Shown piece by piece: positions 1 to 32,761 of a stretch of 32,761 nucleotides of DNA. Each line of letters opens with the position of its first letter. Position 1 is the stretch's first letter. The notes beneath the pieces are model-generated. The model was not told where the DNA came from. It saw only the letters and a program-made list of their open reading frames with translations, and searched no databases. Made by a program: the position numbers and the translations under genes. Location: contig CACZAR010000008.1 in NCBI GenBank assembly GCA_902779135.1, positions 1-32,761 of the forward strand, given 5' to 3'. Source of the DNA: an uncultured Coriobacteriaceae bacterium (GTDB taxonomy: Bacteria > Actinomycetota > Coriobacteriia > Coriobacteriales > Eggerthellaceae).

Positions 1-927
1 GACGCTATCGCACTGCAACTGAGCGGGTTTAACGCTATCGCCCTGGGAGGCACGGCGGTAAACGATTTCGCCAACGAGGCGGCGGCGCGCAACTATGGCG
101 GCGTGGTAATAGACATGCTGGACGCGGACGGGGAAGAGCCGAGAGGCGGCGCGAAGGGAACCAAGGGGCGCGGCGCTGGGGCTGATCTCGTCACCCTATT
201 GGGAAAGGCGGGCGTAACCGTTCTGAGCCGCGCGGAATACGGAGTGCCGGAGGGCGCGCGGTACGGGCAAGTAGGCACGGTTTCGAAAGGATACAAGGAC
301 GCGGGCGAATGGTACGCGCATACGCCGCAATACTTGAAGGATTTCATGGGCTACGCGGTGAAGATAGCACGCGAGAAAGCGCAACAGGCGAAAGATAGCG
401 AGTACCGCGATGCGCTGAGTAAACTGCACGTTAAAGACCCCGCGAGCGTTGCCCGCGACGTGCTGGAATTGCGCGACGTGTACGAACCAGTACCGACAGG
501 GATAAAGGCGTTAGACGGGACGCTAGGCGGCGGCGTGAGCCTGGGGGAGCTGACAATCTTCGGGGCTACATCGTCATACGGCAAGACAACGCTAGCGGTA
601 CAGATAGCCGATTACATGGCGAGCCGAGGGCGTTCGGTGTTGTTCACGACGATAGAGCAGAGCGCCAAGGAGCTGATAGCCAAGAGCCTATCGCGCATCA
701 TGTACCTTAAAGGCAGCGACTACGACGGCGGGCATATCATCGCGCCGAACGAAATAACGAGCCTGAAAACGCGCAACGAGTTCTGCACGAGCCTTGAGCA
801 GCTTCTTGCCAAGGTTTTGCCCGACGGTGAGAGGCGCAAGGATGCGCTTGAACCGTCCGTCACAAATCGTGAGGAGAAACGTCGAGGCCGCCATGCTGGT
901 CGCAAGTGGGGAAGGAGAAAGTCATGA
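1..927 (+). CDS. Primase-helicase fragment (TOPRIM + DnaB-like ATPase), 5' partial, probably chimeric at its 3' end
   Basis: The frame is open from base 1, so the start lies outside the window. The first ~60 residues fit a TOPRIM domain: an FNAIALGGTAV strand is followed by an acidic VIDMLDADGEE motif. Further on comes a DnaB/RecA-type ATPase with Walker A GATSSYGKTT (bases ~571-600) and a following strand VLFTTIEQSAKEL. This order is typical of phage or plasmid primase-helicases that prime and unwind DNA at a fork. Walker B and the rest of the motor are missing: after about base 780 the protein turns into a short, very basic tail. Codons such as ATA, CTA, GTA and ACA are common before ~780 and rare in the following genes, which suggests foreign origin. 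The TGA stop at 925-927 overlaps the tadA start. Confidence 0.72.
   Translation, partial: DAIALQLSGFNAIALGGTAVNDFANEAAARNYGGVVIDMLDADGEEPRGGAKGTKGRGAGADLVTLLGKAGVTVLSRAEYGVPEGARYGQVGTVSKGYKDAGEWYAHTPQYLKDFMGYAVKIAREKAQQAKDSEYRDALSKLHVKDPASVARDVLELRDVYEPVPTGIKALDGTLGGGVSLGELTIFGATSSYGKTTLAVQIADYMASRGRSVLFTTIEQSAKELIAKSLSRIMYLKGSDYDGGHIIAPNEITSLKTRNEFCTSLEQLLAKVLPDGERRKDALEPSVTNREEKRRGRHAGRKWGRRKS
780..927 (+). other. Probable 3' remnant of the gene preceding tadA (cpaE/tadZ-like tail)
   Basis: From about base 780 the frame encodes SLEQLLAKVLPDGERRKDAL and then a highly basic end with codon use like the downstream Tad genes. An amphipathic helix followed by a basic tail is a plausible C-terminus for a CpaE/TadZ ATPase, the protein usually encoded just before tadA. 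The ATGA overlap at 924-927, with GGAAGGAG at 909-916, is the junction style used throughout this operon, so this tail looks native to it. Identity as cpaE is inference from position and tail character only; too little remains for recognition. Confidence 0.4.
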
Positions 928-2255
928 CATTGTCCGAACGCGTACAACGCGCTGGCAACTCCATCGAGGAGCGGCCAGCTGACGAGGGCTTGCTGCTCCA
1001 AACGCTGCGGAGCCAAGTGCAATCGCTCGTCTCAGTCGATGAGCTTGCCCAGCTGGCGGTTGACAACCCCAAGCGGGCGCGCAGCGAGCTGCGCAGCGCC
1101 TGCCGGCGAGCGTTCGAGGGTCTTGCCTGGGCATACGCTGACCAGGAGATGCGGATACGCTTAACCGACCAGCTTGTCGACGCCGTGTTCGGGTTCGGCG
1201 TGCTCGAGGATTTGATCTCCGATGAGGCGATCACCGAAATCATGGTGAACGGCCCTGACGTCGTCTACATCGAGCGCGATGGCGTGCTCGAACGGACCGA
1301 CAAGCGATTTGCCGATGCTGCCGAGCTGCGGGCGCTGATTGACCGCATCCTCGGTCCGCTCGGAAGGCGCGTCGACGAGGCGTCGCCTTTGGTCAACGCA
1401 CGCTTGCCGCAAGGGCACCGTGTGAACGTTGTCGTGTCGCCCGTGGGTCTTGGCGGTCCGTACGTGACTATCCGCAAGTTCGCAAGCCATGTCATCACCC
1501 TTGAGGAAATGGAGCTGATGGGCTCGGTCGAGCCCGAGGTGCGCATGTTGTTGGAATGGGCTGTGTGCATGCGCAAGAGCATCGCGGTCGTTGGTGGCAC
1601 GGGCAGTGGCAAGACCACCTTGTTGAACAGTTTGTCGTGCGTGATACCGCATCGGGAGCGCATCGTCACAATCGAGGATTCTGCCGAGCTCCGTTTCCTC
1701 GAGCACCCTCATGTGGTCAGGATGGAAGCGAGGCCCGTCAATGCCGAAGGGCTTGGGGAGATCACCATTCGAGGGCTTGTCATCAATGCGCTGCGCATGA
1801 GGCCTGACCGAATCATCGTCGGCGAGTGCCGCGGATCTGAAGCCCTCGATATGCTGCAGGCGCTCAACACCGGACATGATGGTTCGCTGACGACGCTGCA
1901 TGCCAACTCTCCCGAGGATTCGATAGCCCGTCTGACGACGATGGTGCGTTACGAAGCCGATCTGCCGGTCGACGTGATCGAGGCCAACATTGCAAGCGCC
2001 ATCGACTTGGTCGTGCAGATGAGACGTTCGCCCGATGGCTCGCGGTGTGTATCCGACGTTGTAGGTTTGACATTCGATCACGACGAGAGGAGATGCGTCA
2101 CCGTTCCCTACTACCGACGAGCGGTTGGGAAGGAGCGCGGAGTATGGGAGAAGACACCTGACTGGGTCGATAACGCGCCGTTGTACGCCTCTGTGAGCAA
2201 GGAGGAGGTGGAACAATGGAAAGAGGTGTGCTCTTTGCCGTTCTATCTGTCGTGA
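924..2255 (+). CDS. tadA: Tad pilus assembly ATPase TadA/CpaF
   Basis: This 443-residue hexameric secretion ATPase of the type II/IV family powers Flp pilus extrusion at the cytoplasmic face of the membrane. Visible motifs are ITEIMVNGPDVVYI in the N-terminal domain, Walker A GGTGSGKT (residues 224-231), IIVGECRGSEALDMLQALNTG (Asp box/Walker B region) and the His box SLTTLHANSPEDS. The length is normal for CpaF. The start at 924 is preferred over an in-frame GTG at 906 because GGAAGGAG (909-916) lies at the right distance upstream of 924 and the ATG overlaps the upstream TGA. Its 3' end overlaps tadB by 40 bases, implying translational coupling. Confidence 0.95.
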   Translation: MTLSERVQRAGNSIEERPADEGLLLQTLRSQVQSLVSVDELAQLAVDNPKRARSELRSACRRAFEGLAWAYADQEMRIRLTDQLVDAVFGFGVLEDLISDEAITEIMVNGPDVVYIERDGVLERTDKRFADAAELRALIDRILGPLGRRVDEASPLVNARLPQGHRVNVVVSPVGLGGPYVTIRKFASHVITLEEMELMGSVEPEVRMLLEWAVCMRKSIAVVGGTGSGKTTLLNSLSCVIPHRERIVTIEDSAELRFLEHPHVVRMEARPVNAEGLGEITIRGLVINALRMRPDRIIVGECRGSEALDMLQALNTGHDGSLTTLHANSPEDSIARLTTMVRYEADLPVDVIEANIASAIDLVVQMRRSPDGSRCVSDVVGLTFDHDERRCVTVPYYRRAVGKERGVWEKTPDWVDNAPLYASVSKEEVEQWKEVCSLPFYLS

Positions 2256-3193
2256 CCGCGTTCGCGTTCGCCGCTTCGGTGTTTTGGGTTGCAGGAGAGG
2301 TGCTGCATCGTCGCAAGGCGGCGCTTGCCGCACAGGGTGAGAAGTTGAGCGTCTCGAACCTCGTGCTGTGGCGCTTGCGCAACGGCTATACCTTCCTCGT
2401 GCCTCCTGCGCAGGTGATCCTCAAGTGGGCGAAAGCGGCCGATGTGGTTGACGAAGCCGTCTACTTGCTCGACTGCCGCGGCGTGACCGCTACACCCGAA
2501 TCGCTCATGACGGTTGTCATCGCTCTTGTGGTCGCGCTGGGATGTTTCGTTGGCCTGGCCACTGCAAGTCCGATTGCTGCAGTGGCGGTACCAGCATGTG
2601 TATGCGCCCTCATGGTGTTGGCTGTGGGCAATGCGCGCGACAAGCGCATGGAAGCAGCACGTGATTCCGTTCCAGCTGCACTCGAATCCATGGCTGCCTG
2701 TTTCGGGTCGGGGTTCACCTTGCAGCAGACGTTCCAACAGGTGGCGCAGGATGTCGATGGTCCATTGTCCGAGACGTTCTCACGAGCTTCGCATGTCCTC
2801 GAAATGGGCGGTGGCGCAGACCGTGCGCTGCGCGAGTTGAGGAGAGGTGCATGTGCGACCGAGCTCGCCTTCGTGGCGGTCGCACTCGACGTCCAACATC
2901 AATCGGGTGGCGCTATGCGGCAGGTGTTGCAGGCTGCAACCGAGACGGTCAAAGGCGAGCTCGCGCTCCGCAGGTCGCTGCGCGTGCAAACGGCCCAGGC
3001 GAAACTCTCTGCCCGCGTGGTAGCTGTGATGCCGTTCATCCTCGTGAGTGCTTTCTCCCTGGCAAGCCCCGATTTCCTCATGCCCTTTTTCCAGAGCGTG
3101 CAGGGCTATGCGCTGCTCGCGCTCGCCGTTCTCGTGCAGGTTGCGGGAATCGTGCTCGTCAGGAGAGCGCTATCGGTGGAAGGAGTGTCATGA
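2216..3193 (+). CDS. tadB: Tad pilus inner-membrane platform protein TadB
   Basis: This 325-residue membrane protein of the type II secretion F family acts with TadC as the platform for TadA. It has an N-terminal hydrophobic segment (residues ~3-25), a pair of segments around residues 95-140 (TVVIALVVALGCFVGLA onward), a cytoplasmic T2SF region with AALESMAACFGSGFTLQQTF, and C-terminal membrane helices (VVAVMPFILVSAFSL; ALLALAVLVQVAGIVLV). The ATG at 2216 follows AAGGAGGAGG at 2199-2208 and lies inside the end of tadA. Its TGA overlaps the tadC ATG. Order and overlaps match Tad operons. Confidence 0.9.
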   Translation: MERGVLFAVLSVVTAFAFAASVFWVAGEVLHRRKAALAAQGEKLSVSNLVLWRLRNGYTFLVPPAQVILKWAKAADVVDEAVYLLDCRGVTATPESLMTVVIALVVALGCFVGLATASPIAAVAVPACVCALMVLAVGNARDKRMEAARDSVPAALESMAACFGSGFTLQQTFQQVAQDVDGPLSETFSRASHVLEMGGGADRALRELRRGACATELAFVAVALDVQHQSGGAMRQVLQAATETVKGELALRRSLRVQTAQAKLSARVVAVMPFILVSAFSLASPDFLMPFFQSVQGYALLALAVLVQVAGIVLVRRALSVEGVS

Positions 3194-4146
3194 GCACGCT
3201 GTCTGTTGTCTTCGCTGCATCGTCATGCGCGCTCTCCGCCGTTTGCGGTTATGGGGCATTCTCGCTGGCTGCGCAGCGCCGTGTCCGCGTCCGCCGGAGG
3301 CGCAAGGCGCTTGGAGCCGTGTCGGGCGAGGTTGAGGGGTCGCGGACATCTCGCGATTTGAAAGGCCTTGGACTGCGCTATGCTGAGTCGCTCACACGAG
3401 GGCTCTACACGGGAGCGGCCGAGCCGATATCACCGCTCGTTCGCGCAAAGCAGGCCGACAAGACCCGTTCCGGAAAGCGCTTCCTCGAACAGGCGAGATC
3501 TGCTGGGTGCGAGAAGGACGTGAGCGTTTCCGCGTTCTGCGAGGCAGAGCTCAGGCTCGGGCTCGTGGGCGCAGCTGCAGGAGGCTTGCTCGGTGCGGTG
3601 TTCAGCATCGAGTTGGCGGTCGTTCTCTGCATGGCGGGATTGGCGATAGGCTATTCGCTTCCTGCGCAATCTCTCAAGACGGCGCGCAAAAGACGCGCGG
3701 TCGATGCCGAGCAACATCTTTCCGAAATGCTCGAAGTAGTTGCGCTGGGCCTTAGGAGCGGTTTGTCGTTTGATCTGAGCTTCGCGCTTTACGCCTCGCA
3801 TTTCGAGGGCGAGTTCGCACAAGCATGCGGGCGGGCATATCGGAGGTGGGCACTCGGACTCATGACGCGGGAGGAGTCGCTACACCAGCTCGCCGAGTCG
3901 TATGAATGCGAGCAGCTTAGACGCGTGATTGACAGCATTCTGCGGTCGTTACGCCTGGGCACCTCGCTCACGGGCGTGCTCGAGGATGCTGCATCGCAAT
4001 CGCGCGCAACGTACCGTGCCGCACTCGAAGAGAGAGTGGCGAAAGCTCCGGTGAAGATGATGCTGCCGACAGGCACGTTGATCTTGCCCGCGATGCTGCT
4101 CATGGTTATGGGCCCTGTTCTCCTCGAATTGGCAGGGGGTTTCTGA
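3190..4146 (+). CDS. tadC: Tad pilus inner-membrane platform protein TadC
   Basis: This is a 318-residue T2SF-family membrane protein and the partner of TadB. It has an N-terminal membrane helix (LSVVFAASSCALSAVCGYGAF), a central pair (LGLVGAAAGGLLGAVFSIELAVVLCMAGLAIGY, residues ~118-150), the T2SF core with LSEMLEVVALGLRSGLSFD and LRLGTSLTGVLEDAA, and a C-terminal helix LPAMLLMVMGPVLLELAGGF. The frame is open well upstream inside tadB, but the ATG at 3190 overlaps the tadB stop (ATGA), follows GGAAGGAG (3179-3186) and begins with a membrane segment, so it is taken as the start. Confidence 0.9.
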   Translation: MSTLSVVFAASSCALSAVCGYGAFSLAAQRRVRVRRRRKALGAVSGEVEGSRTSRDLKGLGLRYAESLTRGLYTGAAEPISPLVRAKQADKTRSGKRFLEQARSAGCEKDVSVSAFCEAELRLGLVGAAAGGLLGAVFSIELAVVLCMAGLAIGYSLPAQSLKTARKRRAVDAEQHLSEMLEVVALGLRSGLSFDLSFALYASHFEGEFAQACGRAYRRWALGLMTREESLHQLAESYECEQLRRVIDSILRSLRLGTSLTGVLEDAASQSRATYRAALEERVAKAPVKMMLPTGTLILPAMLLMVMGPVLLELAGGF

Positions 4147-4173
4147 TGGTTGGCAAGGGAAAGGAAAGATGCA

Positions 4174-4407
4174 ATGGGTGCGTTGTCGAAAACGTTGGAA
4201 TCGGTGCGTCTCGGGTCTGTGCGCATGTGGTCGGGCTTGCAGTCGCGCGTGGTCTCCTTGGCGAGATCGCAGTCGGGGCAGGGGACCACGGAATACGCGA
4301 TCCTCGTCGGAGTGCTGGTCGTGATAGCCATACTCGCGATAACGGTGTTCAGGCCCCGGTTGCAGGAGCTGTGGAACGCCATCTCGGACGGAATCAACAG
4401 CTTGTAA
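4174..4407 (+). CDS. flp: Flp-type (type IVb) major pilin candidate
   Basis: This 77-residue protein is the likely structural pilin of the Tad pilus. A 35-residue polar leader ends in SQSG, followed by QGTTEYAILVGVLVVIAIL, a hydrophobic helix. Cleavage after Gly35 would put Glu40 at position +5, as in type IV pilins, and EYA is the usual Flp signature. ATG at 4174 follows AAGGGAAAGGAAAG (4155-4168). An in-frame TTG at 4150 would add eight residues but has poorer ribosome-binding context. It sits directly after tadC, 27 bases downstream. No prepilin peptidase gene is visible in the window. Confidence 0.85.
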   Translation: MGALSKTLESVRLGSVRMWSGLQSRVVSLARSQSGQGTTEYAILVGVLVVIAILAITVFRPRLQELWNAISDGINSL

Positions 4408-4607
4408 GGACGATTGTCGGGGATTCGGGACAGTCAACCGTCGAGTTTGCGGTGGTGATGGCGGGGTTCCTTGCGGTCACGGTTGCCCTTGGTGCGCTTT
4501 GGCACGCTTTGTCCGATGGCTTGCTCGTGGAGCATGCGCTTGCCGTCGCTTCCCACCATATCCAAGCGGTGGCTCCTGTGACCATCGTCGACATCTTCTT
4601 GTACTGA
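4371..4607 (+). CDS. Small TadE-like pseudopilin with unconventional start
   Basis: This frame encodes a very short pilin-like protein: VGDSG, then QSTVEFAVVMAGFLAVTVAL. Cleavage after the Gly of DSG puts Glu at +5, matching the neighbouring pseudopilins. The mature part is about 58 residues with one hydrophobic helix. There is no ATG near the pilin leader. The GTG at 4371 (AGGAG at 4364-4368, spacing only 2) gives 78 residues and overlaps flp by 37 bases. ATT at 4413, just after the flp stop and TAAGGA, is an alternative that would leave a six-residue leader. The coding nature is well supported by the motif; the start is not. Confidence 0.62.
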   Translation: MERHLGRNQQLVRTIVGDSGQSTVEFAVVMAGFLAVTVALGALWHALSDGLLVEHALAVASHHIQAVAPVTIVDIFLY

Positions 4608-4619
4608 GGCGGTAGAGAC

Positions 4620-5135
4620 ATGACGAGATCAAGGCGTTTGCAAGACGATTCGGGCCAGGCGACAGTCGAGGCTGCGTTCGTCATACCGGTCCTGTTCATC
4701 TTGATGCTGTTGCTGCTTCAGCCTGGCATCGTGTTGTACGACCGTCTGGTTATGGGCAATGCTGCAGCAGAGGCCTGCCGGCTTCTCGCGACGAGCACCG
4801 ATTCATATGGGTCAGCGGCTGCAAGCTGCGAGGCGTTCGTGCGCCACAGGCTTGCAGCCGTGCCCCCTCACGACTGTTTCCATGTGCATCAAGGTAACTG
4901 CAGTTGGGAGATCGAGCTGAACGGAAACGAAACGTCGAGCGTGGTGAGCGTCCGCATCGGCAATCAGCTACGGCCGCTTCCCCTGTTCGACACGGCCTCC
5001 AAGCTTCTCGGCTTGACGAACGCCTCGGGCAATCTTGAAATCGAGGAAGTCGTCACCATGCCGACGCAGCCGGCGTGGGCAGCATCGACCGAACAGGGTC
5101 TCTCTCCGAAAGATTGGGTCGGATCATGGCTGTGA
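4620..5135 (+). CDS. TadE-like pseudopilin
   Basis: This 171-residue minor pilin-like protein has a basic N-terminus, then DDSG, then QATVEAAFVIPVLFILMLLL. Cleavage after Gly12 would leave Glu17 at +5 of the mature protein, as in TadE/TadF. The following region carries paired cysteines (AACRLL/AASCEAF; HDCFHVHQGNCSW) that could form disulfides outside the membrane. TadE-like proteins are processed by the prepilin peptidase and are needed for Flp pilus assembly. The start ATG at 4620 has a weak GAGGCGGTAGAG site. The 3' end overlaps the next gene by 10 bases. Confidence 0.83.
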   Translation: MTRSRRLQDDSGQATVEAAFVIPVLFILMLLLLQPGIVLYDRLVMGNAAAEACRLLATSTDSYGSAAASCEAFVRHRLAAVPPHDCFHVHQGNCSWEIELNGNETSSVVSVRIGNQLRPLPLFDTASKLLGLTNASGNLEIEEVVTMPTQPAWAASTEQGLSPKDWVGSWL

Positions 5136-7288
5136 GATCGAACCATCAAGCACGCAACGCAGGGCGGGACCTGTTCAAGGATGAGAGCGGTTTCACGACA
5201 ACGGGCATGGTGCTCTCACTGCTCATCACACTCGCACTTGTTTTCACAGCTGCTCAGGTCTATCGCATCAACTCCGCTTCCGCCGAAGTGCAGGATGTCG
5301 CCGATGCAGCTGCGCTTGCTGCCGAGAACCAGGTTGCCGAGTACATGATCGTGGCGCGATTCTGCGATGCAGTCGTGCTCTCGCTTTCCCTGACGGGACT
5401 TGTGGTTACAGGTTTGGGCTTGGCAGCGATGTGCACACCTGCGACGGCCACTGTTTCGGAAGCATTGATAGAGGCGGGCAAGAACCTCATCCGACAGCGC
5501 GATGCGTTCGCGGAGCGGTCGGCGCGCGTGCTCAACAGGTACCAGGAAGCACTCCCGTTTCTTGCAGCCGCGGCGGCGGCTGGCGTTTGCGTGGCAAACG
5601 ACGGTGATTCCGACGGCGCCGATTACATCGGCATCGGCATACTGGTGGACACGAAGGGAGAACCGATCAGCGTCAGTGCCGATGGGAAGGCATCCGAGCT
5701 GCTTGAAGATATCGATAAACAAGCTGATGAAATCCGGGAGAAGGCGAAGCGGGCCGAAGAGGCGGCTCAGGAGGCGAATCGTTCGAAAGAGCGCGCGTTC
5801 AGGCGCGATTGCGGTGACAATCCGTCATATTGCATGTACGAGAGGGCGAGCCATCTCGCTGGACTTTCCGGTGGGAGCAACCCGCTTTACACGAGCGTCG
5901 ATGCATGGTCGTTTTCGGTTGCCCTATCGCGTGCAAAGGCATACTACAGAGTGCGTCTCGAGGCAGAGGCTCCTGCCGACTACTCGCTCGACGAGCAGGC
6001 TCGCTCCGCGCTGCGCACACGTTTCTACCGTTATGTGGTCGAGGAGCTCAAGGGGGCATATGTGCACGAAAGCGAGGAATCGTTCGAGGCCAACTTCCCC
6101 CACCTCCCATCGAACACGGCAGAAATGCGTTTCACATCCCTGTACACCGATCCGGTTTATCCGATTACGGAGGCAGAATCCGGTGCACTGGTGATGCATG
6201 CATGGCCAGGATGTCCCGAAGCTGCGACAAGTTTGGAACGTGGGTCGATTGCGCAAATGGAATCTGGGGATTTCGAGACATGTCCCGTCTGCGGGTTCAC
6301 AGCAGCGAGTATGGGCAAGGTCGCCGCGGCTTCGACTTCGATCGAGAACGGGTTCGAGTACCACTACGAAGCAGTTGCTGACGAGGCGGCGGTCTATCAA
6401 CGCGCCCGCCACGATGCCGACCTTCCGAAATCACAAGTGGAGGAGCAAGTGGGCGGGTTGTTCGGCAAGCTTTCGGAAGCGGCACGTGAGACGGTAGGCA
6501 AGCGCATCGACCCGAAGCCTCCTGGACGCTACGGGGCGATTGCACTCGTCGTGAACGCGGGTTCGACATCTGCGGCTGGCGGTTTCTCCAGTTCGTTCGT
6601 CAGGAGCGGAGGTTCTCTGGGGCCACGTGCGGCCGTTGCTGCATCAACGCTTGTGGACGAAGGGAGCGACGAGGGCCGAACCGTTGTGAACTCGCTTCTC
6701 GACGGGCTTCGCGAAGACGGGGGAGCGGCAATTGGAGCTGCAGGCATGGTGCTCGACGCTTGGTCGTGGATGCTCAAGGCGTACTCCGATGGTCAGGCTT
6801 CTTTGCTCGATGGAGTCGAACGAGGGCTCAACGACTTGCCGCTTGCAAGCGCGAGTGGTTTGGGCGCATGGGCATCGGGGAAGCTGTCGGATGCCATCGA
6901 GCAAGTGGGTTTGCAGCCGGCGGAGATCGGAGCCCTCAAGCCGCTGCTCGTGAACTCCGCACACGTTGCCGCGAAGGATGAGGGTTCATTTGGAAGCGGG
7001 TATCTGTCGGTGAAGCAGCATGTCGTCGCCCATCCGATGATGTCGACCGATTTGTTCTCGGCAGTGCTGACCGATGCGGAGAGCACAGCGCTTGCTCAAG
7101 TTGACGAGTTTGGCGATTCGGTCGAGATCGCCTCCATAGAGCTTTTCGGTGACGGAGGTCCGTCAATACCCGTGACGGTGCCGATACCGAAGGAAGTGCG
7201 TGATTGGGCGTCGGGGTCGATCGTCGAGTTGTTCGGTCGGATCAGGTCGTACTACGTCGACACGACGGGGGTGCGCGTATGGGAGTGA
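5126..7288 (+). CDS. Large TadG-like pilus-associated protein with coiled coil and CPxC motif
   Basis: This 720-residue protein has an N-terminus that fits the putative Flp pilus-assembly TadG N-terminal domain: KDESG, a hydrophobic helix TGMVLSLLITLALVFTAAQV (residues ~26-45), then SAEVQDVADAAALAAENQ. The DESG leader resembles the pilin leaders, but the +5 position is Gly instead of Glu, so it may not be cleaved the same way. A second hydrophobic stretch lies around 84-115. Residues ~190-225 are rich in E, K, A and R with heptad character, a likely coiled coil. CPVC occurs at 386-389. The rest (to 720) is not recognised and is presumably outside the membrane. ATG at 5126 overlaps the upstream stop; the frame opens earlier but inside the TadE gene. 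Confidence 0.75.
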   Translation: MAVRSNHQARNAGRDLFKDESGFTTTGMVLSLLITLALVFTAAQVYRINSASAEVQDVADAAALAAENQVAEYMIVARFCDAVVLSLSLTGLVVTGLGLAAMCTPATATVSEALIEAGKNLIRQRDAFAERSARVLNRYQEALPFLAAAAAAGVCVANDGDSDGADYIGIGILVDTKGEPISVSADGKASELLEDIDKQADEIREKAKRAEEAAQEANRSKERAFRRDCGDNPSYCMYERASHLAGLSGGSNPLYTSVDAWSFSVALSRAKAYYRVRLEAEAPADYSLDEQARSALRTRFYRYVVEELKGAYVHESEESFEANFPHLPSNTAEMRFTSLYTDPVYPITEAESGALVMHAWPGCPEAATSLERGSIAQMESGDFETCPVCGFTAASMGKVAAASTSIENGFEYHYEAVADEAAVYQRARHDADLPKSQVEEQVGGLFGKLSEAARETVGKRIDPKPPGRYGAIALVVNAGSTSAAGGFSSSFVRSGGSLGPRAAVAASTLVDEGSDEGRTVVNSLLDGLREDGGAAIGAAGMVLDAWSWMLKAYSDGQASLLDGVERGLNDLPLASASGLGAWASGKLSDAIEQVGLQPAEIGALKPLLVNSAHVAAKDEGSFGSGYLSVKQHVVAHPMMSTDLFSAVLTDAESTALAQVDEFGDSVEIASIELFGDGGPSIPVTVPIPKEVRDWASGSIVELFGRIRSYYVDTTGVRVWE

Positions 7289-7746
7289 TGAAGCGTGTGG
7301 CACGTGGTTTCGCTAACAGGACGGCCCTGGACGAGAGTGGGCAGATGACCGTCGAGATGGCGGTGGCCATGCCGGCGCTCATCGTGGTTGCAGTCATAGC
7401 GGTGAATGCGTGCACGTTCTTTTACCAATGCGCTGTGTTCGACCGCGTGGCCCATGAAGCTGTCCGAGTGTATGCGACTTCGCCGGCATATGGGGAAGGC
7501 CCTGGGCAGGCGTGCGCTTCCGTCGAGCAGGCGGTGCGTTCGCAGCTCGACAATCAGAATCTCGACGTGAGTGTGGCTTATGCAAAAGTCGGTGCGGATT
7601 TCGACGAATACCGCGCGACGCTCAGCTTCCAGCCGACGTTGTTCGGGATGGGCTTGCGCTCGGAGGTGTTTGGCGTTTCGATGCCGCAGCTCGAGCATAC
7701 GACCTCTTATGTCGTCGATTCGTACAAGCCGGGAGTGATCGTATGA
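7279..7746 (+). CDS. TadE/TadF-like pseudopilin
   Basis: This 155-residue pilin-like protein has leader LDESG, then QMTVEMAVAMPALIVVAVIA. Cleavage after Gly21 gives Glu at +5. The hydrophobic helix is followed by a ~115-residue exported part. It is the fourth protein in this operon with the pattern SG/QxTxE. Two in-frame starts are possible: ATG at 7279, and ATG at 7288, which overlaps the preceding TGA by one base and has GGGAG only two bases upstream. 7279 is listed because GGGGGTG lies at a better spacing. The stop overlaps the next start (ATGA at 7743-7746). Confidence 0.8.
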   Translation: MGVMKRVARGFANRTALDESGQMTVEMAVAMPALIVVAVIAVNACTFFYQCAVFDRVAHEAVRVYATSPAYGEGPGQACASVEQAVRSQLDNQNLDVSVAYAKVGADFDEYRATLSFQPTLFGMGLRSEVFGVSMPQLEHTTSYVVDSYKPGVIV

Positions 7747-8255
7747 CGCAGACCGGTTCATCGGCAATCCAAAACAGGCGGCTCGTTCTGGCGATTGTAA
7801 TCGTCGTGATAATCGTTTTCTGCCCGGTGGCAATCGGGTTTGTTTTACCGGAGCAGACAACGGAGGAGAGCGTACAGGCGCATCCCACGTTTTCCTTCGT
7901 ACAAGACGCCAGCACACCTGATGCAGCTCTCGATGAAATCGAGGCTCGTCTCGACGGAGTCGCGTCGACGGCACCGGTGCAGTTTGTAGAGGAGGTGAGT
8001 TTGCCGTCCAATGCGCGCGATGTGCGCGTTTCGGATGATGGGATGGTGGTCGGGTTCTCCGTTGACGGCGAACCTGATGAGGCAATCGCCACGATTGACG
8101 AGATCATGGAAGCGAAAGGCTGGACAGCAGTCGACCTTGGCGGGATCGACGGGAAGACGTATGTCAAGAATGAGGGGCTTTACGCCCAGGTTGTCATGAC
8201 GGCGACGCAAGTCGGTGGCTCGACGAGCATCGTGATGAGATGTGTGCGCCGATGA
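7743..8255 (+). CDS. Membrane-anchored protein of the Tad operon, function unknown
   Basis: This 170-residue protein has a short cytoplasmic start (SSAIQNRR), one hydrophobic helix LVLAIVIVVIIVFCPVAIGFV (residues ~16-36) and an extracytoplasmic part of ~130 residues. The outside part is acidic and contains a possible alpha/beta fold (DDGMVVGFSVDGEPDEAIATIDEIMEAKGW). It is linked by ATGA overlaps to the pseudopilin gene before it and the DUF192 gene after it, which implies a role in pilus biogenesis or its surface environment. It does not resemble a family I can name. A signal-anchor rather than a cleaved leader is more likely because no SGQ-type leader is present. Confidence 0.7.
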   Translation: MTQTGSSAIQNRRLVLAIVIVVIIVFCPVAIGFVLPEQTTEESVQAHPTFSFVQDASTPDAALDEIEARLDGVASTAPVQFVEEVSLPSNARDVRVSDDGMVVGFSVDGEPDEAIATIDEIMEAKGWTAVDLGGIDGKTYVKNEGLYAQVVMTATQVGGSTSIVMRCVRR

Positions 8256-8605
8256 AAGTCGAGATTGCCTGTTCGCTAGCTGCAAGGCTTCGTGGCCTTG
8301 CGGGGAGGGATTCTTTCGATGGTGCTCTGCTCCTCGTGCCTTGCAACGATGTGCATACGTTCACGATGTACCGTCAAATCGACATTGCGTTCGTCGCAGT
8401 TGATGGCACAGTGCTCGAGTCGCTCAGAGACGTGCCACCGAGGCGTCGAATGAGGAATCGGAAGGCGGCTGCAGTGATCGAGAGATTTTCGTCGCGCGAA
8501 TGGTGGCCGGCAGCAGGCGACGTTCTCGAGCTTTCGCATTCGCGTGACGGACGGCAGTTCGTGTGGGGAGGAGATGGCCATGAAAGCATGCCCAGTGTGC
8601 AATAG
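8252..8605 (+). CDS. DUF192 family protein
   Basis: This 117-residue protein has the DUF192 signature: a start resembling a strand-loop (ARLRGLAGRDSFDGALLLVP), then CNDVHTFTMYRQIDIAFVAVDGTVL, where most DUF192 proteins have hxxGMxFPIDvvFld. The biochemical role of the family is not established. Many members carry a secretion signal; this one does not, so it is probably cytoplasmic. ATG at 8252 overlaps the upstream stop as ATGA; an in-frame ATG at 8240 is less likely. Its 3' end overlaps the next small gene by 26 bases. Its place at the end of a Tad operon suggests a linked function, by inference. Confidence 0.78.
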   Translation: MKVEIACSLAARLRGLAGRDSFDGALLLVPCNDVHTFTMYRQIDIAFVAVDGTVLESLRDVPPRRRMRNRKAAAVIERFSSREWWPAAGDVLELSHSRDGRQFVWGGDGHESMPSVQ

Positions 8606-8798
8606 CCTCGCGTTCGACGACGCGAAGACTTGTTTTGGGTGCTTGCATCCGTTCGGGGACGATGATGCTGTCGAGGTTGAGCAAGAAAACAAGAACCGCG
8701 CAGGTGAAAACCTAACGCGGTTCGTGGTGTCGTTCACACCGGTGGTCGAAGACGGCCAGACAGCGTGGAGCTGTTCGGTTGAACAGATGGCGGGCTGA
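8580..8798 (+). CDS. Small zinc-ribbon protein
   Basis: This 72-residue protein begins MKACPVCNSLAFDDAKTCFG with a further Cys, giving two CxxC pairs (CPVC and CFGC) spaced as in a zinc ribbon, followed by an acidic linker (DDDAVEVEQENK) and a C-terminal segment FVVSFTPVVEDGQTAWSC. ATG at 8580 is chosen because GGGGAGGAG (8565-8573) lies six bases upstream; ATG at 8574 sits directly against that site. It is the last gene of the plus-strand operon and ends eight bases before the converging ModE-like gene. Function unknown; a protein-protein or nucleic-acid contact is typical of such ribbons. Confidence 0.7.
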   Translation: MKACPVCNSLAFDDAKTCFGCLHPFGDDDAVEVEQENKNRAGENLTRFVVSFTPVVEDGQTAWSCSVEQMAG

Positions 8799-8806
8799 GA
8801 TGGTGT

Positions 8807-9151
8807 TTACGCGAAGCGCTTTGCGAACTCTTCCTCGGCGATCTTCTGGAGCTTCTCATCAACCTCGAGATAGGCGTCGAGCAGCTTGTCGCCTTCGGCG
8901 GTCAGCGTCGAGCCGTGGGCGCCGTCGCGATCGAGCAGCTGGATGCCGAGCGCCGCCTCGGTTTCCTTGATGATGCGCCATGCCTTGCTGTAAGCCATCT
9001 TCATGCTCTTGGCGGCGGCGTTCAGGGAGCCCTTCTCGCGCACGCCGAGGCAGAGGTTGGCGATGCCGCGGCCGAATTGGGAGTTGCTGTCCGAGTCTTC
9101 GCTCATGACGGCGAGGCGGATGATCGGGTGCAAGTTCATCTTGCTGCTCAT
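8807..9151 (-). CDS. ModE-like winged-helix regulator (DNA-binding domain only)
   Basis: This 114-residue protein matches the N-terminal DNA-binding half of ModE, the molybdate-responsive repressor, in the LysR-like winged helix GSLNAAAKSMKMAYSKAWRI (residues ~41-60) and the following wing ETEAALGIQLLDRDG. It lacks the C-terminal TOBE/molybdate-binding domains of full ModE (about 260 residues in E. coli). It may therefore respond to another signal or none, or act with a separate ligand-binding protein. AGGAGC lies just upstream of its ATG. It follows thrC on the same strand by 70 bases but has its own candidate promoter there. No molybdenum transport genes are nearby. Confidence 0.85.
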   Translation of the reverse strand: MSSKMNLHPIIRLAVMSEDSDSNSQFGRGIANLCLGVREKGSLNAAAKSMKMAYSKAWRIIKETEAALGIQLLDRDGAHGSTLTAEGDKLLDAYLEVDEKLQKIAEEEFAKRFA

Positions 9152-9187
9152 TGATGCTCCTCTGTTCTAATCGTTGACGATAGAGCC

Positions 9188-9216
9188 ATTATAACAATTC
9201 AAAGATAATACTCGAA
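9188..9216 (-). promoter_or_regulatory. Candidate promoter of the ModE-like gene
   Basis: On the minus strand TTCGAG (9216-9211) and a perfect TATAAT (9193-9188) are separated by 17 bases, in the 70-base AT-rich gap between the thrC stop and the ModE-like start. The -10 is consensus; the -35 is weak. Confidence 0.42.
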
Positions 9217-9221
9217 GTGGA

Positions 9222-10778
9222 TTATTCAGCCTGTTCACGTAAAAATTCACAGACAGCCGTTCCAATGGCCTCGGTCGTGCCGTCGATGACTTCAGTGAAG
9301 CGGATGGGCAGGTCGTCCAGCTCTGCGAAGCCTGCAGGTGCGCGATGCGCTCCCGTCTCGTCGACGATGAGCTGGTTGAGTGCGCATCCGGTCAACGAGG
9401 CGACAGGTTCGGGCAGGGGGTCGGACAGCTTGAGGGAGTGCAGGGCGCGATACACGTTGTTGCCGAACTTCGCCCAGTGGGCGGTTGATGCGACGACGAC
9501 AGGTACGCCATCTTCGCGCAGGTTCTCGGCAACTTTGTAGGCAACGGCAGTGTGCGGGTCCATGAGGTAGCCCTTGCTCGCAAACACTTCGCGAATGGTC
9601 GCCAAGCACGTCTCGTTGTCGACCGAGTCGGCAACGTAGAGTTCGCGCATCTTGCCGAAGGTGTTGCGGTCGACGCGGAAACCACGCTTCTCGCGCAGGT
9701 CGTCCATCCAGCCCTTGATGGCTTCAGCATCGCGATCAGTCAGCTCGAAAAGCTGGCGCTCGAGGTTCGACGAAACCAGAATGTCCATCGAGGGCGACGG
9801 CGTCTTCACGAACGTGCGCTCGGAGATGTCGTAGGTGCCGGTGTTGATGAAGTCGGTGAGCACGCGGTTCTCGTTCGAGGCGCACAGCAGTCGGCGGATC
9901 GGCGTGCCCATGCGCTTTGCGTAATATGCCGCGAGTATGTTCCCGAAGTTGCCAGTCGGAACGCAGACGTCGATCTCGCTGCCGCGCGCGACCTTGCCGT
10001 CGGCGACGAGCTGTGCGTATGCGGAGATGTAGTAGACGATCTGCGGCATGAGGCGTCCCCAGTTGATGGAGTTCGCGCTCGACAGGGCTACGTGGAACCG
10101 CTCGTGCAGTTGGGCCGCGAACGCTTCGTCGTTGAAGACGTTCTTGGCACCGGTTTGGCAATCGTCGAAATTGCCACGGACGCCCCAGACGATGACGTTG
10201 CCGCCGCGCTGGGTTGCCATCTGCTTGAACTGGATGTCGCTCACGCCGCCGTCGGGATACATGACGCCGATCGAGACGCCATCGACGTCGCGGAAGCCCT
10301 CGAGGGCCGCCTTGCCCGTGTCGCCGGATGTCGCGACGAGGATCATATGCGTGTCGTCGAGCTTGCCGCGTTCGCGCAGCTCTGCGGCGCTGACGCTGAA
10401 GAAGCGCGGCAGGCACTGCAGCGCCATGTCCTTGAAGGCGCTTGTCGGGCCGTGCCACAGCTCGAGCATGTGGACGTCGTCGCCAAGCGAGGTGATGGGG
10501 CAGATGGCCTCATCGTCGAATTGGCTGCCGTACGCTTCGGTCGTGATCTTCTCGAGTTGCTCGTCGGTCAAGTCGACCTCGAAAGCGCGGTAGATCCACG
10601 CAGCGCGTTTCGCATAGGGGAGCTCGGCGAGGGCGCAGACCTCGTCGAGCGTCAGCTCGGGCACGCGCTCGGGAACGTACAGTCCGCCGCCTGCAGCCAA
10701 GCCGTCGACGACGGCCTCGGTGAACGAGACCGGACGTTCGGATGCTCCGCGGGTGTCGATGTAACGGTTGTCAGTCAT
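9222..10778 (-). CDS. thrC: Threonine synthase
   Basis: This 518-residue PLP enzyme converts O-phosphohomoserine to threonine, the last step of threonine synthesis. It begins NRYIDTRGASERPVSFTEAV, as in the long (E. coli/yeast-type) threonine synthases. The PLP lysine is Lys116 in HGPTSAFKDMALQ, and further family motifs are ILVATSGDTGKAALEGF, SSANSINWGRLMPQIVYY and VPTGNFGNILAAYYAKRMG. The length is typical of the long class. The ATG at 10778 is chosen because AGGAGG lies just upstream (10790-10785 on the minus strand); the frame stays open further up without a better start. The other threonine genes (hom, thrB) are not in the window. Confidence 0.95.
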   Translation of the reverse strand: MTDNRYIDTRGASERPVSFTEAVVDGLAAGGGLYVPERVPELTLDEVCALAELPYAKRAAWIYRAFEVDLTDEQLEKITTEAYGSQFDDEAICPITSLGDDVHMLELWHGPTSAFKDMALQCLPRFFSVSAAELRERGKLDDTHMILVATSGDTGKAALEGFRDVDGVSIGVMYPDGGVSDIQFKQMATQRGGNVIVWGVRGNFDDCQTGAKNVFNDEAFAAQLHERFHVALSSANSINWGRLMPQIVYYISAYAQLVADGKVARGSEIDVCVPTGNFGNILAAYYAKRMGTPIRRLLCASNENRVLTDFINTGTYDISERTFVKTPSPSMDILVSSNLERQLFELTDRDAEAIKGWMDDLREKRGFRVDRNTFGKMRELYVADSVDNETCLATIREVFASKGYLMDPHTAVAYKVAENLREDGVPVVVASTAHWAKFGNNVYRALHSLKLSDPLPEPVASLTGCALNQLIVDETGAHRAPAGFAELDDLPIRFTEVIDGTTEAIGTAVCEFLREQAE

Positions 10779-10929
10779 AGCAGGCCTCCTTGCCTGAAAA
10801 TTCCAATGCACACCAGTATATAGTGACAATGCACCATTGGGGCGCCGTCAATCGGCTTATCGCCCCATCGCTCCATGAAAACCATTGTGGAATGGTATTA
10901 TGGAGGGAACCGGTCGGGAAGAGGTCGTA

Positions 10930-11328
10930 ATGGTAAAAGTCTCCATGTCGCACGAGGACTACCTTGAGGCAATCGTCATGCTTGGCGGTACAGCCGAACA
11001 GTCCGTTCGCTCGGTTGACATCGCAAACCATATGGGAGTCTCGAAAGCATCCGTTAACAAAGCCATTGGATTGCTGAAAGAGAAGAAGCTTGCCACGCAG
11101 CCGTACTACGGCGATGTGACCCTCACAAAAGCTGGCTACGAATATGCCCAATCGGTTTTCAAGCGCCATCGTTACTTGACCGCGTTCCTCTCGCAAGCCG
11201 TCGGCATTCCGGAGGAAGTTGCCGAGGACGAGGCGTGTCTCATGGAACACGCAATAAGTGATGAATCATTTGAGAAGTGGGTCGCATACATCGAAGATTT
11301 GGGTATAGTCGATCCAGAGGAAAAATAG
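10930..11328 (+). CDS. DtxR/MntR-family metal-dependent repressor
   Basis: This 132-residue regulator has an N-terminal winged helix (VDIANHMGVSKASVNKAIGLLKEK, residues ~29-52) and a dimerisation/metal domain. It has the two-domain length of MntR, without the SH3-like third domain of DtxR. However, the ligand segment EACLMEHAIS gives Cys103, Glu106 and His107, the C/E/H pattern of the DtxR primary iron site, where MntR has Glu. His80 in FKRHRYL matches the ancillary histidine. This favours iron over manganese sensing, by inference. TATTAT at 10896-10901 is a possible -10, and AAGAGG (10919-10924) precedes the ATG. It diverges from thrC across a 151-base gap. Confidence 0.87.
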   Translation: MVKVSMSHEDYLEAIVMLGGTAEQSVRSVDIANHMGVSKASVNKAIGLLKEKKLATQPYYGDVTLTKAGYEYAQSVFKRHRYLTAFLSQAVGIPEEVAEDEACLMEHAISDESFEKWVAYIEDLGIVDPEEK

Positions 11329-11335
11329 CCAGAAC

Positions 11336-12229
11336 ATGACACGCAGACCGTCTCAAAACTCCCAGAAACGCAGCACGAGACGCAGTGGATCGGAACAAAC
11401 CGAAACATCACGCGAATCGCGCCGGCAAACTGCGCGCTCGAGTCGGTCGGGTCGTACGGCTCAAGATTCCCGTTCGGGCAGATCCTCCCAATCCCAGAAA
11501 TCGAGCACGCGTGAAGAGCGCAGGCAGAAGACGTCTGCACGTGACGACCGCAAGCAGAAATCGACGGCGAACGACAGCCGCAAGCAGAAGTCGGCTGCAC
11601 GCGAAGAGCGTAAGCGCCAGCGCACGAAGGCCCGCGCCGACAAGATGTTCGACCGACAGGTAGCCATTTCGCAATCCCGCGATCACGCGGCAGAGCCCGA
11701 GGGCGCGCCGCGCGCTGCGCTCTACGAAGGCAAGATGGGCTCGACGCACCGCAAATCGGCCCGCATGCAGCGCGTTTCCGAGGCCGGTCCCGTTTCCGCG
11801 AAGATCAATCCTGCCGGGTGGTTCTCGAACATTCCCCTCAGCCCGCGCGCGTTAAAGGTTGCAACGGCGGTGCTGTGCGTGGCTCTGGTCGCGGTTTTCC
11901 TTTACGTGCCAGCACAACAGTACTATCAGGCGCAACGCGAGCATGACCGCCTGGTTGCCGAGTACTCGATCGTCGAGGAGCGCAACAACGCGATCGACTT
12001 CGAGAATGACTCGTTGGCCAGCAACGCCGGCATGGAAGATGCCGTGCGCGAAAAGTACGGCTACATCAAAACGGGCGAGGAGACTGCCGTCGTGACCGGA
12101 CTGTCTGAGGACACGCTCGAGGACATCCATGGCGCCTCCGACGTCGAAGGCAACGTGCTCTCGAGCAGCGTCAAGGCGCCCGAAGAGTGGTACACGCCGT
12201 TCCTCGACGCGTTCTTCGGGGTTGAATAA
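11336..12229 (+). CDS. FtsB/DivIC-like septum protein with long basic N-terminal tail
   Basis: In this 297-residue protein, residues 1-165 are cytoplasmic, disordered and rich in R, K, S and Q. One membrane helix (VATAVLCVALVAVFLYVP, ~175-192) is followed by a coiled coil (YQAQREHDRLVAEYSIVEER) and then MEDAVREKYGYIKTGEETAV, the conserved end of FtsB/DivIC proteins. These form the FtsQLB/DivIB-FtsL-DivIC complex that activates septal wall synthesis. Actinobacterial members often carry extended N-terminal tails, but this one contains four tandem decapeptides (see repeat). It starts seven bases after the DtxR-family gene and may share its transcript. The ribosome-binding site is weak. Confidence 0.82.
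   Translation: MTRRPSQNSQKRSTRRSGSEQTETSRESRRQTARSSRSGRTAQDSRSGRSSQSQKSSTREERRQKTSARDDRKQKSTANDSRKQKSAAREERKRQRTKARADKMFDRQVAISQSRDHAAEPEGAPRAALYEGKMGSTHRKSARMQRVSEAGPVSAKINPAGWFSNIPLSPRALKVATAVLCVALVAVFLYVPAQQYYQAQREHDRLVAEYSIVEERNNAIDFENDSLASNAGMEDAVREKYGYIKTGEETAVVTGLSEDTLEDIHGASDVEGNVLSSSVKAPEEWYTPFLDAFFGVE
11510..11629 (+). repeat. Four tandem decapeptide-coding repeats in the FtsB-like tail
   Basis: Residues 59-98 read as four consecutive ten-residue units: REERRQKTSA, RDDRKQKSTA, NDSRKQKSAA, and REERKRQRTK. The third and fourth differ more. At DNA level the 30-base period is visible through repeated CGCAAGCAGAA(G/A)TCG blocks. This is coding repetition, not an intergenic element. Confidence 0.8.
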
Positions 12230-12259
12230 TCGAATTGATTGAAGTGAGTTGTTTCAAGG

Positions 12260-12290
12260 TGGCACAGAGTTCCCTGGGAACAGTGTGCCA
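12260..12290. repeat. Palindromic unit, family 1 (single copy)
   Basis: A 31-base odd dyad starts TGGCACAGAGTTCCC, with central T at 12275 and right half ending GTGTGCCA. Left and right halves match except at positions 8 and 9. It lies in the 88-base gap between the FtsB-like gene and ppx, 28 bases before the ppx ATG, so it is within the ppx leader. Two-copy versions occur at 15915, 26471 and 30922. Confidence 0.85.
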
Positions 12291-12317
12291 TCAGCATGTT
12301 TGCGAAAGGAGCTCATC

Positions 12318-13274
12318 ATGAGCGTTGGTCTCTACGAGCCGGGGCGTTATGCGGCCATCGACATCGGCACGGTGACGAGCAGGTTGTTCGTCGCGGACGT
12401 CGACGAGGCAGGCGCTATCGAAAACGTGGCGCGCGATATCGCCATCACCAACCTCGGCACTGGCGTCGATGCGTCGGGTCGTCTTGCCGCCGAATCCATC
12501 GAACGTGTCGGGGCGAAGGTCGACGAGTTCGCTGCGACGATTGCAAAGCTCGAAGAGGAGGGCACTCCGATCACCACGTGCGCAATCGCCACGTCGGCTG
12601 CGCGCGATGCCGCCAATTCAGATGAGCTTGTCGAGCGTTTGCGCCAAGCAGGCGTCGAGCTGCACATCATTCCGGGCGAACGTGAGGCGGCGCTGTCGTT
12701 TTCGGGCGCCACATCCGCGTTTCCTGGCGAGAAGGCCGTTGTCATCGATGTGGGCGGTGGCTCGACCGAGATAATTGCCGGCATGGCGGGTGGCGCGCTC
12801 GAGCATGCTCATTCGTTCCAAATCGGTTGCCGTCGCGTGACTGAGCGTTTTTTCACGCAGGATCCGCCGGGTGCCGAACTCGTTGGGAAAGCCGCCGAGT
12901 GGATTGCCGACGAGATGGCCGACTACCTTGGCATGTTGATCGATGGCGGCTACATGGCCGGCCGTGTCATTGCCGTGGCGGGCACCGCCACGAGCATCGT
13001 GTCGATGCGGGAGGAGATGGAAGTCTACGACTCGACGCGTGTACATGGAGCCGTGGTCACACGTGCCGATCTCGATGCGCTCATCGCGAAGCTCCAGGAC
13101 ATGCCGCTGGCGGACCGCCAGAAGATCGTCGGTTTGAACCCGCAGCGCGCACCCGTGATCCTCGCAGGCATCGTGATCTTGCAGCAGATCATGGAAGTGG
13201 CCGGCATAGACGAGTTCACCGTCAGCGAGTCGGATATCCTGCAGGGTGTGGTTTTGGCCACGGCATCTCGCTGA
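12318..13274 (+). CDS. Ppx/GppA family phosphatase (exopolyphosphatase or pppGpp phosphohydrolase)
   Basis: This 318-residue protein of the ASKHA fold has the phosphate-1 motif YAAIDIGTVTSRLFVADVD (residues ~11-29) and the phosphate-2 motif VVIDVGGGSTEIIAG, followed by QIGCRRVTERF. The family removes terminal phosphate from polyphosphate or pppGpp. Members of this short form (~300-330 residues) lack the C-terminal HD-like domain of E. coli Ppx (513 residues), so the preferred substrate cannot be read from sequence. GAAAGGAG lies upstream of ATG 12318. rel is encoded 12 kb downstream, not in the same operon. Confidence 0.87.
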   Translation: MSVGLYEPGRYAAIDIGTVTSRLFVADVDEAGAIENVARDIAITNLGTGVDASGRLAAESIERVGAKVDEFAATIAKLEEEGTPITTCAIATSAARDAANSDELVERLRQAGVELHIIPGEREAALSFSGATSAFPGEKAVVIDVGGGSTEIIAGMAGGALEHAHSFQIGCRRVTERFFTQDPPGAELVGKAAEWIADEMADYLGMLIDGGYMAGRVIAVAGTATSIVSMREEMEVYDSTRVHGAVVTRADLDALIAKLQDMPLADRQKIVGLNPQRAPVILAGIVILQQIMEVAGIDEFTVSESDILQGVVLATASR

Positions 13275-13305
13275 CGCGCGGCGTCAACCTGTGGCACAAT
13301 AGCAA

Positions 13306-13334
13306 TGCATATTTCAACCAGGTTGAATTATGCA
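13306..13334. repeat. Palindromic unit, family 2 (single copy)
   Basis: A 29-base odd dyad reads TGCATATTTCAACC, central A (13320), then a right half ending TTATGCA. Only one position is mismatched (the seventh pair). It ends five bases before the tRNA-Leu 5' end and so lies in the tRNA leader. It is nearly the same sequence as the paired units at 17163-17256. Confidence 0.85.
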
Positions 13335-13339
13335 CTCGT

Positions 13340-13424
13340 GGGGGCGTGGCGGAATTGGCAGACGCAGCGGACTTAAAATCCGCCGACTTCGGTCTTGTGG
13401 GTTCGAGTCCCACCGCCCCTACCA
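13340..13424 (+). tRNA. tRNA-Leu (anticodon UAA)
   Basis: This is a full cloverleaf with a class II long variable arm. The acceptor GGGGGCG pairs with CGCCCCT (first pair G-U), then discriminator A and encoded CCA (13422-13424). The anticodon stem GCGGA/TCCGC encloses loop CTTAAAA with anticodon TAA at 13374-13376. The variable arm is CGACTTCGGTCTT, and the T arm GTGGG/CCCAC has loop TTCGAGT. It reads UUA leucine codons. Confidence 0.96.
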
Positions 13425-13458
13425 GATCAGATTGGCTGCACGAGGAAGAGTCTACGAA

Positions 13459-13614
13459 ATGCTTGAGAAACGTATACGAGAAGCCGTTGAGCAAGCTGAC
13501 AAGGATGTCCTCATTGCTGGAGTGATAGAACGTGGACGAGCCGATATCGCCGAAGGACGCTATATCGTGGGCGATGCCGCATGGGACGAGATCGAGAAGA
13601 GATTCGCTCAATAG
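13459..13614 (+). CDS. Orphan antitoxin-like small protein
   Basis: This 51-residue protein begins MLEKRIREAVEQADKDVLIA and ends GRADIAEGRYIVGDAAWDEI plus EKRFAQ. The C-terminal pattern (G-x-x-D-x-x-x-G-R, short linker, amphipathic helix) resembles the toxin-wrapping tail of small antitoxins of the ParD/RelB/Phd-like type, but no DNA-binding fold is clear at this length. ATG 13459 follows GAGGAAGAG (13442-13450). There is no toxin gene next to it: aroE follows within about 65-110 bases. It may be a remnant of a module that entered beside the tRNA. The assignment is by resemblance only. Confidence 0.55.
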   Translation: MLEKRIREAVEQADKDVLIAGVIERGRADIAEGRYIVGDAAWDEIEKRFAQ

Positions 13615-13723
13615 ATTCGTGTTTTTGACAACCGATGCTTATCCAGTCGGGGTTCGAAGAGAAACAGTAGAATTCTAGTTGGAAGCTTCGGAAAATCGAC
13701 TTACGAAGGCAAGCGAAGTCAAC

Positions 13724-14596
13724 GTGCTGGAGATCAACGGGACAAGCGGGCAGACACGTCTGATTACGCTGTTGGGCAACCCGACAGGCCATTCCCTTTC
13801 GCCTGCTATTCACAATCTGTCGTTCCAGTTGCTGGGAATCGACGCTGAGTACCGCGCGTTTGATGTAGACAACGAAGCTCTCGGCGAAGTTGTCGACGAA
13901 TTGCGGGCGACGGATCGTTGGGATGGCGGCAACGTAACCATGCCTTGCAAGCAGGCGATTATTGAGCACCTCGATGGGTTGGACGAAGCAGTCGAGCTGA
14001 TTGGCGCTGTCAATGTGCTGAAGAAAACGGACGGCAAGATTGTCGGCTACAACACCGACGGACGCGGGTTCATGGTCAACCTCGTCAAGCATGGCGTGAA
14101 TGTTCTGGGAAGTCGGATGGTGTTGCTCGGGCCAGGTGGCGCTGGGAGCGCCATTCTCGCGCAAGCAGCGCTCGACGGCGTGACGCATCTTGATGTGTTC
14201 GCACGTGTGGGTGGTGAAAGCTTCTGTCACGCTCAAGAGCTGGCCGATCGAGTGTGTGTGTGCACCTCATGCGAAATTGAGTTGCACGACATGGCCGACG
14301 CTGCCGTTTTGAAAGCATGCATCCAGGATGCGGACATCCTCGTGAACGCCACGCCAATTGGTATGGGCGATGGAAGCGGTGAGACGCCCGTCTCTCCTGA
14401 CCTCATCAAGCCGGGCATGGTCGTGGCGGACGCGATTTATCATCCGCGCGAGACCCAGCTTATCATCGACGCACAGGCGCGCGGCTGCAATACGGTACCT
14501 GGTTTAGGAATGCTAATCGAACAGGCCGCAGCAAGCGAAGCCATCTGGTATGGCGTGCAAATGCCGATTGCTCAAATCGAACGCGAGTTGTTCTAA
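13724..14596 (+). CDS. aroE: Shikimate dehydrogenase
   Basis: This protein of about 290 residues performs the NADP-dependent reduction of 3-dehydroshikimate in the chorismate pathway. Motifs are GNPTGHSLSPAIHN (substrate-binding Ser-x-Ser), NVTMPCKQAI with catalytic Lys76, GAVNVLKKTDGKIVGYNTDG, the nucleotide-binding LLGPGGAGSAIL and the C-terminal GLGMLIEQAAASEAIWYG. In NVTMPCK, Cys replaces the His common in AroE. GTG at 13724 is preferred because it gives the usual short lead before the first strand; the frame is open to a TTG at 13679 (305 residues) and neither start has a strong ribosome-binding site. A quinate/shikimate dehydrogenase (YdiB-like) activity is possible. Confidence 0.9.
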   Translation: MLEINGTSGQTRLITLLGNPTGHSLSPAIHNLSFQLLGIDAEYRAFDVDNEALGEVVDELRATDRWDGGNVTMPCKQAIIEHLDGLDEAVELIGAVNVLKKTDGKIVGYNTDGRGFMVNLVKHGVNVLGSRMVLLGPGGAGSAILAQAALDGVTHLDVFARVGGESFCHAQELADRVCVCTSCEIELHDMADAAVLKACIQDADILVNATPIGMGDGSGETPVSPDLIKPGMVVADAIYHPRETQLIIDAQARGCNTVPGLGMLIEQAAASEAIWYGVQMPIAQIERELF

Positions 14597-14613
14597 AGAA
14601 GCGCGGCCGTCCG

Positions 14614-15831
14614 CTATTCGCGCAGCTGGCTGACCAGGTTGTCGGTCTCGCGCGCGATACGCATCTCCTCGTCGGTTGTGACGACGCAAATCTTGATGGG
14701 GCTGTCGTCAATCGAGATGATGCGGTTCATGCCGATCTGGCCGGTGACGTCGTTGCGTTCCTTGTCCAAGATCATGCCCATATGTGCTAGGCCGGCGAAG
14801 ATGCGCTCGCGCAGGTCGGCAGAGTTCTCGCCGATGCCGGCCGTCATGACGACAGCGTCGGTGCGGGTCATGGCCGCGTAATAGCCGCCGATGGCTTTCT
14901 GTACGCGGTAGACGTACATGTCAATGGCGAGGTTGGCGTACTCGTCGCCACGGGCGGCGGCGTCAAGCACGTCGCGCATGTCGGAGCTCGTGCCCGAAAT
15001 GCCCAGGATGCCGCTTTCCTTGTTCAGGATCTCGTCCATCTCGTCGAACGTCTTGCCTTCGCGGCGCATGATGTAGGTGAGGATGGCCGGGTCGATGTTG
15101 CCCGAACGCGTGCCCATCATCAGGCCCTCGAGCGGCGTGAAGCCCATGGTGGTGTCGATGGACTTGCCGTGGTTGACGGCCGTGATCGAACCGCCGTTTC
15201 CCAGGTGGCACGTGATGAGGCCCAAGTCGCGCAGCGGGCGGCCGAGCAGGTTGGCGGCCTGTTGGGCGGCGTAGCGGTGCGATGTGCCGTGTGCGCCGTA
15301 ACGGCGGATATGGTAGTCCTCGTAGTAGCGCATCGGCAGCGGGTACATGTAGGCCTTCGGCGGCATGGTCGTGTGGAATGCGGTGTCGAAGACGGCCACT
15401 TGAGGCGTGTTGGGCATGAGTTTGCGCAGCATGTCGATGCAGGCATCAGCTGCCGGATTGTGCAACGGTGCCAATTCCTCGCATTTATCCAGGTTGGCGC
15501 GTGCTTCCTCGTCGATGAGCGCAGCCTTGGTGAAGTACTCGCCGCCGGCAACGATGCGGTTGCCGATCGCTTCGATCTGGCCGAGGCCGCTGATGGGCGA
15601 CTCGGGGTCGTCGGTCATAATGTCGAGCAGCTTGCGCAGGCACTGGGCGACCGACAGGTCGGCCACGTTGTACGTGACTTTCTGGAAATCGGGGGCGAAC
15701 GAGACGCTCATGCGGGCTTCGTCGGTGCCGACCTTCTCGGCCAGGCATTTCATGCGGGCATCTTTGCCCTCGGTTTCGATGAGTTGCGACTTGAGGCTCG
15801 AAGAGCCAGCGTTGACGACGAGTACGAGCAT
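14614..15831 (-). CDS. ackA: Acetate kinase
   Basis: This 405-residue kinase interconverts acetyl phosphate plus ADP with acetate plus ATP, giving substrate-level ATP in fermentative growth. The N-terminal motif is VLVVNAGSSSLKSQLIET. Further motifs are VFDTAFHTTMP, the nucleotide-binding THLGNGGS-type segment (ITCHLGNGGSITAV), GLMMGTRSGNIDPAIL, and near the end MTAGIGENSADLRERIF. The length is typical. ATG at 15831 is preceded by AAGGAGG. The usual partner pta is not adjacent. The gene converges on aroE with a 17-base gap and no clear terminator between them. Confidence 0.96.
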   Translation of the reverse strand: MLVLVVNAGSSSLKSQLIETEGKDARMKCLAEKVGTDEARMSVSFAPDFQKVTYNVADLSVAQCLRKLLDIMTDDPESPISGLGQIEAIGNRIVAGGEYFTKAALIDEEARANLDKCEELAPLHNPAADACIDMLRKLMPNTPQVAVFDTAFHTTMPPKAYMYPLPMRYYEDYHIRRYGAHGTSHRYAAQQAANLLGRPLRDLGLITCHLGNGGSITAVNHGKSIDTTMGFTPLEGLMMGTRSGNIDPAILTYIMRREGKTFDEMDEILNKESGILGISGTSSDMRDVLDAAARGDEYANLAIDMYVYRVQKAIGGYYAAMTRTDAVVMTAGIGENSADLRERIFAGLAHMGMILDKERNDVTGQIGMNRIISIDDSPIKICVVTTDEEMRIARETDNLVSQLRE

Positions 15832-15914
15832 GACGGTTCCTCCTTGTGGTTCAGTCCCTCCATTGTAATTGAATGGGACGAAAGGGGTAGGGTTGTTGTT
15901 TGTTTGCGGTGTAG

Positions 15915-15988
15915 TGGCACAGTGCTCCCTGGGAAGGGTGTGCCATTTTCCGGAACATGGCACACCCTTCCCAGGGAGCACTGTGCCA
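15915..15988. repeat. Perfect inverted pair of family 1 palindromic units, between divergent genes
   Basis: Arm 1 (15915-15945, starts TGGCACAGTGCTCCC) and arm 2 (15958-15988) are exact reverse complements over 31 bases, with a 12-base spacer containing TTTTCCGGAA. Each single arm is a poor palindrome (mismatches at positions 8-11). It lies in the 271-base gap between divergent ackA and the polyprenyl synthase gene, 84 bases from the ackA start, so a simple terminator role is unlikely. The rest of the gap holds the two leaders and a TATAAT near 16059. Confidence 0.93.
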
Positions 15989-16058
15989 TTCTGTTGTCGT
16001 TCCGTTCAAAAAGAGAGCGACCTTGAATTGTTGTCCCACGCCCTATTCTGTACTCGCG

Positions 16059-16064
16059 TATAAT
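16059..16064 (+). promoter_or_regulatory. Candidate -10 box of the polyprenyl synthase gene
   Basis: A perfect TATAAT lies 39 bases before the ATG at 16103 in AT-rich surroundings. No good -35 hexamer is seen at 16-18 bases upstream; TTGTCC at 16031-16036 is 22 bases away. Confidence 0.35.
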
Positions 16065-16102
16065 CATTTCTACGCGCAATCACAAACAGCAAGGTGCACC
16101 GC

Positions 16103-17155
16103 ATGATTGACCTTAAACAACTCCTGCAATCTGAAAACCAGCCCGAGACGTTCGAGGAATACCTCGATCGGTATGCAAATCCCGTGGGCGACATCCTCAA
16201 CTCGTACATTCCAAAGGGCTCGCACCCCGACATGGACCGCTACCTCTATTCGCCGCTGCTCAAGTTCAGCCGCAACGGCGGCAAGCGTCATCGTCCGCTC
16301 ATTTGCTTCGCGGCTTGCATGGCCGTAGGCGGCGACCCGCAGCGTGCAATCAGCTCGGCAGCTGCAATCGAGCACTTCCACACGGCGGCTCTCATCCATG
16401 ACGACATCGCCGACGAGGCCGAGCTGCGTCGCGGCGAGCCGTGCCTCTACATGACCGAGGGCATGGGCCTTGCCATCAACATGGGTGACTTGGGTCTGCA
16501 GCTCGTCAACGGCACGGTCGTCAAGGACCCGCTGCTCGAGGATTCCGTCAAGGTGCGCGTGCTCACCGAGCTCATCGACATGACGCGCCGCACCATCGAG
16601 GGCCAGGCGCTCGACATCGGCTGGGCGCGCGATGGACGCTATGATATCGCGCCGGAAGATTACCTGATCATGGCCACGTGCAAGACCGCGCACTATTCGG
16701 GCGCTGTGCCGCTGGCAATCGGCGCCATCGTCGGCGGCGGCACCGAGACGCAGATCGAAGGGCTGCGCAACTATGGTCTCGACACGGGCCTCGCGTTCCA
16801 GATTCAAGACGACCTTCTCAATCTCATCGGCAAAACTGAGAGCACCAAGAAGGGTTTCCGCGACGACATCACCGAGGGCAAGCGCACGCTCGTCGTCGTG
16901 CACGCGCTGAGCCATCTCGACGGTGTGAAACGGGAGCGCCTCGTCGAGCTGCTTTCGTCCCACACCAAGGTCGAAGCCGACCTTGACGAGGCTGTGCAGA
17001 TCATGGAAGAGGCTGGAAGCATCGATTACGCGCGCAACTACGCCGAAAACCTGACGAGCATCGCGAAGAACCGCCTCATCGACATGATTGCACCGTCGCC
17101 CTCTCGCGACATGCTCATCTCGATGGCCGACTGGTTCGTGAGCAGGCTGTCATAA
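16103..17155 (+). CDS. Polyprenyl diphosphate synthase (trans-isoprenyl chain elongation)
   Basis: This 350-residue all-helical enzyme adds isopentenyl diphosphate units to an allylic primer, making precursors for menaquinone side chains or undecaprenyl-type lipids. It has GGKRHRPLICFAA, the first Asp-rich motif IHDDIADEAELRRG (Asp100, Asp101, Asp104) and the second motif FQIQDDLLNLIGK (Asp236-Asp237, with Asn240 where many enzymes have Asp), then KKGFRDDITEGKRTLVVVHAL. The product length cannot be set from the sequence alone. ATG at 16103 follows AAGGTG; an in-frame GTG at 16094 overlaps that site. The C-terminal ~70 residues extend slightly beyond the standard fold. Confidence 0.9.
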   Translation: MIDLKQLLQSENQPETFEEYLDRYANPVGDILNSYIPKGSHPDMDRYLYSPLLKFSRNGGKRHRPLICFAACMAVGGDPQRAISSAAAIEHFHTAALIHDDIADEAELRRGEPCLYMTEGMGLAINMGDLGLQLVNGTVVKDPLLEDSVKVRVLTELIDMTRRTIEGQALDIGWARDGRYDIAPEDYLIMATCKTAHYSGAVPLAIGAIVGGGTETQIEGLRNYGLDTGLAFQIQDDLLNLIGKTESTKKGFRDDITEGKRTLVVVHALSHLDGVKRERLVELLSSHTKVEADLDEAVQIMEEAGSIDYARNYAENLTSIAKNRLIDMIAPSPSRDMLISMADWFVSRLS

Positions 17156-17162
17156 GGGGAAA

Positions 17163-17256
17163 GTGCATATTTCTACCTGGTTGAATTATGCACACAAACA
17201 ACCTATGCCTTTAATGGCTTACTCTGTGCATAATTCAACCAGGTAGAAATATGCAC
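17163..17256. repeat. Perfect inverted pair of family 2 palindromic units
   Basis: Arm 1 (17163-17193, starts GTGCATATTTCTACC) and arm 2 (17226-17256) are exact reverse complements over 31 bases around a 32-base spacer. Each arm alone is an odd dyad with mismatches at positions 8 and 12. It fills the gap between the polyprenyl synthase stop and the ribosome-binding site of the next gene. A single related unit lies before tRNA-Leu at 13306. Confidence 0.93.
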
Positions 17257-17276
17257 CAACACGAGGAGCAACGAAC

Positions 17277-18194
17277 ATGCAAACGATACGCCAAGGTGAT
17301 TCGGGCGCTGCAGTCGAGGACGTGCAGCAACGTCTCGTGATAGTGGGGCTCATGCCCGAGGAGGCCGTCGACGGCGAGTTCGGCAGCAAGACCGCCGATG
17401 CCGTGCGCGCGTTCCGCAGCCAGGTGGGGCTCGAAGATGGTGATGAAATCGACGAGAAGACCTGGTCGATGCTCGTCGATGCTTCTTACCACATGGGTGA
17501 CCGCACTCTGTATCTGCGCATGCCCTACTTCCATGGTCACGACGTGCTCGAGCTGCAGCGGGCGCTCGGCGCCCTCGGTTTCCCGAGCGGTCGCGAGGAC
17601 GGCATCTTCGGCGCTTTCACCGAAGACGCGGTGCGCAAGTTCCAGAGCAACCTCGGTTTGCCTTCGGACGGCATCGTCGGTTCGTACACGTTCGCTTCCA
17701 TTCGCAACCTCCACCATTCGTGGGAAGGCAAGAAATCGATTCCCATGCAGCTGAACCTCGGGTTCGCGCGTGCTGCCGATGTGCTCGAAAGCAATGCGTT
17801 GTGCCTGTTCGGCACCGACGAGTTCACGCGTGGCGTGGCATCGCGCATGTCGAACCTGTCGCTGGCCACCAACCCGTCCTCGAAGATCCTGAGCGCCGAC
17901 TCGCTGCTCGTGAAACCTGACGACTCCATGCTGCTCGTGCGCATTGCGTTGCCGAGCGAGGTGTCGCGCAACGACAACGATCCGCGCGTGTCGTTCGAGC
18001 CAGATGAGTCGCTCGCCTTGCGCATGGCGCCTGCTGTTGCGGCAGCGAGGCGCAACAGGCCTGCGCGCATCACAATCGAGCTTCCCGGCACCACGTGGCT
18101 CGATGCGGGTGAGGAGCGCTCATCGCAGCATTTCGCAATCACGCTGCTCGACGCGCTGTGCGTGGCGCTTTCCGAGCAAACGCCTTCCGAATAG
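17277..18194 (+). CDS. Two peptidoglycan-binding domains plus an unrecognised C-terminal domain
   Basis: This 305-residue protein has two PG_binding_1 domains: residues ~4-68 (IRQGDSGAAVEDVQQRLVIV; FGSKTADAVRAFRSQ) and ~78-148 (GHDVLELQRALGALGFPSGR; FGAFTEDAVRKFQSNLGLP). Residues ~155-305 form a separate domain that I cannot assign; it includes FGTDEFTRGVASRMSNLSLA and MLLVRIALPSEV. No signal peptide or membrane segment is seen, so it looks cytoplasmic. That recalls mycobacterial CwlM, which has two such domains before a defunct amidase, although no amidase zinc motif is visible here. GAGGAGC precedes ATG 17277. The ABC-F gene follows nine bases after its stop, suggesting cotranscription. Confidence 0.75.
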   Translation: MQTIRQGDSGAAVEDVQQRLVIVGLMPEEAVDGEFGSKTADAVRAFRSQVGLEDGDEIDEKTWSMLVDASYHMGDRTLYLRMPYFHGHDVLELQRALGALGFPSGREDGIFGAFTEDAVRKFQSNLGLPSDGIVGSYTFASIRNLHHSWEGKKSIPMQLNLGFARAADVLESNALCLFGTDEFTRGVASRMSNLSLATNPSSKILSADSLLVKPDDSMLLVRIALPSEVSRNDNDPRVSFEPDESLALRMAPAVAAARRNRPARITIELPGTTWLDAGEERSSQHFAITLLDALCVALSEQTPSE

Positions 18195-18203
18195 AAGCTG
18201 CGC

Positions 18204-20006
18204 ATGGCGTTTCTGCTCGGATGTGAGAAAGTCGGGGTCGACTTCCCCTCGAAAACGGTGTTCGATGAAATCTCGCTTGGCGTGAACGACGGCGAGCGCA
18301 TCGGCATCGTCGGCCGCAATGGCGACGGCAAGTCGACGTTGCTGGCGCTGCTCGGTGGTTTGCTCGAGCCCGATCGTGGGCGCGTAATCAGGACCAACAA
18401 CATTTCCGTCGGCGTGCTTGCGCAGGTCGACGAACTGTCCGACGACGATACGGTCGGTCGGGCCATCGTGGGCGATCTGCCCGAATACGAATGGGCGAGC
18501 AGCGCGCGAATCCGCGGTATCATCGCAGGTATTGTGGGCGACATCGACTGGCAGGCATCTGTTGGAACGCTTTCTGGCGGTCAGCGTCGCCGTGTCGATT
18601 TGGCGCGGTTGCTCGTGGGCGACTGGGACATCCTCATGCTCGACGAGCCCACGAACCATTTGGACGTGCGCGCCATCAACTGGCTGGCACAGCATTTGAA
18701 GACGCGCTGGCGCGAAGGCCAGGGCGCCCTGCTCGTCGTGACGCACGACCGCTGGTTCCTCGACGAGACCTGTTCGACCATGTGGGAAGTGCACGACAAG
18801 CGCATTGAACCGTTCGAAGGTGGGTTCTCAGCCTATATCATGCAACGCGTCGAGCGCGATCGTGTGGCACGCGTGACCGAGGAGCGCCGACAGAACAAGC
18901 TGCGCCGCGAGCTTGCATGGCTCTCGCGTGGCGCGCAGGCGCGATCGACCAAGCAGAAGTTCCGCATCAAAGCCGCCCAGGAGCTCATTGCCGACGTCCC
19001 TCCGCTGCGCAACGAGCTCGAGCTCAAGCGCATGGCCGTGAAGCGTTTGGGCAAGCAGGTCGTCGACGTGAAGAACGTGACGGTGCGCTACGGCGACCAC
19101 ACCGTGCTGGACGGCATCGAGTGGCTCATCGGCCCCGGCGACCGCATCGGCATCGTGGGCAGCAACGGCGCAGGCAAGACCACGTTGCTGAACGTGATCC
19201 AACAGAAGCTGCGGCCGACGAGCGGATACGTGAAGGTCGGCAAGACCGTGAAGTTCGCAGTGCTCTCGCAGCACCTCGACGAGCTGACTGCGCACGGCGA
19301 CGACCGCGTGCGCCAGGTCGTGGGACGCTTCGGACATGCCGTCATGCTCGACGGGCGCGACCAGACCCCCAAACAGCTGCTCGAACGGCTTGGTTTCACG
19401 AATGCCGATCTGAACGAGCCGGTGTGCGATTTGTCGGGCGGGCAGAAGAGACGCCTTGCGCTCATGCTCATCCTGCTGGAAGAACCCAACGTGCTCATCC
19501 TCGACGAGCCGGGAAACGATCTGGATGTTGACATGCTCGCGGCGGTCGAAGACCTGCTTGATGGCTGGCCGGGCACGTTGCTGCTCGTCACGCACGATCG
19601 CTATCTCATGGAACGCGTAACTGACGACCAGTACGGGATAATCGACGGCCATTTGCGCCACCTTCCCGGTGGAATCGACGAGTACCTGACAATTGTGGGC
19701 AACCTCGAGGAGGAAAACGCGCCCGTTGCCAGCAAGGCGGATGCTGCTGCCACGGCAAAACCTGCCAAGGACGGCTCGCTTTCGAACAGCGAGCTGCGCG
19801 CGCTGAAGAAGACGCTTCAATCGACCGATCGCAAGATGAATACGTTGCGCAACAAGATCGAGGATGCGCAGGAGCGCCTGCATTCCGCCGATCCGACCGA
19901 TTTCGTCGTCCTCGGTGATATCCAAGCGGAGATCAACGAGTTGCAGTCGCAGCTCGACGACCTCGAGCTCGTATGGCTTGAGACCGCCGAAGCTCTGGGT
20001 GAGTGA
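18204..20006 (+). CDS. ABC-F family ATPase, Uup-like
   Basis: This 600-residue protein has two soluble ABC domains and no membrane segment. Domain 1 has Walker A GRNGDGKS (37-44), LSGGQ (123-127) and LDEPTNHLD (146-154). The interdomain linker (~215-285) is charged. Domain 2 has GSNGAGKT (319-326), LSGGQ (410-414) and LDEPGNDLD (433-441), where the usual Thr after DEP is Gly. A C-terminal coiled coil runs ~525-600 (ALKKTLQSTDRKMNTLRNKI), as in Uup. ABC-F proteins act on the ribosome or, for Uup, affect DNA integrity; resistance roles also exist but are not indicated here. The TGA stop is the first three bases of a 31-base inverted repeat. Confidence 0.9.
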   Translation: MAFLLGCEKVGVDFPSKTVFDEISLGVNDGERIGIVGRNGDGKSTLLALLGGLLEPDRGRVIRTNNISVGVLAQVDELSDDDTVGRAIVGDLPEYEWASSARIRGIIAGIVGDIDWQASVGTLSGGQRRRVDLARLLVGDWDILMLDEPTNHLDVRAINWLAQHLKTRWREGQGALLVVTHDRWFLDETCSTMWEVHDKRIEPFEGGFSAYIMQRVERDRVARVTEERRQNKLRRELAWLSRGAQARSTKQKFRIKAAQELIADVPPLRNELELKRMAVKRLGKQVVDVKNVTVRYGDHTVLDGIEWLIGPGDRIGIVGSNGAGKTTLLNVIQQKLRPTSGYVKVGKTVKFAVLSQHLDELTAHGDDRVRQVVGRFGHAVMLDGRDQTPKQLLERLGFTNADLNEPVCDLSGGQKRRLALMLILLEEPNVLILDEPGNDLDVDMLAAVEDLLDGWPGTLLLVTHDRYLMERVTDDQYGIIDGHLRHLPGGIDEYLTIVGNLEEENAPVASKADAAATAKPAKDGSLSNSELRALKKTLQSTDRKMNTLRNKIEDAQERLHSADPTDFVVLGDIQAEINELQSQLDDLELVWLETAEALGE

Positions 20007-20069
20007 GTCGAAGGGACAGTCCCAATGACTCATTTCAGAATGAGTCATTGGGACTGTCCCTTCGACTCA
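20004..20069. repeat. Perfect inverted pair of family 3 palindromic units, containing a stop codon
   Basis: Arm 1 (20004-20034) and arm 2 (20039-20069) are exact reverse complements over 31 bases with a 4-base loop TCAG. Each arm contains TGAGTC, GGGACAGTCCC and GACTCA, so it is itself a dyad around a central A. The first three bases are the ABC-F stop codon. It could serve as a transcript-end hairpin for the ABC-F gene, but there is no following T run. It ends 48 bases before the Rrf2 ATG. Confidence 0.93.
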
Positions 20070-20117
20070 TGCCGATGCTGTACAATTCGGATTGAAAGAC
20101 GCGGAAAGGATTCCCAC

Positions 20118-20552
20118 ATGCTCGTAACCACCAAAGGACGCTATGCGATGCGCATGATGGTGTACATCGCGGGGTTCCCCGAGGGGGAGAAAGTTGCGTT
20201 ACGGCATGTGTCGGAGGCGGAGAGCATTTCCTTGAAATACCTCGAGCAGCTTGCTCATTCGCTCGTAAACGCCGGCTTGCTGACGAGCGTGCGCGGGCAC
20301 GGCGGCGGTTACGTTCTCGGCAAGCCTGCCGAGGAAATCACGGCAGGGGAGATTCTTCGCGCTGTCGAGGGGACGACTGTTCCGGTAGCGTGTGCTGCGC
20401 TCGAGGAAGGCGGCGAATGCCCACGTGAGAGGGTCTGTTCGACCATATCGTTCTGGGCTGGTCTCGACGATGTCATCGAACGTTATGTCGACAACGTCAC
20501 CCTCGCAGAGTTGAGCGCCGACGACGACGGTCGTGCGTTCGGACTGGAATAG
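20118..20552 (+). CDS. Rrf2/IscR-like regulator with three cysteines
   Basis: This 144-residue Rrf2-family winged-helix protein begins LVTTKGRYAMRMMVYIA, followed by the recognition region SISLKYLEQLAHSLVNAGLL and the wing SVRGHGGGYVLGKPAEEITA. Cys92, Cys101 and Cys107 lie in ACAALEEGGECPRERVC, close to the iron-sulfur cysteines of IscR, so sensing of Fe-S status, redox or nitrosative stress is likely by inference. No isc/suf/nif or cysteine synthesis genes are nearby to name its regulon. GAAAGGA lies upstream of the ATG. TACAAT at 20081-20086 is a possible -10, just outside the family 3 repeat. Confidence 0.9.
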   Translation: MLVTTKGRYAMRMMVYIAGFPEGEKVALRHVSEAESISLKYLEQLAHSLVNAGLLTSVRGHGGGYVLGKPAEEITAGEILRAVEGTTVPVACAALEEGGECPRERVCSTISFWAGLDDVIERYVDNVTLAELSADDDGRAFGLE

Positions 20553-20570
20553 CTGGCGAAACAGTCCGAT

Positions 20571-20599
20571 TTGGCTATTTGCGATCTGCCAAATAGCAA
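20571..20599 (+). terminator. Stem-loop after the Rrf2 gene, possible terminator
   Basis: GCTATTTG (20574-20581) pairs with CAAATAGC (20590-20597) around an 8-base loop, 19 bases after the Rrf2 stop. There is no T run after it, so termination is uncertain; it could be another dispersed hairpin. The gap to recJ (20553-20698) otherwise holds only the recJ leader, with TAAAAT at 20655-20660 as a possible -10. Confidence 0.4.
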
Positions 20600-20698
20600 G
20601 CACCTCAACGGAACTCGAAAGATAACAGTATCGGCTCGATTGCCGTACCTGCGGTAAAATGCAGGAGAACACAACGAGCTTTTCCTGCGAGGTATTTC

Positions 20699-23600
20699 AT
20701 GTCAGCGCAATTCAACGTCTGCGCAGCCGATGCGCGCGTGGTCGCATTATTGCGGCAGCATTTTGATCTGCCCGAATTCATGGCGTCCATCATGGCGGCG
20801 CGTGGCATCACGTCGGTCGAGCAAGCAGAGCGTTTCCTCAACCCGAGCCTCGATCGCGACTGGCTCGAACCGTACGACATGCAGGGAATCGGCGAGGTGG
20901 TTGACCATCTCGAGCAGGCTATTCGCGACCGCCGCCATATCGTCGTGTTCGGCGATTTCGACGTCGACGGCGTGTCTGCCACGACGGTGCTCACGCGCGG
21001 ACTGCGCGCCCTGGGCGGTTACGCAACGCCGTTCATCCCGCGTCGCTTCGACGAGGGCTATGCATTATCGCCGGCGGCTTGCGAGCGCGTGAAGAAGCTC
21101 GACCCTGAGATTATCGTGACGGTCGACTGCGGCATCGCTTGCAAGGACGAAGTGGCTGCCATCACGGCGGAAGGCATCGAGGTCATCATCACGGACCACC
21201 ACGAGGTGGGGGAGCTGAAGCCCGTTGGTGTGCCTATCGTCGATCCGAAAACCGACCCCGATTGCCCGAGTTCGATTCTTGCCGGCGTGGGCGTTGCACT
21301 CAAGGTGGTTCAGGCGCTCGGTGGGCGCTTCGGGTTCCCGCACCTGTGGCGCAACTACACCGACTTGGCAACGCTTGGCACGGTTGCCGACCTGATGCCC
21401 ATGCGCGACGAGAACCGCGCACTCGTGGCTGATGGCCTAGCGCGTATCAACAACAATCCGCGCCCGTGCATCGCGGCGCTTCTCGGCCAGACCGGCGCTG
21501 CGGGCAAGCCCGTGACTGCGACCGACCTAAGCTTCTCGCTGATTCCGCGGTTGAACGCTGCTGGGCGTCTGGGTGATGCCCAGATTGCGCTCGACTTGCT
21601 CATGACCGACGATTTCGACACGGCGTGCAAGCTCGCCGCCGAGCTCGAAGCTACCAACGACAAACGCCGCGCCATCGAGGCCGAGCTTTCTGAGGTCGCG
21701 CGTGACACGGCACTTTCGGTCTACCACGGTCAACGCGCGCTTGTGGTGGCGGGCGAAGGTTGGCACGAAGGCGTGAAGGGCATCGTGGCCAGCCGTCTCG
21801 TGCACACGTACGGTGTGCCATGCTTGCTGTTCACCATCGACGGCGACGAGGCGCGGGGCAGCGGTCGCACGGTCGGTCAGGTCAACTTGTTCAAAGCGGT
21901 TGAGAGCACCGAGGACCTGCTCACGCGCTTTGGCGGGCATGAAGCTGCCGTCGGCGTCACCCTTCCAGCTGCCAACCTCGACGCGTTCTCCGAGCGGTTG
22001 TGTGCCTATATGGACGAGCTGCCCGAGGATGCGTTCCATCCGCTCATCGAGATCGACGCTTGCGTCTCGCTCGACGAGCTCACCATCGAAAACGTTGAGA
22101 AGCTCCAAGCGCTCGCCCCCTTCGGGCAGGAGAACCGAACGCCGTGTCTGCTGGCGCGCGACGTCGTGCTGTCGAACGCGCGCGCGGTGGGTGCCGACAA
22201 GAGCCACTTCTCGTGTCAGCTGGGCGATGGCGTTGCGAAGATCTCGGGCATCATGTTCCACTGCAACGACATCGAGATGCTCATGAAAACCGACAGCGTC
22301 GTGAATGCTGCATTCGAAGTGCAGATCGATGAGTGGCGTGGCCGCCGTTCGGTGAAGGCCATGCTCAAGTCGCTGGCTCCCGCCCAGCCGTGCGCTGCGC
22401 TCGAGGCATGCCTCGATCCGGGGAACCTACGATTCTTCTCCGACCTCTATGCGACATCCGACGAGGAACTCTGCGAGACGCAGGCCGAAAGCCCCCAGGA
22501 CATCGAAGCGTTCGAAGCAAGCCGCTCCGAAGCCCGCGCAGCGTGGGAGCGTCGTGCGGCAACAGAGCCAGCGAAGCTCGAAGCGGACATCGTGCGTGCG
22601 CTCATCGGCGATGGCCAGTTGCATCCCGAGCAGCGGGAAGTGCTCAATCATCTGCAACAGGGGCGTTCCACCATGTGCGTCATGGCGACCGGCCGCGGCA
22701 AGTCGCTCATCTTCCACGTGCATGCCGCACGTTGCGCGTTGCGCGATGGATCGGCGAGCCTGTTCGTTTATCCGCTGCGTGCGCTCATTGCCGACCAGGC
22801 CTTCCATTTGAACAACGCGCTTGCCCGATTCGGGCTCACCTCGAGCGTGCTTACGGGCGAGTCGTCGCCCGAGGAGCGGCGCGCCATCTACGCCGCGCTC
22901 GAGGACGGCTCGTGCGACATCGTGTTGACGACTCCCGAGTTCTTGACTCTGCATGTCGACGACCTGGCGAGGTCGGGCCGCATCCGCTTCGTCGTCATCG
23001 ACGAGGCCCATCACATCGGCATGGCGAAAGCGGGCGACCGCCCTGCCTACACCGAGCTCGACACCGCGCTCGAACGGCTCGGCAATCCGACCGTGCTCGC
23101 GCTGACCGCGACAGCAAGCGGCATCGTCGCTCGCGACATCGCCACGCAGTTGCCCATCGAGACTTGCGTGTTCGACCAGACAGACCGTCCGAACCTTTAC
23201 ATCGACGATCGTCGCGGATCGAAGGCGCGCGAAGACTACCTTGCCAACCTGGTGGCCGGCGGCGAGAAGACGGTTGTGTACGTCAACTCCCGTTCCAGCT
23301 CGGTGGCGCTCGCACGGGCGCTGCGCAGCAAGGTGCCGCAGCTGGCGCTCATGATCGGCTTCTACAATGCGGGTCTTTCGCGCGAGGAGCGTACGCGCAT
23401 CGAGGAGATGTTCCGTGACGGGCACCTGACAACGCTCATCGCCACGTCGGCGTTCGGCGAAGGCGTCAACATTCCCGACATCCGCCACGTTGTGCTCTAC
23501 CACTTGCCCTACAACGAGATCGAGTTCAACCAGATGAGCGGTCGAGCCGGGCGCGACGGCGCTCCGGCGGGCGTGCACTTGCTCTACACCCGCAAGGACT

Positions 23601-24034
23601 CCGAGATTAACGAGTCGACGCTCGAGCAGATGACTCCCGACCGCGATCAGATGGCCCAGGTGTACCGTGCGTTGCGAGATGCGCAGCGCGAAGTGGGAGA
23701 TGGGTTCTTCACGGCGAGCAATGCCGACGTGGCCATGCGTGCGTCGAAGAGCGGGCGTGAGGTCTCGCAAGATTCGGTGAAATGCGCTATCGAGGTCTTC
23801 CGCGAGCTTGGCCTCATCGAGACGCATTCCGCATACACCTCGGGTGAGGTCGTGCGCTCGGTGCATGTGGTCTCGGATGCCTGCAAAGTCGAGCTTTCCG
23901 ATTCCGTGCGCTACCGTGAGGGCCTCGCAGAGCGTGCCGTCTTCCAGGATTTCAAAGTTGCTGCCCTCAATGAGCCGGCTGCATCTCTCGAGCAACACGT
24001 CCAGCGTCCCATCTTGCCCGGCTGTGCCGTCTGA
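20699..24034 (+). CDS. recJ: RecJ exonuclease fused to a RecQ-like SF2 helicase
   Basis: This 1111-residue fusion has a RecJ 5'-3' single-strand exonuclease in the first half: GDFDVDG (85-91), TDHHE (165-169), a DHHA1 motif FGGHEAAVG (411-419) and an OB-like region to ~560. After a linker rich in E and A (~565-625), a second enzyme begins: LHPEQREVL, Walker A ATGRGKS (663-669), DEAHH (768-772), ALTATAS (801-807), motif V region SAFGEGVNIP and motif VI QMSGRAGRDG (945-954). These fit a RecQ-type 3'-5' helicase. The four-cysteine zinc site of RecQ is not seen; the C-terminal ~120 residues contain a winged-helix-like stretch (VKCAIEVFRELGLIETHSAY). RecJ and RecQ act together in RecF-pathway repair, so the fusion links unwinding to resection. 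ATG 20699 follows GAGG; the reading frame is unbroken. Confidence 0.92.
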   Translation: MSAQFNVCAADARVVALLRQHFDLPEFMASIMAARGITSVEQAERFLNPSLDRDWLEPYDMQGIGEVVDHLEQAIRDRRHIVVFGDFDVDGVSATTVLTRGLRALGGYATPFIPRRFDEGYALSPAACERVKKLDPEIIVTVDCGIACKDEVAAITAEGIEVIITDHHEVGELKPVGVPIVDPKTDPDCPSSILAGVGVALKVVQALGGRFGFPHLWRNYTDLATLGTVADLMPMRDENRALVADGLARINNNPRPCIAALLGQTGAAGKPVTATDLSFSLIPRLNAAGRLGDAQIALDLLMTDDFDTACKLAAELEATNDKRRAIEAELSEVARDTALSVYHGQRALVVAGEGWHEGVKGIVASRLVHTYGVPCLLFTIDGDEARGSGRTVGQVNLFKAVESTEDLLTRFGGHEAAVGVTLPAANLDAFSERLCAYMDELPEDAFHPLIEIDACVSLDELTIENVEKLQALAPFGQENRTPCLLARDVVLSNARAVGADKSHFSCQLGDGVAKISGIMFHCNDIEMLMKTDSVVNAAFEVQIDEWRGRRSVKAMLKSLAPAQPCAALEACLDPGNLRFFSDLYATSDEELCETQAESPQDIEAFEASRSEARAAWERRAATEPAKLEADIVRALIGDGQLHPEQREVLNHLQQGRSTMCVMATGRGKSLIFHVHAARCALRDGSASLFVYPLRALIADQAFHLNNALARFGLTSSVLTGESSPEERRAIYAALEDGSCDIVLTTPEFLTLHVDDLARSGRIRFVVIDEAHHIGMAKAGDRPAYTELDTALERLGNPTVLALTATASGIVARDIATQLPIETCVFDQTDRPNLYIDDRRGSKAREDYLANLVAGGEKTVVYVNSRSSSVALARALRSKVPQLALMIGFYNAGLSREERTRIEEMFRDGHLTTLIATSAFGEGVNIPDIRHVVLYHLPYNEIEFNQMSGRAGRDGAPAGVHLLYTRKDSEINESTLEQMTPDRDQMAQVYRALRDAQREVGDGFFTASNADVAMRASKSGREVSQDSVKCAIEVFRELGLIETHSAYTSGEVVRSVHVVSDACKVELSDSVRYREGLAERAVFQDFKVAALNEPAASLEQHVQRPILPGCAV

Positions 24035-24041
24035 CGGTTTT

Positions 24042-24071
24042 TTGCCTGTTTCACCTGCGCAATGGTAAAAT
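24042..24071 (+). promoter_or_regulatory. Candidate rel promoter
   Basis: TTGCCT (24042-24047) and TAAAAT (24066-24071) are separated by 18 bases in the 97-base gap between recJ and rel. This would give a leader of about 55 bases before the rel ATG. Confidence 0.45.
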
Positions 24072-24131
24072 ATAGGGTCACCACCCGAGAAGGGCAAACG
24101 AAGCAGAAACAGACGAAGGGAGGGGTGGCGT

Positions 24132-26459
24132 ATGGCATACAAAGACGTTATCGAGCAAGCTGCAGCGACAACTGGTCATGCACACGGGTTCGGTCACGGC
24201 GAGGGCAAGACGCCCGAGGAACGCTTTGCCGACCTCCAGGAAATCGCAGCCACGTACCTCAGCCCCGAAGAAGAGGCGACGCTCGTTGAGGCGTTCGAGT
24301 TCGCCAACGAAGCTCATAAAAGCCAGAAACGCAGGTCAGGCGAGCCCTACATCATACATCCCATCGAGGTCACCATCATCCTCGCTGGATTGCATATGGA
24401 CGTTGAGACGCTCGTTGCCGCGCTGTTGCACGACACAATCGAAGACACCGAAGTAACGCGCGAGGATGTCGTCGAGCGCTTTGGCGAAGATGTTGCAGCG
24501 CTCGTCGAGGGAGTCACGAAGATCACTCAGATCGAGGTTGCCACGCTCACCGACGAGCAGGCTGCCACCATCCGCAAGATGCTCGTGGCGATGAACAAGG
24601 ATATTCGCGTCATCGTCATCAAGCTTGCCGACCGCCTGCATAACATGCGGACGCTCAGCAGCCTGCGCGAGGACCGTCGCATCTTCAAGGCGCGCGAAAC
24701 CCTCGAGATCTACGCGCCCATCGCGCATCGTCTGGGCATCAACTCGATCAAGTGGGAGCTCGAGGACCTCTCGTTCTACTATCTCGACCCGGCCAAGTAC
24801 AAGCAAGTCGCCAAGATGCTCACCGAGAGCCGTGCCGAGCGCGAGGAATACCTCAACAAGGTGCTCGAAATCCTGAAAGCCGAGATGAAGAAGGTCGGCA
24901 TCGACGCGCAGGTCATGGGCCGCCCGAAGCACCTCTTCTCGATTTACCAGAAGATGACGAAGAAGGACAAGGGCTTCTCCGAAATCTACGACCTCATCGC
25001 TGTGCGCCTCATCGTGCCGACGGTGAAGGACTGTTATTCAGCGCTTGGTGCCGTGCACACGATTTGGCACCCGATGCCCGGCCGTTTCAAAGACTACATC
25101 GCGATGCCGAAATACAACATGTACCAATCGCTGCACACGACGGTTATCGGCCCCGCAGGTCGCCCGCTCGAGGTGCAGATTCGCACCGAGGAAATGCATC
25201 AGCAAAGCGAGTTCGGCGTTGCGGCGCACTGGCTGTACAAGGAAGGCGGCAAGAAGGGCAAGAAGAGCGGCGATTTCGAGCAACAGCTTGCGTGGCTGCG
25301 CCAGATGGTCGACTGGTCTGACGAGACTCCCGACTCGAAGGAGTTCTTGAAGGACTTGAAGGTCGACCTCGACGAGTCCGAGGTGTTCGTGTTCACCCGC
25401 AATGGCGACGCGAAGAGCTTGCGGGCAGGCTCCACGCCAGTCGACTTCGCCTATGCCATCCACACCGAGGTGGGCAACCATTGCGTTGGCGCCAAGGTCA
25501 ACGGGCGCATCGTGCCGCTGTCCTACGAGCTGCAGATGGGCGACCGCGTTGAGATCCTGACGCAGAAGAGCGCCACGCCGTCGCGTGGGTGGCTTGGCAT
25601 CGTGAAGACCCCCGGCGCCCGCTCGAAAATCCGCAGCTATTTCTCGAGGGTCACGCGCAGTGACGACATGCAGCTCGGTCACGAGAAACTCGCACGCGAG
25701 ATGCGCAAGCACAACATCGGCATTTCGAACGCGCAGTCGACGCGCGCAATCAAGTTGGTTGCCGAGAGCTTGGGCTATAAAGAGTCCGATGACATGATCG
25801 TTGCCATCGGTGCAGGGAAAGAAAGCGCCCAGCATGTGGCGAACCGCCTGTTGAAGATCCTGGTCGACCGCGGTACCAAGGAAGCGTCGATGCCCGACAT
25901 CGGCATGTCCGGCACGGCGACTGGCAAGATGCCGCCCATGATCACGAGCGTTGCGCGCCCGAAACGTCACGAGACACACACGTCCAACGGCATCGTGGTT
26001 AAGGGCCTCAACGACGTGCTCGTGCGTCTGTCGCGCTGCTGCAACCCGGTGTTTGGCGACGACATCGTCGGCTTCGTCACCCGTGGACGCGGCGTGTCGG
26101 TGCATCGTGCCGACTGCCCGAACGCGAAGAGCCTCATGAAAGAACCCGAGCGCATCATCGACGTCGAATGGGAGCAGGGCGACGTGTCGACGGCGACGTA
26201 CCGCATCGAGGTGCACATCGAGGCCATGGATCGCATGAACCTGCTGCGCGACGTCATCACGGTGCTCGCACAAGAAGGCGTGAACGTGCTGAACTCGTCG
26301 TCTGCAGTTGGCAACGACGGCATCGTGCGCATGCGCTACGTGTTCCAGGTGTCTGACGTCGGACACGTGCAGGACGTGCTCCTGCGCATTCTCGAGGTGG
26401 ACGGCGTGTTCGAAGCACGCCGCATGAACCCAGGCGAGTACGTCGGCGCTGGCAAGTAA
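24132..26459 (+). CDS. rel: Bifunctional (p)ppGpp synthetase/hydrolase Rel
   Basis: This 775-residue long RSH protein makes and degrades ppGpp in the stringent response. The hydrolase HD domain is intact: GEPYIIHP with His76, LLHDTIEDTE with His100-Asp101, and KLADRLHNMRTL with Asp167. The synthetase carries IYQKMTKKDKGF, DLIAVRLIVP and GRFKDYIAMPKYNMYQSLHT; the RFKD (RxKD) motif marks a bifunctional enzyme rather than a RelA type (ExDD). TGS follows at ~414-476 (VFVFTRNGDAKSLRAGSTPV), then a cysteine-containing domain LSRCCNPVFGDDIVGFVTRG and a C-terminal ACT domain. ATG 24132 lies after AAGGGAGGGG. It is the only RSH gene in the window. Confidence 0.96.
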   Translation: MAYKDVIEQAAATTGHAHGFGHGEGKTPEERFADLQEIAATYLSPEEEATLVEAFEFANEAHKSQKRRSGEPYIIHPIEVTIILAGLHMDVETLVAALLHDTIEDTEVTREDVVERFGEDVAALVEGVTKITQIEVATLTDEQAATIRKMLVAMNKDIRVIVIKLADRLHNMRTLSSLREDRRIFKARETLEIYAPIAHRLGINSIKWELEDLSFYYLDPAKYKQVAKMLTESRAEREEYLNKVLEILKAEMKKVGIDAQVMGRPKHLFSIYQKMTKKDKGFSEIYDLIAVRLIVPTVKDCYSALGAVHTIWHPMPGRFKDYIAMPKYNMYQSLHTTVIGPAGRPLEVQIRTEEMHQQSEFGVAAHWLYKEGGKKGKKSGDFEQQLAWLRQMVDWSDETPDSKEFLKDLKVDLDESEVFVFTRNGDAKSLRAGSTPVDFAYAIHTEVGNHCVGAKVNGRIVPLSYELQMGDRVEILTQKSATPSRGWLGIVKTPGARSKIRSYFSRVTRSDDMQLGHEKLAREMRKHNIGISNAQSTRAIKLVAESLGYKESDDMIVAIGAGKESAQHVANRLLKILVDRGTKEASMPDIGMSGTATGKMPPMITSVARPKRHETHTSNGIVVKGLNDVLVRLSRCCNPVFGDDIVGFVTRGRGVSVHRADCPNAKSLMKEPERIIDVEWEQGDVSTATYRIEVHIEAMDRMNLLRDVITVLAQEGVNVLNSSSAVGNDGIVRMRYVFQVSDVGHVQDVLLRILEVDGVFEARRMNPGEYVGAGK

Positions 26460-26470
26460 TGTGCGATTAA

Positions 26471-26541
26471 TGGCACAAGGCTCCCAGGGAGCGTTGTGCC
26501 ACTATCGAAACGGCACACCGTTCCCAGGGAACGTTGTGCCA
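26471..26541. repeat. Two family 1 palindromic units in the same orientation
   Basis: Unit a (26471-26501, starts TGGCACAAGGCTCCC) and unit b (26511-26541, starts CGGCACACCGTTCCC), each 31 bases with central A, are nine bases apart. Here each unit is nearly a perfect palindrome (one and two mismatches), and the two are not exact complements of each other, unlike the pairs at 15915 and 30922. They fill the 108-base gap between rel and the metallo-hydrolase gene and end 27 bases before its ATG. Confidence 0.9.
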
Positions 26542-26567
26542 CCCGCCATCAGGACAGGAGAAGAGAC

Positions 26568-27218
26568 ATGGCGCAAGGCAAGAACCCATGCGTTTCAATC
26601 GAGGTCATGGTCATGGGGCCGATCGAGAACAACGTCTACATCGTGAGCGATGGCGAAGCGACGTTCGTCGTCGATCCGACGGAGTATGCAAGCTTCATCG
26701 TGGATGCGCTTGACGGTCGTAAGCTCGATGCCATCGTGCTGACCCACGCGCATTGGGACCATGTGGGCGGTGCCTGCGATTTGCGGAGGCTCACGGGGGC
26801 GCAGACGATTGCGAGCGCCATCGATGCGCCGTACATCACGGGTGAGAAGACTCTCGACTCGAGCCACCGCCAGTTCACGCCATGCCCGGTGGACAAGATG
26901 GTGGTCGATGGGGAAGAGCTCGTCATCGGCAACATGAAGTGGAAGGTGCTCGAGACGCCTGGCCACACACGTGGCAGCATTTGCTTGTTCCTCGACCCGA
27001 AGTACGGCAGCGACCCCGATGGGGCGCCCGTTCTCATATCGGGCGATACGCTGTTCCATGGCGCGCATGGTCGCACCGATTTCGAGGGCGGAAACCCCGC
27101 GGACATGATCGCCTCGCTTGCGCGTTTGGCCGATCTGCCGGGTGACACCGTCGTTCTGCCAGGGCACAACGACATCACCACCATTGCGGGGGAGAGCTGG
27201 CTTTCCCGAACCAAGTAG
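26568..27218 (+). CDS. Metallo-beta-lactamase-fold hydrolase, glyoxalase II-like
   Basis: This 216-residue protein has the zinc-binding HxHxDH motif in VLTHAHWDHVGG (His60, His62, Asp64, His65), GHTRGSICLFL (third His), ISGDTLFHGAHGRTDF (bridging Asp) and LPGHNDITTI (last His). This set is typical of small hydroxyacylglutathione hydrolase-like thiolesterases (YcbL type). The true substrate is not evident; gut actinobacteria generally lack glutathione, so another thiol ester is likely (inference). ACAGGAGAAGAG precedes ATG 26568. The frame is open upstream into the repeat, but no real start lies there. Confidence 0.88.
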   Translation: MAQGKNPCVSIEVMVMGPIENNVYIVSDGEATFVVDPTEYASFIVDALDGRKLDAIVLTHAHWDHVGGACDLRRLTGAQTIASAIDAPYITGEKTLDSSHRQFTPCPVDKMVVDGEELVIGNMKWKVLETPGHTRGSICLFLDPKYGSDPDGAPVLISGDTLFHGAHGRTDFEGGNPADMIASLARLADLPGDTVVLPGHNDITTIAGESWLSRTK

Positions 27219-27223
27219 CACGG

Positions 27224-27252
27224 TTGCAACAGAGACCGGGTCTGTGTTGCAA
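27224..27252. repeat. Palindromic unit, family 4 (single copy)
   Basis: A 29-base odd dyad starts TTGCAACAGAGACC, central G at 27238, with right half ending TGTTGCAA. One mismatch lies at position 9 of the half-site. It starts five bases after the hydrolase stop. A smaller AATATG/CATATT dyad follows directly. The remaining 176-base gap to dnaE holds only a possible -10 TATGAT at 27339-27344. Confidence 0.8.
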
Positions 27253-27394
27253 ATATGTGTTGCATATTGGTGCGACGGCGCCCTTTCCGACACAGAGCAT
27301 CTACTGAAAACCCATCGTTTGTTCGCCTCCATTGCTGTTATGATTGATGGCGAGAAATCGTCACGTCTGCGTTTGCGAAATTGAGGCTCTGACC

Positions 27395-30300
27395 ATGGCT
27401 TTTGTTCATTTGCACAACCATACCGAATATTCCCTGCTCGACGGCATGACCCACGTCAAGGATATGGTGCGTCGTGCTGCGGAATTCGACATGCCGGCCG
27501 TTGCCATCACCGACCATGGCGTCATGAGCGGTGTGGTCGAACTGTGCGATGCGTGCGATGCCATCGAGAAGGAGACGGGCAAGAAGGTCAAGCCCATCTA
27601 TGGCTGCGAAGTTTACTTCACGACCGACGATTCGCTGGCGCGCGACGGCAAGCCGAAGCTCTACCATCTGCTTCTGCTTGCGAAGACGACCGAGGGTTAC
27701 CACAACCTTCTGCGGCTTGTAAGCGAGTCGCACGTCGACAACTTCTACTACAAGCCGCGCACCACTTACGCGCAGCTGAAGAAGTATGGCCATGGCATCA
27801 TCGGCAGCTCCGCCTGCCTTGCCGGCATCGTGCCCAAGCTGCTCGACGACCGTCAGTTCGACGAGGCATGCAAGTGGGCGTGCAAGCTAGCTGACTGCTT
27901 CGACGAGGGCGACTTCTACATCGAGCTGCAGGATCAGGGCATCAAGACCGACGGCGGTCTGACCCAATACGAACTGAACGTCGAGTTGACGCGCGTTGCG
28001 AGCGCTTGCGGGTTCAAGACTATCGCAACGAACGACTTCCACTACCTCAACCGCGAGGACGCCTCAGCTCACGACATCATTTTGTGCATCGGCACGGGCA
28101 GCAAGGTCAACGATGCCAAGCGCATGCGCTTCGCGAACGACCAGTTCTACATGAAGTCGGAAGAAGAGATGCGCGAGGCGCTCAAGGACTTCCAGGAAGC
28201 ATGCGACAACACGATTGAGGTTGCCGAGAAATGCAACGTCGAGCTCGAGCGCGACATCATCTTGCCGAAGTTCCCCCTGCCTGAAGGCGAGACTAACGAA
28301 TCGTGGTTCCGCCATCAGTGCGAAGTCGGTCTCATCAGGCGTTACGGCGAGGGGAAGGTCACGACGTTCGAGGAACTGCGCCAGCTGCGTCCCGATGTGA
28401 CCGATCGCTACGACATTGAGGCTGAGGTCATCCTGAACGCCGGCTTCCCCGCGTACTTCCTCATCGTGCAGGAATACATCGAATGGGCGCGCAGCCAAGG
28501 CATCGGCGTCGGTCCCGGCCGCGGGTCTGCCGCAGGCGCTATTGTCGCATACGCCATGGGCATCACCGATCTCGACCCGCTCGAGAACGGTTTGCTGTTC
28601 GAGAGGTTCCTCAACCCCGAACGTGTGGAGATGCCCGATATCGACGTCGACTTCGAGCAGGGTCGTCGCGAAGAGGTCATCAACCACATCAAGGACGTCT
28701 ACGGCGAAGACCACGTTTCGCAGGTCATCACGTTCGGCACGTTGCAGGCGAAGAACGCTGTGCGCGATACGGCGCGCGTACTTGATTACCCGTACGGCGT
28801 GGGCGACCGCATCACGAAGCTGATCGGCGACGAGCTCGGCATCACGATCGACAAGGCGCTCGAGCAGAACCCCGACCTCAAGACTGCGTACGACACCGAG
28901 GAAGATGTCCACCGCATCATCGACTCGGCGCGCAGCATCGAAGGTCACCTGCGCGGCGAGGGCGTGCACGCGTGCGCCACGATCATCTGCCGCGACCCGA
29001 TGAGCGATCACGTGCCCATGAAGCGCGATACCAAGGGCGGCGGCATCATCACGCAGTACGACGGCCACTATACTCCCGAGCTGGGCTTGCTCAAGATGGA
29101 CTTCCTAGGCTTGCGTACGCTCGACGTGCTGTCGATGGCCTGCCGCAACGTCAAGGAGCGCCACGGCATCGACCTCGCGCCCGAAGACATTCCCATCAAC
29201 GATCCAGACGCCTTCAGGCTCATGCAGGGCAGGTTGCCCAGCTACGAAGGCGGCCCGATGCTGAACATGGACGGCCTCTTCCAGGTCGAAGGTGCACTGT
29301 ACGTCAGCCTGTTCAGCCGTATGCCTCCGACGAGCTTCGCGCACGTCGTGGCGTCCATCGCGCTGAACCGCCCGGGCCCGCTCGAGTCGGGCATGGTCGA
29401 CGACTACGTCGACGTCGCGTCGGGCAAGAAGCCGGTCCATTACTACGACGATCGCCTGCGCCCGATTCTCGAGGAAACCTATGGCACCATGGTCTACCAG
29501 GAGCAGATCATGCAGGTGTCCATGCGCATGAGCGGCTTCTCGGCCGGCAAGGCCGACAAGCTGCGCAAGGCCATGGGCAAGAAGAAACTCGACGTCATGC
29601 GCCAGCTGCAGGAAGACTGGAACCAGGGCGCTGTCGACAACTGCTACTCGCTCGACATCGCGAAGAAGATTTGGGACGACGCCGAGAAGTTCGCTAAGTA
29701 CGCGTTCAACAAGTCGCACTCGGCGGCGTACGCGATCCTGGTCATGCGCACGGCCTACCTGAAGGCGCACTATCCCTACGAGTTCATGGCCGCCGTGCTG
29801 TCATCGTACATGGGCAATACCGACCGCCTCATCCGCTACATCGCGAGCTGCAACCATACGGGCATTCCCGTCCTGCCGCCCGACATCAACTCGTCCAATG
29901 CCGAGTTCACGCCGGTGGACGAGGGCGTGCGTTTCGGCTTGGTCGGCGTGCGCGGCATCGGCAAGGCCGTTGCCGACGAGATCATCGCCGAACGCGAGCG
30001 CGGTGGTGCGTTCACATCGCTTCATGATTTCGTGAACCGTGTCGATGCCAAGTGCTACAACCGCAAGGCGCTCGAAGCGCTCATCAAGAGCGGTGCGTTC
30101 GACTCGACGGGCTACACGCGTCGCCAGCTCATGTACTTCATCGAGGAGACGCCGCTGCTCGAAGGCGCATCGCGCCGCCAGCGCGACCGCGATGCGGGCC
30201 AGGTCAGCATGTTCGACATGTTTGCCGACGACGAGAGCAGCGGCTTCGCAGATGACGTGCCGGCACCCGACGGCGTCGAGTGGCCCAAGCGCCAGAAGCT

Positions 30301-30910
30301 CGCCTTCGAGAAGGAGATCATGAAGATCTACGTCTCGGAGCATCCGCTCACGCCGTACGAGGACGCCATCGCGCGCATGACGAAGTACCAGATCGGCGAC
30401 TTGATGGACAACACGACCGAGATCAAATCCGCCGTGTTCGTCGGCATGGTCTCAAACGTCGTCAACAAGCTGACGAAGCGCGGTACGCGCATGGCCACGT
30501 TCACGTTGGAGGACACCACCGGTTCGATCGAGTGCATCACGTTCAAGTTCGACGAGGTGGCCGACTCGATCGTCGAAGATGCCATCGTGAAAATCAAGGG
30601 CAAGTTCGAGCACAGCGACCGCGGCAACCAGATCATCGTCTACGAGGCCGAGACGCTTGAACTCTCGGAAGAGGCGGCGCGTCCTGTTCAGTTCGAGCTG
30701 CACGTTCCCTCGAGCGACTTCAACCAGGCACGGGTCCAGCGCTTGAACAACATCCTGGCCGCATATCCAGGACGCGACTACGTGGTGCTGTTCGTATCAC
30801 AGGCAGATGGCCGCAAGTTCCGCGCCGAGCTGCCCGTCACGGTCGATTCGCGCAACGCGATTCTTCGCAGTGAGCTGCAAGACCTCTTCGGCGCTCCCGT
30901 CTGGGTTTAG
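27395..30910 (+). CDS. dnaE: DNA polymerase III alpha subunit
   Basis: This 1171-residue replicative polymerase is of the DnaE1 type. The N-terminal PHP domain starts FVHLHNHTEYSLLDG with His5, His7 and His9, and continues VAITDHGVMSG. The palm has GPGRGSAAGAIVAYAMGITD, MPDIDVDF with catalytic Asp415/Asp417, and LKMDFLGL with Asp569. Then come KSHSAAYAILVMRTAYLKAHYP and the fingers/HhH region (GVRGIGKAVADEII). The C-terminal OB domain is ~1009-1090 (AVFVGMVSNVVNKLTKRGTR). The length is normal for the class. ATG 27395 begins the PHP domain directly; longer in-frame starts add 17 residues with no family support. TATGAT (27339-27344) may be its -10. Confidence 0.97.
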   Translation: MAFVHLHNHTEYSLLDGMTHVKDMVRRAAEFDMPAVAITDHGVMSGVVELCDACDAIEKETGKKVKPIYGCEVYFTTDDSLARDGKPKLYHLLLLAKTTEGYHNLLRLVSESHVDNFYYKPRTTYAQLKKYGHGIIGSSACLAGIVPKLLDDRQFDEACKWACKLADCFDEGDFYIELQDQGIKTDGGLTQYELNVELTRVASACGFKTIATNDFHYLNREDASAHDIILCIGTGSKVNDAKRMRFANDQFYMKSEEEMREALKDFQEACDNTIEVAEKCNVELERDIILPKFPLPEGETNESWFRHQCEVGLIRRYGEGKVTTFEELRQLRPDVTDRYDIEAEVILNAGFPAYFLIVQEYIEWARSQGIGVGPGRGSAAGAIVAYAMGITDLDPLENGLLFERFLNPERVEMPDIDVDFEQGRREEVINHIKDVYGEDHVSQVITFGTLQAKNAVRDTARVLDYPYGVGDRITKLIGDELGITIDKALEQNPDLKTAYDTEEDVHRIIDSARSIEGHLRGEGVHACATIICRDPMSDHVPMKRDTKGGGIITQYDGHYTPELGLLKMDFLGLRTLDVLSMACRNVKERHGIDLAPEDIPINDPDAFRLMQGRLPSYEGGPMLNMDGLFQVEGALYVSLFSRMPPTSFAHVVASIALNRPGPLESGMVDDYVDVASGKKPVHYYDDRLRPILEETYGTMVYQEQIMQVSMRMSGFSAGKADKLRKAMGKKKLDVMRQLQEDWNQGAVDNCYSLDIAKKIWDDAEKFAKYAFNKSHSAAYAILVMRTAYLKAHYPYEFMAAVLSSYMGNTDRLIRYIASCNHTGIPVLPPDINSSNAEFTPVDEGVRFGLVGVRGIGKAVADEIIAERERGGAFTSLHDFVNRVDAKCYNRKALEALIKSGAFDSTGYTRRQLMYFIEETPLLEGASRRQRDRDAGQVSMFDMFADDESSGFADDVPAPDGVEWPKRQKLAFEKEIMKIYVSEHPLTPYEDAIARMTKYQIGDLMDNTTEIKSAVFVGMVSNVVNKLTKRGTRMATFTLEDTTGSIECITFKFDEVADSIVEDAIVKIKGKFEHSDRGNQIIVYEAETLELSEEAARPVQFELHVPSSDFNQARVQRLNNILAAYPGRDYVVLFVSQADGRKFRAELPVTVDSRNAILRSELQDLFGAPVWV

Positions 30911-30921
30911 AGGTATTCCGG

Positions 30922-30990
30922 GTGGCACACTGCTCCCTGGGAACTCTGTGCCATTTTTTGGCACAGAGTTCCCAGGGAGCAGTGTGCCAC
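30922..30990. repeat. Perfect inverted pair of family 1 palindromic units after dnaE
   Basis: Arms 30922-30953 and 30959-30990 are exact reverse complements over 32 bases with a T5 spacer; arm 1 starts GTGGCACACTGCTCCC. It fills most of the gap between dnaE and truA, 11 bases after the dnaE stop, and could end dnaE transcripts as a hairpin, although no T run follows arm 2. Single arms have mismatches at positions 8, 9 and 11 of the 31-base dyad. Confidence 0.93.
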
Positions 30991-31029
30991 TAACAACGAT
31001 GGTCTGTGGTATTTGGTATCATTCTCGCC

Positions 31030-31833
31030 ATGCAAATCGAAGCGAAACACACTCTTGCGATGAAGGTTGCCTATCGGGGTGAGGCCTTCTCTGGGTTCGC
31101 GCGGCAGCCCGAGCAGCTGACTGTTCAGGGCGAGCTCGAGCGCGCGCTCGAAATGTTGTTGCGCCGTCCCGTCGAGACGACCTGCGCCGGCCGAACCGAT
31201 GCCGGTGTCCATGCGCGTGGGCAGGTTGTGAGCTTCGAGGTTTACGAAGACGAGCTTGCGGAAATGGACGAACGCGATGCGCAACGCGCCCGATTCGCTA
31301 GCTTTCGCCGGTCGCTTAACGCAATCACGCACGACGATATCTCCGTGCGTTCAATCTGGCAGGCTGCCGATGGCTTCTCGGCGCGCTTCGACGCCCAAGC
31401 ACGCGAGTACCGCTATGCTTTGGCGGTCGATGAGACGCCGCCCGTTTTCATGCGCGACTTCGCATGGCATGTGGGTCCGCTCGACATTGTGGCAATGGAG
31501 CGGGCTTCGCGCTGTCTCATCGGCGAACAGGATTTCAAAAGCTTCTGCCGCGCGTCATCTGCTGTCGACAAGCCAACATGTCGCAATGTGATGGAAGTCT
31601 CGTTCAGCGAAGAGGAACGCTTCGGTGAACAGCTCGTTATCGTCAAGGTCGTCGGTAGCTCGTTTTTGCATTCCATGGTGCGCACGATCGTCGGTACGCT
31701 CGTCGAAGTGGGGCGCGGTCGCAAGCCCGAGAGCTGGGTTGCTGAGGCGCTGGCCGCCTGCGATCGGACGGCTGCTGGTGAGACGGCTCCCGCGCAGGGT
31801 CTCGTGTTCTGGGAGGTGCGCTATGACGACTGA
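31030..31833 (+). CDS. truA: tRNA pseudouridine synthase A
   Basis: This 267-residue enzyme converts U38-U40 of the tRNA anticodon stem-loop to pseudouridine. It has VAYRGEAFSGFARQP at the start, the catalytic TCAGRTDAGVHARGQV with Asp57, SARFDAQAREYRYAL, and the C-terminal GSSFLHSMVRTIVGTLVEVGRG. Length and motif order are normal. No good ribosome-binding site is seen before ATG 31030 or before the in-frame ATG at 31060; 31030 is kept because it gives a short lead before the first strand. It overlaps the next small gene by 11 bases. Confidence 0.95.
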   Translation: MQIEAKHTLAMKVAYRGEAFSGFARQPEQLTVQGELERALEMLLRRPVETTCAGRTDAGVHARGQVVSFEVYEDELAEMDERDAQRARFASFRRSLNAITHDDISVRSIWQAADGFSARFDAQAREYRYALAVDETPPVFMRDFAWHVGPLDIVAMERASRCLIGEQDFKSFCRASSAVDKPTCRNVMEVSFSEEERFGEQLVIVKVVGSSFLHSMVRTIVGTLVEVGRGRKPESWVAEALAACDRTAAGETAPAQGLVFWEVRYDD

Positions 31834-31990
31834 TGAGCGTACCTTCGTGTACGAGGAAGAGACGACAGAAGAGGCAACTGTGCCCCTGGCGCGCATCACC
31901 TTGCTTTATGAAAGCCGCGACGGGCGTTTCTGCCTGTTCGAAGACGCAGACGGCCATCTTGCTGCCGTCGACGCGTCCAAGCTCGTTTAA
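31823..31990 (+). CDS. Small acidic protein overlapping truA, function unknown
   Basis: This 55-residue protein begins MTTDERTFVYEEETTEEATV and ends DADGHLAAVDASKLV. The middle (PLARITLLYESRDGRFCLFE) suggests a small beta hairpin. ATG 31823 lies inside the end of truA, after GGGAGGTG, so translation is probably coupled. No signal peptide or metal motif is present. I do not recognise a family. Confidence 0.62.
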   Translation: MTTDERTFVYEEETTEEATVPLARITLLYESRDGRFCLFEDADGHLAAVDASKLV

Positions 31991-32013
31991 GACCGCGCAA
32001 TACGGGCGGGTTC

Positions 32014-32761
32014 TCAGGAGATTGCAGCTCCAAGGAACGAATCAATCTCATCGATCAAAGAAGGGTCAGCGGTATTGGCCTTATGCTTGTCGACGCCGTT
32101 CATGAACGCAATCACCTCGGGGGCGTTCGGGTCGTCATCGTTCTCATCGAGAAGGCTCTGCAGCTGTTCGTAGCATTCGTTCAGATAGTTCTGGCTTTCA
32201 ACCGAGTAAAAATACGTATTGTGCTCGCTTCGTCCGGGCTCGGTGAACGTCATGGCCGAGACGTTGGTGGGAAGGTCGCCATCAATCATCGTGTTGCTCA
32301 GGATGCTTGCGTCCTCATAGGGGATGACGGGGTCGTTGGTGCCATGCATGACAAGCGTCGGCACGCCCGAATCGATGATTGCTTGGCTTGCCGAACGGTT
32401 TCCACCAGAACCGAAAACCAGGAACGTGTTGAGCCAGAGGGTGGGGGCCTGCGTGAACGCGAACGGCCCCAGAGTGCTTCGCGCGCCAACCTCGAGCTCT
32501 TTCATTGGCGTGTCGAACCCCGACATCGTTACGCAAGCCGAAACATCATCCGCACATTCGTCCAAGGCCGCGGCAACACCATATCCTCCCCAGCTATGAC
32601 CCCACAGCGCGATTTGCATACCATCGGCCATACCGTTCTTGCGGGCGAAATCCACGGCTGCTGCCACGTCGATGGGGCTTTGCGACAAGCCGATGACATC
32701 GTCGCCATCGCTCTCGCCACAACCGATGGCATCATAGGCGAACACCTTCCAACCTTTGTCG
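32014..32761 (-). CDS. Alpha/beta hydrolase, 5' partial
   Basis: The frame runs off the right edge, so the N-terminus is missing; about 248 residues are visible. The nucleophile elbow is GHSWGG, the acid is in LVMHGTNDPVIPYE and the His in GRSEHNTYFY, giving a complete Ser-Asp-His triad in the right order. FAYDAIGCGESDG before the elbow is the usual strand-loop of peptidase- or esterase-like alpha/beta hydrolases. The substrate cannot be named. It is convergent with the truA pair, 23 bases apart, with no clear terminator. Whether it is secreted cannot be seen because the start is outside the window. Confidence 0.82.
   Translation of the reverse strand, partial: DKGWKVFAYDAIGCGESDGDDVIGLSQSPIDVAAAVDFARKNGMADGMQIALWGHSWGGYGVAAALDECADDVSACVTMSGFDTPMKELEVGARSTLGPFAFTQAPTLWLNTFLVFGSGGNRSASQAIIDSGVPTLVMHGTNDPVIPYEDASILSNTMIDGDLPTNVSAMTFTEPGRSEHNTYFYSVESQNYLNECYEQLQSLLDENDDDPNAPEVIAFMNGVDKHKANTADPSLIDEIDSFLGAAIS

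Follow-up and report, generated by a model that had tools for sequence, protein, structure and literature searches.

A RecJ nuclease and a RecQ-like helicase joined in one conserved protein of Coriobacteriia, with an apparent remnant of the helicase in the RecJ tail of Bacillota

Does the reading frame at positions 20699 to 24034 of this DNA join a RecJ nuclease and a RecQ-like helicase, each with complete catalytic motifs, on a single chain, and what would such a chain do? In the RecF pathway, the textbook pairing of a helicase with a nuclease is that of RecQ and RecJ, the manner of their coupling being unsettled; RecQ has 3'→5' and RecJ 5'→3' polarity, and their cooperation is established in E. 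coli. For B. subtilis, PMC3000357 refers to it as well. The earlier note on this DNA had proposed the fusion and suggested a self-contained resection machine. Here, the window denotes the whole stretch of DNA analysed (32,761 nucleotides). The gene, its nuclease half, and its downstream neighbour were delimited as follows:

20699..24034, + strand: recJ-helicase fusion gene, 1111 aa, single unbroken frame
20936..21382, + strand: DHH phosphoesterase domain, aa 80-228 (Pfam PF01368, 3.8e-19)
21734..22012, + strand: DHHA1 domain, aa 346-438, with FGGH motif (Pfam PF02272, 2.3e-12)
22052..22369, + strand: RecJ_OB domain, aa 452-557 (Pfam PF17768, 2.8e-24)
22370..22573, + strand: linker, aa 558-625, the position of HIRAN in other family members
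24132..26459, + strand: relA/spoT-type (p)ppGpp synthetase (Pfam)

The fusion frame ran from ATG through the stop codon without an internal stop, and the Pfam domains of both halves were recovered from its 1111 aa, which bears out the proposed single chain. In the nuclease half, the catalytic motifs of the DHH domain (GDFDVDG, DHH, GTVAD) were intact, with conservation in 13 divergent homologues, and the protein scored 477.7 bits against the NCBIfam recJ equivalog (cut-off 396.9). By its domains (DHH, DHHA1, RecJ_OB), its catalytic motifs, and this score, the N-terminal half is a bona fide RecJ, for which 5'→3' ssDNA exonuclease activity is predicted.

The helicase half comprised three further features:

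22625..23119, + strand: helicase RecA1 (DEAD), aa 643-807, with Walker A MATGRGKS and DEAH box (Pfam PF00270, 1.9e-23)
23237..23560, + strand: helicase RecA2 (Helicase_C), aa 847-954, with motifs IV-VI (NQMSGRAGRDG) (Pfam PF00271, 3.3e-24)
23633..23890, + strand: winged-helix domain, about aa 979-1064 (AlphaFold2 model, winged-helix fold matches)

Here, too, the motifs were complete, as had been claimed for both halves: SF2 motifs 0, I, Ia, II, III, IV, V, and VI were all intact, and the same 13 homologues conserve them. The structure predicted for aa 560-1111 had a mean pLDDT of 84.3, the start of the linker being of low confidence (pLDDT <50, model residues 1-37), and its best fold matches were WRN, BLM, RecQL4, and RecQ (VIA Z 33.7-28, 359-464 residues aligned). 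DEAD-box proteins scored VIA Z 29 and below, which leaves the RecQ group ahead or level. In a separate AlphaFold2 model of aa 922-1111 (mean pLDDT 86.9), winged-helix matches fell at model residues 58-143; past RecA2, the chain thus forms a winged helix and then a helical tail, both well predicted.

Whether this motor is RecQ itself was assessed with curated families, a tree, and local motifs. The fold matches and the NCBIfam recQ_fam score (195.3 bits) assign a RecQ-type fold to the SF2 core, and a grouping with a non-RecQ family, the outcome that would have counted against the earlier note, was not seen; the same score lies below the recQ_fam cut-off of 219.8, and the curated recQ score was missed by far (192 vs cut-off 640.2). 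Pfam gave no match to RecQ_Zn_bind, RQC, or HRDC in the window protein, in line with the zinc cysteines having been noted as missing. In a tree of the helicase cores, a 100/100 branch parted 23 fused from 18 separate RecQ sequences; with a DEAD-box outgroup, long branches attached on both sides of this split, and the support value hence stems from the tree rebuilt without that outgroup. All 18 RecQs carried an aromatic loop, DEAHC(I/V)S(Q/E)WGxDFRPxY, after the DEAH box, whereas the fused helicases read DEAHHxxxxxxxxRxxY (e.g., DEAHHIGxAKAGxRxAY), without the RecQ aromatics. In RecQ, this loop links the binding of DNA to the hydrolysis of ATP, so the fused helicase may differ in polarity and substrate. 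The fused helicases form their own clade, which may be the sister group of RecQ or a derived RecQ. Of the claim of a RecQ-like helicase, the affinity to RecQ therefore stands in sequence and predicted fold, yet the enzyme is no RecQ proper; as far as anatomy goes, it would work like RecQ, from which it departs in several hallmarks of the family.

A check for a separate recQ had also been proposed. Neither the RecQ zinc domain (PF16124) nor, via recQ_fam, a second RecQ was detected in the whole of the window's own genome (83% complete, 202 contigs), and PF16124 was present in 67/119 genomes of the class. Some complete one-contig genomes, e.g., G042 and G043, were likewise without the zinc domain, so that the fused helicase would be the sole RecQ-type enzyme found there. 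Since more than half of the class keeps a canonical RecQ, the fusion is no simple RecQ replacement and its helicase may have another task.

The fusion was then surveyed across genomes. RecJ was found in 41/41 Coriobacteriales genomes, and 37 of these have it joined to the helicase in an uninterrupted frame; in the four exceptions, two contigs hold the pieces (G011, G038), the halves are read in different frames (G034), or RecJ turned up without a helicase part (G031). Both parts also formed one frame at 50 of 53 loci of the genome_contigs set, which covered named Eggerthellaceae (e.g., Gordonibacter, Raoultibacter, Adlercreutzia, Enteroscipio, Senegalimassilia), the closest to the window being that of the MAG Coriobacteriaceae RUG12647 (97%); the window thus stems from an uncultured relative of theirs. 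When 246 Actinomycetota genomes were searched with a profile of the C-terminal part, whole-length matches were confined to frames of at least 1,100 aa in Coriobacteriia and two further families (f23 and f76). The frame break near residue 600, named beforehand as a possible refutation, was absent, and dozens of independent genomes show an uninterrupted frame. Searches with the helicase profile yielded no fusion in viral contigs (11 unrelated or distant SF2 matches) and, in phages, RecQ-type or other SF2 matches whose coverage of the helicase half did not exceed 72%. Selection was estimated by NG86 between the window protein and six close homologues in four segments (RecJ, linker, helicase, tail), and dN/dS was about 0.02-0.23 where computable; by these ratios, all four segments, linker included, are under purifying selection. 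The fusion is a conserved architecture of Coriobacteriia, a class of actinobacteria from gut and rumen, and no one-off.

The linker holds a domain in many relatives. The Pfam scan detected no HIRAN in the window protein; among homologues with long linkers, 11/11 of those scanned carried HIRAN between OB domain and helicase. HIRAN occurred inside frames of at least 1,100 aa in 59/119 class genomes; in most of these, the length of the frame was taken to identify it as the fusion. The deepest members beyond Coriobacteriia (f23 and f76) carry HIRAN, and its presence is therefore probably ancestral. In the RecJ tree, the HIRAN-less forms made up two groups nested among HIRAN forms, which suggests loss of HIRAN in several Coriobacteriales families, including that of the window.

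Decay of the helicase was traced through a bridge protein (L151, genome G238) of another Actinomycetota family, a RecJ of 862 aa followed by relA. After its OB domain, RecA1 is gone and motifs V and VI are lost; it keeps the start of RecA2 (FIDRRG...STIYVRDEHEGVLLAKRL vs YIDDRRG...TVVYVNSRSSSVALARAL) and still has both winged helix and KVEL tail. The fused-helicase profile (HMM) detected it at 5.7e-17, and its RecJ half grouped with intact HIRAN fusions (98/98). The simplest reading of these sequences is that the bridge lineage decayed from a fusion. Vescimonas, Monoglobus, the bridge, and the window have the order recJ-relA in common, as does Listeria with apt interposed, which fits one old locus.

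The same part of the helicase was recognised in RecJ of Bacillota:

23474..23953, + strand: stretch homologous to the Bacillota RecJ C-terminal domain (PF10141), aa 926-1085 (Pfam, hhalign, structure match 8y30)

PF10141 (ssDNA-exonuc_C) matched the window with E 0.0033 for the whole protein and 0.0007 for the helicase half; at 19.8 bits at best, the window stays below the curated Pfam cut-off (26.4 bits), and by sequence and model comparison its stretch is homologous to the domain but no member of it. The domain matched 8/27 fused helicases (best 3.7e-5) and gave ten matches in 59 class genomes, nine of them in frames of at least 1,136 aa. When fused helicases were aligned by hhalign with three Bacillota RecJ tails, Prob was 94.9 and E 4.7e-8; inclusion of the bridge and S. 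aureus brought Prob 97.6 and E 3.3e-12. The profile-profile score reached 84.8, whereas 300 column shuffles gave 24.3 at most; with the bridge left out, it was 53.7 vs 25.8. In a first round of shuffles, an end artefact of hhalign had produced a few scores near 134, with 3-37 columns aligned at the sequence termini, and ungapped ends were hence used in the shuffles behind 24.3 and 25.8. With a profile of 18 real RecQs, no match to the Bacillota domain was obtained (Prob 0.6-0.8%).

On the structural side, the Bacillota C-terminal domain is present in the crystal chain of S. aureus RecJ, 8y30 (E 3.4e-17), residues 603-756 of which aligned with the model of aa 922-1111 at Z 8.8 (151 residues, rmsd 6.0). 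Among the best 50 fold matches to this model, 8y30 alone aligned over the whole length, the rest covering the winged helix. With regard to Deinococcus RecJ domain IV, the PDB was searched at E 10 with a profile covering winged helix and tail and returned zero chains, a search in which 8y30 itself was missed. Profiles and models together thus show the Bacillota RecJ tail to be homologous to the second half of the fused helicase. The tail looks like a worn-down remnant of the same motor, a claim drawn on the Bacillota side from a handful of sequences (plasmid-collection records) and one structure; by eye and alignment, the remnants follow the same order as the bridge, and the winged helix alone is left in two Oscillospiraceae. 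In the RecJ tree, Bacillota RecJ was not placed with support beside the fusions, which makes transfer or independent decay possible.

Taken together, the window encodes a RecJ joined by a linker to a predicted-active RecQ-like SF2 helicase with a winged-helix tail, and we consider it probable that this arrangement couples unwinding to digestion and that it decayed in Bacillota. At a break, a gap, or a stalled fork, the helicase would engage the strand with the 3' end and translocate 3'→5' along it into the duplex; the displaced 5'-ended strand would pass to the active site of RecJ, there to be degraded 5'→3'. Opposite polarities on antiparallel strands mean that nuclease and helicase would travel the same way, one per strand, and one chain could hence combine unwinding with digestion and provide RecA with a 3' tail; in members that have it, HIRAN would hold the 3' end. 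The self-contained resection machine of the earlier note is plausible. As to history, RecJ-(HIRAN)-helicase would be old in Actinomycetota and probably goes back to a stock shared with Bacillota; along the bridge lineage, and likely also among Bacillota, the ATPase would have decayed with loss of RecA1 and erosion of RecA2, and winged helix and tail would have been kept as a DNA- or partner-binding appendage. That RecJ-HIRAN-helicase was the ancestral one-chain resection enzyme of both Actinomycetota and Bacillota, the Bacillota tail now being a dead motor that serves as a DNA- or SSB-binding arm, is a proposal for which we see the chances as evenly balanced.

Other explanations were weighed against this reading. 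An artefact, i.e., a missed stop, a frameshift, or a misassembly joining two genes, could be imagined for an incomplete draft genome such as that of the window, but it was rejected with next to no residual probability, given one frame in 37/41 genomes and 50/53 loci, including the one-contig genomes G017 and G022. There is a slim chance that the likeness to PF10141 reflects a winged-helix fold held in common and no homology to the fused helicase: winged helices are frequent and fill the fold-match list, and the window's own E-value is weak. The match extends, however, beyond the winged helix both ways, into a RecA2 strand-helix-strand and a KVELxxS tail, neither shuffles nor real RecQs reproduce it, and the bridge provides an intermediate at E 5.7e-17.

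The function of the joined halves allows two further readings. The protein could be a fork remodeller, whose helicase (with HIRAN, if present) reverses or clears stalled forks while RecJ trims the nascent lagging strand, resection being secondary. HIRAN plus an SF2 motor is the combination of HLTF, and according to PMC4666394 and its reference 29 the HIRAN of human HLTF binds 3' DNA ends and drives fork reversal; other fork-reversing SF2 enzymes are without HIRAN according to PMC4666394. RecJ and RecQ of B. subtilis are placed at forks through SSB (PMC3000357), and break resection could be covered otherwise, since most class genomes contain AddA/UvrD-like frames of at least 1,100 aa (scoring below the AddA cut-off). 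We nevertheless hold fork remodelling to be rather unlikely as the main role, because the HLTF motor is a SNF2 dsDNA translocase and the fused motor is RecQ-like, because the window's lineage is without HIRAN, and because an intact 5'→3' nuclease is kept everywhere. Even less likely, in our estimation, is a fusion for co-expression only, with two independent enzymes and no mechanical coupling. It would agree with a linker varying from 2 to about 214 residues in the alignment and predicted to be disordered in its first part, and with the adjacent but separate recJ and recQ genes of Bacteroidota; against it stand a chain unsplit throughout divergent families, purifying selection on the linker, and the bridge and Bacillota, where the decayed helicase is still fused to RecJ, suggesting that RecJ has a use for the tail. 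Coupled unwinding and digestion by one chain remains the preferred reading.

A literature search that was thin on subscription journals found no paper on a RecJ-helicase fusion, RecJ with HIRAN, PF10141, or SaRecJ. The fusion is apparently an undescribed, conserved variant of known parts, which databases may list under RecJ; the HIRAN arrangement and the Bacillota RecJ remnant are more surprising than the fusion itself. A single chain fixes the geometry of RecJ and helicase, and their coupling is directly testable with one purified protein; members with HIRAN would additionally have a predicted grip on the 3' end. PF10141, found in the RecJ of Bacillus, Listeria, and Staphylococcus, has no function assigned in Pfam, and its link to the fused helicase proposes where this domain came from, for the first time, together with a role open to testing; if the ancestral one-chain enzyme proposed above is true, the RecJ tails of B. 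subtilis and of human pathogens should act as a former helicase module.

Among known systems, adjacent recJ and recQ of Bacteroidota bring the same two partner activities side by side, but as two genes, with a RecQ that has the zinc domain and groups with canonical RecQ. In HLTF/Rad5, HIRAN precedes an SF2 motor as in many members of the fusion family, HLTF combining it with a SNF2 motor and RING and the fusion with RecJ and a RecQ-like motor. DinG with an N-terminal 3'-5' exonuclease (S. aureus, B. subtilis) is also a single-chain nuclease and SF2 helicase (PMC12345164), although it pairs a DEDD 3'-5' nuclease with an XPD-like 5'-3' helicase. With the RecQ family (RecQ, WRN, BLM, RecQL4), the fusion has in common a motif 0-like element, motifs I-VI, and the predicted fold; it differs in its score below the recQ_fam cut-off, in lacking zinc domain, RQC, HRDC, and aromatic loop, in its own clade, and in being fused to RecJ. 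The RecJ proteins of E. coli, T. thermophilus, and D. radiodurans share the DHH-DHHA1-RecJ_OB core with all motifs, and the window protein adds a whole helicase after the OB domain. Bacillota RecJ with PF10141 (S. aureus 8y30, Listeria, Paenibacillus) has the RecJ core, the recJ-relA neighbourhood, and the winged helix plus tail likewise, but is without RecA1 or ATPase motifs and retains what appears to be a dead remnant of the motor that the fusion keeps intact.

The fusion gene, which encodes RecJ and a RecQ-like helicase in one 1111-residue frame, lies in the window among the following features:

18204-20006, ABC-F-type ATPase
20025-20552, Rrf2 regulator
26361-26444 (-), tRNA-Arg (tcg), predicted by ARAGORN
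26496-27218, metallo-beta-lactamase-fold protein
27344-30910, DNA polymerase III alpha

The predicted tRNA-Arg (tcg) falls, on the minus strand, within relA (24132-26459), at the 3' end of that frame, and may be genuine or a false call.

Separate small HIRAN proteins (112-174 aa; e.g., G000:C102:2130-2399 and its relatives) were found in many genomes with a HIRAN-less fusion, including the source genome of the window, and some genomes carry both a HIRAN-containing fusion and a small stand-alone HIRAN protein.

In the fusions at loci L093, L095, and L098, hosted by Rubneribacter, Gordonibacter An230, and one Coriobacteriaceae MAG, the helicase is interrupted immediately ahead of motif III (near P0001 residue 795) by in-frame insertions of ~61-65 residues. 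Short additional in-frame peptides, e.g., CLPPCLPADRAGR and LPVGRAYRQAGRHG, are held in conserved regions of two fusions (L153, L155) from f23, an actinomycetotal family outside Coriobacteriia, and resemble small palindromic repeats inserted into the gene. Antisense to the fusion gene of a further locus, an open frame of 1112 codons was observed (L157:1350-4685 (+)), as would be expected of coding sequence rich in GC.

In three Bacteroidota loci (L100, L101, L102), recJ adjoins a zinc-bearing recQ as a separate gene, and in Bacteroides finegoldii the two genes overlap by a few bases.
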